Shown: positions 1-64,000, counted from the stretch's first letter. The stretch: DNA of 64,000 nucleotides from Natronolimnobius baerhuensis (GCF_002177135.1 NZ_MWPH01000003.1:434001-498000), one strand, 5' to 3'. A program made the numbers and translations. Notes: generated from the letters alone by a model not told the origin.

Positions 1-225
1 GACATCAACGCCGTCTCGAGTCGGACGGTCGGTGACACGGCCATCCTCACGCTCGAGTACGCCCAGCCGGATGGGCAGTATGTTGCCGGCCCGCGTCGCA
101 TCGTCGTTCCACCCGCAGTCGCTGACGATGTTCGGTCGACTGTCGACGCTCGGCGACTGCGATTCTCCGAGAAAGTCCGCCAGCGGATTCGCGGGTGGCT
201 CCCATCCCGCTTTCGCTCGTCGTAG
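1..225 (+). CDS. C-terminal end of a protein of unknown function (5' end outside window)
   Basis: Frame 1 is open from the first base to a TAG at 223-225, giving 74 residues that start mid-protein. The tail contains a basic stretch (EKVRQRIRGWLPSRFRSS) after a beta-rich segment with LTLEYAQPDGQYVAGPRR. Codon use matches its neighbours. No family is recognised. It converges with the CBS-domain gene, whose stop lies only 25 bases away. The frame choice rests on the continuous open frame and halophile-like acidic composition; function is not inferred. Confidence 0.6.
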   Translation, partial: DINAVSSRTVGDTAILTLEYAQPDGQYVAGPRRIVVPPAVADDVRSTVDARRLRFSEKVRQRIRGWLPSRFRSS

Positions 226-249
226 GCGTTTGCGTATACGTTTTAGCCT

Positions 250-1659
250 CTAGCCGTTCTGTTGGTCCGCCGTCCCGTTTGTGCCACCGTCTTCACCGTT
301 CTCTGCCGACGTCTCCGTGTCCATGTCCTCGAGCTTTCGCAGTCGAGCCATCATGATACGGGTGTTTTCGACGTCTTCAACGGTGATCCGGACGCCGTCG
401 TAGGTAATTTCCTCACCCTCTTCGACGAGGCGGCCAGCCCGGTTGAAGATGAAGCCTGCAAGCGTTTCGAACTCCTCGCCTTCGGGCAGATCGATCTCCA
501 TGGCCTCGTTGACGTCCTCGATGTTGACTTCGCCGCGGACGAGGACAGTTCGGTCGTCGATTTCCTCGATTGGCTGTTCCTCGCCGCCCTCGAGAATTTC
601 GCCGATGATCTCTTCGACCATGTCCTCCATCGTGACGAGGCCCTCGGTGGTGCCGAACTCGTCGATGACGATGGCCATGTGCATCCGATTCTCGCGCATT
701 TCGGTCAGGAGTTCGTCGACGTTTTTCGATTCGGGGACGTGTAGTGTCGGCTGGATCAGATCTGCAAGCTCGAGGTCTTCGGCTTCGGTTTCGCCGTAGT
801 TGAGATCGCGGACGAGATCGCGGATGTGGACCACGCCCTGAACGTTGTCGAGGCTGCCTTCATACACGGGAATCCGGGCGTGGCCGCTCTGGATGCAGGT
901 TTCGATAGCTTCGTCGATACTCGCGTCTTTGGGTACCGCGGTCATATCGAGTCGCGGCGTCATGACTTCCTTGACGATGGTGTTGTTGAACCGGAAGATG
1001 CGGGTCAGCATCTCGTGTTCTTCTTCCTCGAGAACACCCTCTCGCTCCCCGGATTCGATCATTTCCTGGATTTCGTCGCGGGTGACGTATGGTGACTCGA
1101 TGGCTCCCGTCGAGCCGATGAGCTTGTTCACCTGCCGAGTAAGGTAATCGAACAGAACGATCAGTGGAAAGAGCAGGTACTCCGTGGCTTTCAGTGGTTT
1201 TGCGATACGCCGAGACCACGAATCCGTGTTCTCGACCGCGTAGGATTTGGGGACGCTTTCGCCGAACAGGAGGACGAGCGCGGTGATCCCGAACGTCGCG
1301 AGCAACACGCCGACCAGCCCCCCGAAGTGCATCGACAGGATCGCCGTTGCAATCGATGACATCGCGATATTGACGATGTTGTTCCCGACCAGAATCGTTA
1401 CGAGCAGCCGATGCGGGTCGTCTTTGAGTTCCTTGACGAGGGCCGCGTCTTTGATGCCGTCCTCGACCATCCCCTCGAGTCGGTGTTTCGGAAGATTGAA
1501 CATCGCAATTTCTGACGAGGAGAAAAACCCAGACAGCAAGATGAGAACGGTAACTGCGACTACGCCGAGGATCGTGATCGTCGAGTCCTCGAGTTCGAGC
1601 CCGACTACTGATAGCTCGGGGGCAGTGAGCACGGCCTCGAACAGCAGAGATAACGCCAT
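250..1659 (-). CDS. CNNM/CorC-family membrane protein with paired CBS domains (HlyC/CorC type)
   Basis: 469 residues, typical of the DUF21 (CNNM) plus CBS-pair plus CorC_HlyC family, which is linked to Mg2+/Co2+ or other ion efflux. The N-terminal 180 residues hold three to four membrane segments (first around ILGVVAVTVLILLSGFFSSS, residues 31-50) with the conserved SSSEIAMFNL of DUF21. Around residues 205-330 come two CBS motifs (VMTPRLDMTAVPKDASIDEA; MHMAIVIDEFGTTEGLVTMED) and the end is a CorC_HlyC domain (TVLVRGEVNIEDVNEAMEID) with an acidic tail. Starts at an ATG; stands alone. The transported ion cannot be told from sequence. Confidence 0.9.
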   Translation of the reverse strand: MALSLLFEAVLTAPELSVVGLELEDSTITILGVVAVTVLILLSGFFSSSEIAMFNLPKHRLEGMVEDGIKDAALVKELKDDPHRLLVTILVGNNIVNIAMSSIATAILSMHFGGLVGVLLATFGITALVLLFGESVPKSYAVENTDSWSRRIAKPLKATEYLLFPLIVLFDYLTRQVNKLIGSTGAIESPYVTRDEIQEMIESGEREGVLEEEEHEMLTRIFRFNNTIVKEVMTPRLDMTAVPKDASIDEAIETCIQSGHARIPVYEGSLDNVQGVVHIRDLVRDLNYGETEAEDLELADLIQPTLHVPESKNVDELLTEMRENRMHMAIVIDEFGTTEGLVTMEDMVEEIIGEILEGGEEQPIEEIDDRTVLVRGEVNIEDVNEAMEIDLPEGEEFETLAGFIFNRAGRLVEEGEEITYDGVRITVEDVENTRIMMARLRKLEDMDTETSAENGEDGGTNGTADQQNG

Positions 1660-1760
1660 TGATGGAGACGATTGGGCCCGTATCGGTTAACCGTTTTCCA
1701 TTTCAGGGGTAACTCACCGCTAACGACACGCTTTCCCGGGCCGTTACCGAACGAACGTGT

Positions 1761-2063
1761 ATGGAACCTGCCGAGACTCCGATTACGTTCTATCGGTTGC
1801 ACGGGTGTCCGTTCTGTGAGCGCGTTGCCCGCCTGCTCGGCGAGTTCGACCTCGCCTATCAGTCGCGCTTCGTTGAGCCGTTACACTCGAAACGTGACGT
1901 GGTCAAGCGCGTCGCTGGCGTGCGAACGGTGCCGGTGATCGTCGACGAGAACACTGGCGTCACGATGGCCGAAAGCGGAAACATCGTCGAGTATCTCGAG
2001 GCGACCTACGGCGGCGATTCGGACGCCGAGTCCGAGCCGGCATCCGCTGGAGGTGACAACTGA
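1761..2063 (+). CDS. Glutaredoxin-like / GST N-terminal domain protein
   Basis: 100-residue thioredoxin-fold protein. A redox-active CPFC motif (HGCPFCERVARLL, residues 15-27) sits after the first strand, followed by the cis-Pro element TVPVIVD and GNIVEYLEATYG typical of GST_N_3/glutaredoxins. The tail is acidic and disordered. It probably performs thiol-disulfide exchange in the cytoplasm. Its stop codon overlaps the next start by one base (TGATG), so it is very probably translated with the cysteine-free peroxiredoxin-like protein downstream. In haloarchaea the thiol partner would be gamma-glutamylcysteine rather than glutathione (established for the group, not shown here). Confidence 0.85.
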   Translation: MEPAETPITFYRLHGCPFCERVARLLGEFDLAYQSRFVEPLHSKRDVVKRVAGVRTVPVIVDENTGVTMAESGNIVEYLEATYGGDSDAESEPASAGGDN

Positions 2064-2584
2064 TGCCGGCGTTCGACGTCGTCGACCTCGAGCCGGCGTC
2101 TCACCCCGACCCCGGCGAGGACGCGCCCGCGTTCACCAGGCCGCTCGTGACCGACGAGTTCTGGACGGATCGCTCGCTGTCGTCGGTAGTCGCCGAGGCC
2201 GAGCGGACGATCCTCGTGTTCACGCCGATGATCGGCTCGTTTCTCGCAACCTACGTCTGGGACGAACTCGCCGAACGCGGCTGGGCAGCGGCATCCGAGA
2301 CCCAACTCGTCGGCGTGTCGGCTGCGAACCCCTACACCGCCACACGATTCCTCGAGGAGAACGACCTCGAGGCGCGGATCTTCGCGGATCCGGCGAACGA
2401 CGTGGCACGCGCCTACGGAATCGAACACGATGTCGACGGCATGGCGGGAATCAGCGAGCCGCGACCCGCGATCATCGCGCTCGATTCGGACGGCACCGTC
2501 GAGTACGCCTGGGCCGCAGACGAGTGGCCGGAGTTCCCCGACTACGACGCGCTCGAGGACGAACTCGACCTCGACCTCGAGTAG
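2063..2584 (+). CDS. Peroxiredoxin/redoxin-like protein lacking all cysteines
   Basis: 173 residues with the AhpC/TSA-redoxin layout: an entry segment GEDAPAFTRPLVTDEFW, the strand-loop TILVFTPMIGSFLATYVWDE where peroxidases carry the peroxidatic Cys, then LVGVSAANPYTATRFLEEND and FADPANDVARAYGIEHDV as in BCP-type proteins, and PAIIALDSDGTVEYAW. There is no cysteine anywhere, so a classical thiol peroxidase mechanism is impossible. It is coupled to the CPFC glutaredoxin upstream (1-base overlap). Possible roles are a scaffold, a sensor, or a redoxin using another chemistry; these are inferences. Confidence 0.8.
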   Translation: MPAFDVVDLEPASHPDPGEDAPAFTRPLVTDEFWTDRSLSSVVAEAERTILVFTPMIGSFLATYVWDELAERGWAAASETQLVGVSAANPYTATRFLEENDLEARIFADPANDVARAYGIEHDVDGMAGISEPRPAIIALDSDGTVEYAWAADEWPEFPDYDALEDELDLDLE

Positions 2585-2658
2585 GTGCCCAGACAGAATC
2601 GACGGACGCGCGACTCGCGGACGGTATTCTTTTGCCGATTCCGCCGCGAGAGACAGGT

Positions 2659-3285
2659 ATGAACGCGAATAACGCCAGTGACGACCGCGCGATTGCGCGC
2701 GCAGCGGACGCACTCGGCGATGGCGACCTCGTCGTCTACCCGACTGAAACCGTCTACGGCCTCGGCGCGAACGCACTCGAGTCGACGGCCGTCGAGCGCG
2801 CTTTCGAGGTGAAAGGCCGGGATCGAGACAAACCGGTCTCGCTCGCCGTCCCGACGTTCGAGACGGCCCTCGAGGCGGGGTATATCGAGGCGACCGCGCG
2901 CGAACGGGCGTTCGCCGAGCGATTTCTGCCCGGCCCGATCACGCTGTTGTGTGAGCGGACGAGTGTTGTCCCGGACGTACTGTGTGCCGGCCGAGACCGG
3001 GTTGGGATTCGAGTGCCCGACTGCAAACAGGCACTCTCGCTGCTCGAGGCCGCGCCGTGTCCGATCACCGCCACGAGCGCCAACGTCAGCGGTCAGCCAA
3101 GCGCCCGGACGGTTGCGGAGATCGACGGGCAGGTCCGCGAGGAGGTGGTCGTCCTCGACGGCGGCGAAACGCCAGGCACTGAGAGTACGGTCGTCGACGT
3201 TTCGAGCGAGACGATTCACCGTCGTGGTGCACTGGCGGATGAGATTGCGGCGTGGCTCGAGGGTGAAAACGGCGAAGAGCGGTGA
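2659..3285 (+). CDS. sua5: Threonylcarbamoyl-AMP synthase (Sua5/YciO/YrdC family)
   Basis: 208 residues; makes threonylcarbamoyl-AMP from Thr, bicarbonate and ATP for t6A37 modification of ANN-decoding tRNAs, with the KEOPS complex as partner. The YrdC domain fills the protein: GDLVVYPTETVYGLGANA, KGRDRDKPVSLAVP, and the late motif CPITATSANVSGQPSARTV. It is the short YrdC-like form without the C-terminal Sua5 domain. The frame is open far upstream, but the ATG at 2659 gives the conserved N-terminus and starts 75 bases after the redoxin gene. Probably last in the redox-gene cluster. Confidence 0.9.
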   Translation: MNANNASDDRAIARAADALGDGDLVVYPTETVYGLGANALESTAVERAFEVKGRDRDKPVSLAVPTFETALEAGYIEATARERAFAERFLPGPITLLCERTSVVPDVLCAGRDRVGIRVPDCKQALSLLEAAPCPITATSANVSGQPSARTVAEIDGQVREEVVVLDGGETPGTESTVVDVSSETIHRRGALADEIAAWLEGENGEER

Positions 3286-3303
3286 AAAAAGCGGCGGACG
3301 GCG

Positions 3304-3645
3304 TTACTCGAGAACGTACTGGTCGGCGACGACGCGATCCGAGCGGCGGCGGTCGTACCAGCGCGAGAGGTCGTTCGCAAACAGCGTTGTGGTGGTTCGA
3401 ACGCGCTGGGAGGCAGGCGAGCGAAAGAGCGCGATCAGCGACCACATTGTCCCCGACGCGATGGCTCCGGCCGCAGAGAGGGTCATCCCGAGCGTAAAGA
3501 ACGTAACCCCGTAGACGAACCCGATTCCCATTGAGGGGAGACTCGTCCCTAACGGCACGTTCGCACTCGCATTGCGAAGTGTTGGGGCGAGAAAGACAAT
3601 CGAGAGGCCACTGCCGAACATGAAGACCAGATCTTGCCACATCAT
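3304..3645 (-). CDS. Small haloarchaeal membrane protein of unknown function
   Basis: 113 residues. Two hydrophobic segments are visible: LVFMFGSGLSIVFLAPTLRN (residues 6-25) and a longer one at about 42-73 (FVYGVTFFTLGMTLSAAGAI and beyond). The C-terminal third is polar and basic (RTTTTLFANDLSRWYDRRR), so probably cytoplasmic. Two ATGs lie side by side at the start. It converges with sua5 with 18 bases between stops. No family function is known to me; conserved hypothetical membrane protein is the fair label. Confidence 0.7.
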   Translation of the reverse strand: MMWQDLVFMFGSGLSIVFLAPTLRNASANVPLGTSLPSMGIGFVYGVTFFTLGMTLSAAGAIASGTMWSLIALFRSPASQRVRTTTTLFANDLSRWYDRRRSDRVVADQYVLE

Positions 3646-3865
3646 CGAATCTACTTACTCGGTCACGAGTTAATAACTCCCTCGGTGTTGAAATCGGTTC
3701 TGAAGGCGTATAGTCGCTGCTTTCGACCAATTCGAGAACCGACGTGTTGTACTGGATGAAACAGGACAACGGTGACAAACTGCAGAAACTGTTCGCTCGT
3801 CACTCTGTTGAGCGGGGCCGGATGCCCACGGTCTTCCCGCTCAACCTCTCTGTTCAGTTTCTCAC

Positions 3866-5383
3866 TTACTCCTCGAGGAGGCCGCTTTGCTCGAGGACGC
3901 GGCGGCCGGACTGGACGAGCTGGTGCTGGTGTCGCCGGCCGGTCTGGTTGTAGAGGTCGCCATCGCGTTTGACGATCTCGCCGTCGACCAGCACGGTGTC
4001 GATGTTTTCGACGCCGGACTGGAAGACAATCGTCTCGACGGGGTTGTGAGATGGCACCGTGTTGATGTCGTCCGTCCGAATCATGGCGATATCCGCGCGT
4101 TTTCCGGGCGTTAGCGAGCCAACCTCGTCTGCGAGGCCAAGCGCGCGAGCACCCTCAATCGTCGCGAACTCGAGGGCGTCGTGAGCGGTCAACGAGAGTT
4201 CCATCACCTGCTCGCCGGCCTCGACGGTCGGCTGGTTGTCGAGTGCGCGCTGGGTCTGGAGCGCCGTGCGGGTCTGGGTGAACATGTCGCCGCTGACGTT
4301 CGAGACGATGTCGACGCCAATTGACGGGATTGCGCCGCCCTCGAGCGTCTCTCGGAGCGGTGGCATGCCCATCCCCATCTGCATCTCGACTTCGGGCGTG
4401 ATCGAGACCGAGCCACCGGAGTCGCCGATGAGTTCGAATTCCTCGTCGGTCAAGCGGTTGCCGTGGACGTAGTTCAGATCGTCGCCGAGGAGATCGAGTT
4501 CCGCGAGTGTTTCGACGCCGCCGGGGCCGAGCGAGCCGATGTGCATCGAGGCCCGGATGTCGAGTTCGCGCGCGAGTTCGATGTCGTGGGTGACGACCTC
4601 ATCGCTCGAGTAGTCGGGGCCGCGAATCCCCATCGCGAGCGTGAGCAGGTCGTCCTCGTCGGCGTCGGCGAATCGCTCGTCGTGCACGCGGCGGATATCG
4701 TCCGGGTGGGGTTCCGTGCTCTCGTCCCACCACGTCTCGTTGTCGTCGCCGGGCGTGCCGTGGGCGAAGACGGCGCGGATGCCCGCGTCCTTGAGGCCGT
4801 CAATCGCTCGGTTCGTGTGGCCGGGCGAGTTGGCGACGTGGAACCAGTCCATCACGGTCGTCGTCCCCGCGTTCAACTGCTCGAGTGCGCCAAAGAGGTT
4901 GCCCAGGTAGACGTCGTTGGGCGTGTAGTGACTGCTGATTTCGCCGAGCATCGTCTCGAGATACTCCATGAACGACCAGTCGCCGGCGACGCCGCGAACG
5001 CCGGCCTGCCAGGTGTGGTGGTGGGAGTTGACGAAGCCGGGGAAGACGATGGAATCGCTCGCGTCGATGGTCTCCGCGCCCGGCGCGTCGATGTCGTGAC
5101 CGATCTCCTCGATTCGGCCGTCTTCGACCAGCAGGCTCGCGTTCTCGAGAACGCCGTGTTCCTCGTCGACCGTGACAATCGTGCCGTTTTCGATCAGGAG
5201 CCGTCCGCTCTCGAGTCCGTTTCCGTGGCCCGGTCCCTGTCCACGACCGCGTCCGCGCCCGGGATTGCCCTCGTTGGCGCTGCCGATGCCGGCAAAGGAA
5301 AGCGCCGCCAGTGCGCCGCCGCTGAGTCCGAGGTAGTTCCGTCGCGAGACGCTCGAGTCGGTTTCGGTGTCGTCTGCTTGCAT
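3866..5383 (-). CDS. Tat-exported amidohydrolase (TrzA/AtzA, SAH-deaminase-like subgroup)
   Basis: 505 residues from the ATG at 5383; an upstream start is possible but the Tat motif SRRNYLGLSGG (residues 13-23) sits correctly only with this one. A Gly/Arg-rich linker (about 40-60) follows, then a metal-dependent hydrolase: NSHHHTWQAG (metal HxH), FAHGTPGDD, SMHIGSLGPGG, YVHGNRLTDEE, and SIGVDIVSNVSGDMF where a metal-binding Asp normally lies (SIGVD). C-terminal ADIAMIRTDDINTVPSHNP and LVDGEIVKRDGD close the beta-sandwich. The family deaminates or dechlorinates purine, pyrimidine or triazine-like compounds; the substrate here is unknown. A Tat signal on this normally cytoplasmic family is unusual. 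Confidence 0.85.
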   Translation of the reverse strand: MQADDTETDSSVSRRNYLGLSGGALAALSFAGIGSANEGNPGRGRGRGQGPGHGNGLESGRLLIENGTIVTVDEEHGVLENASLLVEDGRIEEIGHDIDAPGAETIDASDSIVFPGFVNSHHHTWQAGVRGVAGDWSFMEYLETMLGEISSHYTPNDVYLGNLFGALEQLNAGTTTVMDWFHVANSPGHTNRAIDGLKDAGIRAVFAHGTPGDDNETWWDESTEPHPDDIRRVHDERFADADEDDLLTLAMGIRGPDYSSDEVVTHDIELARELDIRASMHIGSLGPGGVETLAELDLLGDDLNYVHGNRLTDEEFELIGDSGGSVSITPEVEMQMGMGMPPLRETLEGGAIPSIGVDIVSNVSGDMFTQTRTALQTQRALDNQPTVEAGEQVMELSLTAHDALEFATIEGARALGLADEVGSLTPGKRADIAMIRTDDINTVPSHNPVETIVFQSGVENIDTVLVDGEIVKRDGDLYNQTGRRHQHQLVQSGRRVLEQSGLLEE

Positions 5384-5429
5384 AGTTGTTCTCACCCGAT
5401 TGTACCGCCTGCTTGGAGTTGGAATTTCG

Positions 5430-5445
5430 TTCGGTATATTCCAAT
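5430..5445 (-). promoter_or_regulatory. TATA box with overlapping imperfect inverted repeat upstream of the amidohydrolase
   Basis: Top strand reads ttcggtatattccaat, an AT core flanked by TTCGG and CCAAT. It lies about 54 bases upstream of the chosen ATG (5383). Almost the same element, gttggtatatcccaac, lies upstream of the HTH-10 regulator at 6783-6798, suggesting a shared operator over TATA. Inference from pattern only. Confidence 0.45.
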
Positions 5446-5515
5446 ACGTGCCCCGAGTGTGACACGACCCTCGAGCCAGTCGCGCGAGCACCGTCTCAGC
5501 TCACAATTTGTCGAA

Positions 5516-5524
5516 GTATTTATT
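5516..5524 (+). promoter_or_regulatory. Putative TATA box for the 5559 membrane protein
   Basis: gtatttatt is centred about 39 bases before the ATG at 5559, the spacing expected for a short-leader haloarchaeal transcript in otherwise GC-rich DNA. Confidence 0.45.
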
Positions 5525-5558
5525 GATGACTCGCTGAAACATCCTCACGTATACGCAG

Positions 5559-5939
5559 ATGGCGACACACCGCTCACTCTCGAGGCCGGTCCGATTCGCG
5601 CTCGAGGCGGCTGCTCTCGCTATTCTCACCGCCGTGTTGCTGCTCGGCGGAACGCAGTCCGGATTCGTCACGCCGACGCTGACGTGGGTGACGCCAGTCC
5701 TCGTGATCGCGGGCTGTTGCTCGGGAGTGCTGTTCTGGCGGTATTCGACCGACAGCGAACAGGGACTTTTCCACCCCTGGCTGTCCGGACCCACCCTCGT
5801 GGCAGGACTGCTCGCCGTCGTCACCGGCGGCGCGCTCTGGGTCGCGTTCGTTCCGCCCGCCTACGGTACTGATCTGGTGTACGGCGTGCTGGCGCTCGCC
5901 TGGACGGCGTTCGTCCTCTCGAGTATTGCCCGATTCTGA
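5559..5939 (+). CDS. Small integral membrane protein, unknown function
   Basis: 126 residues with about four hydrophobic helices: FALEAAALAILTAVLLLGG, LTWVTPVLVIAGCCSGVLFW, LVAGLLAVVTGGALWVAFV and DLVYGVLALAWTAFVLSSIA. Short polar loops and no conserved catalytic motif. A TATA-like box precedes the ATG by about 39 bases. It is transcribed divergently from the amidohydrolase (175 bases between starts) and converges with the HTH-10 regulator. No family is recognised. Confidence 0.75.
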   Translation: MATHRSLSRPVRFALEAAALAILTAVLLLGGTQSGFVTPTLTWVTPVLVIAGCCSGVLFWRYSTDSEQGLFHPWLSGPTLVAGLLAVVTGGALWVAFVPPAYGTDLVYGVLALAWTAFVLSSIARF

Positions 5940-5985
5940 AAGCGCCGCTGCTCAGTTGGGATGTTAAAAGTCTCCAACGCACCGC

Positions 5986-6747
5986 TTAGTCGGTCGCCGT
6001 CATCTGCATCGCCTGCACAACTGGATCACCCGTCTCGCTCGAGACGAATGTCGTCGCGAGCCAGGATTCCGCCTGCGTCAGGCGGTACTGCAGCGTCGAG
6101 GTCGGAATCTCCTCTGCCTCGGCGATTTCCTGAATCGAGTGGCGTCGCGGACTATCGTAGTAGCCGTACTCGACGGCCAACTCGAGGGCGTCGCGCTGTT
6201 TGTAGGGTAACTCCGCCTGCGTCGCGTGCTCGTCGGGCCACTCGTTCGCGCCGTTGACGCGCTCGAACTCGAGGCTGAGTCCCTCGCGTAGGTTCCCCTC
6301 GAGTTCGTCGTAGATCGGCCGTACGGCGGCGTCGTCTTCGGCGAGAATCCGCCACTTGTACTCGTGGCCGTGCTGTTCGGCCCGACAGAGCACGCCGTCC
6401 TCGAGATGTGTGGCGGCGAGATACGGCACCGACCGGCAGCCGTCGCCCTCGGATTGGCGAGAGTAGATGAGTCGGCGCGTCGGGCGCTCGGCGAGGGTTT
6501 CGTGGGTCCAGTCGATTGGACAGCCACCCATCCCGCGCACGCTCGAGCACCGAGAAAGATTCGCCAGCCGGTCGTCGTAGACGGAAAGCGCCTCGCGTGG
6601 CCCGGTCACTTCGTCGAGTCGCCACATCGTCTCCGAGGTGGCGTGACAGGAGACGGTTCGCGCGTAGAGCCCCGGATGGTCGATGAAGGTGTCCATCAGG
6701 TGGTCCGCACCGTGGTCGTAGGTGATCGTAAAAGCGAATTCGCGCAT
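5986..6747 (-). CDS. HTH-10 (Bat-type) transcriptional regulator
   Basis: 253 residues from the ATG at 6747, where MREFAFTITYDHGAD gives the usual start of this haloarchaeal family. The N-terminal two thirds form the Bat-like ligand/sensor domain, and the end carries the HTH-10 helix-turn-helix (KQRDALELAVEYGYYDSP, then SIQEIAEAEEIPTSTLQYRL). Family members activate or repress metabolic and retinal genes; the ligand here is unknown. The gene has a TATA-overlapping perfect 5-bp inverted repeat upstream that is nearly copied at the amidohydrolase promoter, suggesting autoregulation and control of that gene (inference). Confidence 0.85.
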   Translation of the reverse strand: MREFAFTITYDHGADHLMDTFIDHPGLYARTVSCHATSETMWRLDEVTGPREALSVYDDRLANLSRCSSVRGMGGCPIDWTHETLAERPTRRLIYSRQSEGDGCRSVPYLAATHLEDGVLCRAEQHGHEYKWRILAEDDAAVRPIYDELEGNLREGLSLEFERVNGANEWPDEHATQAELPYKQRDALELAVEYGYYDSPRRHSIQEIAEAEEIPTSTLQYRLTQAESWLATTFVSSETGDPVVQAMQMTATD

Positions 6748-6782
6748 ACGAACGCTATGTGGTACGGCGGTATCAACGTCTC

Positions 6783-6798
6783 GTTGGTATATCCCAAC
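6783..6798 (-). promoter_or_regulatory. TATA box inside a GTTGG...CCAAC inverted repeat upstream of the HTH-10 regulator
   Basis: gttggtatatcccaac: perfect 5-bp arms around TATATC, centred about 43 bases upstream of the ATG at 6747. It resembles the element at 5430-5445 in arm sequence and spacing. Binding by the HTH-10 protein is an inference. Confidence 0.5.
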
Positions 6799-6832
6799 TG
6801 CCCGCCTCGCTGCGCACGTTGTCGCGCTCGCG

Positions 6833-7483
6833 TTAGTTTGCCGTGAGCACGTCGTCCGCGATAAGTTCCTCACGCGCCTCGCTCATCGAGGTGACGACGA
6901 CGTCACAGTGGGGTTCGACGGCCGGTTTCGGCTCGAAGCCGATTGCGAGGCCGGCGACCTCGAGCATCGGGAGGTCGTTCGCGCCGTCGCCGATGGCGAC
7001 GCAGTCCTCGAGGGACGCGTCGACGTCGCTCGCGAGGTTCTCGAGGGCGGTGTCTTTGGTGCCCTCGATGAGCGAGCCCGTTACGTCGCCGGTCAGTTCC
7101 GTTTCGGCGTCGTCCATCGGCAGACGATTCGAGACGATATGATCGACCGAGACACCCTCGCGCTCGAGGGCGGTCGCGACGCCCTTCTCGAACCCACCGG
7201 TTAGAATCGCGGTCGTGACGCCGGACTCGTTTAGTTCGGCGATCAGGTCCGCTGCACCCTCGCGGAGTTCGACTTTCTCGAAGGCGGCCTGGGCATCCTC
7301 GGCTGGCAGGCCCTCGAGCAAGGCGGCGCGCTTGCGCAGGCTCTCGGCGTAGTCGATTTCGTCGTTCATCGAGGCCTCGGTAATCTCGGCCATGTCGTCG
7401 GCGACGCCACAGCGCTCGCCGAGCAGGACGGTCATCTCGGAGTCAGAAAGCGTTCCATCGAAGTCGAAGGCGACGACTGTCAT
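6833..7483 (-). CDS. serB: Phosphoserine phosphatase (HAD superfamily)
   Basis: 216 residues; hydrolyses O-phosphoserine to serine, the last step of the phosphorylated serine pathway. HAD motif I is AFDFDGTLSD (residues 5-14) with the nucleophile Asp; motif II is ILTGGFEKG; motif IV is CVAIGDGANDLPMLEVAG. The cap region carries YAESLRKRAALLEGL as in SerB. The frame is open 30 codons upstream, but the ATG at 7483 puts motif I at the N-terminus as in the family. serA, the first pathway step, lies 1.2 kb away on the same strand, with a lipoprotein gene on the opposite strand between them. Confidence 0.92.
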   Translation of the reverse strand: MTVVAFDFDGTLSDSEMTVLLGERCGVADDMAEITEASMNDEIDYAESLRKRAALLEGLPAEDAQAAFEKVELREGAADLIAELNESGVTTAILTGGFEKGVATALEREGVSVDHIVSNRLPMDDAETELTGDVTGSLIEGTKDTALENLASDVDASLEDCVAIGDGANDLPMLEVAGLAIGFEPKPAVEPHCDVVVTSMSEAREELIADDVLTAN

Positions 7484-7658
7484 CGACCGGTGATTGTGCG
7501 GCCCCCAATAAACCAGTTCAGGTTTTGTGTGGCAATGTGTTGCCTGAGCGGTTCGTGACAATGACGTTCGCACCGCCGGGCGCTGTCACCACTTTCGGAT
7601 GTTCTCACACAGCGGACAGTCACGAGCAGTTATGACTCCGTTCGTGGTGGGCCACTGT

Positions 7659-8552
7659 ATGACAGACTCGAGGACGACCCTGACACGTCGCGGTGCCGTA
7701 GCGGCGACGGCGGCCGGTCTCGCGGGCCTCGCCGGCTGTGCAAGTAGCAGTGATGATCACGAGAGCCCGTCCACCGAGACGAACAACGAGTCCGACGACA
7801 GCGAGACAGGCGTGCAGAGCGAAGACGACATTCCGGACATTTCCGGCCCCGAGACGCCGCCGGAGTGGGACCACGCTGAGTTCCGTGCGTGGCTGCTCGA
7901 TGACGATTCCGGAACCGGGAGCCGGCGCTTCGATTACACCGAGACGATTCCCGAGGGCTTCGGGAGCGACCTCCCATCGTTTTTCGACGTCTCCGCAGCG
8001 ACTGTCGACGCCCACCTCTCACAGTCATCCACGCAGGTCTTTTTCGGCGCGTTCGACGTCGATGCGATGATCGACGGCGCAGCGGCCGCGGATGGCTTCA
8101 CCGTCACCGACGAGTACCGCGGCTACGGCATCCTCGAGCCAACGAGCGACGGACCCTCGGCTGCAGTCGGGCCGACCGCCATCGTCATCGGCACCGACTA
8201 CGAGCAGCGAATCGACGCCCGCTACGGCGAGGAAGCACGTCTCGAGGAAACCGACGAGACGGTCGCACAGCTCTTTGCGGAACTTCCTGACGAGAACACG
8301 ATTAGCGGCCAGTATGGCAGTCCAACGGGCATCGACATCGCCGCCGAGGATATCATCCTCTGGGGCGTCTCGAGTCCGGAGCCGATGGCCGACTCGATGA
8401 CCTGGGTCGCCATCTTCGAGGACGACGTCGAGGTCACCGACGACATGATTGACGCATTTGAAGAAATCTCGAGCGACGTGACCGAGTCCGAACTCGATGG
8501 ACAGGTCGCTCGCGTGACCGGCGCGCCGCCGGATCTCTCCGAGTCGGAGTGA
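7659..8552 (+). CDS. Tat lipoprotein of unknown function
   Basis: 297 residues from the ATG at 7659. The N-terminus is a Tat signal with lipobox: TLTRRGAVAATAAGLAGLAG then Cys27, so the protein is probably lipid-anchored on the outer face of the membrane. A Ser/Glu/Asp-rich linker (about 30-60) follows. The mature part has IPEGFGSDLPSFFDVSAATV and paired segments such as VFFGAFDVDAMIDGAAAADG, as in haloarchaeal surface proteins of unknown function. No cofactor or catalytic motif is visible. It is divergent from serB. Confidence 0.8.
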   Translation: MTDSRTTLTRRGAVAATAAGLAGLAGCASSSDDHESPSTETNNESDDSETGVQSEDDIPDISGPETPPEWDHAEFRAWLLDDDSGTGSRRFDYTETIPEGFGSDLPSFFDVSAATVDAHLSQSSTQVFFGAFDVDAMIDGAAAADGFTVTDEYRGYGILEPTSDGPSAAVGPTAIVIGTDYEQRIDARYGEEARLEETDETVAQLFAELPDENTISGQYGSPTGIDIAAEDIILWGVSSPEPMADSMTWVAIFEDDVEVTDDMIDAFEEISSDVTESELDGQVARVTGAPPDLSESE

Positions 8553-8690
8553 TCGCTTCGGGTCGGAGTGGTCGACTTCTGATTGTGCTGTCTTCAGCGC
8601 GGGTGCTGCGGGCGTCGCTTGTTTACCTACTAGTCGCCGCTGCGAGTCGAACTCGAGTAGAAAAAGCCGATGGACTCGAGGTCGGAGTTG

Positions 8691-10277
8691 CTACTCCTGG
8701 CCGTTCAGCGTGATGTAGTCGACGCCGATGATGCGGTCGTCGTCGTTGAGTTCTGCTTTTGCGGCCTCTGGGACCTGTCCGTCGACGTTGTAGACGGTCA
8801 GTGCCTCGCCGCCAATCGTCTCACGGGCGTTGAACATCCCTGCGATGTTGACGTCGTGTGTGCCCATAACGGAGCCGATAAGGCCGATGACGCCCGGTTC
8901 GTCCGTGTTGCGCGTGACGACCATCTTGCCGTGGGGGATGGCGTCGACGCGGTAGCCATCGACGCGAACGATTCGCGGGTCGTCGCCCGCAAAGAGCGTC
9001 CCCTCGACGGTGACCGAGTCGTCGTCGTTGCTCACGGTCACCGAAATCAGGCTCTGGAAGTCTGCTGTCTGCCGGGTCTTCGATTCGGTCACGTCGACGC
9101 CGCGGTCCTCTGCAATCTGTGGCGCGTTGACGGCGTTGACCTGCCACTCGAGCGGTTCGAAGACGCCTTTGAGCGCGCTGGCGGTGACAAATTCGATGTC
9201 CTCATCGACGATGTCACCCTCGTAGGTGACTTCGACGTTCTCGATACGGCCCTCGAGCAACTGTGCAGCGACCTTGCCAGCGGTCTCTGCGATGTCGATG
9301 TAGGGTTCGACGCGTGGGAACGCGCTCTCATCAATCGACGGCGCGTTGAGTGCGTTTGCGACGGGTTCCTCGAGGAGTGCAGCGTTAATCTGTTCAGCCG
9401 TCGAGGTTGCGACGTTCTCCTGGGCTGCTTCGGTCGATGCGCCGAGGTGGGGCGTGACGATCACGTCGTCCTGTTCGAGCAGCGGGGAGTCCGTCGCCAG
9501 TGGTTCCTCGGCGAAGACGTCGAGTGCTGCGCCGGCAACGGTGCCGTCCGCAACTTTTGCGGCGAGTGCGTCCTCCTGGATAATGCCACCGCGGCCAACG
9601 TTGACGATGTAGCCGCCCTCGAGCAGGTCGAGTTCGTCTGTGCCGATCAGGCCCTCGGTTTCGGGAGTCAGCGGCGTGTGAATCGTCAGGAAGTCGGCGG
9701 CTTCGAGACAGTCCTCGAACTCGACGAGTTCTGCGCCGATGCGCTGGGCGCGCTCCTCGCTGATGTAGGGATCGTAGGCGACGATGTCCATGCCCAGCGA
9801 GTCGAGCTTTTTCGCGACCTCCTGGCCGACGCGGCCGAGGCCAACGACGCCGAGCGTTTTGCCGTTGAGTTCCGTGCCGAGATACTCGCTTTTCGCCCAC
9901 TCGCCATCTTTCAGACGGATGTGTGCCTGCGGGATTGACCGCGCGGTCGCGAACGTCATCGCGACGGTGTGTTCTGCGGCCGCGCGAACGTTACCCTCAG
10001 GGGCGTTCGCGACGATGACACCCTCGTCGGTCGCCGCGTCGATGTCGATGTTGTCGACGCCGATCCCTGCTCGGCCGACGATCACCAGTTCCTCGGCCGC
10101 CGCGAGCACTTCATCGGTGACTTCGGTCCCCGAGCGGACGATCAGTCCGTGCGCGTCGGAAACCGCCTCGAGGAGTGCCTCGCCCTCGAGTTCATAGCCC
10201 GTTTCGACTTCGTGGCCGGCGTCTCTAAGTACGTCAAGACCCGCATCCGCGATTGGGTCTGTGACCAGCACCTTCAT
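8691..10277 (-). CDS. serA: D-3-phosphoglycerate dehydrogenase
   Basis: 528 residues from the ATG at 10277 (MKVLVTDPIADAGLDVL), the usual length of the long archaeal/bacterial SerA. Catalyses NAD-dependent oxidation of 3-phosphoglycerate, committing carbon to serine. NAD-binding motif GVVGLGRVGQEVAKKLDSLG, then FLTIHTPLTPETEGLIG and the catalytic His in TPHLGASTEAAQENV. An intervening ASB domain (about 320-440) precedes a C-terminal ACT domain (KMVVTRNTDEPGVIGLIGSV) that normally binds serine for feedback control. The frame runs on upstream, but that part is not SerA-like. Confidence 0.95.
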   Translation of the reverse strand: MKVLVTDPIADAGLDVLRDAGHEVETGYELEGEALLEAVSDAHGLIVRSGTEVTDEVLAAAEELVIVGRAGIGVDNIDIDAATDEGVIVANAPEGNVRAAAEHTVAMTFATARSIPQAHIRLKDGEWAKSEYLGTELNGKTLGVVGLGRVGQEVAKKLDSLGMDIVAYDPYISEERAQRIGAELVEFEDCLEAADFLTIHTPLTPETEGLIGTDELDLLEGGYIVNVGRGGIIQEDALAAKVADGTVAGAALDVFAEEPLATDSPLLEQDDVIVTPHLGASTEAAQENVATSTAEQINAALLEEPVANALNAPSIDESAFPRVEPYIDIAETAGKVAAQLLEGRIENVEVTYEGDIVDEDIEFVTASALKGVFEPLEWQVNAVNAPQIAEDRGVDVTESKTRQTADFQSLISVTVSNDDDSVTVEGTLFAGDDPRIVRVDGYRVDAIPHGKMVVTRNTDEPGVIGLIGSVMGTHDVNIAGMFNARETIGGEALTVYNVDGQVPEAAKAELNDDDRIIGVDYITLNGQE

Positions 10278-10426
10278 GCGCGACTCAATCAGGTCGAGTA
10301 GGTAAACCCTTCCGTTGTGTCCCTGCCTGGCAAAAACTACACACGTTTCGAGTAATTGAGACGGATTCGAGTTACAATTTCGAGCGGCGATGCTGAGTCG
10401 TTCTGCCGGTGGAACTGTCCTCTCCG

Positions 10427-11896
10427 TTATGCAGGCTCCGGACAGGCCTGCTTCCAGAGTTTCCAGGGAACAACGAGGGCGAATGGGACCAGCCACAGCG
10501 TCTCGAGGTGTGCGCCGATGTCGACGGAAGGAGCAACGATCACCGCCGGGACCGTCAGCACGATTCCAACAGCGAGGACGACTGCACCGGCCGCGAGCGG
10601 GCGATTGATCGGCTCGAGGTCGGTCGTCGAAATCGGGACCGCCGTCATGTCGACGAGTCGCTCGGGTTCCGAGACAGGCCCGAGTCGTCTCTCTTGCTCC
10701 TGCGTGCCCCAGCCGGTTGTTACCCGAATCGTTCGCGTTCCGAGAACGCGGTCGGCGAACCGGTCGGTGACGACGGCCGCATCCCGGAGGTCCTCGACCG
10801 GGGCCGTCCACTGTGGCTCGTCGACCAGCCAATCGTACGCCACGAGCGAGTCGCCCCGACGCTGGTACTCGAGCGTGCCGTAGACCAGGTCGTAACGGAC
10901 GAACTGGATCGCAACAATCGCGACGAGCAAGAGGCCGAACGCGACCACACCGAGCCAGAACAACAGGATGGAGTCTGCCCAGGCGACGACCACGAGCAAA
11001 ATAAAGAACCAGCCGACGCCGACAAACGGCAGGTATGCGCCGGTTCCCCAGAGCGCGAGGAGCACGCCCTCGAGGGCGACGGCGGTTCGGTCAGTCCGAA
11101 CGCGCTCGCTCGGGGGCGTGGATGGGACGCGAACGCGCGTGTCGCGGCGTGCTTGGTCCGCTGGCGACCCGGACAGCCACTCAGCGAAGCGGTCGACGAA
11201 CCGGTTCGTCTCGGCGTCCGCTCGAGTCGCTCGAATCGTCGACCATTCGACTAGTACTTTCACGCAGACGACGGCCGCGAGCGTCGCCGTCGAGCCAACG
11301 GGCAGGCCGAGAAACGCCAGCACGAACACCACCACGAAGAGCTGTCTGGCGGGCGGTTCGATAACCGCATGCGGCGAGACGCGCTCGTAGGCTCGTCGGC
11401 CGAAATACTCCCGTTTCGTCTCGAGGAGTTGACCGCCACAGAGCGCAAGCACGCTCAGGAGAACGCCGGTCTGCGTGAGTTGCGCTGCGTCGTCGACGAC
11501 AATGGCGACGACTGCGACGAGCATGATCGCGTACGCGCCGACGAGAAAGCTCACACCAAGAGCGAACGGCACGTTTCGCAGCGGGATCGGCGGCAGCCGG
11601 TGACTCGGCTGCACAGATCCACGCTTGTTCACCAGTCGCGCCTCCGAAACCGATATGACGCCGCTCCCGTCGGTTGGCGGCGGCCGCTGTGCGAACAGGG
11701 CTTTCCCAGCCGCCAGAACGAGCGAGAGCACAATCTCGAGGCCGTAGATGAACACGAGCGTCCCGGACTGCCAGCCGAACCAGAGGACACCGACGAGCGG
11801 GACAAGATTCGCGAGGAAGATCGGCAGAAAGGCCGTCGATCCGGACGTGCGGTTCGGCGGGCGGAGGGGCATCGAGAGTCGACTCGAATGAGACAT
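10427..11896 (-). CDS. Polytopic membrane protein, DUF6498-like
   Basis: 489 residues. Hydrophobic helices begin at residues 23-60 (AFLPIFLANLVPLVGVLWFG) and recur at about 125-150, 210-245, 285-345 and near the C-terminus (AAGAVVLAVGIVLTVPAVIV). The layout and opening match haloarchaeal proteins labelled DUF6498, whose role is unknown. A soluble segment (about 345-420) has RVTTGWGTQEQERRLG. The gene stands between serA and a histidine kinase, all on the minus strand, with a 149-base gap to serA. Confidence 0.7.
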   Translation of the reverse strand: MSHSSRLSMPLRPPNRTSGSTAFLPIFLANLVPLVGVLWFGWQSGTLVFIYGLEIVLSLVLAAGKALFAQRPPPTDGSGVISVSEARLVNKRGSVQPSHRLPPIPLRNVPFALGVSFLVGAYAIMLVAVVAIVVDDAAQLTQTGVLLSVLALCGGQLLETKREYFGRRAYERVSPHAVIEPPARQLFVVVFVLAFLGLPVGSTATLAAVVCVKVLVEWSTIRATRADAETNRFVDRFAEWLSGSPADQARRDTRVRVPSTPPSERVRTDRTAVALEGVLLALWGTGAYLPFVGVGWFFILLVVVAWADSILLFWLGVVAFGLLLVAIVAIQFVRYDLVYGTLEYQRRGDSLVAYDWLVDEPQWTAPVEDLRDAAVVTDRFADRVLGTRTIRVTTGWGTQEQERRLGPVSEPERLVDMTAVPISTTDLEPINRPLAAGAVVLAVGIVLTVPAVIVAPSVDIGAHLETLWLVPFALVVPWKLWKQACPEPA

Positions 11897-11931
11897 GTAA
11901 TGCTGCGATGAAGTACTTTTAGGTTCGCGTT

Positions 11932-13458
11932 CTAGCCCGTCTCCCCGCCGCGTGGCAGCGAAATCGTCACGCGAGCGCCGTGGCCGGGAGAGTCCGTATA
12001 TGAAAGAGTGCCGTCGTAATCGTCTAAAATGAGTTCGACGAGCCAGAGTCCGAGCCCGCTGCCGTGGTCGAGTTGTGTCACGGGTTGTTCGTTGAACACC
12101 CCGGTCTGTTCCGTTTCGGGTATTCCCGGCCCGTTGTCGGTGATGTGGATGGAAACCGGCGTTGTATCGTCAATCTCGAGTTCGACGACCGGCTCTGCTG
12201 TCTCCGTATGTTCAATCGCGTTCTCGAGGACCTCCTGAAAGACGGTCGCGAGTCGCTCGTCGGCAGCGACCTGCAGGTGCACTGGTTCAGGCAGGACAAT
12301 CTGACTGTGTGGGTACTCGTCCTGTAGTCGCTCGACGACGGTCGCAAGGACCGGCCACAGTTGGACTGGCTCCTGGTCAAACTCGCTTTCGAGCGCCGCG
12401 TCGGCGAGTTTCTTCGCTGTCTCGTTCAGTTCGGACAGTTCCTCGACGGTGGCGACGATTTCGGCTGCGTACTCGAGCTGTTTGCCCTCGAGTTCACGCT
12501 CGAGGGTTTCAGCGAAGCCACCGATTGCGGTGAGATCGTTTCGGAGGTTGTGCCGCAGTAGGCGATGGAGCACTTGCAAATGTTGCTCGCGCTTTTTGAG
12601 GCTGGTAATATCGCGTCCCTCCGGAAGGAGCCAGCGAATCGTGCCGTGATGGTCTGTTACCGGCCGGATCGAAAAGTCGATGATCGCGGACCGCTCTTCT
12701 CCCTGTACGCGGATTTCATCGTGGATAAAGCCGCCGTTTGCGGCCTTTTCGACGCCCTTACGGGCAATTTCTCGCGCCCGTTCGTTCGACTGGAACCAGA
12801 TTACCTCCCACAGCGGTGTGCCGACGATTTCTTCGCGCTTGAGGCCGCCAAACGACAGCGCCGTGTCGTTGGCCTCGATCAGCGTGCCATCGGGTTCGAG
12901 CAGGCCGGTGAACTGGTAGGTGTTGTTGAAGACGGCTTCAAAGCGTCGTTCGCGGAGTTTCTGATCGGAGAGATCGCGAAAGAGGCCGGTAAAGAGGCGT
13001 TTTTCTTCGGTATCTGGGTGCTCTTTGAGACTCACCAGAACGGGCACTTCGTGGCCGTCTTTGTGCAATGCGGGCAGTTCGATCCCACCCCAGTTGATAT
13101 GCTTATTTCCTGTTCGAAGATACTTCTCGAGGCCGGCGGCGTGAGCCGCGCGGAGTCGCTCTGGAATCAGGCTCAGCTTCGAACTGCCGACCAGTTCCGC
13201 GGGTTCATACCCGAGAATGTCTTTGATTGCTGGATTTGCGAATACAATCGTACTATGTTCGTCGATTGTCAGGACGCCCTCGGAGGTGTTTCCGACGAGT
13301 CGTCGAAAGAAGTCATCGCTGTCGTAGGGCTCGAGTGGTGACACGGTTTCGTCGCCGGCATCGGAGGGGTCAGTGCCGGTGTTGGTGTCCGTGTCGGAAG
13401 TGTGAGCCGTTTTCCACGGCTCGTCGGCATCTGACACGAGCGAAGACAAACACTGCAT
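11932..13458 (-). CDS. PAS-domain sensor histidine kinase
   Basis: 508 residues from the ATG at 13458, chosen because a TATA-like aaatatgc lies about 44 bases upstream; an ATG at 13482 is the alternative. No membrane segment, so a cytoplasmic sensor. PAS1 (about 55-165) has EGVLTIDEHSTIVFANPAIK; PAS2 (about 180-290) has GLLEPDGTLIEANDTALSFG. The phosphoacceptor region is LHRLLRHNLRNDLTAIGGFA, the haloarchaeal H-box. The ATPase part has ENAIEHTE (N box), DNGPGIPE (G1) and GSGLGLWLVELIL (G2). No response regulator is adjacent. Confidence 0.88.
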   Translation of the reverse strand: MQCLSSLVSDADEPWKTAHTSDTDTNTGTDPSDAGDETVSPLEPYDSDDFFRRLVGNTSEGVLTIDEHSTIVFANPAIKDILGYEPAELVGSSKLSLIPERLRAAHAAGLEKYLRTGNKHINWGGIELPALHKDGHEVPVLVSLKEHPDTEEKRLFTGLFRDLSDQKLRERRFEAVFNNTYQFTGLLEPDGTLIEANDTALSFGGLKREEIVGTPLWEVIWFQSNERAREIARKGVEKAANGGFIHDEIRVQGEERSAIIDFSIRPVTDHHGTIRWLLPEGRDITSLKKREQHLQVLHRLLRHNLRNDLTAIGGFAETLERELEGKQLEYAAEIVATVEELSELNETAKKLADAALESEFDQEPVQLWPVLATVVERLQDEYPHSQIVLPEPVHLQVAADERLATVFQEVLENAIEHTETAEPVVELEIDDTTPVSIHITDNGPGIPETEQTGVFNEQPVTQLDHGSGLGLWLVELILDDYDGTLSYTDSPGHGARVTISLPRGGETG

Positions 13459-13495
13459 CTGTATAGAAGTGTTGCCTAACATCCACCAAAGTGAG

Positions 13496-13507
13496 CGAAA
13501 TATGCTT
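13496..13507 (-). promoter_or_regulatory. Putative TATA box of the PAS histidine kinase gene
   Basis: AT-rich element (top strand cgaaatatgctt) about 44 bases upstream of the ATG at 13458 and too close (20 bases) to the ATG at 13482. It therefore helps decide the start. Confidence 0.35.
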
Positions 13508-13632
13508 TCATCGCCACCATTTCGTATCAAACATCCAATTACAATGGCAGCTGTTGGCCGTCTGGGACAGTCGGAGTCCACCGTCAGAGCCACGGCAAAA
13601 GACCTATCGCTCCGACGAACAACCACACGAGT

Positions 13633-14007
13633 ATGGACGACGCTGTTGCAGTCGATTTCGGCGAGAAGGGACTCGTTCCCGCCGTTGCCCAGGACGCCCA
13701 GTCGGGCGAAGTCCTCATGCTCGCGTACGTCTCACCCGAGGCCGTAGAGCGGACACGCGAGACTGGGCGCGCCCATTACTACTCTCGGAGTCGCGACGAA
13801 CTCTGGGAGAAAGGCGCAACCAGTGGCCATACGCAGGCCGTCGAGGAGATCCGCGTCGACTGTGACGCCGACACCCTGTTGTACATCGTCGAACAGGACG
13901 GTGGGGCCTGTCACACTGGCCACCGGTCCTGTTTCTACCGAACACTCGAGGGCGAGAACGTCGGCGAGAAAGTGTTCGACCCAGACGCAGTGTACGACGA
14001 CGAATGA
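13633..14007 (+). CDS. hisI: Phosphoribosyl-AMP cyclohydrolase
   Basis: 124 residues, the usual size of monofunctional HisI. It opens the purine ring of PR-AMP in histidine synthesis, using Zn2+ and Mg2+. Conserved [20 protein letters not shown] and [20 protein letters not shown] are followed by the metal-binding block [20 protein letters not shown] and GHRSCFYR, with three conserved cysteines. The stop overlaps the next start (ATGA at 14004-14007), so HisI is translationally coupled to the coiled-coil protein downstream. Confidence 0.95.
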
Positions 14008-15167
14008 GTCACTCCGCCCACTCGAGCGCCACGAACGATCAGTCACACTCACCACTCGAGGCGCTTGAGGCCGCCCGCGAGCGCTTCGAGCAGGCACAAC
14101 AGCGCATCGACGAACAGGGAACTGCAACCGTCGAGGACGCGGCCGAGGCATACCGAAACGCGGCAACGTTACTTGAGAACTATGTCGACCGCGCGACCGG
14201 CACTGGCCGCGAGAACTTCAAGGCTTACGTCGAACTCGAGGGGCAGTTCGCCACGCTCGTCGAGAACCTGCCCGATGACCTGCGCGGACGCGAGGCCTTC
14301 GAAGATGCGCTCGATGCCATCGACAAACGCCGTCTCAGCGAGTCGGATTTCGAGGCGGCTCACGCAAAACTCGAGCCGGCCGAGCGCTACGACGACTTGC
14401 TCACCGAACGCGAAGACGCCCGCGAGGAACTCGAGAACGCCCGGACTGCGGCCGGAGTGCGACTCCGTGAGATCGACGACGAACTCGCAGAGCATGAACG
14501 CTTGCTCGAACTCGCGAACGCGGACCTCGATGCGCCAGTCGAACGCCTGCGCGAGCCAATCGAGACCTACAACGAGGAAATCCGCGAGGCCGTCGAAACC
14601 TATCGACTCGAGGCGTCCGCCCGGGAGGTGTTCGCCCTTCTCGAGCGCAGTCGGTGGTATCCGTTCGTCGAGTACGAACACCCGCCCGACGACCTCCGAG
14701 CGTACGTCACCGACGATCCGGCCGGCGAGTACACGATTCCAGAACTGCTCGAGTACGCCGAGTACTCCCGGTCGAAACTCGACCACTATGTCGACGATGC
14801 AGACCTGCTGAAACGCCGCGTGGCGACCCAGCGAACGTTCCTTGATAATATCGACGCCGAGGCGCTGCTGATTGAGTGGCCGCCGGGTCCGGCGGGTGAA
14901 CTTCGGCGACGCGTCCGCGAATATCGCCCGTTCGTCGAGCGAATCGCCGGCGAGGACGGCGTTGTTGCACTCCAAAACGTCCGTGCGCTCATTTTCGATC
15001 CCGAGATCGACTACGACCGTCTGCAGACGGCCGCACAGGCGGTCGCCCAACTCACGCCCGCCGAACGCGAGCGACTGGCCAGCGGGCAGGTTGCCGACGA
15101 ACTCGAGGCCCTGCGCGAAGAACGAGCCCAACTCGAGGCCGCACTCGAGGTGGACGACCCGATCTGA
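14004..15167 (+). CDS. Coiled-coil protein of unknown function (DUF7118-like)
   Basis: 387 residues, mostly charged alpha helix. Long heptad-like runs occur at residues 14-60 ([19 protein letters not shown]), 125-185 ([20 protein letters not shown]) and the C-terminus ([20 protein letters not shown]). The middle is more globular ([20 protein letters not shown]). It resembles haloarchaeal proteins labelled DUF7118. The ATGA overlap with hisI implies co-translation, but no link to histidine synthesis is known; it may simply share the operon. No nuclease or ATPase motif is seen. Confidence 0.75.
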
Positions 15168-15242
15168 GTTCCGTTTATTTCATGCCATACCTTTGCACGA
15201 TTAGCGGTTTTTGCCGTTACTGAGACGCATATGTGGCTCGAG

Positions 15243-15256
15243 TAGTATGCATACTA
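15243..15256. promoter_or_regulatory. 14-bp perfect palindrome immediately upstream of metY
   Basis: TAGTATGCATACTA ends three bases before the chosen ATG at 15260. A perfect palindrome at this place would lie at or just after the transcription start and could be an operator for methionine control or a site affecting initiation. Function is inferred from position only. Confidence 0.45.
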
Positions 15257-15259
15257 AAC

Positions 15260-16600
15260 ATGAGCGACGACGCGAGCGACGGGACCGACGAGTCGGACTG
15301 TTCCGAGCGCGGGCTCGGGACACGAAGCGTCCACGCCGGCCAATCGCCGGACTCGGAGACGGGCGCGATGGCCCCGCCGATCTACCAGACGACCTCTTAC
15401 GTTTTTGACGACGCCGACACCGCCGCGGATCTCTACGCGCTCGAGCAGGAAGGCTACATCTACTCTCGAATCGCCAACCCAACCGTGACCACGCTCGAGG
15501 ATCGCCTCGCTGCCCTCGAGGGCGGCGCAGGTGCGGTCGCAACCGCAAGCGGCATGGCCGCACTCGATTCGGCAACGCTCGTCCTCGCTGAGGCGGGCGA
15601 CAACGTGGTCTGTTCGACGGACACCTACGGCGGGACAACGGCGTACTTCTCGAAGACGGCCTCTCGACGGGACATCGAGACGAAATTTGTCCCGACGCTC
15701 GAGTACGACGCCTACGCCGAGGCCATCGACGAAAACACTGCGTTCGTTCACGTCGAAACGATTGGCAATCCCTCGCTCGTCACGCCTGACTTCGAGCGCC
15801 TTGCTGAGATCGCCCACGACAACGGTGTCCCGCTCGTCGTGGACAACACGTTCGCGACGCCCGCGCTCTGTCGACCGCTCGAGCACGGCGCGGACGTTGT
15901 CTGGGAGTCGACGACGAAGTGGCTCCACGGCTCCGGCACGACCGTCGGCGGCGTGCTCGTCGACGGCGGCAACTTTGACTGGGGCGCACACGGCTACGAC
16001 GAAATCGCCGGTCCGAACCACGCCTACCACGACGTCGACTTCTCGCGTGACTTTGCAGACGCCCCCTTCGCCGCAACCGTTCGCTTTCGCTCGCTGCGCA
16101 GTCTGGGCAACCAGCAATCGCCCTTCGACGCCTGGCAAACCCTGCAGGGCCTCGAGTCGATGCCCCTACGCGTCGAGAAACACTGCGAGAACGCCTCTAT
16201 CGTCGCCGATTACCTCGCGGACCACGACGACGTCGCCTGGGTGACGAACCCTGGACTCGAAGCCCACCCGACCCACGAGAACGCGACGCGCTACCTCGAG
16301 GATTACGGTGGAATGGTCACGTTCGGTCTCGAAGGCGGGTACGAGGCAGGCAAAACCTTCTGCGAGGAAGTCGAGGTTGCCCAGTTCCTCGCGAACATCG
16401 GCGACGCAAAGACGCTCGTGATCCACCCTGCGAGTACGACACACGGACAACTTACGCCCACGGAGCGCGAAGAAGCCGGCGTGACGGAGGACCTAATCCG
16501 GATGTCCGTCGGCATCGAATCCCCCGAAGACATCCTGGCCGATCTCGAGCAAGCTATCGACGCGGCGACGCACGCGTGTCGGGAGGGCGAGACACGATGA
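15260..16600 (+). CDS. metY: O-acetylhomoserine sulfhydrylase (PLP-dependent)
   Basis: 446 residues from ATG 15260; an in-frame ATG-like start nine codons earlier lacks family similarity. Converts O-acetylhomoserine plus sulfide to homocysteine. Motifs of the Cys/Met metabolism PLP family: [17 protein letters not shown] at the N-terminus, [20 protein letters not shown], the PLP-phosphate segment [32 protein letters not shown], and the Schiff-base Lys in [18 protein letters not shown]-terminal [13 protein letters not shown] and [20 protein letters not shown] complete it. ATGA overlap with metX shows coupling of substrate producer and user. Confidence 0.92.
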
Positions 16601-17799
16601 CGACCCAGGGTACAGTCGACCTTGGTGAGTTTCAGTTTCTCTCCGGGGAGACAATCTCGAGCCTCGAGGTCGCCTACGAGACCTACGGCGAGTTTACGGG
16701 CGACAATGCGGTCCTCATCTGTCACGCGCTGACGGGCAGCTCTCACGTCGCGCGCCGACCCGACGCGGGCGACGAAACTGCAGGCCAGGCCCGCGCGTGG
16801 TGGGGCGACGTCGTCGGCCCCGGGAAAGCCATCGACACCACCGAGTACTACGTCGTCTGTGCGAACGTCCCCGGCTCCTGTTACGGGACCACGGGGCCCT
16901 CGAGCGAGAACCCGGAGACGGGCGAGCCCTACGGGACGGATTTCCCGCCGGTCACCGTCGGCGACTGGACTCGCGCCCAGCGGAAACTGCTCGACGAACT
17001 CGGCGTCGGCCGGCTGCACGCCGTCATCGGCGGCAGCGTCGGCGGAATGAACGTCCTCGATTGGCTACGTCGCTATCCCGACGATATCGGCTGTGCGGGC
17101 GTCGTCGCCGCTGCTGGCCGACTTGATGCCCAGGTGCTCGCACTCGATACGGTCGCCCGGCGAGCGATCACGAGCGATCCGAACTGGAACGGCGGCCACT
17201 ACTACGGCGGCCCCGAGCCCGCAGACGGCCTCGCACGCGCCCGCCAGATTGGCCACATCATGTACCTCTCGAAGGCCTCGATGAGTCGCAAGTTCGGCCG
17301 TCGCTCGGCGGGCCGCGAAACGGTGCACGAGACGTCGCCGGATCCCGCAGCCGCCTTCTTCCCCTACCGCGAAGTCGAGTCGTATCTCGACTATCAGGCC
17401 GACAAGTTCGTCGACCGATTCGACGCCAACAGCTACCTCTACATGACTCGCGCGATGGACGATTTCGACCTCTCAGCGGGCTACGAGGGCGACGCCGACG
17501 CACTGGCCGCCTTCGAGGGCGAACTCCTGCTCCTCTCGTTTACCGGCGACTGGCACTTCACCGTCGAACAGTCCGAGGCGCTCGCAGAGGCCGCCCGCGA
17601 GGCCGACGTCAACGTCGCCCACCACGTCGTCGAATCCGACCACGGCCACGACGCCTTCCTCGTCGAACCCGAAAAGGTCGGCCCGCCGCTCTCGGCACTG
17701 CTCGAGGACGGCCTCAAAGGCCGGCTCATCACCGACACCGACGATGAGGACGATTCGGATTCGTTCGCGCCGGTTCACACGAGCCTCTTTTCGGATTAG
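16597..17799 (+). CDS. metX: Homoserine O-acetyltransferase (alpha/beta hydrolase fold)
   Basis: 400 residues from ATG 16597, overlapping the metY stop. Acetylates homoserine with acetyl-CoA, feeding metY. The alpha/beta-hydrolase shows the oxyanion-region motif [13 protein letters not shown], the nucleophile elbow [15 protein letters not shown] (Ser in GGSVGG), the catalytic Asp in [16 protein letters not shown], and the His in [15 protein letters not shown]. Length and motif order match the MetX family; serine acetyltransferase activity, found in some relatives, cannot be excluded. It ends with an acidic tail and converges with the Cas4-like gene 6 bases later. Confidence 0.93.
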
Positions 17800-17805
17800 G
17801 CACCG

Positions 17806-18492
17806 TCAGCCGAATCCAAGCAGCGACCGCAGCGTTCGCGTCCGCACGCCACACTCGTCTGCGAACTCGCACTGCTCACACTTCGAGCGGTTGCTGGTCC
17901 GAGCCGGCGGGCCGTCCATCTCTCGAACTGTCCGCAGCGCCCGCCGATACCGTGCTTTCCGCCGCGTCGTCAGCGTAATCGAGCGAACGACGCCGTAGGC
18001 CGGGTACTCGAGCCAAGCGCGTTCAATCGGCGTTTCGTGTTCCCAGCCGAGCGCCTTCGCGGCCGCAACGGCCTGTACCGACTGGGGCTCCCAGACGCCT
18101 TGCTCCGGTGGCTTCCCCGTCGAGACGAGGACCGGCTCGAGTGGCTCCGTGAGCACTTTGTGGACGATACCGCGACAGTCTCGCCCAGTAAGGAGGGCGT
18201 CTCGAGCCTCCAGAGTGCAGAGTCGCTGCCAGTGGCCATCAGCGGCGAGTCGGTCGCGCGTCGTCTCGAGTTGGCTCTGATACGCGACTGGCTCGAGTGC
18301 GAGTGGCTCCTCGGCGAGCGTCTTGGGGTCGGCCTCGAGCAACTCGTCGTAGCGCCTCGAGAGTGAGCGAATTGTTTCGACCGACGGCGGCGGCTCGCGG
18401 TCGTCTTGACTCTGTCGGCGCTGATAGTAGCACTTTCGCGGGCAGTAGGCGGCGGTTCGTAGGTCGCTGAACGCAACCAACTGACGAGACAT
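17806..18492 (-). CDS. Cas4/RecB-like Fe-S protein with altered nuclease residues
   Basis: 228 residues from the ATG at 18492. The four cysteines that hold the Cas4 4Fe-4S cluster are present: one in AYCPRKCYYQRRQ near the N-terminus and three in CEQCEFADECGVR at the C-terminus. The PD-(D/E)XK positions look lost: by eye GIVHKVL stands where a D is expected, and VLVSTGKPP where the family has an E-x-K-T-G pattern; the QxxxY-region PQSVQAVAAAKAL is partly kept. No CRISPR array or cas gene is nearby, so it is a stand-alone member. A DNA-binding or repair role is inference; the active-site reading needs an alignment. Confidence 0.75.
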   Translation of the reverse strand: MSRQLVAFSDLRTAAYCPRKCYYQRRQSQDDREPPPSVETIRSLSRRYDELLEADPKTLAEEPLALEPVAYQSQLETTRDRLAADGHWQRLCTLEARDALLTGRDCRGIVHKVLTEPLEPVLVSTGKPPEQGVWEPQSVQAVAAAKALGWEHETPIERAWLEYPAYGVVRSITLTTRRKARYRRALRTVREMDGPPARTSNRSKCEQCEFADECGVRTRTLRSLLGFG

Positions 18493-18570
18493 GCCGCCGT
18501 TGGCCGCGCCTTCCAATAAGAACCCTCGGATGCGCGGGGTGCAGTAACGAACGCGAGAACTGACGAACTC

Positions 18571-19161
18571 TCAGAAGTCGACGTCCGTTTCCATCCCTTC
18601 AGTTGCGTCCTCGAGGCCGTCCTCACGAACGTCGGTCGTCATCTGTGCAGAGAGGTCGGCGTCCGCGAGGATGCTGTCGAACTCGTCGCGGTAGCGGTCG
18701 TTTGCCGTTCGGGATTCGTCTTCGGCAGCGGCGACCCGGCGGTAGCGCCGAATTCTGGCTTCGCTCACGTCGTACTCCGCCGCAAGCGTCGCATTGTCCT
18801 CCTCGCGGTTGCGGATCGCCGCGAGATCAACCTCGTCTGCGTCGTCCTCGCTCACGAGGTGCAACGACATACGAGCCTCGAAGATGTCGTCGGGTTCGAC
18901 GCCGAGGTCGGCTGCGATTTCTGCGTCGCTTTCGTCGTCGTAGAACGACTCTGCGACAGTGATGAGTTCGTCAGTCGACAGCGGCGTGTCGAACTCGTAG
19001 CGCTCTCGCATCTGCGTGATCACGTTCTCGAGACGTTCCTCGTCCGTTTGGTCGTCGCGCTCGAGTGATCCACGCGTATCCTCCTGTGACTGGGTGACGG
19101 TTGCCTCACCGTCGGTGACAGTTGTGAAAATATCCCGAAGCTCCTCGGTTTTTTCGTTCAT
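18571..19161 (-). CDS. Acidic HTH-like protein, resembles conditioned medium-induced protein 4
   Basis: 196 residues, strongly acidic. It contains two helix-turn-helix-like stretches: TPLSTDELITVAESFYDDES with DAEIAADLGVEPDDIFEARM, and DNATLAAEYDVSEARIRRYR. It resembles haloarchaeal proteins annotated as conditioned medium-induced protein 4 (Cmi4), whose name reflects growth-phase or quorum-type induction; I am moderately sure of this match. It is divergent from the Fe-S oxidoreductase gene, with a perfect inverted repeat at 19248-19262 roughly midway between the two starts. It is likely a DNA-binding regulator (inference). Confidence 0.6.
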   Translation of the reverse strand: MNEKTEELRDIFTTVTDGEATVTQSQEDTRGSLERDDQTDEERLENVITQMRERYEFDTPLSTDELITVAESFYDDESDAEIAADLGVEPDDIFEARMSLHLVSEDDADEVDLAAIRNREEDNATLAAEYDVSEARIRRYRRVAAAEDESRTANDRYRDEFDSILADADLSAQMTTDVREDGLEDATEGMETDVDF

Positions 19162-19247
19162 GAGTGGACACTCCCGACGGGTGGCTATTTAAGCCTGTTG
19201 CCAGCTAGCGTTGGCCCGTCTGATCATCTCCGTGAACGACAATAAAC

Positions 19248-19262
19248 GAAAACTTAGTTTTC
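19248..19262. promoter_or_regulatory. Perfect 7-bp inverted repeat midway between divergent genes
   Basis: GAAAACT, one central T, then AGTTTTC. It lies 86 bases from the start at 19161 and 80 bases from the start at 19342, in an AT-rich patch. Position and symmetry suit an operator serving both genes, possibly for the HTH-like product; no binding evidence. Confidence 0.4.
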
Positions 19263-19341
19263 TATTTTCGCAAGACTGCGTCGGGGTATGGTATGTCATC
19301 CGGGGGCAAGAATTAAGGTCACGCCTTCCGCGTGGTTGAAC

Positions 19342-21528
19342 ATGAACGTTCTGGCGCAAGCGGAAGTGTCCCGAGAAACTTACTGGGGGATCAGTTCCAC
19401 CGGCTTTGCGGTGTTCTATCTCCTGGCGGCGATTACGATTGCAGTCTTTCTCTACGGCGTGTACCGCCGGTTCAGCCGCTATACCGACGGCGACGACGAC
19501 CCGTTCGCTCGGGTAAACGACCTGCCGGCGCGCGTCCTCGGCGCGGCCAAAATTGCACTCTCGAACGAGAAGCAATTTAATCGCGATCTCTACGGCGGAT
19601 TGATGCACGCATTCATCTTCTGGGGCTTTCTAACGCTGTTTATCGCAACCTCGATTCTCGCCATCGATGGCTACGTCTACGAACCCATCGTGCAGGGCAA
19701 CTTCTGGGAGGGCGACTTCTATCTGGCCTACCAGTTCATGGTCGACGCGATGGGGCTGTTGTTCGTCGTCGGCATTGGAATGGCCATGTACCGCCGCTAC
19801 TGGGTCCGAAACGAACGACTCTGGGGCCGCCACACCTCGAGCGAGGACGATATCTTCATCTGGACGCTGTTTGGCCTCGGCGTCGGCGGATTTCTCCTCC
19901 AAGGACTGCGGATCTACGCGACGGGCATGCCAGAACACGAAGTCGTCAGTTTCGTCGGCTACGGCCTCGGCTTGCTCTTTGGTGCCATCGGCCTCCCGCT
20001 CGCAGGTGAACCGGGCGTCAGCACCGCCTCGGGGCTGGTCACCGCCGAGAACCTCCACTGGCTGTCGTGGTGGTCACACTCGCTGCTTGCCTTTTTCTTT
20101 ATCGCCTGGATTCCCTACGCCAAACCGTTCCACATGCTCTCGTCGTTCGCGAACGTCGTCACGCGCGACGAGAAGGCCGGCAAACGGCTGCCGAACGTCC
20201 CTGCCGATCTGGATGCGACCAACGCCGACTCCATCGACGATTTCACCTGGAAGGAACTGCTCGACCAGGACGCCTGTACCAAATGCGGGCGCTGTTCGTC
20301 GGTCTGTCCTGCCAAAGCGTCCGACCGCCCGCTCGACCCGCGTGACGTGATCCTCGACCTGAAAAAATATCGTGAATCGCTCGAGGCCGGCGGCGAGGAG
20401 CAGCCGATCATCGCGGATGGCGGCACCTCCGTGATCGATTCCGAGACGATGGAATCTTGCATGGCCTGTATGGCCTGTATGGACGCCTGCCCGGTCGAAA
20501 TTGAGCACCTCCAGTCCTTTACGCGGCTCAATCGTCAGCTAACTGATCAGGGCGACGTCTCCCCGAGCATGCAGGATGTCTTCCAGAACGTGATGCAAAA
20601 CGGCAACACGTTCGGCGACTCGCCGCGCAATCGGGCCGACTGGGCAGACGACCTCGAGTTCGACCTCACTGACGCTCGCGAGCAAGAAGTCGAGTACCTC
20701 TGGTACGTCGGCGACTATCCGAGCTACGACGAGCGAAACAAGCGAGTCGCCCGCTCGCTGGCGGCAATCTTGCAGGAAGCCGACGTGAGCTTCGGCATCC
20801 TCTTCGAGGACGAGAAGACTGACGGGAACGACATCCGACGGGTCGGCGAGGAACTGCTGTACGTCGAACTTGCCGGCCACCACGTCGAAACCTGGGAGGA
20901 CTGCGACTTCGAGAAAATCGTCTGTACGGACCCCCACTCCTACAATACATTTAAAAACGAATATCCTGAGGTCAACTTCGACGAGCACGCCGACGACGAA
21001 CTGATGCCCTTCGACTACGACGAGCAGTGGAACGCAAACGGCGAGGTCGACGTCCTCCACTGGACGCAGGCCGTCGAAGAACTCGTCACCGACGGCGCAC
21101 TCGAGTTGACCGGCACCGAACTCGAGTACACCGTTACCTACCACGATCCGTGCCATCTGGGCCGGTACAACGACGAGTACGACGCCCCGCGCGAACTCAT
21201 CGAAGCGACCGGCTGTGACCTCCAGGAGATGCCACGCAACCGCGCCGATTCGTTCTGCTGTGGTGGCGGCGGTGGCGGCCTCTGGATGGACTTCGAGGAA
21301 GAGCCAAAGCCGAGCGAGGAACGCCTTCGCGAAGCCCTCGAGGACACCGCGGCCGGCTCCGCAGTCGAAAAGTTCGTCGTCGCCTGCCCGATGTGCATGA
21401 CGATGTACGAAGACGGCCGCAAAACCGGCGACTTCGAAGACGAGATCGAAATCGTCGATATCGCAGAGCTGATCGTCGAAGCGATTGGACAGGAGGAGAC
21501 GGCGGGTCTCGAGGTCACAGCGGACTGA
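19342..21528 (+). CDS. Membrane-bound iron-sulfur oxidoreductase (HdrD/GlpC-like, NarI-type N-terminus)
   Basis: 728 residues from ATG 19342. The N-terminal 300 residues hold about five membrane helices (from VFYLLAAITIAVFLYGVYRR) with histidines placed as in NarI/HdrE-type cytochrome b subunits. Two 4Fe-4S motifs follow: CTKCGRCSSVCPAK (about 327-340) and CMACMACMDACP (about 389-400). The C-terminal half is the CCG region: YHDPCHLGRYNDEYDAP, SFCCGGGGGGLW and VACPMCMTMYEDG, the non-cubane-cluster type motif. The first CCG-like repeat lacks its Cys pair (FEDEKTDGNDIRRVGEE). Likely passes electrons between a soluble donor such as ETF or a dehydrogenase and the quinone pool (inference from family). 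Confidence 0.88.
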   Translation: MNVLAQAEVSRETYWGISSTGFAVFYLLAAITIAVFLYGVYRRFSRYTDGDDDPFARVNDLPARVLGAAKIALSNEKQFNRDLYGGLMHAFIFWGFLTLFIATSILAIDGYVYEPIVQGNFWEGDFYLAYQFMVDAMGLLFVVGIGMAMYRRYWVRNERLWGRHTSSEDDIFIWTLFGLGVGGFLLQGLRIYATGMPEHEVVSFVGYGLGLLFGAIGLPLAGEPGVSTASGLVTAENLHWLSWWSHSLLAFFFIAWIPYAKPFHMLSSFANVVTRDEKAGKRLPNVPADLDATNADSIDDFTWKELLDQDACTKCGRCSSVCPAKASDRPLDPRDVILDLKKYRESLEAGGEEQPIIADGGTSVIDSETMESCMACMACMDACPVEIEHLQSFTRLNRQLTDQGDVSPSMQDVFQNVMQNGNTFGDSPRNRADWADDLEFDLTDAREQEVEYLWYVGDYPSYDERNKRVARSLAAILQEADVSFGILFEDEKTDGNDIRRVGEELLYVELAGHHVETWEDCDFEKIVCTDPHSYNTFKNEYPEVNFDEHADDELMPFDYDEQWNANGEVDVLHWTQAVEELVTDGALELTGTELEYTVTYHDPCHLGRYNDEYDAPRELIEATGCDLQEMPRNRADSFCCGGGGGGLWMDFEEEPKPSEERLREALEDTAAGSAVEKFVVACPMCMTMYEDGRKTGDFEDEIEIVDIAELIVEAIGQEETAGLEVTAD

Positions 21529-21590
21529 TGCGGCTGCCGTAACTGGTTCCTGAAGCGACCGCAGGATACCGACGCGATATCTGGCTTGAA

Positions 21591-21755
21591 TTAGTCGCGA
21601 AACGAGTCGATCACGTCGCGTTTTTCCACGTTCAGCACGATCTGCTCAAGGAGTTCCTGTTGGGTCACCGTTTGTCCCGTCTCGAGACGGATCTCCGCCT
21701 GCAGTTCTTCGAGTTGGGATTTCGTCGTATCCGTGACGGTGACCGACGCATTCAT
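21591..21755 (-). CDS. Small ribbon-helix-helix protein
   Basis: 54 residues from the ATG at 21755. A strand MNASVTVTDTTKSQLEELQA followed by helices (TVTQQELLEQIVLNVEKRD) is the RHH/MetJ-Arc pattern of small haloarchaeal regulators and VapB-like antitoxins. No toxin gene lies beside it, so antitoxin is only a possibility. An in-frame start 20 codons upstream is open but its segment is not RHH-like. It converges with the Fe-S oxidoreductase and diverges from the membrane HTH regulator. Confidence 0.65.
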   Translation of the reverse strand: MNASVTVTDTTKSQLEELQAEIRLETGQTVTQQELLEQIVLNVEKRDVIDSFRD

Positions 21756-21903
21756 AGTTGGTGTAATGTTTCCGACCCAGAAAATAATTCTGTTGCCATG
21801 CTGCTCTCCGTCCACTATCCAAACACAATTTGGTTGATGAGCGAGTCAAACGACCGTTTGAGTTCCCGGACAGGCTTTTACCCTCGAGTGAGAGGCAACT
21901 GAC

Positions 21904-23040
21904 ATGGACCGACTCGCCGGCCGCCTCGTGAAGCGCCTTCGCGACGGCGACCCCGACGAACCGGCCGTCGTCGGCCTCGAGGGCGAGGACGCAGACCAGC
22001 TCTTCGACGCGCTCGGCTCGGAGACCTCACGAGCTGTCCTGCAAGCCTGCTACGAGGAAGGCCGGACGCGCTCGGAGTTGGCCGATCACCTCGAGACGAG
22101 CATTCAGAACGTCGGCTACCACGTCGACAAACTCGAGTCAGCGGGCTTGCTCGAGGCGGTCGAGACGCGCTACGGCGAGAACGGACGTGAGGTGACGGTG
22201 TACGAGCCGTCGAAACGCGCGGTCGTCGTGGCGGCGGGCGAACCCGGACTCGTCGAACGACTCGCTGACACCCTCGAGCGCCTGTTCGCGCCGGTGGTGA
22301 TCGTGGGTCTGCTGTCGATGGTCGTCGGCGTGCTCGCACGCGGGCCCGCGCCGGTTGGCATGCTCGGCAGTGACGATGCTGGGACCGCGGCGACGACAAC
22401 GACGACCACGACCGTCTCGCCCGCACTCGCAGTCGCCTCTGTGACATTTTTCCTCGGGCTGGTCGCCGTCCTCGCAGTGGATCGACTGGGCGTCCTCGAG
22501 CGTTCTCGCGAACGCGATAATCGGCGGCGCGGACCTGCGCGTGTGCTCTGTGGCGCTCGACACCGATTGACGCGACTGGGTGTCGCCTCGAGTCTCGGAC
22601 TCGCGTTCGGGACGTTTCTCGCCCTCGATCTCGTCGCCGCCGGAACTGGACAGTATCTCGCGATGGCGGGCTGGCTGGCGGTTCAGTTGGCGATTCCAGC
22701 CGGAATTCTCGGCGCTGTCGTGGTTGCGTACGCGAACGACGGGCTCCTCGTCAGTTGGGCGGCCGCGAGCGCACCTATCGCGGGTATCGGCGGGTACGTG
22801 CTCGCTGGCTTGTTCGCTCACGGTGGCTTCGATCCTGTCGTGGTCGCCGTCGGCCTCGCTCTCATTACAGCCGTCGGCACCTCGCTCGGATCGATTGCGT
22901 ATCTGCTCGGGCGCGCTGGCGCTGCGTGGCGCGGGAGAGGGCCGCCCATCTCGAGGCGGGTGACTCTCCTCGTCCTATCTCACCCGCTCGCGATGGTGCT
23001 GGTACTCGCCGGCTGGGTCCGATTTGGTGTCTACGTATGA
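21904..23040 (+). CDS. Membrane-anchored winged-helix (ArsR-like) regulator
   Basis: 378 residues. The N-terminal third is a winged-helix domain: LFDALGSETSRAVLQACYEE, TRSELADHLETSIQNVGYHV, DKLESAGLLEAVETRYGENG, YEPSKRAVVVAAGE. From about residue 120 come six or so membrane helices (LFAPVVIVGLLSMVVGVLAR; LAVASVTFFLGLVAVLAVDR; and onward), separated by a Thr-rich linker near 165. This makes a one-component, membrane-tethered transcription factor as known in haloarchaea. Its stop overlaps the next start (ATGA), so it is coupled to another membrane protein that may modulate it. The signal sensed is unknown. Confidence 0.82.
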   Translation: MDRLAGRLVKRLRDGDPDEPAVVGLEGEDADQLFDALGSETSRAVLQACYEEGRTRSELADHLETSIQNVGYHVDKLESAGLLEAVETRYGENGREVTVYEPSKRAVVVAAGEPGLVERLADTLERLFAPVVIVGLLSMVVGVLARGPAPVGMLGSDDAGTAATTTTTTTVSPALAVASVTFFLGLVAVLAVDRLGVLERSRERDNRRRGPARVLCGARHRLTRLGVASSLGLAFGTFLALDLVAAGTGQYLAMAGWLAVQLAIPAGILGAVVVAYANDGLLVSWAAASAPIAGIGGYVLAGLFAHGGFDPVVVAVGLALITAVGTSLGSIAYLLGRAGAAWRGRGPPISRRVTLLVLSHPLAMVLVLAGWVRFGVYV

Positions 23041-23507
23041 CTGGAACGGATACCACCGATGACGAGTCGAGCGACTGGGCTCGAGTGCGTCCGACCCGAC
23101 TCGAAGCCGTCGCGCTCGCAGTCGGCGTCGGGCATCTGCTGGCTCTCGTCGGCGTGACCGCCGTTCTCGAGGCCGAGCCGTTCGGTCCGACGCCGAGTGA
23201 ACTCTTTGCCGCTGACCCGTTCGGGATACTCCTGTTCGTCGTGTCCGTGTCTGGCATGATCCTCCTCGGGGCGATTCCGGCCGTCCTCGCCTTGCGATGG
23301 CGACTTGCGACTCCGCTTGCGTTCGTCGCCGTCGCATTCGGCTGGGCCACCTATCAGACGTGGCTCCGCTCACTCGAGACGACGACCACTGCTGCTGACA
23401 TCTCGCTGACGCACCTCTCGCTCTACGCCGTGTGGTCGCCACTCCTGCTGGCGATAGCCGTCCTCTGTGGCGGCCTCGAGTACGCCGTTCGCAGACGGGT
23501 GAACTGA
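23037..23507 (+). CDS. Small membrane protein coupled to the membrane HTH regulator
   Basis: 156 residues starting at the ATGA overlap; a longer open frame upstream overlaps the regulator and is not used. Four hydrophobic segments: VALAVGVGHLLALVGVTAVL, FGILLFVVSVSGMILLGAIP, ATPLAFVAVAFGWATYQTWL and LYAVWSPLLLAIAVLCGGLE, with a short N-terminal polar tail. No motif is recognised. Coupling to the regulator suggests a functional pair, for example an anti-regulator or co-sensor (inference). Confidence 0.75.
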   Translation: MTGTDTTDDESSDWARVRPTRLEAVALAVGVGHLLALVGVTAVLEAEPFGPTPSELFAADPFGILLFVVSVSGMILLGAIPAVLALRWRLATPLAFVAVAFGWATYQTWLRSLETTTTAADISLTHLSLYAVWSPLLLAIAVLCGGLEYAVRRRVN

Positions 23508-23521
23508 AAACGGAGTCGCGA

Positions 23522-26173
23522 TTACTCTTCGATCTCGATGGCCGGCCGGCCCGGCGCAGCGTTCTTCAGGACGCTGTCGTCGACCTCCTCGGCCGTGACG
23601 ACTGCTACGTCCGCCTCGAACTCGCGCTCGAGCAACCAGGCAGCGGCCTCGAGAGCATCGTACTCCTCAGCAGGACCGAGCGTCACCTCGAGGGCTTCGC
23701 GTTCGGCCTGCAGGTCCTGGCCGTAGTCCGCAGCGGCGTCGCCTTGCTCGCGGATGTGGCTCTCCTGCATGAGTTCGCCGATCAGGTTCGGCGCGTCGCT
23801 CTCGATGGCGATCTCGAGGGCGTCGTACTTCCAGTCGGGGGCGATGACGACCTCGATGGTCTGTGGGTCGTCGATACCCGCAACGTCGATGATGTCGCGA
23901 ACGTCTTCGCGCGTGTTCGTCACGAGTCGGCGGCGCTTCTGGACGTAGTCGCGGTCGACGGTGGCGGTTGGCCACGGAGCGTCGACGACGAACTCGTCGT
24001 GGCCGAGCGTCTCGTACAACTCTTCGGCGAGATGCGGTGCGACGGGTGCGAGCAGGCGGACGACCGCGGAGAGGCCGCGCTCGTAGGTTTCGGCGTGTGG
24101 CTCGGTGTAGTCGGCGTACTGGCGCAGCGTCCGCGTCAGATCCTGGGTCTCGCGCAGCGCCCGGTTGAACGTGAGGTCGTCGTACTCCGCGCTCGCGAGG
24201 GCGACTGTCGCGTCGATTTCCGCGTCGACGTAGCTCGCGACGGCGTCGTCCTCGCCCGTTGGCGACTCGTCGACGTACGTCTCGACCATCTCCTTGAGTC
24301 GGCCCAGGAAAGCGTTCGTCGAGCGGACACCCTCCTCGCTCCAGTCGAAATCGCGTTCGGGCTGGGCGGCCTGCATCATGAATAGCCGGGCGGTGTCCGC
24401 GCCGTACTCCTCGACGATCCGCTGGGGCGAGACCGTGTTCCCGACGGATTTGGACATCTTCTCGCCCTCGAGTTGGACCATCCCCTGTGCGAGCAGGTTC
24501 GTGAAGGGTTCGCGGTGCTCGAGACCCTCGTGGTCCGCGAGGACTTTGGTGAAGAATCGCGAGTACAGCAGGTGCATCACGGCGTGTTCGATGCCGCCGA
24601 CGTACTGGTCGACCGGCATCCAGTCGTTCGCGCGCTCGCGGTCGAACGGCGCATCCTCGAGGTCTGGCGAGACGTACCGCAGGAAGTACCACGAGGAGTC
24701 GACGAAGGTGTCCATCGTGTCCGTCTCGCGGGTTGCCTCGCCGCCACAGGCGGGACAGGTCGTCTGCTTCCACTCCTCGGCCGCGTCGAGCGGGTTGCCG
24801 GTGGTGTTGATGAACTCCGGCAGTTCGACGGGGAGGTCCTCTTCGGGGACCATCACGGCACCGCAGTCGTCGTGACAGTGGACGACCGGAATCGGCGTTC
24901 CCCAGTAGCGCTGGCGGGAAATCCCCCAGTCGCGCAGTTGATACTGGGTGGCTTCCTCGGCGCTGTCGATGTCTTCGGTCAGGCGCTCGCGGGCCGCGGC
25001 GCTCGCTGTGCCATCGTACTCGCCCGAATTCACGAGCACGCCGTCGTCGGTGAACGCCGCCTCGCTGACGTCCGGACTCTCGGGCTCTTCGCCCTCAGCG
25101 GGTTCGGGGGCGACGACTGGGACGATTGCTTCACCCATTTTTTCGGCGAAGGCGTGGTCGCGCTCGTCGTGGCCTGGAACGGCCATCAGTGCGCCGGTAC
25201 CCACGTCCGAGAGGACGAAGTCCGCGACGTAGACCGGAATCTCCTCGCCCGTCGCGGGGTTGGTCGCGGTCAGGTCGGTCGCGACGCCGTTCGGTTCGTC
25301 GCCCTCCGGATCGGCCTCGTGCTCGATGAAGTGGCGAACGTCCTCGTCGTCCTCGGCGACCTGCTCGCTGATCGGGTGATCCGGTGCGAGCGCAAAGAAG
25401 GTCGCGCCGTGGATCGTATCGAGGCGCGTCGTAAACGCCGTCACGTCGCCGTGGCCCGAAATATCGAAGTCGACTTCTGCGCCGTACTGGCGGCCGATCC
25501 AGTTGCGCTGCATCTGCCGGACCGAGTTCGGCCACCCCTCCAGGTCGTCGATATCCTCGAGCAGTTCGTCTGCGTACTCGGTGATTTTGAGGAACCACTG
25601 CTCGAGTTCGCGTGTTTCGACGGGGGTATCACAGCGCCAGCAGAGTTCGTCGTCGCCTTCGACCTGCTCGTCAGCGAGGACGGTTTCGCACTCGGGACAC
25701 CAGTTGACCTCGGCGTCGCGGCGTTCGACGAGGTCTTCCTCGTGGAATCGGGTAAAGAGCCACTGGTTCCACTGGTAGTACTCCGGGTTGCAGGTCGCGA
25801 GTTCGCGGTCCCAGTCGTAGCCAAAGCCCATCGCGCTCATCTGGTCGCGCATCGTGTCGATACAGTCGACCGTCCAGTCGCGCGGGTTGGTATCGCGCTC
25901 TTTGGCTGCGTTTTCGGCGGGGAGGCCAAAGGCGTCCCAGCCCATCGGGTGGAGGACCTCGTCGCCGCTCATCCGCCGGTAGCGAGCGTAGGCGTCCGTA
26001 ATCGTATAGTTCCGGACGTGGCCCATGTGGAGTTTGCCCGACGGATAGGGGTACATTCCCAGGACGTACGTCGGGTTCTCGACGTCGTCGGACGTTCGAT
26101 ACACGTCTGCGTCGTCCCACGCCGCTTGCCAGCGCCGCTCGACTGCCGCGTGGTCGTATCCCGCGTCGCTCAT
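23522..26173 (-). CDS. leuS: Leucyl-tRNA synthetase
   Basis: 883 residues from the ATG at 26173. Class I synthetase charging tRNA-Leu. HIGH-type motif MYPYPSGKLHMGHVRNYTI is near the N-terminus and the KMSKS motif is GEKMSKSVGNTVS. The CP1 editing domain (about 220-420) has FTTRLDTIHGATFFALAPDH and VPGHDERDHAFAEK. Zinc-type cysteines occur in CPECETVLADEQ with CWRC, and in CPACGG. The C-terminal anticodon-binding domain ends with EIEE. An upstream in-frame start is possible but adds unrelated residues. The bacterial-type order (CP1 after the zinc domain, MSDAGYDHAAVERRWQ opening) is common in haloarchaea. Confidence 0.96.
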   Translation of the reverse strand: MSDAGYDHAAVERRWQAAWDDADVYRTSDDVENPTYVLGMYPYPSGKLHMGHVRNYTITDAYARYRRMSGDEVLHPMGWDAFGLPAENAAKERDTNPRDWTVDCIDTMRDQMSAMGFGYDWDRELATCNPEYYQWNQWLFTRFHEEDLVERRDAEVNWCPECETVLADEQVEGDDELCWRCDTPVETRELEQWFLKITEYADELLEDIDDLEGWPNSVRQMQRNWIGRQYGAEVDFDISGHGDVTAFTTRLDTIHGATFFALAPDHPISEQVAEDDEDVRHFIEHEADPEGDEPNGVATDLTATNPATGEEIPVYVADFVLSDVGTGALMAVPGHDERDHAFAEKMGEAIVPVVAPEPAEGEEPESPDVSEAAFTDDGVLVNSGEYDGTASAAARERLTEDIDSAEEATQYQLRDWGISRQRYWGTPIPVVHCHDDCGAVMVPEEDLPVELPEFINTTGNPLDAAEEWKQTTCPACGGEATRETDTMDTFVDSSWYFLRYVSPDLEDAPFDRERANDWMPVDQYVGGIEHAVMHLLYSRFFTKVLADHEGLEHREPFTNLLAQGMVQLEGEKMSKSVGNTVSPQRIVEEYGADTARLFMMQAAQPERDFDWSEEGVRSTNAFLGRLKEMVETYVDESPTGEDDAVASYVDAEIDATVALASAEYDDLTFNRALRETQDLTRTLRQYADYTEPHAETYERGLSAVVRLLAPVAPHLAEELYETLGHDEFVVDAPWPTATVDRDYVQKRRRLVTNTREDVRDIIDVAGIDDPQTIEVVIAPDWKYDALEIAIESDAPNLIGELMQESHIREQGDAAADYGQDLQAEREALEVTLGPAEEYDALEAAAWLLEREFEADVAVVTAEEVDDSVLKNAAPGRPAIEIEE

Positions 26174-26313
26174 TTGCTTATATACGAGTGGGCGCGTCGT
26201 CTCCCTATACCTTTCCATCCGCTGGCATCCGTTCGCACGGAGTCAGTCGGGTTCGTGACGCCTCGAGAAATTCGTCGTCCGCTTGATTTGCTGACTCGAA
26301 AATCGGGGCTTCA

Positions 26314-26733
26314 CTATTCGATATCGATCTCTTTGGACTCGTCGCCGCCGACGACCTTCGGCAGTCGCACCGTCAGGACGCCGTTCTCGTAGCCCGCAGA
26401 AATTTCGTCCTCCTCGACTGGCTCGGGCAGGCGAATGCGCCGATTTGCCGTCTTTCGACTCCGCTCACGACGGATGTAGTCGCCGTCAGTGAACTCGAGT
26501 TCGTCCTCGCGGCTGGCCTCGAGACGCAGCGTGCCCTCCGAGAGCGTCAGTTCGATATCGTCGGTCTCGTAGCCGGGAAGATCGGCAGTAACGACGAACT
26601 CGTCTGCGGTGTCTGCGACGTCGACCGGTACGGAGCCGGGCACCTGCAGGCCGCCGCTTGTGACGCCGTCTTCGACCTGTCGGCTGACGCGGTCGAGCAT
26701 CTCTTCGATTTCGTTGAACGGGTTTCCTCGCAT
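26314..26733 (-). CDS. Small heat-shock protein, Hsp20/alpha-crystallin family
   Basis: 139 residues. The alpha-crystallin domain (about 38-130) has the pattern DEFVVTADLPGYETDDIELT, LSEGTLRLEASREDELEF, RRERSRKTANRRIRLPEPVE and the ending GVLTVRLPKV, equivalent to the GVLxVxxPK signature. The short N-terminal arm begins MRGNPFNEIEEMLDRVSRQV. Forms oligomers that bind unfolding proteins without ATP. A TATA box (26755-26766) is spaced about 28 bases from the start, fitting a leaderless heat-shock transcript. Confidence 0.92.
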   Translation of the reverse strand: MRGNPFNEIEEMLDRVSRQVEDGVTSGGLQVPGSVPVDVADTADEFVVTADLPGYETDDIELTLSEGTLRLEASREDELEFTDGDYIRRERSRKTANRRIRLPEPVEEDEISAGYENGVLTVRLPKVVGGDESKEIDIE

Positions 26734-26754
26734 AGCTATTGCTACGGGACGAAG

Positions 26755-26766
26755 CGAGATAAATTC
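26755..26766 (-). promoter_or_regulatory. TATA box of the hsp20 gene
   Basis: Top strand cgagataaattc, centred about 28 bases upstream of the ATG at 26733; typical spacing for leaderless haloarchaeal promoters. Confidence 0.45.
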
Positions 26767-26856
26767 TGCCCGTGCCTCGAGGACAGAACATCACTCGAGG
26801 CGGCCGTCCTCATCATTGTTGGAGTCGCTCGTCGAGGCCGGTCGAGAAGATCAGTA

Positions 26857-27246
26857 TCAGGACTGTGCCCACTCGAGGGCCGTCTCGAGGTCGGTAAAGC
26901 TCTCGACGTCGGCGTCGTCACCCTCAATCGTCGATTTTACTGCCAGTGCCGTGATTCCCGGTGCGACGAAGCCGGCCTTTTCGACGCCCGCGTAGGCGAT
27001 GTTAGCGGACCACGCTTCGCGCATGAACTCCTGGGTCTCTTTGGGCAGTTGCGTCGTCTCACCGAAGACAGCAAGCGTCGCGTCGATATCGGCTCGTTTC
27101 CCGCGTTCGCGGTAGTGATCGCTTGCCGCCTCGAGATCACCATCGGCGAATCCCTGCCAGCCAGTCATATCCCAGATGCCGACGCGGCCGCGTTTTTCGA
27201 AGTCCCACTCGTACTCTGCCGGGTCTGCAAATGTGTTCGATTGCAT
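26857..27246 (-). CDS. STAS/SpoIIAA-like small protein (possible)
   Basis: 129 residues, acidic. Secondary structure by eye alternates strands and helices: KRGRVGIWDMTGWQGFADGD, ADIDATLAVFGETTQLPKET, KAGFVAPGITALAVKSTIEG, then SFTDLETALEWAQS. The closing phrase, a strand then DxExALEW, is typical of SpoIIAA-like/STAS-fold haloarchaeal proteins. I am only moderately sure; no phosphorylated Ser is identifiable. A strong TATA box precedes the ATG by about 28 bases, so it is expressed as its own unit. Confidence 0.55.
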   Translation of the reverse strand: MQSNTFADPAEYEWDFEKRGRVGIWDMTGWQGFADGDLEAASDHYRERGKRADIDATLAVFGETTQLPKETQEFMREAWSANIAYAGVEKAGFVAPGITALAVKSTIEGDDADVESFTDLETALEWAQS

Positions 27247-27266
27247 ACCTACTGCTACCGGCCATC

Positions 27267-27281
27267 TACTTATAAAAAGTC
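27267..27281 (-). promoter_or_regulatory. TATA box of the 26857-27246 gene
   Basis: Top strand ctacttataaaaagt, a strong haloarchaeal TATA-type element centred about 28 bases upstream of the ATG at 27246. Confidence 0.55.
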
Positions 27282-27350
27282 TTGCTAACAGTGTTGTGAC
27301 GGGCGCTAATACGGGTTTTCGAGGGGGTGATCTCGGTACAGCAACCCGTC

Positions 27351-28169
27351 TTACTCGACCACGTGTTCCGTGTCGTACGATCCCAGCCGGCGCACCCAGC
27401 CATTTTCGGCGAGCGCTTCGATCTCCTCGAGAGCGTCCTGTGTCCGACTCTCGTACAGGCCGGCCTCGATATCGATGTGGAAGACGTAATCGCCCAATCG
27501 CTGGCCGCTCGGGCGCGACTCGACGCGGGCCATGTTGATATCGCGCTCGGCGAAGGGCTCGAGCATCTCGAGCAAGAGTCCTGGATAGTCCACATCAGGG
27601 TAGACGACCAGCGAGGTCTTGCCGCCGCCGCTCGAGCGCTCGTCGGCGGGCGCAATCGCGAAGAAGCGTGTCGCGTTCGAGTCCTGATCCTGAATGTCCT
27701 CCGCGAGCACCTCGAGATTCGTCCCGTTCTCCGCGTTCGCCGGATGACCGATTCCCGCCACCGACGAGTCCTCGCGGGCGAACTCGACGCCCTGGGCCGT
27801 GCTCGCGACGGCCTCGAGCGTCGCGTCGGGGAACTCCCGCTCGAGGTAGGACCGGCACTGCGCGAGCGCCTGGGAGTGACTGGCGATTGTGTCGAAGCCC
27901 TCGCCCTGAGCCAGCAAGGCGTGACGAATCGGCGTGACGATTTCGCGGACGACCGCGACGTCGTACTCCGCGAGTGCGTCCAGACTCTCGGTGACGCTGC
28001 CCTCGATGCTGTTCTCGATTGGGATGACGCCGCGGTCGTACTCGCCGGCGGCGACGGCGTCGACGATTGCGGTGACCGACTGGCGGAAGTCGATTTCGCC
28101 GTCGTCGGCGACGGCCGTCGTCGCGCGGTGTGAATAGGTCCCTTCGGGTCCGAGCGTAACTGCAGTCAT
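27351..28169 (-). CDS. pheA: Prephenate dehydratase
   Basis: 272 residues from the ATG at 28169 (MTAVTLGPEGTYSHRATTAV); a GTG two codons earlier is the alternative. Converts prephenate to phenylpyruvate in phenylalanine synthesis. The catalytic domain includes RGVIPIENSIEGSVTESLDA and the TRF motif within NATRFFAIA. A C-terminal ACT domain has DVDYPGLLLEMLEPFAERDI and the ESRP regulatory motif in VESRPSGQRLGDYVFHID, so feedback control by phenylalanine is likely. Not fused to chorismate mutase. Confidence 0.95.
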   Translation of the reverse strand: MTAVTLGPEGTYSHRATTAVADDGEIDFRQSVTAIVDAVAAGEYDRGVIPIENSIEGSVTESLDALAEYDVAVVREIVTPIRHALLAQGEGFDTIASHSQALAQCRSYLEREFPDATLEAVASTAQGVEFAREDSSVAGIGHPANAENGTNLEVLAEDIQDQDSNATRFFAIAPADERSSGGGKTSLVVYPDVDYPGLLLEMLEPFAERDINMARVESRPSGQRLGDYVFHIDIEAGLYESRTQDALEEIEALAENGWVRRLGSYDTEHVVE

Positions 28170-28432
28170 TGCCACTCACTTCTCGTGACAGGATCAAAAG
28201 ACCGTCGGGACAGTCGACGAGATCGTGGGGCTGGTGCCCGCCTCGAGTCACTGCGATGGACGGACCGATCAGCGAGTGTTGATTGCCCCCGTATCGCTCT
28301 GTTGTACCGACCGACCCGAATTACCATTAACCACTGAAAATGGCAGATATGGCCCGTCTCAGCCTGCCACAAGCTATATGAAATTACTGGAGGATTGTCT
28401 CTATACTACGACCGTCTCACAGGTGGATATCA

Positions 28433-30361
28433 GTGGAAGTCGATAGCCGTCACGCGTTTCACGTCTGTTATGCTGGTGCAGGAGGCTCCGTGAGCGATGT
28501 GATTGCCGACGTCCTCGAGCCGCCGTACCGAGTCACCGTTCTCGAATCGGACGCGCTCACGAGCGAGCAGTCGATTCACACGACACTCGCTGACGTCGAC
28601 TGTCTGGTGCTTTCTGATGCGGGCCTCGCAACTCACTCGAGTTGGGCACAGGTCCTCGAGCAGATTCGAACAGCCTATCCTGAGCTTCCACTCATCGCGA
28701 GTATCTCGTCGATTGACGGCGAGCAGTGTCGGTCACTGTTTCGTGCCGGCGTCGCTGATGTCGTGTCTCGACGGGAAAATGAGCGCCCCAGCGCCCTCGC
28801 AGCACGGCTTCGCGAGCGAGTTGACGATATCTACGGAGCCTCAATCGACGATGTTGGCCGGACGGTCCTCGAGATCGCTCGCTCGCTGATGGGTGCCGCG
28901 CCGGACGAGATCGGCATCGAAATCGAGTGGGGGCTCGGCACGGTCGGCAGCCGTCTCAACGCCGACCGCTGTCTCGTCTTTACGTACGACGAGACCGAGG
29001 ACTCTCTCGAGTTGACACACAGTTGGTACGCCAACGCGGTACCCACGTCGAGTCTCCATGCGCCCTCCGCACCGGAGCGCACGAACGCCGCACTCGCAGC
29101 GCTCACTCGCTCTGAACTCGAGTCACAGGTGGGTTCGGGTGCGCTTGACGACTCACAGCCCGTTTTTGACGCGGCGTACGAACGCCGGTCCGAACTGGCA
29201 TCCGAAGGCAACGGTGGTTCTCGTTCCGCCAGCGTTTCTGATACCGATGCCGGTGCTGGTGCTGGTGGCGATTCCGCAGACGCGAACCCACAATCGCGGG
29301 AAACGAGCGAATCCAGCGCACGGACAGAGCCGGACAGTCCGCTCTCGACGGCGGCGTTTCCCGGCTTCGAGGACTCTATCCTCGAGTTTGATGTCCACGC
29401 AATTCCGTTCGAGGCCGCCGACGGGCCGGATATCGACGTTCCCGAGGGGTTCATCGGCGATCTCGAACCCGACGAACATGACGACGCTGCGACACACCCG
29501 TTCCTCAAACGCCGCGGTCTCGAGGCGCTGCTTGCGGTGCCCATCGTCATCGAGTGGGAACTTCGCGGCGTCCTCGTCGTCGGACACGATCACTATCGAC
29601 GCTGGCCCGACCATCTGCGTCGCCAGCTCCGAACGCTCGGCGAACTCATCGGCTACACGCTCGAGCGCAAGCGGCGTCGCCGCGAACTTGTTCAAAAGAA
29701 CCACCGTCTCGAGCGGTTCACGTCCGTCGTTAGTCACGACTTGCGAAATCCACTGAACGTCGCCGCGGGCTCTGCGCAACTCCTGCAAGCGACAGGAAAT
29801 CCGGACGCCATTGAGAACATCATCTACGCCACGGACCGGATGGAGTCGATGATCAGCGATCTACTAGTGCTCGCCCGCGAGGGAGCTGAACTCGGCGCAG
29901 TTTCTGAGGTCTCGCTCGAGGACGTCGTATTTGACGCCTGGAACGCCGTCGATACGAGCGATGCAACCCTCGAGATAGTCGATGACCTCCCGACGGTTTC
30001 GGCGGACGCCGGTCGATTCCGTCAGGCACTCGAGAATCTCATCCGAAACGCCATCGAACACGGCTCGAACTCGAGCGTGACGGTGTTCGTCGAGGCGACC
30101 GCCGACGGCTTCGCACTCGAGGACGATGGTGCGGGGATCCCGCCGACGCAGCGCGACCGCGTTTTCGAAGAGGGTGTTTCGGGATCGAACGGTACTGGAC
30201 TCGGACTTTCAATTGTCGAAACCGTCGTCTCAGCTCACGGCTGGGAGATTGCGGTGGCTGAGCCGACGCGAGGCGGCGCACGGTTCGAAGTCACGACGGA
30301 GCCATCGGTCGAATCCGGATTGCCGACGGAGTCGAGTCTACACACCGAATACGGCCAGTAA
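28433..30361 (+). CDS. Sensor histidine kinase with receiver-like and GAF domains
   Basis: 642 residues starting at GTG 28433. The first 120 residues look receiver-like (TLADVDCLVLSDAGLATHSS). Around 145-430 is a GAF-type sensor with a Ser/Asp/Glu-rich insertion near 255-310. It ends in HisKA (RFTSVVSHDLRNPLNVAAGS, phospho-His in SHDLRNP) and HATPase: LENLIRNAIEHG, EDDGAGIPPTQRDRVFEEGV and GTGLGLSIVETVVSAHGW. No membrane segment, so cytoplasmic. Receiver and kinase in one chain suggest a hybrid; phosphorylation of the receiver-like domain is doubtful without an alignment. Confidence 0.85.
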   Translation: MEVDSRHAFHVCYAGAGGSVSDVIADVLEPPYRVTVLESDALTSEQSIHTTLADVDCLVLSDAGLATHSSWAQVLEQIRTAYPELPLIASISSIDGEQCRSLFRAGVADVVSRRENERPSALAARLRERVDDIYGASIDDVGRTVLEIARSLMGAAPDEIGIEIEWGLGTVGSRLNADRCLVFTYDETEDSLELTHSWYANAVPTSSLHAPSAPERTNAALAALTRSELESQVGSGALDDSQPVFDAAYERRSELASEGNGGSRSASVSDTDAGAGAGGDSADANPQSRETSESSARTEPDSPLSTAAFPGFEDSILEFDVHAIPFEAADGPDIDVPEGFIGDLEPDEHDDAATHPFLKRRGLEALLAVPIVIEWELRGVLVVGHDHYRRWPDHLRRQLRTLGELIGYTLERKRRRRELVQKNHRLERFTSVVSHDLRNPLNVAAGSAQLLQATGNPDAIENIIYATDRMESMISDLLVLAREGAELGAVSEVSLEDVVFDAWNAVDTSDATLEIVDDLPTVSADAGRFRQALENLIRNAIEHGSNSSVTVFVEATADGFALEDDGAGIPPTQRDRVFEEGVSGSNGTGLGLSIVETVVSAHGWEIAVAEPTRGGARFEVTTEPSVESGLPTESSLHTEYGQ

Positions 30362-30496
30362 GGACCCTCGCTGTTCTACGTGACCACTATCGTCACTAGA
30401 GACGATCATACTTGACAGTCCGGGATCGCTATCGCTGTTTACGCAGAATACGTGTCGCGTCGCGCCTCGAGTGCTCCGAAATACGTGCCGTCGTCG

Positions 30497-30805
30497 TCAC
30501 TCCTCGAGGTGATCGATACCCTGTTTCGAGACGTTTGCCTCCGTAATCTCGCCCGGCATCCAGTCTGGCTTGTCGTCGGGTGCCGTCTGCTCCCACGCCC
30601 AGCCTTCGTAGATGTGGACCTTGTCCGTGCCTTTCTCACGGAGTTGCAGTTCGACGCGCTCTGCGTCGTCCTCGCTCGAGCCGGGCTCGAGACGTCGGGC
30701 TGCTTTCAGTGCCGCCTGTCGAGGGGTGTTCCCCGAAAAGACACTTGTTTCCTCCCCGCTCGATTCCCGCAATGCAAAGTTGCGCTTACCGTCTTCACGT
30801 ACCAT
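30497..30805 (-). CDS. MC1 non-histone chromosomal protein
   Basis: 102 residues from the ATG at 30805; the open frame upstream is not MC1-like. The sequence follows the Methanosarcina MC1 family: RNFALRESSGEETSVFSGN, TPRQAALKAARRL, RVELQLREKGTDKVHIYEGW, DKPDWMPGEITEANVSKQG, ending IDHLEE. MC1 binds DNA as a monomer, bends it strongly and compacts the nucleoid. Compared with methanogen MC1 it is more acidic, as expected in a halophile. Two AT-rich elements, acataaagatatcc (30842-30855) and ggtatctttaagtaatt (30878-30894), lie 37-90 bases upstream and are TATA candidates. Confidence 0.9.
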   Translation of the reverse strand: MVREDGKRNFALRESSGEETSVFSGNTPRQAALKAARRLEPGSSEDDAERVELQLREKGTDKVHIYEGWAWEQTAPDDKPDWMPGEITEANVSKQGIDHLEE

Positions 30806-31001
30806 ATATTTCGCCTCCGTGTCAAACCAGCACACGGCCCGACATAAAGATATCCCCGCAAATCGACCGACTGCGACGGTATCTTTAAGTAATTCCCCTA
30901 CGCACCATTTCCGCACTACCTGCAATTTGTGACTCCAGTCTCGAGCGGAGTGTCTCTTGACTCGTCGTGTACACCGGTTATCTGATGTGCCGTCGAAAAC
31001 A

Positions 31002-31014
31002 CTTAAGTATATCC
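31002..31014 (+). promoter_or_regulatory. TATA box of the AbrB-like gene
   Basis: cttaagtatatcc is centred about 36 bases before the ATG at 31044, a good match to archaeal TATA spacing. Confidence 0.5.
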
Positions 31015-31043
31015 TACGGTGAAGTTCGGCATAGAATCCCGCG

Positions 31044-31241
31044 ATGGTACGGAAAAAGAAGCTGAGTCCAAGCGGTGCGAAAGACGATGACGGTAACTAT
31101 CACAACGTCCACCTCAACCTCCACGAGGATGAACTCGCAGTCGCGGGCATGGATATCGGCGATGAGGTCTTCGTCCGGGTCCGAGACGGCAAAATCATTA
31201 TCCAAAAAGCCGACGAGGATGACGTAGAACACGAATTCTAA
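31044..31241 (+). CDS. AbrB/SpoVT-like swapped-hairpin DNA-binding protein
   Basis: 65 residues. Basic start MVRKKKLSPSGAKDDDGNYH, then a strand-turn-strand HNVHLNLHEDELAVAGMDIG DEV, split by an ID-type turn, and VFVRVRDGKIIIQKAD, as in haloarchaeal AbrB-type (SpoVT) proteins. The family forms dimers and can act as transition-state regulators or antitoxins. The conserved GD(E/K)VxVRVxDGK(I) signature is clear. No toxin partner lies beside it. Two hairpins (31274-31290 and 31347-31363) follow its stop in the convergent gap before pheT. Confidence 0.75.
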   Translation: MVRKKKLSPSGAKDDDGNYHNVHLNLHEDELAVAGMDIGDEVFVRVRDGKIIIQKADEDDVEHEF

Positions 31242-31273
31242 CGAACTTTTGCGCTGCGTTCGTTTCGCGCCGA

Positions 31274-31290
31274 TGGCAGCGTAGCTGCCA
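31274..31290. terminator. Hairpin in the AbrB-pheT convergent gap
   Basis: TGGCAGC, loop GTA, GCTGCCA: a perfect 7-bp inverted repeat 33 bases after the AbrB stop. No long T run follows on either strand, so termination is only a possible role. Confidence 0.4.
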
Positions 31291-31346
31291 CACGGCGCGC
31301 CGTCACTCGGCAAAACTTCGATGAAAAGCACTCCTCCTTCTGTTCC

Positions 31347-31363
31347 GTGACGCTTTGCGTCAC
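31347..31363. terminator. Second hairpin in the AbrB-pheT convergent gap
   Basis: GTGACGC, loop TTT, GCGTCAC: a perfect 7-bp inverted repeat between the convergent 3' ends, about 50 bases beyond the pheT stop. Confidence 0.4.
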
Positions 31364-31410
31364 TCCACATCAGTCGTCGGCCCGCTCACTCCCTTCGGTC
31401 GCTCGCGGTA

Positions 31411-33234
31411 CTACTGCAGCGCCGCGAGATCAAACTCGAAGCCGGCAACGGGGACCTCGAGGTCGTGCTCGACGAGCACCTTCGGATGGACCTCGCCGAT
31501 AACACCGACTTCCTCGCCGTCGATGACGACGCTCGCCGTTCGACCCGAAATGAAGGTAGGGTGTTCGGCTGGCGGCGTCTCGAGGTCGACATCGAACTTC
31601 CGACAGAGCGCCTGTAGGCGCGCTTTGGCATCCTCGTAGCCGGCGTCGTGGCTCGCAAGAGCAGCACCGACCCGGCGGCGTTCCGTAACGCCGGTGTTCT
31701 GGCTCTCGTCGACCTCGGCGGTGAAGCCAATCTCGGCTAAGTCCTGCGGGTATGCGCGGTGCGTATTTCGCTCTAAGACCATGAGCAGCGACGGCGTGAC
31801 CCACGTCCGCAGCATCGTGAAGTCCTCGCTGTAGGGACCTTTGATCGTCGCTGGCTTGCCCGCGCCGTAGACATCGGCGTCAGGATCGAGGTCGACGCGC
31901 TCGTAGTTCTCCTCTTCGCTGATCATGTGGAAGTTCAGCAGGTCCTCGAAGCCGAGGCCGACGAGTTGCTCGCGCACGGATCGCTCGAGTCGGGAGCGCT
32001 CGTGGCGGCCACCGACGGTTCCCACGTCGGGATAGCGCGGCTCGAGTTCGTTGAAGCCGTAGGCGCGCCCGAGGTCGTCGATGACGTCCAGTGGGTGGAG
32101 GACGTCGACGCGGTACGGTGGGATGGTGACGTCGTAGACGAGGGTATCTGTTGGCTCGGCGACGTCTTCCTGGGTCTCGCTCGAACCGTCCGAGACGTCC
32201 CGTTCCTCGAGTCCATCTCGATCCGCGAGCGGTGTGATGGTGCTCTCGTTTTCGTCGGTCTCTCCGTCCGTGTGTTTCGTGGCGTCAAGTCCCGACCGCT
32301 CGGCCAGATCGATCACGTCCTCGGGATCGAGGTCGATGCCGAGAATGGTCTCGATTCGACTGTGGGCGACCGTCTTCGTCTTCGTGGAGAGATCCGGTCG
32401 AACGAGTTCGTGATCTGGGTAGTTGACCGTGACCTCCTCGATGGTCGCGCCGCGTGCCGCAAGCGCGTAGCAGACGATGTTCAGCATCTTATCAATCGTC
32501 CACTGGTCCGTGCCCGTCATCTCAACGAACAGGTCTCTCGAGTCGGTCGTCACCTCCGTGCGCTGTCCGTTGATCACTGGCGGGAACGAGAACAGGCCGA
32601 GATCGTCGTAGATCGCCGGGTAGCGCTCGTACTCGCTGACGAGGTCGGCGTAGGTTTCGCCCGTCGGATGCTCCTCGAGGACGTCGGCAGGCGTCATCTC
32701 CGCGTTCGAATCGAGCGGGACGAACGTGTCGCCGTCGGGTTCGACGCCGACGTAGTCGATGGTGGGGTTGCCCTCGGTTGGAGCCGTGCCTTTTACCATC
32801 GTCAGGTCGTGAATCCCAATCGCGCCCTTCGCGCGCTTGCGGCCCATCGTCGCGTGCAGTTTCTCCTGTAACTGGATGAGCGAGTCAAGGCTGTCTTCGT
32901 CGAGATTCACGTCGCGGATGATCGCGCCGGTGACGTACGGTCGTTCCTCGGGGACGGAGTCGTCGACCTCGATGGTCCACTCGGCCGAGTTCGTCGAGGG
33001 AACGTGGACGCCTCGAGAGTCGCCGTACTGGTAGCCAAGCGAGCGGGCGACGCCCTCGACGGAGAGTCGGTCGAGGCGATCCGGCGCGAACTCGAGTTCG
33101 AACGCGCCGTCTTCGGTTCGGCCCTCGAACTCGAGGCCGAGGCCGAACAGGTCCTCCTTGAGTTGCTCGTCGTCCGTGTCGTCGCGGCCGGTCAAGTTTC
33201 GCAGTTCGTCAGGGTCGATATCGACAGTGGGCAT
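31411..33234 (-). CDS. pheT: Phenylalanyl-tRNA synthetase beta subunit
   Basis: 607 residues, archaeal-type beta subunit. B3/B4 editing domain has GRKRAKGAIGIHDLTMVKGT and VITDSRDLFVEM-like segments; B5 has ELVRPDLSTKTKTVAHSRIE; the catalytic-like C-terminal domain includes YGFNELEPRYPDVGTVGGRH and HPTFISGRTASVVIDGEEVG. A strongly acidic, Thr/Ser-rich insertion at about 320-363 (HTDGETDENESTITPLADRD and on) breaks the fold between B5 helices, a halophile-style addition. It begins one base before the pheS stop (TGATG overlap), so the two subunits are coupled. Confidence 0.95.
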   Translation of the reverse strand: MPTVDIDPDELRNLTGRDDTDDEQLKEDLFGLGLEFEGRTEDGAFELEFAPDRLDRLSVEGVARSLGYQYGDSRGVHVPSTNSAEWTIEVDDSVPEERPYVTGAIIRDVNLDEDSLDSLIQLQEKLHATMGRKRAKGAIGIHDLTMVKGTAPTEGNPTIDYVGVEPDGDTFVPLDSNAEMTPADVLEEHPTGETYADLVSEYERYPAIYDDLGLFSFPPVINGQRTEVTTDSRDLFVEMTGTDQWTIDKMLNIVCYALAARGATIEEVTVNYPDHELVRPDLSTKTKTVAHSRIETILGIDLDPEDVIDLAERSGLDATKHTDGETDENESTITPLADRDGLEERDVSDGSSETQEDVAEPTDTLVYDVTIPPYRVDVLHPLDVIDDLGRAYGFNELEPRYPDVGTVGGRHERSRLERSVREQLVGLGFEDLLNFHMISEEENYERVDLDPDADVYGAGKPATIKGPYSEDFTMLRTWVTPSLLMVLERNTHRAYPQDLAEIGFTAEVDESQNTGVTERRRVGAALASHDAGYEDAKARLQALCRKFDVDLETPPAEHPTFISGRTASVVIDGEEVGVIGEVHPKVLVEHDLEVPVAGFEFDLAALQ

Positions 33235-34760
33235 CAGTAGGTCACCTCCGTGTTGCGCAGCAGGTCCAGATCACACAGCGTGCCGTGGATATCGCGAATG
33301 TCCTCGAAGCCGTACATCAGCATGAGCAGGCGCTCGAGTGCGAGTCCCCAGGCCATCACGTCACACTCCACGCCGAGGGGCTCGAGCATCTCCTCGCGGA
33401 AGATGCCGGAGTTGCCGATTTCGACGAGCTCCCCAGTAGTGGGATGGGTGCCGAACAGCTCGAACGAGGGCTCGGTGTAGGGGTTGTAGTGCGGTTTGAA
33501 CTGGATGTCCGTGATGCCGAACTGGGCGTAGAACTCCTCGAAGGTGCCCATCAGATCGCGCACGGAGAGGTCTTCGGCCATCACCCAGCCCTCAATCTGG
33601 AAGAATTCCAACAGATGGGTCGGATCGAGCGTATCGTTCCGGTACACCTTCTCGACGCTGAAGAACCGTGCTGGCGGTTCGATCTCCCCGATCTCGGTGC
33701 CGGACAGGTAGCGCGTCGACAGCGAGGTCGTGTGTCCCCGCAACGCGAGCGCGCGGGCGAAGTCCTCGTCCCACGGCGAGTGATAGCCCTCGCCGTCCGG
33801 ACCAACACCTTGGCGGTGTGCCTGCTCGACATCCGAGACGAGACCTTCGGGGAGGTCGTCGATGTGCGTCGGCTCCTCGAGTGCGAACCGATCCCAGTGC
33901 GTCCGTGCTGGGTGGTCCTGGGGCATGAACAGGCAGTCGTTGATCCAGAAGTCCGCGTCGACGTGCGGGCCTTCCATCTCCTGAAAGCCCATCCCGACGA
34001 GGACGTCTTTGACGCGCTCTGCGGTCTGGCGCAGGATGTGGACGTTGCCGCCCTCAACGCGCTCGGCGTCGGCTTCGACGTTGTACTCGGCGAACTCGAC
34101 GTCCGCCCAGTCGCCGCTGGTCAGGAGTTCGGGCGTGACCTGACCCACCGTCTCGGCGGTCTCGAGGCCGGCCATCAACTCCGTCACGGCGAGTTCGGTC
34201 AGCGTTACCTCGCGGACCGTCGTCTCCGAAATTTCGACGAGGCCTCGGCGCTCGAGTTGCTCGAGCGTCCCCTCGTCGATCTCGACGCTATCGACGGGCG
34301 TCTCGTCCGCCCCCTCGAGGGCGGCGAGCGCGTTGGCCTCCGCATCGGCTGCGGGGTCGGCGTCGGCATCCGCCGTGATCTCGCCGCTGTCGATCACGCC
34401 GTAGCCCTTGCGCGCGTAGTTCGAGAGCGCGATGTCGACGCCCGGTCCCTCGAGTCCCGACTGGCCGATCACCCGGCCCATCTGGGCTGGATCGTCGTCC
34501 GCGCCAGCCTCGAGGGCGGCCTCGTAGAGGGTAACTTCGGGCAACTGGCTGTCGGCGTACTCGGCACCTTCGTCGGTGAGCGCGAGCGTTTCGTCGACCC
34601 GTTCGGCGACGGCGACCAGCCCCTCGTCCTCGAGTTCGAAGACGGCACCGGTGACGGTTTCCGGCGGGAGCTCAGTCGCCGCGGCGAGGGCGTCGACGGA
34701 CTGTGCGTCGTCCGCGTTTGCGGCCTCTAAGACCGCGACCTGTGATTCTGGAAGTTGCAT
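33234..34760 (-). CDS. pheS: Phenylalanyl-tRNA synthetase alpha subunit
   Basis: 508 residues, archaeal-length alpha subunit. The N-terminal 170 residues are winged-helix repeats for tRNA binding (SQVAVLEAANADDAQSVDAL and LEQLERRGLVEISETTVREV). The class II catalytic core shows motif 1 to 3 features: EMEGPHVDADFWINDCLF, PQDHPARTHWDRFAL, EPPARFFSVEKVYRNDTLDP, LEFFQIEGWVMAEDLSVRDL and ECDVMAWGLALERLLMLMYG. Transcribed before pheT as an operon; forms the (alpha-beta)2 enzyme charging tRNA-Phe. Confidence 0.95.
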   Translation of the reverse strand: MQLPESQVAVLEAANADDAQSVDALAAATELPPETVTGAVFELEDEGLVAVAERVDETLALTDEGAEYADSQLPEVTLYEAALEAGADDDPAQMGRVIGQSGLEGPGVDIALSNYARKGYGVIDSGEITADADADPAADAEANALAALEGADETPVDSVEIDEGTLEQLERRGLVEISETTVREVTLTELAVTELMAGLETAETVGQVTPELLTSGDWADVEFAEYNVEADAERVEGGNVHILRQTAERVKDVLVGMGFQEMEGPHVDADFWINDCLFMPQDHPARTHWDRFALEEPTHIDDLPEGLVSDVEQAHRQGVGPDGEGYHSPWDEDFARALALRGHTTSLSTRYLSGTEIGEIEPPARFFSVEKVYRNDTLDPTHLLEFFQIEGWVMAEDLSVRDLMGTFEEFYAQFGITDIQFKPHYNPYTEPSFELFGTHPTTGELVEIGNSGIFREEMLEPLGVECDVMAWGLALERLLMLMYGFEDIRDIHGTLCDLDLLRNTEVTY

Positions 34761-35091
34761 TCGCTTGGTTGAATGGCTGCGTGCGTGTCAGTTAGCGGTT
34801 CCGACTCGCAACGGAGGGCAGCGATGAGAGCCACCGACCGCGCTCGAGTGGACGGTTTCGCCGCGTCGTCCCGGTGTGGGAGCCGGACGCGGGTTCACCG
34901 TCTCGAGTGGGTTAGCCGAAGAAAAAGCCGAACCCCGTTCGCGTCCGCTGTGGCTGGCTGGCGACGCCTCCGGCGTGGGATTCGGGTGCCATACACAGTC
35001 GATGTGAGCACACGAGCAAAAGCCTTGCGAGGTAGTGGCAGCCAACGCTCGTTGGCAAAGAACTAACCGCTTCCCTGCGCCACTCGAGGCC
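34761..35091. other. Intergenic region without a supported gene
   Basis: 331 bases between pheS and the oxidoreductase, divergent, so both promoters should lie here. No TATA box stands out near either start. Open frames here do not look like proteins; nothing else is seen. Confidence 0.5.
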
Positions 35092-36174
35092 ATGAGCTAC
35101 GATGTTGCGTTCATCGGCACCGGCGACGCGGCCGATCTGACCGATCCGAGCCCCGACGGCTTCGCGATGAACTACTACCACGCGGAGGCCTACGAGGTCC
35201 TCGAGAACTGCACGCTCGTCGCCTGTGCAGACGTAGACACCGACCGCGCGGCCGCCTTCGCAGACGAGTTCGATATCGACGCCGCCCAGACGTACGCGGA
35301 CTACGAGGCGATGCTCGCCAAGGCCGAGCCAGATATTGTCTCGATTTCCGTCTGGCCGGATATCCACGCCGAGGTGGTCATCGATTGCGCCCGCACCGAC
35401 AGCGTCGCGGCGATCCACTGCGAGAAGCCGATGGATCTCACCTGGGGCGGCTCCGAGCGAATGGCTCGAGTCTGCGACCAGCGCGGCGTCCAACTCACGT
35501 TCAACCACATGCGCCGGTTCAAGCCGACGTGGGTCGAGGCTCGCGAACTCATCGACTCCGGCGAAATCGGCGACCTCGAGCGCGTCGAACTCGCGCTCGG
35601 AAACATTTACGACGGCGGCACGCACGGGATCGACTTCGCGACCGGCGTGGTCGGCGACCGCCCGGCGGAGTGGGTGCTCGGCCAGATCGACTACCGCGAG
35701 GAGAACCGCTGGTTCGGCGCGCACAACGAGAATCAGGCGTTCGCGCAGTGGGAGTACGACAACGGCGTCTACGGCGTCGTCACCACCGGGAAAGGGAGTT
35801 CGCTTGTGCCCGCAAAGATGCGCTTTACTGGCACCGAGGGGGTCCTCGACGTGAATCCAGACGACGAAGACGCGGACAACGTCGTCCGCTGGCGCGGCCA
35901 TGGTGAGGCTGACTGGAACCGGCGCACGCTCGAGGAGGGTGCCTGGACGGACCCAATCAACGACGCCATCGCACACGTCGTCGAGTGTCTCGAGACCGGC
36001 ACGGAACCGGAACTCAGCGCACGACGGGGGCTCAACACGACCGAGATAATCTTCGGCATCTGGGAGTCCGCTCGTAGACGCGGTCGTGTAGACTTTCCAC
36101 TCGAGATCGACGACAATCCGCTCCACGAGATGGTCGAGTCGGGCGCGCTCGAGCCCGAATCCACGGACGACTAA
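35092..36174 (+). CDS. Gfo/Idh/MocA-family NAD(P)-dependent oxidoreductase
   Basis: 360 residues from ATG 35092. Rossmann start SYDVAFIGTGDAADLTDPSP carries a longer loop than usual (typical members have GxGxxG then a helix; here GTGDAADLTDPSPDGFAMNY). It continues with LVACADVDTDRAAAFADEFD, DIVSISVWPDIHAEVVIDCA and the catalytic-type HCEKPMDLTWGGSERM (EKP motif). The C-terminal domain (about 130-330) has LTFNHMRRFKPTWVEAREL and GGTHGIDFATGVVG with the conserved His. The family dehydrogenates sugars or inositols, or performs similar chemistry; substrate unknown. Nothing around it names a pathway. Confidence 0.85.
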   Translation: MSYDVAFIGTGDAADLTDPSPDGFAMNYYHAEAYEVLENCTLVACADVDTDRAAAFADEFDIDAAQTYADYEAMLAKAEPDIVSISVWPDIHAEVVIDCARTDSVAAIHCEKPMDLTWGGSERMARVCDQRGVQLTFNHMRRFKPTWVEARELIDSGEIGDLERVELALGNIYDGGTHGIDFATGVVGDRPAEWVLGQIDYREENRWFGAHNENQAFAQWEYDNGVYGVVTTGKGSSLVPAKMRFTGTEGVLDVNPDDEDADNVVRWRGHGEADWNRRTLEEGAWTDPINDAIAHVVECLETGTEPELSARRGLNTTEIIFGIWESARRRGRVDFPLEIDDNPLHEMVESGALEPESTDD

Positions 36175-36193
36175 TCGAACCCCGTTCGTACGG

Positions 36194-37570
36194 CTATCCG
36201 TTCGAAACGCGCGTCGTCTCGAGCGTTCCCGAATCGACCCAGACGAATCCTGATTGCTCGGCGGCGGCTTTCGCCTCGCGGAGCGCGCCGGGATCGAACG
36301 GGTCCTCGTATCGGAGGCGCGTCTCCTCGGGTTCCATTGCAGGAAGTTCGGGTAGGAAGTCCTCGTCCTCGAGCAGCCCGCGGACGGAGACCCTGCCGCC
36401 TGCGCCGAGTGCGACCCCGAGCGCTCGGTAGCGGTCGGTGTCGCTCTCCCACTCGACGTCGCTGCCGAAGGAGTCGTTCGAGACGCGGGCCGTAGTCGAC
36501 GATCCCGACAGGGAGCCGAAGCCGTCGTTGTCGTCGGGCTCGGTGGGTGGTTCTGCACTCGAGTCGTTACTTCGGGACTCGCTTGTGGCCTGTGCTCCGT
36601 ACTCGTCGGCGTCGGTCCCTGCGCCAGTCTCGCCGCCTTCGTCGCTGACCCGCGAGACCGTTGGTGAGCCACAGAGTTCGAACCCGCCCCGCTCCGCAGT
36701 GGGCGCTGTCGTGTCGGGCGTCGCAGCCGTCGAATCACGCTGTTCGGCACTCGAGTCAGTATCGCTCGAGACGTCGTCTGCCGACCCACCGTGTTCGGCC
36801 TCCTCGATGAGCGAGTCGACGGCGGTCGCGTCCGTCGCATCCAAGTCCGATTCGGTCGGCGCGGTCGCCTGCGGGGTGCTGGTCGACTCGCGCTCGTGCG
36901 CCCACGCCGGCCACGGCCCGTCCTCGCCGAAGCTAATCACGCCACCCTCGTCGGGAACGTACGCCTCGAGGCCGTCCGCCGGAAGCAGCGGTCGTTCGAC
37001 GGCCGTAATCCGTGGCCCGTACTGATCACAGAGGCGCTCGTCGTCGCGCTCATCAACTAGTGCGGCCTGCCAGCGGTCGACGCCCGCAGAAAGCAGAACG
37101 AACCGGGCGTAGGTGCCCGACAACAGCGCCTCGTTGATCGCACGCAGGACGGCGGGCAGGTTGTCGCTCCCGAGTGGCGTCGTGGGATACTCGAGTTCCG
37201 TCTCGCGTTCGCGCCCGCGGTGATCTGTCGTCCGGAGCGTCCATCGCTGCGTCCCAGACCGACCCCAGCGTTCGCACTCGAGCGTCCAGTCAATGGCGTC
37301 GAAAACGGCCGTGAGTTCCGCCTCGAGTTCGCCCTCGGTGTAGCGTGCGGGACAACTGACGCCGCGGTCGCTCTGGGCGATGGTCCGCCGGAGGACAGTC
37401 GTTCGGTCGCGCCCGTCGGCGAGTCGGTCGGCCAGCGCGGCCTCGAGGCTGTCGTCGCTGCCAGATGCGCGTCGGTGGCCGCGTGTGATATCCGCAGCGG
37501 TGACGCCGAACGCGCCGAGGACGTCGGCACAGACCAGCAGTTCATCCGCGTCGCGGGGAGGGCGAGACAT
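36194..37570 (-). CDS. Acidic hypothetical protein with disordered centre
   Basis: 458 residues, no family recognised. The N-terminal 240 residues are globular-like (DELLVCADVLGAFGVTAADI; SGTYARFVLLSAGVDRWQAA), then a low-complexity Ser/Thr/Glu/Asp segment (about 245-375; STPQATAPTESDLDATDATA), and a short C-terminal domain (RYRALGVALGAGGRVSVRGL; RYEDPFDPGALREAKAAAEQ). Looks like a haloarchaeal protein with a flexible acidic linker. Its stop converges with the oxidoreductase (20 bases between stops). No signal peptide or membrane segment. Confidence 0.75.
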   Translation of the reverse strand: MSRPPRDADELLVCADVLGAFGVTAADITRGHRRASGSDDSLEAALADRLADGRDRTTVLRRTIAQSDRGVSCPARYTEGELEAELTAVFDAIDWTLECERWGRSGTQRWTLRTTDHRGRERETELEYPTTPLGSDNLPAVLRAINEALLSGTYARFVLLSAGVDRWQAALVDERDDERLCDQYGPRITAVERPLLPADGLEAYVPDEGGVISFGEDGPWPAWAHERESTSTPQATAPTESDLDATDATAVDSLIEEAEHGGSADDVSSDTDSSAEQRDSTAATPDTTAPTAERGGFELCGSPTVSRVSDEGGETGAGTDADEYGAQATSESRSNDSSAEPPTEPDDNDGFGSLSGSSTTARVSNDSFGSDVEWESDTDRYRALGVALGAGGRVSVRGLLEDEDFLPELPAMEPEETRLRYEDPFDPGALREAKAAAEQSGFVWVDSGTLETTRVSNG

Positions 37571-37669
37571 CCGTGCCCAGCCATTTCACGAACGGCCCTA
37601 TATATTTTCGTCAGACGTTGCGCGTTCGAATAATTTGATTCGACTACATCTCTGGGAGCACTGGCTGTG

Positions 37670-37810
37670 CTATTCGGTTTTCATACCGCGTTCACTGGCT
37701 TCGATCCACTCGTCACGGTCTTCTGCTCCGTACAGATCGTTGAAAAGTTGTATCGCTCTGTGAGCGTAAGTCTTGTACGCGCGTCGACGCTGTTCTACGT
37801 CGTCGGTCAC
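37670..37810 (-). CDS. 46-residue acidic/basic small protein downstream of trpS
   Basis: GTG start at 37810, only nine bases past the trpS stop (TAG) and in the same frame. The 46 residues (MTDDVEQRRRAYKTYAHRAI, then QLFNDLYGAEDRDEWIEASE, then RGMKTE and a stop) have protein-like composition, with aromatic and charged residues spaced as in a short helical protein. Codon use resembles its neighbours. Spacing suggests co-translation with trpS. Because it is short it would be missed by length filters. Function unknown; an upstream ATG in frame is absent. Confidence 0.5.
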   Translation of the reverse strand: MTDDVEQRRRAYKTYAHRAIQLFNDLYGAEDRDEWIEASERGMKTE

Positions 37811-37819
37811 GTCTTGTCG

Positions 37820-39409
37820 CTATCGTCGGCGCGGTGACTCGAGTTCGATATCCGTTTCCTCGAGTAACTCTTCGACCTCGTCGCGTTTTTCCTGGTGCTC
37901 GGCAAGGAACTCGCGCATGAGTTCGGCGGCCTGTTCCTTGCAGCCGCCACAGAGGCGTTCGCCGCCGACGCACTCGTCGTAGACCTCCTTGGCGAACTCG
38001 TCGTCGTCGCCGGACAGCAGGTAGGCGTAGAGTTCGTAGACGGGGCACTCGTCGGCTTTGCCGCCCTTCTCGCGCTGCTCTTCGGCGGTTTCACGCCCGC
38101 CGGTGGTCGCGGATTTGACCTTATTGTACCCTTCCTCGGGGTCGTCGAGCAGCGAGATATGGCTGGCCGGCACCGAGGAGGACATCTTCCCGCCGGTGAG
38201 GCCGGTCATGAAGCGGTGGTAGATCGACGATGGGGGCTGGAACCCGTAGCCGCCGTTGTCGACTTCGATCTCGCGGGCCAACTCTTCGGCTTCGGCGCGG
38301 TCGATCTCGAAGGCGTCGATGTGGTTCTCGTAGACGCGTTTCTCGCCGTCGATGGCGTCGATTAGCGCATCGAAGGCGTCCTCGGTCGCCCGCCGGTCGA
38401 AGAATCGCGTGCGCGGTCGAACTGGTTCCATACCCGCTTCCTCGAGTTTCGTCAGGACCGAACTCAGCGTGTCGGCGTCGGTCTCGAGGTCGGCAAGCGG
38501 CGTCTCGGCGAGCGCGTCGGCGACGTGGGTACACCGCAACGTGTCGTCGTCGAACTCGGCCGGCTCGAGTTCTTCGTAGAACGCCGCCACGAGGGCGCGC
38601 TCTTCGTCCTCGAGTTCGAAACTGGCGTACGCTTCGCTGACCTTGAAGAATCGCATTCGTTCCGCGAGGTCGCGTGCGAGTCGAACGTGTGGGTCCTGAT
38701 CTGGGCCGACGGGGATGACGGTGGGTTTTGGCTCCTCGAGTTGCGGGTAGAGGATGTCGGCCATCTGGGTGACGACCGACTGCATGTGCGAGACGTCGGT
38801 CTCGCCGTCGAAGCCGTAGATGGCCTGAAACTCCGAGAAGTTGGCCTCAGCGCCGAGTTCGAAGGCGAGATCCTGCAGTTCGCGGTTTTCGGACTGGCGG
38901 TAGAGTTCGCCCTCCTCGGGGTCGAAGCCGAGCGCGAGCAACGAGAGGAGATAGTCGCGGGCGTGCTCGTCGATTTCCTCCCAGGACATGCCACGGGCCG
39001 AGTTGGCCTCGAGGTCGGCGATCAGGCCGTAGGCGTCTGCGCCCTGCTGTTGGTGCCAGATAATCTCGTCGAAGACGAGTTTGTGGCCGATGTGGGGGTC
39101 ACCGGTGGGCATGAAGCCCGAGAGCACGGCGGCTGGCTCGTCGTTTTGCAGCGCCTCAGCGACCGGCCGATAGTCGCGATGGCCGAAGATGACGCCCCGG
39201 CGCATCAAGTAGTGGGGGTTGGGCACTTCCTCGAGCACCTCGTCGAACTCCTCGATGCCGAACTCCTCGAACAGTTTGCGGTAGTCGGAGACGGACGAGG
39301 ATCCCCAGGGATCCAGTGCAACATCGTCGGCTCCAGCGGCTCCTCCATCGGGTACTGGGGTCCCTGTCTCGTTCGCGGTGGGCTCCTCGCGTGAATCGTC
39401 TCCGGTCAT
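37820..39409 (-). CDS. trpS: Tryptophanyl-tRNA synthetase
   Basis: 529 residues from the ATG at 39409 (MTGDDSREEP). Class I synthetase for tRNA-Trp. HIGH motif is GDPHIGHKLVFDE and the KMSKS-type signature is GGKMSSSVPAS, as in archaeal/eukaryotic TrpRS. Other conserved parts are LIADLEANSARGMSWEEIDE and VIPVGPDQDPHVRLARDLAE. A Ser/Thr-rich, acidic N-terminal extension (about 1-45) precedes WGSSSVSDYRKLFEEFGIEE. C-terminal cysteines (CPVYELYAYLL, YDECVGGERLCGGCKEQ) lie in the tail domain. The gene ends TAG, followed immediately by the small ORF. Confidence 0.94.
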   Translation of the reverse strand: MTGDDSREEPTANETGTPVPDGGAAGADDVALDPWGSSSVSDYRKLFEEFGIEEFDEVLEEVPNPHYLMRRGVIFGHRDYRPVAEALQNDEPAAVLSGFMPTGDPHIGHKLVFDEIIWHQQQGADAYGLIADLEANSARGMSWEEIDEHARDYLLSLLALGFDPEEGELYRQSENRELQDLAFELGAEANFSEFQAIYGFDGETDVSHMQSVVTQMADILYPQLEEPKPTVIPVGPDQDPHVRLARDLAERMRFFKVSEAYASFELEDEERALVAAFYEELEPAEFDDDTLRCTHVADALAETPLADLETDADTLSSVLTKLEEAGMEPVRPRTRFFDRRATEDAFDALIDAIDGEKRVYENHIDAFEIDRAEAEELAREIEVDNGGYGFQPPSSIYHRFMTGLTGGKMSSSVPASHISLLDDPEEGYNKVKSATTGGRETAEEQREKGGKADECPVYELYAYLLSGDDDEFAKEVYDECVGGERLCGGCKEQAAELMREFLAEHQEKRDEVEELLEETDIELESPRRR

Positions 39410-39529
39410 TAGTTTCGTGTTGTGCGTCGGGTTCGCAAAAGCCTTCGCTTCTCGAGTCTCCGTGCCGTCCCGCCCTTCGCAAGCGCCGGTGCCAGTATCT
39501 TCATGTGACGGCGCGAACAACACCGACCG

Positions 39530-40498
39530 ATGGCAGATGACGGCGCCTCCGTCGGTACGGCGAGCGACACCTGTAACGAAGTGCTCTCGCGCATCAGCGA
39601 CGCGGTAATCACGGACCGAACGTTCTTAGAGCACGTCCTGACCGCCAGTCTGGCTCGTGGACACATCCTGCTCGAGGACGTTCCCGGGACGGGGAAGACG
39701 CTCACGGCAGTGACTGTCGCACAGGCACTCGGCCTCGAATTTTCCCGGATTCAGTTCACCCCGGATCTGCTGCCGAACGATATCACGGGCTCGCACATCT
39801 TCAACGAACAGAGCGGCGAGTTCGAGTTCACGCCGGGGCCGGTCTTCGCGAACGTCGTGCTGGCCGACGAGATCAATCGTGCGCCGCCGAAAACGCAGGC
39901 CGCCCTGCTCGAGGCGATGGACGAGGGGCAGGTAACCGTCGACGGGGAAACCCGTGACCTGCCGGACCCGTTCCTGGTAATCGCGACGCAGAACCCGGTC
40001 GAACAGGAGGGGACGTTCGAACTGCCCGAAGCCCAGCGCGACCGCTTCATCATGAAGACCTCGATTGGGTATCCCGGTCGCGAGGGCGAACTCGAGTTGC
40101 TCGAGCGCCGTAGTCAGCGCGATACCAAGATGCCGACAGTCGACTCCGTCGTCGACACAGCGGGTGTCCGAGACTTACAGGCCGTTCCCGAACGCGTCTC
40201 GATGGCACCCGAAATCCGCGAGTATCTGGTCGATCTCGCCCGCGAAACCCGTGCTGACAGGCGTGTCGATATCGGCATCTCTCCGCGCGGGATTCAACGG
40301 TACTACGAGGCCGCTCGAGCGAGAGCTACCCTCGAGGGCAGAGAGTATGTCGCGCCGGACGACGTCAAGCGAATCGCCGAGCCGGTGATGCAACACCGAC
40401 TCGTGTTGACGACGGATGCCCGGATTGAGGGTGTCGACGGCGTGAGCGTCGTTCGCGACGTGTTGAACCGAGTTGAGGTGCCGGCGGTCGATCCCTGA
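39530..40498 (+). CDS. MoxR-family AAA+ ATPase
   Basis: 322 residues from ATG 39530. MoxR AAA+ protein: Walker A GTGKTLTAVTVAQALG, Walker B NVVLADEINRAPPKTQAALL, sensor 1 region TQNPVEQEGTFELPEAQRDR, and the C-terminal lid (VDIGISPRGIQRYYEAARAR). MoxR proteins act as chaperones for activation or assembly, often with VWA or DUF58 proteins and DUF4129 partners. Here it is on the opposite strand but adjacent to a four-gene DUF4129-DUF7269-DUF58-DUF7519 set, so shared function is likely (inference). Confidence 0.93.
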   Translation: MADDGASVGTASDTCNEVLSRISDAVITDRTFLEHVLTASLARGHILLEDVPGTGKTLTAVTVAQALGLEFSRIQFTPDLLPNDITGSHIFNEQSGEFEFTPGPVFANVVLADEINRAPPKTQAALLEAMDEGQVTVDGETRDLPDPFLVIATQNPVEQEGTFELPEAQRDRFIMKTSIGYPGREGELELLERRSQRDTKMPTVDSVVDTAGVRDLQAVPERVSMAPEIREYLVDLARETRADRRVDIGISPRGIQRYYEAARARATLEGREYVAPDDVKRIAEPVMQHRLVLTTDARIEGVDGVSVVRDVLNRVEVPAVDP

Positions 40499-40539
40499 GC
40501 GGTCGGCTACGATTCTCTGTGTCGCACCCGCTATTCTCG

Positions 40540-42264
40540 CTAATTTTGCTGCTCTCGGCGCTCTCGAGCGGTCGTTCCGTCATTGTTTGGTCCTGACGAG
40601 CCAGCGTTCAGCGAGTCCGACGGCGGCGTTTTGTACTCGCTTCCGGCCCAGCGTTTGAGCAGGACAAACGAGAGGACTAACGCGATTATCAGGCTCGTAG
40701 CGACCGTTATGCCGGTGCTGACGGCCACGCCCTCGAGGACTCGCGGAAGCGCGGCGACGAGGGCAACAGCGACGAGGCCGACGAGGACGGAGCCCGTCGT
40801 ATGCGCCAGTGCTGGCCGCCGGACGGACGTCTCACGGCCGAGTTCTTCGGTGACCGAGACGCCGTAGACGGCTCCATCCCAGGTGACGAGTGCGCAGGCA
40901 ACGACGCCGCTGACGACGAGTACGCTCGCGCCGTCAACGCCTGCGATGATCGCGCCGAAGACGAGTGCGCCAGCACCCAGTGAGCCGGGTGCGCCCCGAT
41001 CTGGAAGCGGGCCAATCGAGCCGAGCAGCCAGATGCCGACCAACACCGCGGTGATCGTCCCGATCAGCGAGAGCATCGCAATCGCGAGCAGTGCAATCCC
41101 GTTCGGCGGCTCGAGCACGTCCGTCAACTCCGCTATCGGTATCAGTTCACCGAATCCGGGAAGTGCGAGCGTCCCACCCTCGGCTGTTGCCTCCTCGAGT
41201 GCAGGCTGAATCCAGCGCTCGAAGGCGGCCGGATAGCCGACAACGAGGAGCACGCTGACGAGTGCGCCGCCCGAAAAGACGGGTGCCCAGGCCACGAACG
41301 GGTGATATCGCAGTCGGTACAGTCCCGGCAGCCAGGCGAGTGCGAGCAGTGCGAGCAGCGTCGCGATGGCTGCGAGAATGCCGACGCGAACCCCAGTCAT
41401 CATCGTTACCGGCAACAGCCACGTCTCGAGCGTGCTGGCAACGACTGGCGGCAGTTCGCCGGTGCGGCTGAGTGCGGCTGTCGCAGCCAGTCCGAAACTT
41501 GTCGGAATCAGTAAGAGGCCGCCCAGCCCGGCCAACTTCGCGGTTCGGTTGATGCTGTGTCGTGTCTGCTCGCGGTTCTCTCGAGTGACCAGTTCTGCAA
41601 TCGGGAGTCGCGGCAGCACGAACGCACTCACCCAGAGCACCGCCACGGCAAGGGCGACGAAACTCACGAGTGCCGGCACCGTCCCGTCGGGCGAGAGAAT
41701 CGGATCGGTGATCGATGCGCCGCCAGTCGGGCCATCGGTTGCAGCACCGAGGGCGTCGTCGACTCGAGAGCGAACGGCTTCGAGATACGCGATGGCAACG
41801 ACGCTCAGCGGAAGCGCGGTCAGGATGGTCACCGGAAACGCAGAGCGGACGGCTCCGCTGCCGACCGCGCCCGTCACGGTTGCCGTCGCGCCGAAGGTGG
41901 CCAGTGACATGGCGACGATGAGCCCGACTCGAGCGAGGAGACCGTCCGTGAGTGGCCCGCTCGTCGCCGCGAGCGCCAGTGCACCAGTCAGTGCGAGTGC
42001 GGTGATCACAGCGAGGATGCTTCCGAGTCCTCGGCCGCCCGGCGTCCCGCGTTTCGTCGCTGTGACGGTCGCCGTCAGCAGCCCACCGGTGACGACGGCG
42101 AGGAGTCCGGCCACGGGGTCGCCGCCGACTGCGAGCAGTGCGATTCCAGCGAGGGTCGCAAGAATCGTTGTCACTGCGGTTACCGGGGCGCTTACGGTTT
42201 CTGGCTCCGGTGCTTGCTGTGAGTCGCCGCTCGGGCCGCCCGCCGAGTCGTGTGTGCGTGCCAT
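40540..42264 (-). CDS. DUF7519-like polytopic membrane protein
   Basis: 574 residues with about twelve to fourteen hydrophobic helices: TTILATLAGIALLAVGGDPV, LGSILAVITALALTGALALA, AVLWVSAFVLPRLPIAELVT, GVRVGILAAIATLLALLALA, and a last set ending ITVATSLIIALVLSFVLL. Loops are short and Gly/Ala-rich. This resembles the membrane protein labelled DUF7519 at the end of the MoxR/DUF58 operon in haloarchaea. Its start overlaps the DUF58 stop (both at 42264), so it is coupled. Transporter or assembly factor is possible; not determined. Confidence 0.75.
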   Translation of the reverse strand: MARTHDSAGGPSGDSQQAPEPETVSAPVTAVTTILATLAGIALLAVGGDPVAGLLAVVTGGLLTATVTATKRGTPGGRGLGSILAVITALALTGALALAATSGPLTDGLLARVGLIVAMSLATFGATATVTGAVGSGAVRSAFPVTILTALPLSVVAIAYLEAVRSRVDDALGAATDGPTGGASITDPILSPDGTVPALVSFVALAVAVLWVSAFVLPRLPIAELVTRENREQTRHSINRTAKLAGLGGLLLIPTSFGLAATAALSRTGELPPVVASTLETWLLPVTMMTGVRVGILAAIATLLALLALAWLPGLYRLRYHPFVAWAPVFSGGALVSVLLVVGYPAAFERWIQPALEEATAEGGTLALPGFGELIPIAELTDVLEPPNGIALLAIAMLSLIGTITAVLVGIWLLGSIGPLPDRGAPGSLGAGALVFGAIIAGVDGASVLVVSGVVACALVTWDGAVYGVSVTEELGRETSVRRPALAHTTGSVLVGLVAVALVAALPRVLEGVAVSTGITVATSLIIALVLSFVLLKRWAGSEYKTPPSDSLNAGSSGPNNDGTTARERREQQN

Positions 42265-43733
42265 CAGTGGATCACCTCGCCGAAGCCGCGCCCGAGTGCC
42301 GTGACCAGCGGCGTTTCGGGGTCCCAGTCTGCGACCGGCACGTCGAGTCGTCGAAGTCGCTCGAGGCGGGCCTCCCGTGTTACGGCCGCTACTCGCGCGC
42401 CGACGGTGTCCGCGCCGGTGACGTCCGGTGAGACGACCGACATGCGGTAACCACGCCGGCGCAGGGCCGCCCCATACTCGATGATCTCATCGTCGACGGC
42501 GGGCGTACAGAGAACGAGTTGGCACCCAGTCGGGAGTAAGGCATCGAGGTGGTCGACGTCAGTCGGTGACGCCGTGTGGGTGGGTGCGGTTCTGCCAGCC
42601 CCGGCCGCCCCGCCACGGCCATCGGTCTGGAGCGGCGCGTGGTCGTTGCTCGTGGCTGTCGACTGCCCGTGATCGCTGTCTTCGCCGTGGTTTTGCTGGC
42701 GCTGCTCCTGTTGCTCGAGGTGCGGCGAGGGGTCGCTCCCCAAAAGCGTCGTGCCGCTGGCGCGGGCGGCGATAGCGTCACAGACGCGGGCGATCCGACC
42801 GCCGACGTCGGCACCGGTGCCGGGTTCGACGTACGCCGGCGGGCCGGTGTAGACGCCGGGTGTTCGGCCGCGAATTCCGAGGCCGACGAGACCGACGTTG
42901 TGGCCGCCATCGGACAGCGTGGTGCTTGTGACGATAGCGGCGTAGGCGGCGAGTGTCAACCCGTCTGGTCGGCCAGCCGCCGGAGCCAGTCCCGCTTCGG
43001 GCCGGCCATCGACGACGATGACGACGTTCGTCGACTCCTGTTCGCGATACTGGACCGTACCGAGTTCGCCGGTCCGGGCGTAGCGACGCCAGTTGATCCG
43101 ACTTAGCGGATCACCCTGCTGGTACTCCCGCGTCGAATGGAACTCGTAGCCGGGGCCGCCGCTGTCGCTTGCGACTGAGCCAGCGAACGGTATCGTCTCG
43201 CGGTGCACCGGCAGCCCATCGAGGGGCACGCGGCACTCGAGTTCGTCATCTCCCGTGGCCGACACCTCGTCGGTCGAAACAGCCGTCGCGCTCAGACTCC
43301 GCAGTCGAACCCACGGAGCGCCAAAAACGTACGTCCCGCGACGGGGCTGCAGCGTGTACTCGAGGGTGGTCTCCTCGCCGGCACGGAGCGTCATCGCGGC
43401 CGTCGAATCGCCGTCGATGACCTCGAGCGTGTCGGGGACGGCGTCGGCTACCCTGACATCGGGCAGCGTCCGCTCGGCGTCGTTTCGAACGGTGAGCGTC
43501 ACCTCGATGCGCTCGCCCGGAAGCGGCGTTTTCGGCGTCCATTCGCGCTCGAGCGAGACTGCAGCCTCGGGGGATGGAACGGAGGAGAGGGCTGCGTAGC
43601 CGAGATACGTGAGCGGCACGATTGCGGCGAGCAACAGTGGCGCTGAACCCGCGAAAATCCCGGCGGTCAGCAGGGAAACAGCGGCGACGACGCCGGAGTG
43701 CCATCGCGACACTCTGACGTGACCGTTACGCAT
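42264..43733 (-). CDS. DUF58 domain protein
   Basis: 489 residues from the ATG at 43733, preferred over the long upstream open frame because MRNGHVRVSRWHSGVVAAVS gives the normal short N-terminus. Two membrane helices (about 12-50) are followed by an Ig-like part (TPLPGERIEVTLTVRNDAER), then the DUF58 core with FHSTREYQQGDPLSRINWRR (signature of DUF58) and VNVVIVVDGRPEAGLAPAAG, a VWA-like beta-strand with DG near the MIDAS position. Works with MoxR ATPases in many prokaryotes. Overlaps the DUF7269 gene by 8 bases and the DUF7519 start by one. Confidence 0.88.
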   Translation of the reverse strand: MRNGHVRVSRWHSGVVAAVSLLTAGIFAGSAPLLLAAIVPLTYLGYAALSSVPSPEAAVSLEREWTPKTPLPGERIEVTLTVRNDAERTLPDVRVADAVPDTLEVIDGDSTAAMTLRAGEETTLEYTLQPRRGTYVFGAPWVRLRSLSATAVSTDEVSATGDDELECRVPLDGLPVHRETIPFAGSVASDSGGPGYEFHSTREYQQGDPLSRINWRRYARTGELGTVQYREQESTNVVIVVDGRPEAGLAPAAGRPDGLTLAAYAAIVTSTTLSDGGHNVGLVGLGIRGRTPGVYTGPPAYVEPGTGADVGGRIARVCDAIAARASGTTLLGSDPSPHLEQQEQRQQNHGEDSDHGQSTATSNDHAPLQTDGRGGAAGAGRTAPTHTASPTDVDHLDALLPTGCQLVLCTPAVDDEIIEYGAALRRRGYRMSVVSPDVTGADTVGARVAAVTREARLERLRRLDVPVADWDPETPLVTALGRGFGEVIH

Positions 43734-44478
43734 TGTTGTCCTCCGTCGATTCGCGCGGTTCATCCTGCTGGTCGCGTCCGCCGTCTCTGGCCGCCGACTC
43801 CACACCAGTCGCCTTCCGTTCGAACGCCCCATCCGTCGCGTGCTGCTCGAGTGCCGAAAGCGTCCGCTCGAGGCGCTTCTCGAACGTGCGGCCGGGGAAC
43901 AACCACATGCGAAGTCGCTGCCCGAGCGAGAGGGTTCCAGCGCTCGTATCGCCGAGGAAGACGGCTGCGATCTGGTCGTCAGTCCACGCGCCCGTCTGAA
44001 TCCGCTCTTCGACGGCGTCGCTCGAGCGCCCGCTTGCGTGTTCGACAGCCCGCAGCGACTCGCGCACGTCGTCGGTGACGGCATCGCGTTCCATGGTCGC
44101 CCGCTGGCCGCGCTCGAGTGCGTCGATTGTTCGCTCGACGCGTTCGGTCGCGCCTGCGCCGACGACCATCGGCTCGCTCTGCTCGGTCGGCGACCCCGTT
44201 ATCGCCGCTGCCATCTCGAGTGATTCGTTCGTCTGTGGGCCAGCATCTCGGACGTCACTCGCACCCGAGAAGTACGACCGCCAGAGTGCGAACAGCCCGA
44301 CGACGGCGGCGATGGCGATGAGTGCATGGTCCGGGTCGACGGCGGTTTCGACGCTGACGACGGCCTCGAGCACAGCGGGCGGGAGCACGGCAGGCCTGAT
44401 CGCCAGCACGCTCCCGAAGCCGAGTGCAACGAGTGTGAGGACGACGAGGACTCCATCAAGTATCGAACGGCGTGTCAT
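43726..44478 (-). CDS. DUF7269-like membrane protein
   Basis: 250 residues. Two N-terminal helices: ILDGVLVVLTLVALGFGSVL (about 6-25) and HALIAIAAVVGLFALWRSYF (about 50-69). The rest is a soluble, acidic-basic domain with ERVERTIDALERGQRATMER, SDAVEERIQTGAWTDDQIAA and a hydrophobic-basic RLRMWLFPGRTFEKRLERTL. The layout matches DUF7269 proteins found in this operon. It overlaps the DUF4129 gene (ATGA at 44475-44478) and the DUF58 gene, so the four genes are a tightly coupled unit. Confidence 0.75.
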   Translation of the reverse strand: MTRRSILDGVLVVLTLVALGFGSVLAIRPAVLPPAVLEAVVSVETAVDPDHALIAIAAVVGLFALWRSYFSGASDVRDAGPQTNESLEMAAAITGSPTEQSEPMVVGAGATERVERTIDALERGQRATMERDAVTDDVRESLRAVEHASGRSSDAVEERIQTGAWTDDQIAAVFLGDTSAGTLSLGQRLRMWLFPGRTFEKRLERTLSALEQHATDGAFERKATGVESAARDGGRDQQDEPRESTEDNNA

Positions 44479-47084
44479 GGCTGGCCTCCGTCGCTTTCGG
44501 GACTGTCGTTGGTCTCATCGTCGCTGTCAGTGTCCGTCTCTCCGTTCGCCTCATCCTCGTTGTCGCCCGCAACGACGCGAACCGCCGAGCGAACCCGCTC
44601 GAGTCGTGATTCCGAGGGCGGCGTGTCACCGTACTCGGCATCTCGGAACGTCTCGACGACGGTCCGAACCGGTGTCTCGGGAAAGCCCCGGTCGACTGCG
44701 TGACGGCCGATCTCGCCGGGCGTCTGCGTCCGCAGCCGTGGTGGTCGAACCAGACGGACGAACTCCTGCCAGAGCGTCCGCAGCGTCCGTACGTCCTCGC
44801 TTTGTTCGGCGCTCACAGCACTCGGCGCAGCGTGTGTCTTGCTCGCGTTCGAGGCGACCGCCTCGACGCGCTGTTTCGACGAGCGAAGGAGCGACCGAAG
44901 CGCACCGACCAGCAGCCGATACAGCCGAACGGGGTGAATCGCCGCGAGCGCAGCCAGCCCCTGCGTCGCGAGTGCTCTCGGCAACGACGCGAGCCAGCGC
45001 GCCGCTCGAGCCAGCAACGCGCCGAGCCACTGACCGAACGCCTCGAGGTGCTGTGCCAGTCTGACGACGGCATCGATGATCCAGCGGCCGATTGACTGGA
45101 GTATCGCACCCGCGCGTCGGACGAGTGATGCGACCATCGCCGGCAGTGAACGCACGCTCGAGGCGCTCACGCCGAATCGACGACTGAGGAGCCACCACCC
45201 GGCGAGGACGACAGCGAGTACACCGAATGAAACAATCGCAGCATTTCGGTAGAGACCGTCGACGACTATCTCCGTCGTCGTTCCCGCCCCCGTCGCGCTG
45301 AGCGTCGCCTCGCTTGCGACAGGCAGTTGGACGGCTGTGGCTCCGTCAGCGCCTGTTGTCCCCACCATCTCGCCGTTGACTGCCACCGTCGCGTTTTCGA
45401 CCGGTTCACCGCCGTGCTCGAGCGTCGCCTCGACCGTCCGACCGGGAAGTGGAATAATCTCTGTGACCTCGAGTGTGGGGTCTCTGAGTTCGAGTGTCCG
45501 TTCGGCACGGATCTCGCCGCGTTCGACGGCGATGGTCGTGTTTCCAGTCGACTCTGGCAGCGTGACCTGTGCCGTCCCGTTGGCGTCTGTCGTCCCGGCT
45601 TCGCCACCATCGACGAGCACCGTCCCGTCCGGAATCGGGTACTCGTTGACTGCGGCGGTGACGACGACGTCGCCGCCGGGAACTGCCGGCCGGTCGACCG
45701 CGAGGGTCGTATTCGTCTCCATCTCGATGACCGTCCGCGTCCCGTTTTCGGGCTGGTCTTGGCGAGTCGGGGCGAACTGACGTGTCGACCCGACCGACGG
45801 ACTGACGCCGCCTCGAGCGAGCGACTCACGAACGTCCTGGCTCTGATCACCGCTCGAGGTTGGCGTATCGACCTCGAGCGTCTGTGTGAAGGGGACCTCG
45901 CCGGTGACTGTGCCGGTGCTGTCGGTCGTGCCGATTGGCTCGCCGTTGAACGTGACCGTCTCACCCACGACTGGCTCGCCATCGTCTGTAACGGTGACAT
46001 CGACGGCTGTGCCGGGCGACGGTGGCGTATCGAACGCGTAGTCGTAGCTGCGTATTGTGGCATCCTCCCCAGGCCCGTCATCATCGGTGCTCGTCTCGTC
46101 TGTGTCGGGTACTGCGTCGTCATCGTCTGGTCCAGCGTCGTCACTGTCGATGGTGTCGTCGACCTCTTCTTCCTCTCCTGGCGCTCCGTCGTCGTACTCA
46201 GACTCACCTGACGGGTCGTCACTCTCGTCAGCAACTGGCTCGTCCCCACTCTCGCTCGAGTCGCCATCCTCAGTTTCGTCTGGCCCATCGACCGCATCTG
46301 ACCCTTCCGTCTCGTCTGTCCCATCGAACGCATCCGACTCGCTGCCACCACCGTCTGCCGGGTCGCCATTCAGATCGTTTTCTGTTGGCAACTCTCCGTC
46401 ATCACCGTTTCTCTCGTCGGTATCGTCTGGCATGTCGTCGAACGGGTCGTCACCCTCGGTGTCGCTCTCTTCCGCGGCATCGGGCGGCAACTCCCCGTCT
46501 TCCGCTGGCTCATCCCAGTCACCATCATCCGGGATGCCATCTTCGCCTGGCACCCCATCGCTGGTATCGCCCTCGAGTGGGTCCTCTACGTCGCCGGGTT
46601 CACCATTTTCTCCATCTATATCCGCTGTCTCGTCCGGTCGCTCCCCGTCACCATCCCAGCTATCGCCTCCATCGCCGTCTCCGAATTCGCCGTCCATCTC
46701 GCCCTGTTCGCCTGCTTGTTCGTCGGGGAGACCGTCCTCATCTGCACTCCCGGCTGCGTCGTCCGCGTCTGCGTCGGCTGTCTCTGAATCTTCGTCATCT
46801 GTCTCTCCCTCCTCGTCATCTTCATCCCCACGCTCGAGTGTGTCTCCAGACCCGCTCTCTGAGCGCTGTTCTCCTGATTCAGAGAATAACTCGGGGAGCA
46901 TCGATGGGCCATCCCCCTCGCGGTCCTCGCCAGCCCCGCTCAGTCCGAGACTCCCGCCGCCCATCGCAGGAATCGCGACTGCGGCGAGCGCGAGGATTGC
47001 AATCGCTACGAGAACGAGACCGAACTGTGCCCAATCCGGGCCGTTCGTCGGTGCGGTCGCCACTGTGTCGTCATCAGTCCCCAT
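44475..47084 (-). CDS. DUF4129 protein with acidic region and Ig-like repeats
   Basis: 869 residues from the ATG at 47084; the ATG at 47099 is equally possible. TM1 (about 20-42: FGLVLVAIAILALAAVAIPA), then a long Asp/Glu/Ser/Gly-rich region (about 50-345), then three Ig-like repeats: DVTVTDDGEPVVGETVTFNG, GDVVVTAAVNEYPIPDGTVL, GRTVEATLEHGGEPVENATV, each ending in GTTDxxGTA-like turns. TM2 (AIVSFGVLAVVLAGWWLLSR) precedes a cytoplasmic DUF4129 domain (TLWQEFVRLVRPPRLRTQTP; PVRTVVETFRDAEYGDTPPS). Outside part probably sits on the cell surface. First gene of the operon. A TATA-like ccaaataaaaatatg lies at about 47134-47148. Confidence 0.8.
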   Translation of the reverse strand: MGTDDDTVATAPTNGPDWAQFGLVLVAIAILALAAVAIPAMGGGSLGLSGAGEDREGDGPSMLPELFSESGEQRSESGSGDTLERGDEDDEEGETDDEDSETADADADDAAGSADEDGLPDEQAGEQGEMDGEFGDGDGGDSWDGDGERPDETADIDGENGEPGDVEDPLEGDTSDGVPGEDGIPDDGDWDEPAEDGELPPDAAEESDTEGDDPFDDMPDDTDERNGDDGELPTENDLNGDPADGGGSESDAFDGTDETEGSDAVDGPDETEDGDSSESGDEPVADESDDPSGESEYDDGAPGEEEEVDDTIDSDDAGPDDDDAVPDTDETSTDDDGPGEDATIRSYDYAFDTPPSPGTAVDVTVTDDGEPVVGETVTFNGEPIGTTDSTGTVTGEVPFTQTLEVDTPTSSGDQSQDVRESLARGGVSPSVGSTRQFAPTRQDQPENGTRTVIEMETNTTLAVDRPAVPGGDVVVTAAVNEYPIPDGTVLVDGGEAGTTDANGTAQVTLPESTGNTTIAVERGEIRAERTLELRDPTLEVTEIIPLPGRTVEATLEHGGEPVENATVAVNGEMVGTTGADGATAVQLPVASEATLSATGAGTTTEIVVDGLYRNAAIVSFGVLAVVLAGWWLLSRRFGVSASSVRSLPAMVASLVRRAGAILQSIGRWIIDAVVRLAQHLEAFGQWLGALLARAARWLASLPRALATQGLAALAAIHPVRLYRLLVGALRSLLRSSKQRVEAVASNASKTHAAPSAVSAEQSEDVRTLRTLWQEFVRLVRPPRLRTQTPGEIGRHAVDRGFPETPVRTVVETFRDAEYGDTPPSESRLERVRSAVRVVAGDNEDEANGETDTDSDDETNDSPESDGGQP

Positions 47085-47215
47085 CGATCCAGATCCCATC
47101 CGAAACGCTGTCTTGTGTCTCCTAGCTGACCCACCCAAATAAAAATATGCACATGTGACATATCGCCGGCCAAAACGGGTTTATTGCTGTGCGAATCCAC
47201 CTGACGTGAGGCCGA

Positions 47216-48514
47216 CTATGACTCCGTTGATCGAGGTGTCACGTTCCGTTCCTCGAGACGCTTGCGAAGATCTCCACCGGCGAAGGCGACGAGCGCGAAG
47301 ACGCTGTCACCAGCTGGCCGTGGGGCATCGCCACCCAGAATTTCGTCGGACTCAGTCGCCGACTCGACGGTCCGTCGGCCGTCAGTGATCGCCTGCCGGT
47401 TGAGCCACGCCGGCGGCCCGCCGACGATCACCAGCGCCCGCTCGGCATCAGCCGGCTCGCACTCGAGGGTGTGCTTTCCGTATAGTGCCTTCTGAATCAC
47501 CGTCTCGACGGCGCTGTAGGCCGCTGCGGTCTCGACGGTCGTCTCCTCAGCGAATAGTTGCGGGCCGAGTTCGGGGCCAATACCGAGCCCCAGAATCGAC
47601 CCTTCCCCAGCAGCATCGACCTGCTGTGTCCCATAGCCGAGTGAGACAATCGAACTTCTCGATCCCAGAATCCGTGCGATGTCGTTCGCGTCGATAACCG
47701 TCTCCGCGTCCGGCGTCGTACGCGTCTGCTGTGTCCTCGCGTCACCCGTATCGCCCGTCGCAGCGAAGAACTCGCCGACACGGGTTGCGAACACCTCGTT
47801 GAGCCGCGTTCGGCCATCGGCCAGTGACTCGCCTGTTTTCAGCCACGCCTCGTTATCGAAACAGATGATCGCATCCGCAAGTCCCTCGAGTCCCTCGAGC
47901 GTCTGTAGCGCGTTTTCGTCGGCCAGCGGACGACTTTCTGCGAGTATGAGTGCCTCGTCTCCCGCGTCTGAATCGCCCGTCCCAGCGTCCTCGTCGCCCT
48001 GTTCGCTCTCTGTCGAAGCCGTTGACTCATTGCCCGCGGTCGACTCTTCGACGACATCCTCAACGACGAGCGAGTCGTCTCCCTCCTCGAGTTCGCTGGC
48101 TGCCGGCAGCGTCGCGAGGACGTACACCGGCTTGTCGTACAGGCGCTTGAGACTCGAGACGAGTGCGGGTGCTGTGCCGCCGCCGGTGGCCCCACCAAGG
48201 CCGATGGCGACTACAAAGGCGTCTGCGAGTGACGGATTCCCGGTGTCGAGTTGGCGTTCCAGTTCGTCGACGTGTTCGGTACCAACCTCGAGTCCGCGCT
48301 GGAGGTTACCGTTGAGTCCGTGGTCGACGCCGTCACCGTAGCGATAGCGGTTCTCCTCGGGAATCGTCGCTGGCAGTGTCGCCAGCGTGTTGGAATCGGT
48401 ATCGAACGCGAACGTATCGAGGACGAACGACTGCACCATGTCCGTCTCCCACGCACGAATCGCCGCGGCGAGCCGACACCCCCCGCCGCCGACGCCGATC
48501 ACCTCGAGTTGCAT
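47216..48514 (-). CDS. Divergent FtsZ/tubulin-like GTPase
   Basis: 432 residues. Nucleotide-binding start MQLEVIGVGGGGCRLAAAIR and tubulin signature GLGGATGGGTAPALVSSLKR, close to GGGTGTG. The T7-like region VIDANDIARILGSRSSIVSL lacks the canonical Asn of NxDxxD, having only Asp. An acidic Ser/Glu insertion (about 160-195) interrupts the middle. It is neither a canonical FtsZ1/2 nor CetZ by eye; it fits the FtsZ-like group reported in haloarchaea. GTPase activity is plausible but uncertain. It stands next to the DUF4129 operon with its own TATA box about 28 bases upstream. Confidence 0.78.
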   Translation of the reverse strand: MQLEVIGVGGGGCRLAAAIRAWETDMVQSFVLDTFAFDTDSNTLATLPATIPEENRYRYGDGVDHGLNGNLQRGLEVGTEHVDELERQLDTGNPSLADAFVVAIGLGGATGGGTAPALVSSLKRLYDKPVYVLATLPAASELEEGDDSLVVEDVVEESTAGNESTASTESEQGDEDAGTGDSDAGDEALILAESRPLADENALQTLEGLEGLADAIICFDNEAWLKTGESLADGRTRLNEVFATRVGEFFAATGDTGDARTQQTRTTPDAETVIDANDIARILGSRSSIVSLGYGTQQVDAAGEGSILGLGIGPELGPQLFAEETTVETAAAYSAVETVIQKALYGKHTLECEPADAERALVIVGGPPAWLNRQAITDGRRTVESATESDEILGGDAPRPAGDSVFALVAFAGGDLRKRLEERNVTPRSTES

Positions 48515-48535
48515 GGCTGATCCGTTCGGACGGAC

Positions 48536-48549
48536 GGGATTTTATGGTT
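48536..48549 (-). promoter_or_regulatory. TATA box of the FtsZ-like gene
   Basis: Top strand gggattttatggtt is centred about 28 bases upstream of the start at 48514, consistent with a leaderless transcript. Confidence 0.45.
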
Positions 48550-48593
48550 CCGTTCGCATCGGCGGCTGATCGATGCCTCGGTACAGAACCGTC

Positions 48594-49664
48594 TCAGGGC
48601 GTTAGTCGCTCGATTGACCACCACTTGATCTCCGCTGTACTCTCGGCGTCCGCCACCAGCGCAAACACCATCGTCTTGCGAACGCCGTGTGCCAGGCGTA
48701 CGTCGAGTGCCAGATCCCGCGGCTCGAAGACGTAGTCAGCGGGATGGACCCGAACCAGCAGTTCGGAGTGGCTTAGTTCCTCAACCGAGTCGACGTTCGC
48801 GTAGGTCCGAAAGTCAGCACCGAACTTGTAGCCCGTCTTCGGGACGATATCCTCCTCGCGCAAGTGCGTATAGACGGCTAACCGGCGGTCGAAGCGTTCG
48901 CCTTCGACTGCCCGGCCGCGCGCTCGAACCGTCTCCGGATCGAGATCGAGCGCCCCACGTTCGGTGAGATACGCCGCCTCGAGCAACGAACACTGGAGCG
49001 TCGGCTGGTCGTACTCGCGCCCCTCGAGTGGCTGGCCGTAAAACGTCCGCTCGTAGAGCGACAGCGGCGGGTCCCAGACGACGACCCGATCAGTCAGCAG
49101 GTCGGCCTCGGCCCTGTCGGGCAGCGAGACGTCCGGATTCGATGACCCCGTTGGTTCGTTCCGGTTGACGTCAAAGTACGTAATCTCACTTTCCTCGTCG
49201 ACAACTGCGAGGACGCCGTCCTCGAGTGCAGCGGCCGGGACGTCGGTTCGTTCACTGATTACTCGCAGCGGGTACTCGATTTTGCCGTCGCTAGGGCCGT
49301 TGCCCCGTGGGAACACTGCAAAGTCGACGGTGCCCTCGGGTGGGTTCTCGATCCACGGTTCGGCTGCTGGAGAGAGATAAAAGCCCCGTGAGCGCAGATC
49401 CGCATAGACCAGAAATCGGACGCCAAAGGCCTCGCCCGGTTCACGCGCGACGAACGACTGAAAATCCAGTCGCTCGCCATCGTCCGTGGTGACCGCCGCG
49501 AGGTCGCCCCGATAGAGTAGATGCGCGGCCTCAACGGGAGCCAGTTCGATCTCGTTCCCCTCGAGCGGGTAGCCATAGCCCCGCGAGTCGTGATAGCGCT
49601 GGCGCGCATCGCCCCCTACGTGGACGACGCCCGCGTCCTCGTCGAATCGCCCCTCGAGTGACAT
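48594..49664 (-). CDS. endA: tRNA-splicing endonuclease
   Basis: 356 residues from the ATG at 49664 (MSLEGRFDEDAGVVHVGGDA). Cuts introns at bulge-helix-bulge motifs in archaeal pre-tRNA. The length, two tandem units, fits the homodimeric alpha2 form seen in haloarchaea. The C-terminal unit has the catalytic block YTHLREEDIVPKTGYKFGAD (Tyr), VRVHPADYVFEP (His) and LAHGVRKTMVFALV (Lys). An N-terminal unit with EGNEIELAPVEAAHLLYRGD and QSFVAREPGEAFGVRFLVYA is structural. Upstream open frame is not EndA-like. Confidence 0.9.
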   Translation of the reverse strand: MSLEGRFDEDAGVVHVGGDARQRYHDSRGYGYPLEGNEIELAPVEAAHLLYRGDLAAVTTDDGERLDFQSFVAREPGEAFGVRFLVYADLRSRGFYLSPAAEPWIENPPEGTVDFAVFPRGNGPSDGKIEYPLRVISERTDVPAAALEDGVLAVVDEESEITYFDVNRNEPTGSSNPDVSLPDRAEADLLTDRVVVWDPPLSLYERTFYGQPLEGREYDQPTLQCSLLEAAYLTERGALDLDPETVRARGRAVEGERFDRRLAVYTHLREEDIVPKTGYKFGADFRTYANVDSVEELSHSELLVRVHPADYVFEPRDLALDVRLAHGVRKTMVFALVADAESTAEIKWWSIERLTP

Positions 49665-49868
49665 ACCAGTGGGTTGGCCAGCGGGCATTAAGTGGCTGTG
49701 GATCACGCCTGACTTGCTGTTGTGTGCCACGGGCGAGCGGGCTGGCAGTGGGCGTAATCTGGACCGTCTCAAGGGAGTATCGTAGGAGTTCATAGTTTCC
49801 CGACGAAGAACCGAGAAACGTCGCTACAGACCACACTTCGAACCCTCCGGTTGGCTACATAATCCCTA

Positions 49869-50648
49869 TCAGTCGTCGCTTGCGACCTCGCCCGCCTCGA
49901 GTCGCTCCGTCTGTTGCTGCGTACAGGTGGCATCGAGACAGCGATTGCCGCTTCGGGTGTCGAACGTGGGCAGGCCACAGGCGCACTCGCCGTCGATAAC
50001 GCCAGCAGGCATCGCAAAGCCAGTGTCACACGCTGGATAGTGCTCGCAGCCGGCGATGAGGCCGCCCCGGCGAAGGATGCGGAGGTCGCCGTCGCAGTCG
50101 GTTTCGGGACAGTCCCACTCGCGGTCGAACGCCTCTTTCACGGCGGCGTCGAGCGACTCGCAGTCGCGGTCGAGACAGACGTTAAAGGCGAGCCCACGTT
50201 CGACGCGCATTCGTGGGAGGCCACACTCGCAGTGGCTCTGATCGGTCTGAATCGTCGCATCCGCCGGGACGCCGTAGCGGGTGCCACAGTCGACACAATG
50301 GACGCCCTTCGAGCGTACGAGCGCGCCATCACAGTCCGGACAGGTGCCGACGAGTGGGCCGGCAGCCGAGACCGGATAGTGGGCGAACCCGTCCTGATCG
50401 TGGGCGGCAATTCGCAGCGTCTGGGTGTCCTTTTTCGCTACGAGCGTAAAGCCGTCCGAGCGCTCGCTCGAGACGCTGTCGGCCCTCGTTAGCCACGCAA
50501 CGGGCTGGTAGCCGTCGCGGTCATGGACGAGCACGGTGTTGTCGGGTTTGACGACCGTCGTCATGCGGCCGCGGTACTCCTCGCGTTCGGTGCCCTCGGT
50601 AATGACGGTACAGTCGCCCGCGAGCACGCGAATCGCATCGTCGATCAT
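49869..50648 (-). CDS. NucS N-terminal-like domain fused to zinc ribbons
   Basis: 259 residues from the ATG at 50648. The first 60 residues match the NucS N-terminal domain: IRVLAGDCTVITEGTEREEY, RGRMTTVVKPDNTVLVHDRD, GYQPVAWLTRADSV. The nuclease (DUF91) domain is absent. The rest has a run of Cys pairs (CPDCDGALV with CVDCGTRY; CECGLPRMRV with CLDRDCES; CPETDCDGDLR with GCEHYPACDTGF; CACGLPTFDTRSGNRC with CT), like C4 zinc fingers of topoisomerase I C-termini. It may bind single-stranded DNA without cutting it. The frame is open far upstream but those residues have no domain. Confidence 0.75.
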   Translation of the reverse strand: MIDDAIRVLAGDCTVITEGTEREEYRGRMTTVVKPDNTVLVHDRDGYQPVAWLTRADSVSSERSDGFTLVAKKDTQTLRIAAHDQDGFAHYPVSAAGPLVGTCPDCDGALVRSKGVHCVDCGTRYGVPADATIQTDQSHCECGLPRMRVERGLAFNVCLDRDCESLDAAVKEAFDREWDCPETDCDGDLRILRRGGLIAGCEHYPACDTGFAMPAGVIDGECACGLPTFDTRSGNRCLDATCTQQQTERLEAGEVASDD

Positions 50649-50742
50649 GCCACCGTTGGCCGCGGTTTCATATTTAAATTCGCGGATAATTTTGTGGTCA
50701 CGACGCAGTAGTCTTATCAGGATTCCCTCGGTGCCCGTGAGT

Positions 50743-51501
50743 ATGACCGATTTTGCTACGTCTCCGGACCATTCTGTGGAGGCCACCGAGTCCGACATCG
50801 ACTCGCCCGAGCAGGCACTCGAACGCCTCGAGACCGATCTCGAGACGCTGGAAGCGACGCTCGCTGGGGCCGACCTCTCCCCGGCACAGCGCCGACAACT
50901 GTTTGAATCGCTTGTCGGGCAGGTACAGGACGTCCTCGCGGAGACGAACGGCGGCCACTTGGAAATCAACACGCACTCAGGCGGCCAGATCACGCCACTC
51001 GAACCGGATTCGGCGGCTATCACACTCGAGGATATCACCCATGCGCTTTCGAATTTGAGCCGGTTTACCGGACAGGGAACGGGATTTTACAGCGTTGCAC
51101 GCCATGCAATTCACGTCAGCCGCGAAGTCGAGGCTCGTGGCGGCTCGCTCGAGGCTCAGCGCTGGGGGCTGTTACACGACGCCAGCGAGGCGTACTTTGC
51201 CGACGTTCCCGCGCCGGTCAAACAGAGCCTCCCTGGCTATACACACGCAGAAAAACGGTTTCAGGACGCTGTTATCGACGCCTTCGACCTCGCACTCAAG
51301 GATGATGACAGTGACCTGGTCAACACCATCGATTCGGCGGTCGGTCGATTCGAACTTGCCATGCACTTTGGTGACGAACAGTTCGACCGCCCGACGCTTG
51401 CAGTCGAACCAAGCGACCTCGAGCTATCCGAGGTGAAACCAGCGTTTCTGTCTCGCGCGCAGACGCTTGGGATTTGCAGTGCCTCCGATACTTCGTGCTG
51501 A
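50743..51501 (+). CDS. HD-domain phosphohydrolase (YfbR-like)
   Basis: 252 residues from ATG 50743. An acidic N-terminal helix-rich part (about 20-65) precedes an HD core: ARHAIHVSREVEARGG with the first His, RWGLLHDASEAYFADVPAPV with the HD and DxPxP(V/I)K motif, and a later Asp in the helix LVNTIDSAVGRFELAMHFGD. The pattern matches dNMP 5'-nucleotidase YfbR and related HD proteins. Divergent from the NucS-N/zinc fusion. Nucleotide salvage is inference from the family. Confidence 0.85.
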   Translation: MTDFATSPDHSVEATESDIDSPEQALERLETDLETLEATLAGADLSPAQRRQLFESLVGQVQDVLAETNGGHLEINTHSGGQITPLEPDSAAITLEDITHALSNLSRFTGQGTGFYSVARHAIHVSREVEARGGSLEAQRWGLLHDASEAYFADVPAPVKQSLPGYTHAEKRFQDAVIDAFDLALKDDDSDLVNTIDSAVGRFELAMHFGDEQFDRPTLAVEPSDLELSEVKPAFLSRAQTLGICSASDTSC

Positions 51502-51547
51502 GGTCCGGTCCAATCGGCTTTTCAATGCGTAGCGTATAGACGGTGGT

Positions 51548-52207
51548 ATGAACGACATTCCGGACCGCGTCCCGACACCCTGTCCGTCGTGCTCGCCGGA
51601 CCTCGAGACGGTCCACGAGGTGCTTACCGCGAGCGAGGGTGGCGGCACGGTCACCGTCCGCTGCAGTGAGTGCGCTCACGTCCACAAGGTACAGCCAGAA
51701 CAAGAACGCGAAGTCACACTCGACGTCGTCGTCTCTCAGGATGGCGAATCGTTCACCGCGAACGTCACCGCCCCCGAAGATGAGTCGATTGAAGTCGGCG
51801 ACGAGTTCATCCTCGAGACGGATGAAGTGCTCTCGACGGTGCGTGTCACCAGCGTCGAACTCGATGGACAGCGCCGACGGGAGGAAGCGCCGGCAGACGA
51901 AATCGAGACCGTCTGGAGCCGCGAGGTCGACAACGTCGCAGTCAACGTCACGATCCACCCACAGGATGGCTCTCGAGACGATAGCCGCGGGATCACGGTT
52001 CACGTCCCCGGCGACTACGAGTTCGAAGTCGGCACAATCGAGGAGTTCGGCGAGGACGAGTTCAAAATCGACGCGTACGTCGTCCGCGACGACGCCTCGG
52101 GCTACCACCGCGACCGCTACGAGGAGGGTGGCGATACCGTCCTCGCGAAAGACGCAAAACGCGTCTACGCCTACGACGAGCAGACCAGCGCCTGGTCGGC
52201 CTGGTAG
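51548..52207 (+). CDS. HVO_0476-like zinc finger protein
   Basis: 219 residues. A zinc ribbon opens the protein: TPCPSCSPDLETVHEVL and TVRCSECAHVHKVQ supply CxxC pairs. The rest is an acidic beta-rich domain (VVSQDGESFTANVTAPEDES, EVLSTVRVTSVELDGQRRRE, RGITVHVPGDYEFEVGTIEE), ending DEQTSAWSAW. It matches the HVO_0476 family of haloarchaea, of unknown role, possibly RNA- or DNA-binding. It is followed by the pcm pair on the same strand and may share regulation. Confidence 0.85.
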   Translation: MNDIPDRVPTPCPSCSPDLETVHEVLTASEGGGTVTVRCSECAHVHKVQPEQEREVTLDVVVSQDGESFTANVTAPEDESIEVGDEFILETDEVLSTVRVTSVELDGQRRREEAPADEIETVWSREVDNVAVNVTIHPQDGSRDDSRGITVHVPGDYEFEVGTIEEFGEDEFKIDAYVVRDDASGYHRDRYEEGGDTVLAKDAKRVYAYDEQTSAWSAW

Positions 52208-52307
52208 GATCGTTCGAACTCGCCTCGAGTGATTTTCCGGCAACTGTTCGCCTCGAGCACGCAGTTGCGCCCCACACGTTCTTTGCCGCCCCATGCTAAG
52301 TTATACC

Positions 52308-52970
52308 ATGTTTGACCGGTTCACCTCGAGTGACGACAGTGCCGAGGGTGACATCGAGGCTGCCCGCGAACGGCTGGGTCGACAACTCTCGAATCGCATC
52401 GACGACGAGCGCGTTCTCGAGGCCCTGACGGCGGTTCCACGCCACGAGTTCGTCCCGCCGAATCGCCGTCGTGACGCGTATGCGGATCGCCCGCTTCCGA
52501 TTGGCGACGGGCAGACGATCAGTGCGCCGCACATGGTCGCGATCATGGCCGACACACTGGCGCTCGAGTCCGGCGAGGACGTGCTCGAGATCGGGACCGG
52601 CTGTGGCTATCACGCGGCGGTCACTGCCGAACTCGTCGGTCCGGAGCACGTCTATAGTGTCGAGTATAGCGACGAGTTAGCTGAGCAGGCGCGCGAGCGA
52701 CTCACCAAACTAGGTTACGGCGAGATCTCTGTTCGGGTCGGCGACGGCCATAACGGCTGGCCCGAGCATGCACCCTACGACGCCGCATATTTCACCTGCG
52801 CGACGGACTCAATTCCAGATTCCGTCCTCGAGCAGGTTCGTCCGGGCGGGCGCGTTCTCGCACCCGTTGGCTCGAGTCGACAGACGCTCGTCGAAATTGA
52901 CAAACGCGCGGATGGCACGCTCGAGCGACACGACCACGGCGATGTTCGATTCGTCCAGATTCGGGGCTAA
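52308..52970 (+). CDS. pcm: Protein-L-isoaspartate O-methyltransferase
   Basis: 220 residues from ATG 52308. SAM-dependent methylation of L-isoaspartyl residues for protein repair. Conserved PRHEFVPPNRRRDAYADRPL, the substrate-loop signature GDGQTISAPHMVAIM, and the SAM motif I VLEIGTGCGYHAAVTAELVG, then YDAAYFTCATDSIPDSVLEQ and PGGRVLAPVGSSRQTL. All key motifs are present. A paralog lacking the substrate loop follows 83 bases later. Confidence 0.95.
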   Translation: MFDRFTSSDDSAEGDIEAARERLGRQLSNRIDDERVLEALTAVPRHEFVPPNRRRDAYADRPLPIGDGQTISAPHMVAIMADTLALESGEDVLEIGTGCGYHAAVTAELVGPEHVYSVEYSDELAEQARERLTKLGYGEISVRVGDGHNGWPEHAPYDAAYFTCATDSIPDSVLEQVRPGGRVLAPVGSSRQTLVEIDKRADGTLERHDHGDVRFVQIRG

Positions 52971-53053
52971 CGCATCCGCGCTCGGTCGATCACCGCTCAT
53001 ATCAGACTGGTAGCAAGCGCGTCATTGATTAGTACCGACCGGCTACTCCGCTC

Positions 53054-53824
53054 ATGGACCCCGCGGTACTTCGGGAGGACATGGTCGACGGCCTCGAGGC
53101 CGCTCCCAAGGAGATTCTCGAGGATGACGCTGTCGGCGTCGCGATGCGAGATGTCCCCCGCCACGAGTTCGTCGACGAAGAACGGGCGGCCTACGAGGAC
53201 CGAGAATACGAGGCACACGGGACCCGCATCCTCGCGCCAAGCACCGTTGCCCGACTCCTGCAGGCGTGCTCGCTTGAGGAGGACCAATCCGTCCTGATCG
53301 TCGGCGTTGGCGTCGGCTACACAGCGGCAGTGACCGCCGAACTCGTCGGCGAGACGAACGTCCACGCAGTCGACATCGCACGCCCGCTCGTTATCGCCGC
53401 CCGAACTAATCTCGAGGCGGCCGGCTACGATGGCGTCCTCGTCGATTGTCGCGACGGTGCCGATGGCCTCCCCGAATACGCGCCGTTCGACCGCATTGTG
53501 CTCGAGGCTGCTGCCGTCGACCCGCCGCGAGCACTCCTCGAGCAACTCGCACCCGACGGACGACTGGTCTACCCGCGTGGCTCACAGACACAGCGACTCG
53601 AGGTCGTCACTGCGAGTGGTGATCGCGAGCGTGACCATGACCGCCACGGCGTCGTTGCGTTCGATCCATTACTCGTCGAGGGTGAACAGGTCGGTGCCGT
53701 CGAACGGAATCGAATGGCACGCGAGGATCGTGAACACGCCCGCCAGCGCGCCGAATCTCGCCGCGGCTGGGAGCAGGAGTGGATCGAGTGGGACGACGCG
53801 GTCGACTCGCCCTCGAGATTCTGA
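53054..53824 (+). CDS. Pcm-like methyltransferase paralog
   Basis: 256 residues. SAM motif I is LIVGVGVGYTAAVTAELVGE and the later strands FDRIVLEAAAVDPPRALLEQ and PDGRLVYPRGSQTQRLEVVT match the Pcm fold. The substrate-binding GDGQTIS motif is replaced by HGTRILAPSTVARLLQA. An extra charged C-terminal extension (NRMAREDREHARQRAESRRG) is not in Pcm. So it is a SAM-dependent methyltransferase with a changed substrate, probably arisen by tandem duplication. Target unknown. Confidence 0.85.
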   Translation: MDPAVLREDMVDGLEAAPKEILEDDAVGVAMRDVPRHEFVDEERAAYEDREYEAHGTRILAPSTVARLLQACSLEEDQSVLIVGVGVGYTAAVTAELVGETNVHAVDIARPLVIAARTNLEAAGYDGVLVDCRDGADGLPEYAPFDRIVLEAAAVDPPRALLEQLAPDGRLVYPRGSQTQRLEVVTASGDRERDHDRHGVVAFDPLLVEGEQVGAVERNRMAREDREHARQRAESRRGWEQEWIEWDDAVDSPSRF

Positions 53825-53889
53825 TTCTACCGTTCCAATTCGGCAGTCACAACAGCGCCGTCGCTCACAACTAGTAGGTCTCGGAAAGT

Positions 53890-53911
53890 GGGGGTGGGGG
53901 ATTGGGGGTGG
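53890..53911 (+). other. G-run cluster in a convergent gap (possible G-quadruplex)
   Basis: Three runs of five Gs (53890-53894, 53896-53900, 53904-53908), then two Gs, with a further run of six near 53952. The 182-base gap between pcm paralog and the HTH-10 regulator also has a 7-bp repeat (TGGCGAT at 53909-53915 with ATCGCCA at 53928-53934). Structure is predicted by eye only. Confidence 0.4.
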
Positions 53912-53998
53912 CGATAGCCTATCGCAAATCGCCATCTGTTCGTATGCAGCGTGGGGGGTTAAATATAATTTCTAATTGTTTAGTGGCCTCTCAATATC

Positions 53999-54018
53999 GA
54001 CTCTAGTTAATTAGAGTC
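53999..54018 (-). terminator. Hairpin over the stop codon of the HTH-10 regulator
   Basis: GACTCTA, loop GTTAAT, TAGAGTC: a perfect 7-bp inverted repeat that includes the stop codon of the minus-strand gene (54007-54009). Just beyond it the minus strand is AT-rich, which suits transcription termination. Confidence 0.45.
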
Positions 54019-56181
54019 ACCCTCGAACGCCAGGTCGACGAGTTTTCGCTCCGCCGCACGGAGATGGTAGTGATACGTCGGCGCAGAGACCGACAGCGTC
54101 GCAGCCAGGTCCTCACCGGTCCCCTCTCGCGGCCACTCGAAGAACCCGCCGTAGTGGGCCGCCTGCAACGCCTCGTACTGTTTGTCCGTCAGTCGCTCCT
54201 CGAGATAGGTATCGAGTTGCCGAGCCGACCGCGTCGTCCGCTCTCGGCGGGCCTCGAGTTCCGTATCGGGATACGCTGCAGTGATCGCATCGATCAGCGA
54301 CCGCGCTTCGACTTGCTGTGGAACCTCGAGAATCAGCGTCGAAACACCGTTTTCGGCGCGTGCCGTTCGAAGCCGCACGTCGTAGCTTCGCAGCACTTCC
54401 AGAAACGGCGTGACGCTGACCGTCACCTCGAACAGCGTCTCATCCTCGCCTTCGGATACCGTCGAAATCGTCTCGACCGTTGCCTTCTCTGCGGCCAGTT
54501 CGAGCAAATCCGTGTCCGCTGCCGTACTAAGAAAGATGACGATCTCGTCACCCCGGTCGATTGCCCCCTCGAGAACCAGTGGCTCATCAATCGCACTCGA
54601 GAGTCGATTGAGCAGGAGTCGCTCGTCCCCGCACCTAAGTTCGAGCTCGAGGCGGCTGTCAGTAAGCATCGCTCGCGTCCGCTCGACTGACCGGATGGCG
54701 TAGCCGATTGTCTCGCCGAGTTCGCCGAGGACGTCGCGTTCGCTCTCACTGAGCGCGTTTGCACCGCTCATATAGACGAGCAAAGCACCGTGTCTACGCT
54801 CGTCGTCGACCAGCGGGACCGCAAGCACCGTCTGAAAGCCGTAGGTCAGTGCCTCCTTTCGACGGCGCTCCCAGCCCGTGGTCTCAAGAACATTTTGGAC
54901 CTCCTGCAGTTCGCCGGTCTTGATCACGGTTTCGACGAGATCGGTTTCGGGTGCGCAGGGCCCGTCTTCTCGGACCTGATCGATGTACGCGGCATCGATT
55001 CCAGCCCACTCTGCCGGCTCGGGTGGCGTCTCGTCGGTCGTTGCGATCCAGGCGAATCGATAGCGATCCGTCTCCGCGAGTCGGTTACAGACGATTGAAA
55101 CGATCTCTTCGCGGGTCGTCGCCTGTGCCGTCCCGTGGTTGATCTCGCGAACGATCTCGTTGATGTGATTGAGTCGGGTGAGTTCCTCGTTTTTCCGTGT
55201 GAGCGTGCGGTCGTGTTCTCGAAGGAGTTGCTCGCGCTCTGCCCGATCCAGTGCCGCTTCGGTATTGGCCGCCAGAATCTGAATTGGCTCAGTCGTTGTC
55301 TCATCGAATCCACCGACTGCATCCGTCCCTGCGACCAACACGCCGTGGATCCCAAGTGGCACGATCAGTTCGTTCTGACAGAGTGGCTCCGTGCCAGCTG
55401 GCGCTGATTCCGGCCCCGGCATGCTCTCGCTTCCGCCGTCGCCGTTCGCATCGGTTCTCCCCTCAGAGTTGCCAGCCGAGAGACCCTCGTAATAGGTGCT
55501 CTCTCCTTCCGAAAAAACGTCCCAGACGATGCCCGAACCGCGGTGAAAGCTCGTCTCCGGATCGACGACTGTTTGTGGGTCGGTCCGGGAGGCCACATGC
55601 TCGAGTGCGCCCTCAGTTGGCTCGAATGCGTAGGCTGCGGCGACGGGAACGTCGAAAATCTCGCCGGCTGTCTCGACTGCCAGGCGATAGATGTCGGCTT
55701 TGTTCTCCGTTCGCATTAGATCCCGCGTCGTCTCGTGAAGCGTCGCGAGCGTCCGTTCGTAGCGTCGCTCGCTCTCCCGTAACTCTGTCTCGGTTCGGTA
55801 CTGCACCACTGCGTTCATGATCTGATTCGCCAGCAGCGTGTACTGTTCGTCACCAGTCCCCTTCTGGAGGTACTGCGTCACGCCAGCCGCAATCGCCTCA
55901 CTTGCGACCTCCTCGGAACCGCGCCCGGTAAAGAGAATAAAGGGGAGATTCGGATCATCCTCGCGAATCTGCTCTAACAACTCGAGACCGCTTAACTGTG
56001 GCATCTCGTAGTCACTGACGATGCAGTCGATGTCGTGGCTGTCGAACGCCTCGAGCGCCTCGTCGGTGCTCGTCGCTGATTTCGCGGTGATCGCGTCTTC
56101 CTCGTGCTCGAGCATTTGTCCGGCGATATCTGCAAATCCCGGTTCGTTGTCAACGACGAGGACGGTCATCGAGTTCGTCAT
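54007..56181 (-). CDS. Receiver/GAF/HTH-10 transcriptional regulator (Bat family)
   Basis: 724 residues from the ATG at 56181 (MTNSMTVLVVDNEPGFADIA). A receiver domain (about 5-125) has the phospho-Asp in DIDCIVSDYEMPQLSGLELL and the Lys in YLQKGTGDEQYT. Two GAF-type sensors follow (about 160-330 and 370-520; QTVLAVPLVDDERRHGALLV), then a Bat-type domain, and the C-terminal HTH-10 (LTDKQYEALQAAHYGGFFEW, EDLAATLSVSAPTYHYHLRA). So it joins phosphorelay input and DNA binding in one chain. Partner kinase and genes are unknown. It faces the tRNA-Asp region and its own start lies 407 bases from the first tRNA. Confidence 0.88.
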   Translation of the reverse strand: MTNSMTVLVVDNEPGFADIAGQMLEHEEDAITAKSATSTDEALEAFDSHDIDCIVSDYEMPQLSGLELLEQIREDDPNLPFILFTGRGSEEVASEAIAAGVTQYLQKGTGDEQYTLLANQIMNAVVQYRTETELRESERRYERTLATLHETTRDLMRTENKADIYRLAVETAGEIFDVPVAAAYAFEPTEGALEHVASRTDPQTVVDPETSFHRGSGIVWDVFSEGESTYYEGLSAGNSEGRTDANGDGGSESMPGPESAPAGTEPLCQNELIVPLGIHGVLVAGTDAVGGFDETTTEPIQILAANTEAALDRAEREQLLREHDRTLTRKNEELTRLNHINEIVREINHGTAQATTREEIVSIVCNRLAETDRYRFAWIATTDETPPEPAEWAGIDAAYIDQVREDGPCAPETDLVETVIKTGELQEVQNVLETTGWERRRKEALTYGFQTVLAVPLVDDERRHGALLVYMSGANALSESERDVLGELGETIGYAIRSVERTRAMLTDSRLELELRCGDERLLLNRLSSAIDEPLVLEGAIDRGDEIVIFLSTAADTDLLELAAEKATVETISTVSEGEDETLFEVTVSVTPFLEVLRSYDVRLRTARAENGVSTLILEVPQQVEARSLIDAITAAYPDTELEARRERTTRSARQLDTYLEERLTDKQYEALQAAHYGGFFEWPREGTGEDLAATLSVSAPTYHYHLRAAERKLVDLAFEGDSN

Positions 56182-56384
56182 ACCAGTCACAGTCGGTCGC
56201 GTCTGTTGTTCGACCAATGACGCGACCGCTACGTAAGTCGTTCCATCTGCTGACTTCCCAACTGCTGTCCTCGCGTGCGTGCCGAAATGCACAGTGACGT
56301 TCCACAGTTGCCGTCGCACCGTCGTAACCGCATCCGGTGGTCCGTCTTCTCGTTGCTGTCGCTCTCGAGTGACGCCGCCTCACT
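56182..56384. other. Upstream region of the HTH-10 regulator, no gene seen
   Basis: 203 bases, GC-rich, with no plausible protein or RNA. The promoter of the regulator should lie here. The repeat block begins at its far end. Confidence 0.4.
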
Positions 56385-56520
56385 CACGAATAACACACGC
56401 TCCGCGATGCTCGTTGATGTTGTTCGCGAAAGAAGACGCCCGAGGCGGGATTTGAACCGAAGCCAGACGTGCTCGCTCACTGCGTTCGCTGTGCGCGACT
56501 GGCAGGATTCATATCCCTGT
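56385..56520 (-). repeat. tRNA-Asp-associated repeat block A with degenerate tRNA 3' fragment
   Basis: A module of short repeats: a cacgctccgc-type segment (56385-56437), then gcccgaggcgggatttgaac (56438-56457), which resembles the 3' end of tRNA-Asp as read on the top strand, then gaagccagacgtgctcgctc and its continuation (56459-56510). The same elements recur at 59556-59850. One base pair order is changed (gag/ggag), so the fragment cannot be a functional tRNA. Reads as a scar or degenerate copy of the tRNA end. Confidence 0.6.
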
Positions 56521-56588
56521 TGCGGGTCTCTCGATTCAGTCCTCGCTCGTCGCTACGCTCCTCGCTCGAGAGTTGAAATCGAGAGAAC

Positions 56589-56660
56589 GCCCGGAGCGGG
56601 ATTTGAACCCGCGTCACAACCGTGACAGGGTTGTATGATGGGCCACTACACCATCCGGGC
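56589..56660 (-). tRNA. tRNA-Asp (anticodon GTC), copy 1
   Basis: On the minus strand gcccggatggtgtagtggcc opens the acceptor and D-arm, the anticodon arm is caacc-ctgtcac-ggttg with GTC, and the T-arm ends gggttcaaatcccgctccgggc. The acceptor pairs GCCCGGA with TCCGGGC. 72 bases, no CCA encoded. A second copy of the same sequence lies at 59914-59985, with about 23 identical upstream bases (5' flank). Confidence 0.93.
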
Positions 56661-56840
56661 TTACAACCAATCCTTTCCCGGTGAGTACCTTAAGGGTTCT
56701 GTTTCAGATCGCCGGACGAGAGTTGAATTGTCAACTTACTCTCTCGTTACGCGTCCCGGCTGTCAAACAGATCGGTGTCAACACTGTCGCGACTACGATA
56801 TGTGTACGGCCGCACCGAAAAATCGTGACAGCAATCCGTC

Positions 56841-59237
56841 TCAGTCGTCGTCGGCGACAATCGTCACGTCGTCGGATCGATTGCCTCCCACGTCCGCGTT
56901 CGCATCCGCATCCGTTTCGAAACGGCCAGTCAGAGACTGCAGTTCCGTTGCACGATCCGAGAGCGACGCCGCATTGGTGGCAATTTCGGTCACCGCACTC
57001 GTCTGTTCCTCCGCCGCTGCCGAGACGTTCTGTGCCCCGTCGGCTGTCTCTTTGCCAACGCTCGAGATTTCGTCGACCATCGTCGAGACCTCCTGTGCCG
57101 ACGCCGCCTGATCGTCGGTCGCCTCGTCAATCGACTGGACGCCGGCGTTTGCGTCCTCGACACTCTCGACAATCGAGTCAAGCGTCGTGAGCGTTCTGTC
57201 AATCGTCTCTCGGCCGTCCTCAATTTCCGTCTCCATCTCGCTCATGTCTGCGGCGACAGATTCCGTCGACGCTTCGACCGTTTGAACGAGGGATTCGACC
57301 TCGTCAGTCGCGTCAGCAGTTTCCTCTGCGAGTGACTTGACCTCGCTTGCGACGACGGCGAACCCATCACCAGCCTCGCCGGCCGTCGCCGCCTCGATGG
57401 AGGCGTTCAGAGCCAGCATATTGGTTTCCTCGGCGATTCGATCAATCAACTCGACGATTTCACCGATTCGCTCGACCTCTTCTTGCAGCGAGTCCATCTC
57501 CGCAGCCGTATCCACGGCCTTCGACTCGATTTGGTCCATCCGCTCGACGGCGTCGTTCGCCGCGACTGCACCCTCCTGGCCCAGTTCAGCCGCGTGGCCG
57601 GACTGCTCTGCGACCGTCTCCGAGGATGACGCGACCTCTTCTATCGTCGCCGAGAGGTCACTCATCGCTGCGGCTGCCGTATCGAGTTTCTCGCTCTGGG
57701 TCTCCGCACCCGCCGAAATCTCCTCGATACTCTCAGCGACCTCCCCGCTCGAGGCTTCGATCTCCGCCGTCGAGGCAGTTACGTCCTCACTCCGCTCGTC
57801 GACCTGTTCGGCGACGTCCTGAATCTGGACGACCATCCCTTCAATGTCAGCCAGCATTTCGTTTAGCGCTTCGCCGATTTCGGTCATGGCCTGACTCTCG
57901 CTGTCCGTCTCGAGCCGCCGGGTCAGATCGCCGTCGGCAGCGGCCTCAATCGATTCACGGTACTCCTCGGCTTTCGCCTCTAAGTGTCGGCTGAGTGCCT
58001 CCGCGTCGGCCTTGGCTTGCTCGGCGTCTGCCTCTGCCGTCTCGGCCTCGGATTTGGCCTGTTCGGCCTGCTCTTTGGCGTCCTCCGCCTCCTGCGCTCG
58101 CTGTTCGACTTCCGAGAGTTGACCTTTGAGCGTATCGCGAATCCGGGCAAACAACGTCGAGAGATCACCGAATTCATCGGTTCTGGACTGGTTGATCTCT
58201 ACCTCGAGATTTCCGTCCTCGATCTCCTCGGCGTACCCGGTCATCGTCTCGAGCGAGTTGTTAACGTCTCGAGAGATGACGCCGCCAACGACGACGAAGC
58301 CGAGAATGGCGATCCCGATTAACACGCCGATTGTCTGTGTTACCTCATCGACTGTCCCGAAGACGGTACTCTCGGGTGCGGCGACAGTCACCGCCCACGG
58401 TTTCTCCTCGAGGGGAACCGTCGCGACGACGACGTCGTTGTCCTCGAGCGCCTCGAGGTCACTCGTCACGTGATCGAGTCGTGACTCCGTCACGCTCGAC
58501 TGGAGGTGTGGCAGTTCCTCGAGCAGGACGAACTCCTCGAGAATCATGTCTGGGTCCTCGGCGAGGGTTACCTGTCCGCTTTCCGTTGATATCACCTGCA
58601 TTGTGCTCCCGTTCATCGGTGCCGTAAGGAGTTCGCTCTGTTCGGAGAGGTCGACCTCGATAACAATCGCATGGCTTGTGTGGCGACTAACTGGACTGGC
58701 GAATCCAATCTGCTGGCCGTCGTCAGTCTCGTACGGCTCGAACGAGCGGACGTCGTTCGGGTGTGCGAATGAATCGTAGTCGACCGCCCACGGTCGGTCA
58801 GATTCGTCAACCGTCTCACCCTCTCGTTCGTGGTCTGAACTGACCTCGATGGTTTCGTTGTCCATGTCGAAGTAGTGGATCGTCTGTACGTCCTCAGGAA
58901 GGATCCGAACGTTCGACTGGAGATCCACCCGGACTGCTCTGGTATCTCTGTCCGACAGGAGCGGATCATCAGAGATTCGCTGGGCGTGCTCACCACGGTC
59001 GCGCACGAAGTCGTCGATTGCCTGTGCCTCCCGGTCGGCGGCGTTGATCATCGTCTCTTCGGCGTCGTCCTCGACGCTCGCTTCCGCCTGTGCGAACGCG
59101 ACGTAGCCCGCCCCAAGCAGCGTTGCAGTGACAATGAGAATCGCGACTCCAATCTTGAGGAAATACCGACTCCGGACCCTATCGTATACTCGACGATGGA
59201 ACGAATCGCCGTCCCCATCGTCTTCTGCAGTCTCCAT
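56841..59237 (-). CDS. Methyl-accepting chemotaxis transducer (Htr-like)
   Basis: 798 residues from the ATG at 59237. TM1 (about 24-44: [20 protein letters not shown]), an external sensor part with dCache-like features (about 45-290; [20 protein letters not shown]), TM2 (about 300-323: [20 protein letters not shown]), HAMP (about 325-375), a helical coiled coil, and the MA signalling domain with the hairpin tip [20 protein letters not shown] and [18 protein letters not shown]. Predicted to send signals to CheA/CheW; the ligand is unknown. It is the only gene between the two tRNA-Asp copies. TATA-like ggttaagctta at 59259-59270 lies about 28 bases upstream. Confidence 0.93.
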
Positions 59238-59555
59238 ATACTCACATGTCAGAATCAATGGTTAAGCTTAGTGGCCCAAATCATGTGACACAGTCGCTCT
59301 ATCATGATATATTGGGTTGATTATCTTGGTGATGATATTGAATCCCACACGTCATTACGTGTCAAGCTGGCTGTCTCGTGACCCGACGACAACCGATCAA
59401 ACACACTCGAAAGATTTCATCGTGTCGTGCTTGTTCGCGGCGAGACAGCGCTCGAGGCAGAAGGTAATGCCAGCAGAAAGCGCCTGAGGCAGAATGTAAC
59501 CACGATTACAGCAAGACTGCTCCCTGATTTAGATCTCTCTTTCCATCTTTTCCGT
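59238..59555. other. AT-rich upstream region of the transducer gene
   Basis: 318 bases without a supported gene. It holds the transducer promoter (ggttaagctta, 59259-59270) and an AT-rich patch (tatcatgatatattgggttg around 59300). Nothing else recognised. Confidence 0.45.
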
Positions 59556-59633
59556 TCACGAAGTACGAGCACACGCTCCGCGGTGCTCGTCGATGTTGTT
59601 CGCTGAAGAAGACGCCCGGAGCGGGATGTGAAC
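59556..59633 (-). repeat. Repeat module B1 with tRNA-Asp 3'-like fragment
   Basis: Starts tcacgaagtacgagcacacg (59556-59575), continues to gaagaagac and ends in gcccggagcgggatgtgaac (59614-59633), the tRNA-Asp 3' end with one mismatch (gatgtg for gatttg). An almost identical module begins exactly 300 bases later at 59856. A divergent relative lies at 56385-56457. Confidence 0.6.
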
Positions 59634-59757
59634 AACCTGAACTCGCTCACGTTGCTCGCTCGTTCCGTCGTTCAAATCCCTCGTCAGCGTTTTTCAAAAT
59701 TCGAGGATGGTCGCAACACTGCAAGCTGGTTGCTCAGGAATTGAATTTCGAGAGAAC

Positions 59758-59837
59758 GCCCGGAGCGGGATTTGAACCGAAGCCAGACGTGCTCGCTCAC
59801 TGCGTTCGCTGTGCGCGACTGGCAGGGTTCAAATCCC
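59758..59837 (-). repeat. Repeat module B2: second tRNA-like 3' fragment with 12-bp inverted repeat
   Basis: gcccggagcgggatttgaac (59758-59777) is an exact tRNA-Asp 3'-end match, followed by gaagccagacgtgctcgctc and its continuation, as in block A. gggatttgaacc (59766-59777) and ggttcaaatccc (59826-59837) form a perfect 12-bp inverted repeat about 48 bases apart. Both arms resemble T-arm sequences, one on each strand. Confidence 0.6.
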
Positions 59838-59855
59838 TCTTTTCGTCTTTTTCGC

Positions 59856-59913
59856 TCACGAAGTACGAGCACACGCTCCGCGGTGCTCGTCAGAGTTGTT
59901 CGCGAAAGAAGAC
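59856..59913 (-). repeat. Repeat module B3 leading into tRNA-Asp copy 2
   Basis: tcacgaagtacgagcacacg repeats exactly as at 59556, with small changes after it (cagagttgttcgcgaaagaa), and runs straight into the tRNA-Asp gene at 59914 in the same relative position that module B1 runs into its fragment. The period is 300 bases. Confidence 0.6.
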
Positions 59914-59985
59914 GCCCGGAGCGGGATTTGAACCCGCGTCACAACCGTGACAGGGTTGTATGATGGGCCACTACACCATCCGGGC
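59914..59985 (-). tRNA. tRNA-Asp (anticodon GTC), copy 2
   Basis: Same 72-base sequence as copy 1 at 56589-56660, and the next 23 bases beyond its 5' end also match. On the minus strand it reads gcccggatggtgtagtggcc, caacc-ctgtcac-ggttg, with GTC. The two copies are 3325 bases apart, with a transducer gene and repeat modules between. Confidence 0.93.
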
Positions 59986-60233
59986 TTACAACCAATCCTT
60001 TCCCGGTGACAGTATTAAGGCTTTCCAATCAACCGCCGTGTGGTACGGCGAATCGAGCCATGAATGCGAGTGAATCAGTCCCGAACTCGAGCGAGATCTC
60101 TCAGGACTGTTCTTGAATCAACTTGTCACACATTAGCACGACTCTGGGGCACAGTCGACCAGAAATAGTTACGGCGCTGATCTTATCACACAACTGTCGA
60201 GTTCGAAGTTGTGCGATAGTCGCCTCGAGAAGT

Positions 60234-60303
60234 GCGCCGACCGGGAATTGAACCCGGGCTAGAGCCTTGGGAAGGCTCTGTCCTACCACTGGACCACCGG
60301 CGC
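60234..60303 (-). tRNA. tRNA-Gly (anticodon CCC)
   Basis: Minus strand: gcgccggtggtccagtggta acceptor and D-arm, anticodon arm gagcc-ttcccaa-ggctc with CCC, T-arm cccgggttcaattcccgg and acceptor end tcggcgc pairing with gcgccgg (one G-U). About 70 bases, no CCA encoded. Confidence 0.85.
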
Positions 60304-60354
60304 GCACTCACTGTGATCGTTCGCGCCACGATTCGCAGTTCCAGCGGAACTGCT

Positions 60355-60369
60355 CACCACCGGCGCGCA
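60355..60369 (-). repeat. Copy of the tRNA-Gly 5' end upstream of the gene
   Basis: The 14-base segment accaccggcgcgca found at the 5' end of tRNA-Gly (60293-60306) occurs again here, about 62 bases further upstream. Only the 5' end is duplicated. Possibly a scar; chance is not excluded. Confidence 0.35.
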
Positions 60370-60492
60370 TTTCGTCGTAGTCGATGTTGACACTTGAACG
60401 TAGCGCTCGAGTCGCTCATCAAAAGTTCGCACTCGTCCAGTTTTTCGCCTCGAGGGGAGTTTATTAGGCGCTGCTGTCCGTAGGAGTGGCAT

Positions 60493-61287
60493 ATGCTCGA
60501 CCTTCGGTTTTCGGACGCAGAATTGGACCAGCGACGCGATCACATTCTGGCCTTTATTCAGGACCGCGTGGATGCGGCGGGTGCTGACGGTGCTGTCCTT
60601 GGCCTGTCTGGGGGAATCGACAGTACGCTCACCGCGTTTCTCGCTGTTGAGGCACTCGGCGCGGAACACGTCCACGGACTCGTCTTGCCGGCGACAGTCA
60701 GTAGCGAGGGCAATATGAGCGACGCCGAACGGGTTGCCCAGGACCTCGAGATTAGCTACGACGTCATCGAGATCGAACCGCTCGTCGACTCGTTGCTCGA
60801 GGTCTATCCCGGGGCTGAAGGCGACCGCGAAGCAGTTGGAAATGCGCGTGCGCGCGTCCGTGGTGTGATGAATTATCTGGTGGCGAACCACGAGAACCGA
60901 CTCGTCCTCGGGACGGGCAACCGTAGCGAGGCCGCTGTTGGCTACTTCACCAAGTACGGCGACGGGGCGGTGGACTGTCACCCAATCGGGACCCTCTACA
61001 AGGGACAGGTTCGCCAACTCGCACGCCACGTCGGCGTTCCCGAGGAACTGGCCGCCAAGACAGCGACCGCAGAGCTGTGGGCCGACCAGACCGACGAGGA
61101 CGAACTGGGACTCAGCTACGAGGTGCTTGATTCGATCCTTGCGACGCATATCGACGGGCCACTCTCTGTCGGCGCGACCTGCCGCCTGCTCGAGGTGGAT
61201 GTTGAGACCGTCGAGCGAGTTCGGACACTGTACGAGCAAAGCGAGCACAAGCGACACGTCCCGCCAGCGCCGGACCCACTCGAGTAA
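60493..61287 (+). CDS. nadE: NAD synthetase (NH3-dependent)
   Basis: 264 residues, short NadE without glutaminase domain. Converts deamido-NAD+ to NAD+ with ATP and ammonia. PP-loop GLSGGIDSTLTAFLAVEALG, then GVMNYLVANHENRLVLGTGN, RSEAAVGYFTKYGDGAVDCH, PIGTLYKGQVRQLARHVGVP and TATAELWADQTDEDELGLSY, all typical. Starts at ATG 60493 in front of LDLRFSDAELDQRRDHILAF. Ends with basic-acidic tail. Independent of its neighbours. Confidence 0.95.
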   Translation: MLDLRFSDAELDQRRDHILAFIQDRVDAAGADGAVLGLSGGIDSTLTAFLAVEALGAEHVHGLVLPATVSSEGNMSDAERVAQDLEISYDVIEIEPLVDSLLEVYPGAEGDREAVGNARARVRGVMNYLVANHENRLVLGTGNRSEAAVGYFTKYGDGAVDCHPIGTLYKGQVRQLARHVGVPEELAAKTATAELWADQTDEDELGLSYEVLDSILATHIDGPLSVGATCRLLEVDVETVERVRTLYEQSEHKRHVPPAPDPLE

Positions 61288-61383
61288 CGAACAGTTCAGT
61301 GGCGACGTGTGTCACGACAGTTGGTATCGGCCTGGAGCGGCGTTTCCAAAGGTCTTTGCCTCCTCCGTCGTAACCCTCAGCCA

Positions 61384-62313
61384 ATGGAACCGGCCGACAA
61401 CTGTCGGCGCGCCGCCTCCGAAGCCGTTGCGGACGTCGAACCACCGCAGTTGCACGACCTCGTCGAAACCATTCTCGAGGAGGCCTCGATGGTCCCCGGT
61501 GTCCTTACCGTCACGAGTGCGATGCTCGCCACCACAGGGGCGGCGGACGAACCGAGCGAACACGCCGTGATCAGCCAGTGGGCGTCTGCTGTCGCCGCTG
61601 GCGATGGGGAACACGCCGAGGGAGACACCAGCAGTGAGTCTGTCCTGAACGCCACCGCCGATGAGGCCGTCTATACTATCGATGGCATTACCGAGGGACT
61701 CCTCACCCGTGCGGCAGGCGTCCAACTCATCTATGAAGGGCTTCGCCTGACGCGAACGCTAGCACACACCGAGCCATGGCTCGAGGCCGCCTCTGCCGGT
61801 GAAACGCCTGCGCCAACCGGCGCTGGCACGGCAGCGACACCTGTTGCACCCCAGTCCGATACCGACGGCGACCTCGAGATTCTCGCGGCTGACATCCTTG
61901 TTGCTCGCGGGTTCTACTTGCTTGCACGAACCGACGCTGCTGAGACTGCCGTCGAGACGGTCCAGTCGTTCGGCCGCGATCAGACACACCGACAGGACCA
62001 AACGTCAGACAGCGATGCACACGCAAGTGACACGGCTCTCTCCAACATCAATGCAAACCTCGAGCGCGATATTCTCGCGCTGGCGGTCGAAACGGGTGCT
62101 GTCGCGGTCGATGAGTCGCCTGCGGACCGGCTGACGACAGCCGCAACCGGCCTCGTTGGGACAACCGGAGCGTCGTTCCCGCCGGCCGCTCACTGGCTTG
62201 GCGATCTCGAGGCGACATTCGGCGAGACCACTGAGGCCTTCGAATTTGATCACGACGACGGCTCGCTCGAGGATCAGTCAACTGATCCAGCGACGTCTGC
62301 AACGGATCCATGA
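61384..62313 (+). CDS. DUF7114-like haloarchaeal protein
   Basis: 309 residues from ATG 61384. Helical, with CRRAASEAVADVEPPQLHDL, VETILEEASMVPGVLTVTSA, LTRAAGVQLIYEGLRLTRTL and DLEILAADILVARGFYLLAR. The pattern resembles haloarchaeal DUF7114 proteins that look distantly like polyprenyl synthetases, but the Asp-rich DDxxD motifs of such enzymes are absent here. Function not inferred. An acidic tail ends the protein. Confidence 0.6.
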   Translation: MEPADNCRRAASEAVADVEPPQLHDLVETILEEASMVPGVLTVTSAMLATTGAADEPSEHAVISQWASAVAAGDGEHAEGDTSSESVLNATADEAVYTIDGITEGLLTRAAGVQLIYEGLRLTRTLAHTEPWLEAASAGETPAPTGAGTAATPVAPQSDTDGDLEILAADILVARGFYLLARTDAAETAVETVQSFGRDQTHRQDQTSDSDAHASDTALSNINANLERDILALAVETGAVAVDESPADRLTTAATGLVGTTGASFPPAAHWLGDLEATFGETTEAFEFDHDDGSLEDQSTDPATSATDP

Positions 62314-62413
62314 TGGCTGTGGCGTTGACTCTCAGCTAGCGGTGTCATCGATACCCACGCCCGATAGCGAATCGAAACCCATAAAGACGACTCCGATCAA
62401 CAGTAAATTGCGT

Positions 62414-62484
62414 GCCTGGGTAGCTTAGCGGTAAAGCGCGTCCTTGGTAAGGACGAGAGCCCGGGTTCAAATCCCGGCCTAGGC
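62414..62484 (+). tRNA. tRNA-Thr (anticodon GGT)
   Basis: gcctgggtagcttagcggta acceptor and D-arm, anticodon arm cgtcc-ttggtaa-ggacg with GGT, T-arm cccgggttcaaatcccgg, and acceptor end cctaggc. 71 bases, no CCA encoded. A T run (ttttt) directly after it is a likely termination signal. Confidence 0.92.
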
Positions 62485-62562
62485 TTTTTGCGAGAACTCT
62501 TCTCGAGGAGCGTTGCGTCTTCGAACGGCGACTACTAGTACGACTCACGACAAAGACAGTCC

Positions 62563-63053
62563 GTGCTCGTCGTGATCTGTGGTCCGCCGGGTGCTGGCAA
62601 GACGACTATTACGAGTGCCCTCCGTCGTCACCTCGAGCGTCGCAACGTCAGTGTCCAAACACTGCATTCGGATTCGTTCTCGAGTCGGACGTACGAACAG
62701 TTGTCCGACGGGGTACGGGAGACGCCAGCGAGCGCGATTACGCTCGTCGATGGCACGTTCTATCGCCAGTGCTGGCAGGCTCAGTTTCGGGCGTTCGAGC
62801 CCGTTCGATTCGTGTACGTGACGGCGCCCTCGAGACGTGTCTCGAGCGGAACCGAACGCGTGCGGAGTCCATCGACGAGCAGGGAGTCCACGTCGTGTAC
62901 CGAGAGTTTTCGACGCCGGATGCCGACGTGCGGATCAATACTGACGAGCAGTCAGTTTCGGATGCAGTCGAGCAACTCGTGGCCGCACTCGAGGAGTGGG
63001 GGTGGCTCGAGTGCGACGGCGAGTGGTCGCCGAGTTCTGAAACAAGCGTATAG
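62563..63053 (+). pseudogene. P-loop ATPase/kinase gene broken by one-base frameshift
   Basis: GTG start at 62563. The first frame gives MLVVICGPPGAGKTTITSAL (Walker A GPPGAGKTT) up to FVYVTA near 62829, then loses sense. The next frame continues LETCLERNRTRAESIDEQG, VVYREFSTPDADVRINTDEQ, VEQLVAALEEWGWLECDGEW to a TAG at 63051-63053. Joining the two needs one extra base near 62827-62829, so the copy is a pseudogene, or the assembly has a one-base error. The joined protein of about 163 residues would be an adenylate-kinase-like or nucleotide kinase-like P-loop protein; exact function unknown. Confidence 0.65.
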
Positions 63054-63067
63054 ACGGGTTCTTAGCG

Positions 63068-64000
63068 CTACTTTCTGACGCCGGGGATTGTGAGTTCGTC
63101 CGGTCGCTCGTCAGGGACGAGTTCATCGGGGAGGATGTCCCAGTCGAGTTCGTCGGTGCCGGGTTCAGCGTTGGTTTCGAAGCCAGCTTCATCAGCCGGC
63201 GTACGCTCGCGGGCGTCCGCTGGCGGGCCGCCGTGTGCGTAGACGCCGTCGGGGTGGTCGACCGTCCAGACGTGCATCATGCAGGGGGTCCGACACGGAA
63301 TCTCGAGGTCGCCATCGGAAAAGTCCTGTTCGTAGGCCTGGCGGTAATACCACCAGGCGAAGCGGCCGGGGAGGCCGGCGTGGTAGTGCCAGGGTGAACA
63401 GCGGTCTTCGTGGCCGATGGGGCCATGGTCGTGATTGTGCTCGTCCTCATGGTCGGGGCCGTTGTAGTCGTGATCGTTGTGGCCGTTGCCGTGACCATGG
63501 CCACCGTTACCGCCGGAATCGCTGTCGCCGTCGTCGTGGCCGTACTCGTAGTCGTGATCCTCGTTTTCTGCGCGTCGTTCATTTCGCTCGTCCCAGACAG
63601 CCTCGTCGTTGTCGTACACTGCGGGTGGGTCGACTGGCTCGCCGTTGCGCGTCGCGATGAACATGACGCCGATGGATCGCCAGGAGGTGTTATCAACGAG
63701 AACGGATTCCGGGCGCTCGGGGTCGAGCACGGTGTCGTCGCCGATGTATTCCGGGTTGAGCCAGTGAGACCAGCCGTCTTCGTCGGCGACGTCGAGCGTA
63801 TCGAAGTAGGGCTTGAAGCCGGCGTCGATCAACGCGCCGACGTCGTCGTAGCGCTCCGTGAGTGTCTCGCGGACGGCAGCTTGTAGCTCCTGTGTTACCG
63901 GGTGATCGTCGTCGCAGCCGACGGTACTGGCTCCGGCACAGTAGCCCATACTCGGCCGTAACGTGGCGTCGGGACAGCGCTCGAACGCGGCTGCACCCGC
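63068..64000 (-). CDS. His/Asp-rich protein of unknown function (5' end outside window)
   Basis: The frame is open from the stop at 63068 to the window edge, so at least 310 residues; the ATG at 63949 is inside but the part before it (AAAFERCPDATLRPSMGYC) reads like protein with matching Cys content, so the gene probably starts beyond 64000. A low-complexity central run of His, Asp and Gly (HDYEYGHDDGDSDSGGNGG; HGHGNGHNDHDYNG) precedes a folded part (RCSPWHYHAGLPGRFAWWYY; CRTPCMMHVWTVDHPDGVYA) with Cys and His. Metal binding is a possibility, not shown. Confidence 0.6.
   Translation of the reverse strand, partial: AGAAAFERCPDATLRPSMGYCAGASTVGCDDDHPVTQELQAAVRETLTERYDDVGALIDAGFKPYFDTLDVADEDGWSHWLNPEYIGDDTVLDPERPESVLVDNTSWRSIGVMFIATRNGEPVDPPAVYDNDEAVWDERNERRAENEDHDYEYGHDDGDSDSGGNGGHGHGNGHNDHDYNGPDHEDEHNHDHGPIGHEDRCSPWHYHAGLPGRFAWWYYRQAYEQDFSDGDLEIPCRTPCMMHVWTVDHPDGVYAHGGPPADARERTPADEAGFETNAEPGTDELDWDILPDELVPDERPDELTIPGVRK

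Follow-up and report, generated by a model that had tools for sequence, protein, structure and literature searches.

Hairpin units carrying copies of tRNA 3' ends behind the tRNA-Asp genes of Natronolimnobius baerhuensis, a widespread haloarchaeal family possibly kept as folded tRNA trailers

The window, a 64-kb stretch of DNA from Natronolimnobius baerhuensis, contains two tRNA-Asp genes with a chemotaxis transducer gene between them and a number of tRNA fragments behind each (Table 1). A previous sequence-only reading had noticed the two identical tRNA genes, the transducer as the sole gene between them, and three further copies of the tRNA 3' end on the same strand. All of this was confirmed, by ARAGORN, which places both tRNA genes on the minus strand, by the HAMP and MCPsignal domains found in the transducer, and by the matches of the copies to the tRNA. 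The two tRNA-Asp genes are identical in sequence and belong to a block of 117 bp, including about 40 nucleotides upstream, with 93% identity. The copies span 21 nucleotides from the T-loop to the discriminator, and practically none would be expected by chance in 64 kb. What had been overlooked is that each copy closes a larger folded unit, with an inverted T-arm about 65 nucleotides upstream of it.

Table 1. Features of the tRNA-Asp region, in positions of the window
Feature	Position	Strand	Basis
Hairpin A (partial), additional unit of tRNA-Asp1	56378..56436	-	
tRNA-Asp 3'-end copy (19/21), closes the tRNA-Asp1 unit	56437..56457	-	
Hairpin B, tRNA-Asp1 unit; core almost the same as in unit 1 of tRNA-Asp2	56444..56519	-	
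Hairpin A, tRNA-Asp1 unit; type as in unit 2 of tRNA-Asp2	56527..56587	-	
tRNA-Asp(GTC), copy 1	56588..56660	-	ARAGORN and Rfam RF00005
Haloarchaeal transducer (HAMP, MCPsignal), between both tRNA-Asp genes	56841..59237	-	Pfam, synteny
Hairpin A, third, incomplete unit of tRNA-Asp2	59546..59612	-	
tRNA-Asp 3'-end copy (20/21), closes unit 2 of tRNA-Asp2	59613..59633	-	
Hairpin B, unit 2 of tRNA-Asp2; different core type (ACGGAACGAGCG...)	59619..59682	-	
Hairpin A, unit 2 of tRNA-Asp2	59694..59756	-	
tRNA-Asp 3'-end copy (21/21), closes unit 1 of tRNA-Asp2	59757..59777	-	
Hairpin B, unit 1 of tRNA-Asp2 (antisense T-arm, core, sense T-arm)	59763..59839	-	predicted fold
Hairpin A, unit 1 of tRNA-Asp2 (stem, GAAC...GTGA tip, inserted loop hairpin)	59846..59912	-	predicted fold
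tRNA-Asp(GTC), copy 2, with the larger array behind it	59913..59985	-	ARAGORN and Rfam RF00005

The transducer itself had been suspected to be a mobile cassette held by the direct repeats. Synteny does not bear this out, as an htr gene is located between tRNA-Asp copies in seven sampled genomes which represent at least four genera, with htr identities of 58–66% among these genomes and 92% within the genus. A comparison with relatives, which had been proposed as a check, showed htr to be absent from other genera; a strain-variable htr cassette was ruled out by the same synteny, since an arrangement common to at least four genera indicates an old segmental history. Five further genomes have tRNA-Asp copies 180–430 bp apart without htr, and of twenty loci inspected in the Natrialbaceae the majority have at least two tRNA-Asp genes close together. 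Judged from gene order, the pairing of tRNA-Asp genes goes far back in the Natrialbaceae, and the intervening transducer is a resident gene outside the hairpin unit. In one of the seven genomes (G166, L292, C3:38500-47000) tRNA-Asp and htr occur in tandem twice, with two different transducer genes. The gene order tRNA-Gly/nadE/tRNA-Thr is kept in many haloarchaeal genera.

Read on the tRNA strand, a unit starts directly behind the tRNA with hairpin A, a variable paired stem with an invariant tandem G.A tip, which is followed by hairpin B. The latter consists of an antisense T-arm (GGGATTTGAAC), a GA-rich core of about 35–60 nucleotides, and a sense copy (GGTTCAAATCCC and onwards to the acceptor strand) which repeats the host tRNA from the T-loop to the 3' end. 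Units are about 100–150 nucleotides in size and up to three occur in tandem. In the array of tRNA-Asp2 two units are complete and are followed by one more hairpin A; tRNA-Asp1 has a single unit and a portion of another. When the region 55800–60900 was searched against Rfam 15 at the gathering score, only tRNA matches were obtained and no family for the units, and the open papers in PubMed Central, to which the literature search was confined, hold no description of tRNA-trailing hairpin units. As far as this limited search reaches, the unit family is new.

The units are not a peculiarity of tRNA-Asp. A search with the tRNA-Asp stretch gave weaker matches in the genome, also behind tRNAs (Val, Ser, Phe, Gly, Leu, His, and Ala). 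By parsing of whole units about 27 of the 42 tRNAs of this genome (29 by eye) and about 29 of 43 in a congener are followed by units, some of which are decayed; a strict detector yielded 23/42 and 25/44 for these two and 20/41 for a genome of another family, and another strict detector based on 11-nucleotide arms, which undercounts units, 16/42. The sense copies fit their own tRNA, 23 of 42 matching at 16 or more of 19 positions as compared to 29 matches, isoacceptors among them, in 1718 cross comparisons. By our own count 16 of the 18 distinct places with a hairpin B pattern in this genome lie just behind a tRNA; of the two exceptions one looks like a chance match and the other lies 5 kb beyond tRNA-Pro(TGG). 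Two tRNAs, tRNA-Ala-TGC and tRNA-Ser-GCT (ahead of an S13-like gene), had no units in all three surveyed genomes, and both are judged from their flanks to sit in operons. The presence of a unit at a given tRNA agrees within the genus (Fisher p=0.011) and not between families (p=0.75), which means that no given tRNA needs its unit.

Beyond this genus, 260 of 292 genomes of Halobacteria and 73 of 76 genera contain the pattern ATTTGAA-N31-61-GTTCAAAT, for which the reversed control gave a single match. The pattern misses tRNAs with other T-loops. Such a case is tRNA-Gly-CCC in Haloferax larsenii, Halobaculum, Salinibaculum, and others, where the arms of the unit (GAATTGAA/TTCAATT) follow the T-loop of the host. 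For 22 of 24 example loci from other genomes a tRNA was located 50–270 nucleotides upstream on the same strand, and haloarchaeal megaplasmids carry units together with their tRNAs. In 119 genomes from other classes of the phylum the 40 pattern matches counted by us compare to 31 for the control, which is background. Annotated phages contributed only tRNA genes among the matches listed. Six high-GC viral contigs (L330, L334, L336, L341, L326, and L343) have long near-perfect T-arm palindromes, GGATTTGAACC..CCAGAGG and CCTCTGG..GGTTCAAATCC, a bacterial parallel. In one genome (G144 C8:11025-11159) two weak partial tRNA matches of 29.5 bits each lie next to each other and are possibly tRNA relics.

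The 3' ends of tRNA genes are favourite landing sites of mobile elements, and the sequence-only reading had accordingly interpreted the fragments as repeated integration or decay at tRNA-Asp, or as a cassette between direct repeats of the tRNA, with the integrating element possibly lost. The copies are indeed direct repeats and, like attachment sites, begin in the T-loop, and the reported lack of an integrase holds, no credible match being present in the 64-kb window. An interpretation as integration scars is nevertheless largely refuted and in our view highly improbable, being contradicted by the occurrence of like units behind some 27–29 of 42 tRNAs and throughout the class, by the internal inverted T-arm and the conserved fold, and by a pattern scan of 2.9 million viral contigs, which revealed no unit of the hairpin A plus B kind. 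A genuine integration in the same genome shows what such an event looks like: an element of about 4.9 kb with a tyrosine integrase, a DUF1424 Rep, and a copy of the tRNA 3' end at its far end is integrated in tRNA-Pro(TGG) (L312, C3:58028-62950), and has moved the tRNA-Pro hairpin unit to this far end, 5 kb away. This contradicts the idea of a lost element at tRNA-Asp as well, and, as the unit was displaced by an integrase-bearing element, the hairpin unit is separate from the integration product. At another locus (L073:1430-1560) a hairpin unit stands behind a tRNA-Val 3' end and the tRNA gene is absent; this is probably the far end of an integrated element.

Each unit is predicted to fold into two hairpins. 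Covariation was examined for hairpin A alone, since whole units misalign through loop insertions. For thirty different hairpin A sequences, all equally long, an alignment without gaps was obtained, in which the tandem G.A (columns 8-9 and 20-21) was invariant and 94% of the cells paired. The covariation score was 0.617 as compared to 0.232 for shuffled and at most 0.149 for slid alignments, and 59 cells with double changes were observed as compared to 17.5. As this set had been selected with a stem criterion, the test was repeated with 31 sequences selected by the tip only: partners formed 6.23 of 7 pairs versus 4.83 (maximum 5.26) when shuffled, and AC/GT covaried with GC/GC at the inner two pairs. 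Hairpin A is thus a structured element, with covariation above shuffled and slid controls. The tip with at least four uninterrupted base pairs of stem occurred in 49 of 312 tRNA 3' flanks, and neither on the opposite strand nor upstream (0 each). Internal 2x2 loops of GA/GA numbered 260 on the tRNA strand versus 13 on the other, a ratio somewhat inflated by the preference of the energy model for tandem GA. That the stems are real is indicated by 129 TC/TC loops on the non-tRNA strand. In the stems of hairpin B 137 G.U were counted versus 64 A.C, as expected if the tRNA strand folds. The folding form would then be RNA or a displaced single DNA strand, since a double-strand cruciform would lack strand bias. 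When pairing between tRNA and trailer was examined as a possible function of the units, only 53 of 153 minimum-energy folds kept the two apart.

These data bear on the proposal that the units are functionless quasi-palindromes, in which template switching together with gene conversion in the polyploid haloarchaea makes and homogenises T-arm copies. Such a process would account for arms which copy the local tRNA and for cores spread by recombination, and it agrees with the finding that, where copy and tRNA differ, antisense Watson-Crick matches favour the tRNA over the copy by 26 to 17. It would give neither the strand-specific tandem GA nor an invariant hairpin A tip with covarying stems. Moreover, precise deletion between the direct repeats is easy and restores a normal locus, so that persistence across the class speaks against pure junk, and we regard this origin as unlikely.

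How units come and go was studied by comparing the 3' flanks of orthologous tRNAs of two congeners, where gain and loss of a unit are indistinguishable. At many of these tRNAs the two congeners differ in the number of entire units, and the breakpoint coincides with the tRNA 3' end or lies close to it. Clear cases are those with a conserved flank beyond the array: two units versus none at Ala-CGC (tail 90% identical), none versus one at Leu-GAG (89%) and Leu-CAA (72%), and one versus two at Gln-TTG (93%). A recombination history at the tRNA end, as suggested by the sequence-only reading, is to this extent correct, the 3'-end copies being direct repeats which bound units that come and go there. 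At Arg-CCT and Thr-CGT hairpin A was retained and the core of hairpin B replaced, and such retention is frequent. Hairpin B modules are also common to different tRNAs of one genome, with edges in the T-arm at GGATTTGAA...TTCAAATCC. In the congener G104, for example, Ser-TGA and Leu-TAA are 98.4% identical over 64 nucleotides with both flanks unrelated beyond, and in G000 Lys-TTT and Lys-CTT are 100% identical over 129 nucleotides.

On the Haloarcula halophila plasmid NZ_CP119561.1, a tRNA-array plasmid with an adjoining TROVE-domain gene (L313:1420-1570), a tRNA-Cys-like gene is split exactly at G53/T54 by an element of about 70 nucleotides with a hairpin B core. This interruption, the start of the copies at G53/T54, and the strand-specific imperfect hairpin with its variable tip could all be explained by integron-like cassettes recombining as single strands, with folded hairpin B as the recombination site (attC-like), the tRNA T-arm as docking site (attI-like), and a tyrosine recombinase acting in trans, which would insert cassettes beside the tRNA by strand exchange at G53^T54. 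The position of additional units fits as well, being mostly proximal to the tRNA (Ala-GGC, Gln-TTG, Ser-CGA, and Leu-TAA), whereas the Met and Gly-GCC arrays differ at the distal end. The model gives hairpin A no role, the units carry no genes and the arrays in the window no accompanying recombinase, and new units fit their own tRNA including the acceptor strand, unlike a foreign cassette. While this process is a serious rival of the trailer interpretation, its probability is low. Lower still is the chance that gene-less integron-like arrays, whose folded single-strand hairpins a trans-acting host recombinase would recombine at the T-arm, form a dedicated system which rebuilds or protects tRNA 3' ends. 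Small mobile repeats such as IS605-derived PATEs or palindrome-targeting SMRs, as in Haloquadratum, were considered too, the units being small, palindromic, non-coding, and haloarchaeal, and SMR-A elements being known to insert into palindromes (PMC3119063). A relationship to them is very unlikely in view of the confinement of the units to tRNA 3' flanks, their tRNA duplication of about 21 nucleotides, which PATEs and SMRs do not make, and stems which vary in sequence and keep their structure.

The explanation favoured here, with a probability of roughly 0.55, is that the fragments are parts of non-coding units which recombine, occur throughout the Halobacteria as one family, and are kept as folded tRNA trailers. 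Homologous recombination between the tRNA-end copies of about 21 nucleotides would add and delete units, recombination through the T-arm arms common to all tRNAs would spread the cores, and selection would keep the units for a transcript which folds into a structured trailer. This trailer may mark the 3' boundary of tRNA transcripts, in termination or in 3'-end maturation. Two observations make such a role plausible: transcription in Haloferax volcanii can be terminated by hairpins, by S12 with 59% in vivo (PMC7237163), and the presumed operon tRNAs Ala-TGC and Ser-GCT are without units in all three genomes. A terminator T-run was tried as a discriminating sign and did not discriminate, T-runs being no commoner behind tRNAs with units than behind those without.

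If this holds, the unit family would change how haloarchaeal tRNA trailers, the annotation of tRNA fragments, and supposed integration scars are read. The units would also provide a system testable with Haloferax genetics for archaeal tRNA termination and processing, and one for the spread of short repeats via recombination through tRNA T-arms.

Among known systems, REP and BIME sequences are dispersed short intergenic hairpins like the units, but are not tied to tRNAs and do not copy a host gene in their arms. The tRNA-like elements of Haloferax volcanii (Hoelzle 2012) are reportedly tRNA-derived structures outside tRNA genes. With the PATE, SMR, and MITE elements of Haloquadratum walsbyi the units share small size and non-coding, palindromic haloarchaeal repeats, whereas those elements are not tRNA-bound, copy no tRNA, and are constant in sequence (PMC3119063). 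The attL and attR sites of archaeal tyrosine-recombinase elements, like the units, follow an intact tRNA and directly repeat its 3' part from the T-loop onwards; the units differ in having no integrase, a size of about 100–150 nucleotides, an internal inverted T-arm, and a structured form, and in being present at most tRNAs with up to three in tandem. In integron attC arrays, finally, strand-specific imperfect hairpins with a variable tip bound the units in the same manner, the boundary is G^TT, and extra units lie mostly at the fixed end, though some of the haloarchaeal ones are distal, while the haloarchaeal arrays have no IntI in the window, gene-less cassettes, and a boundary sequence which is the host tRNA itself.
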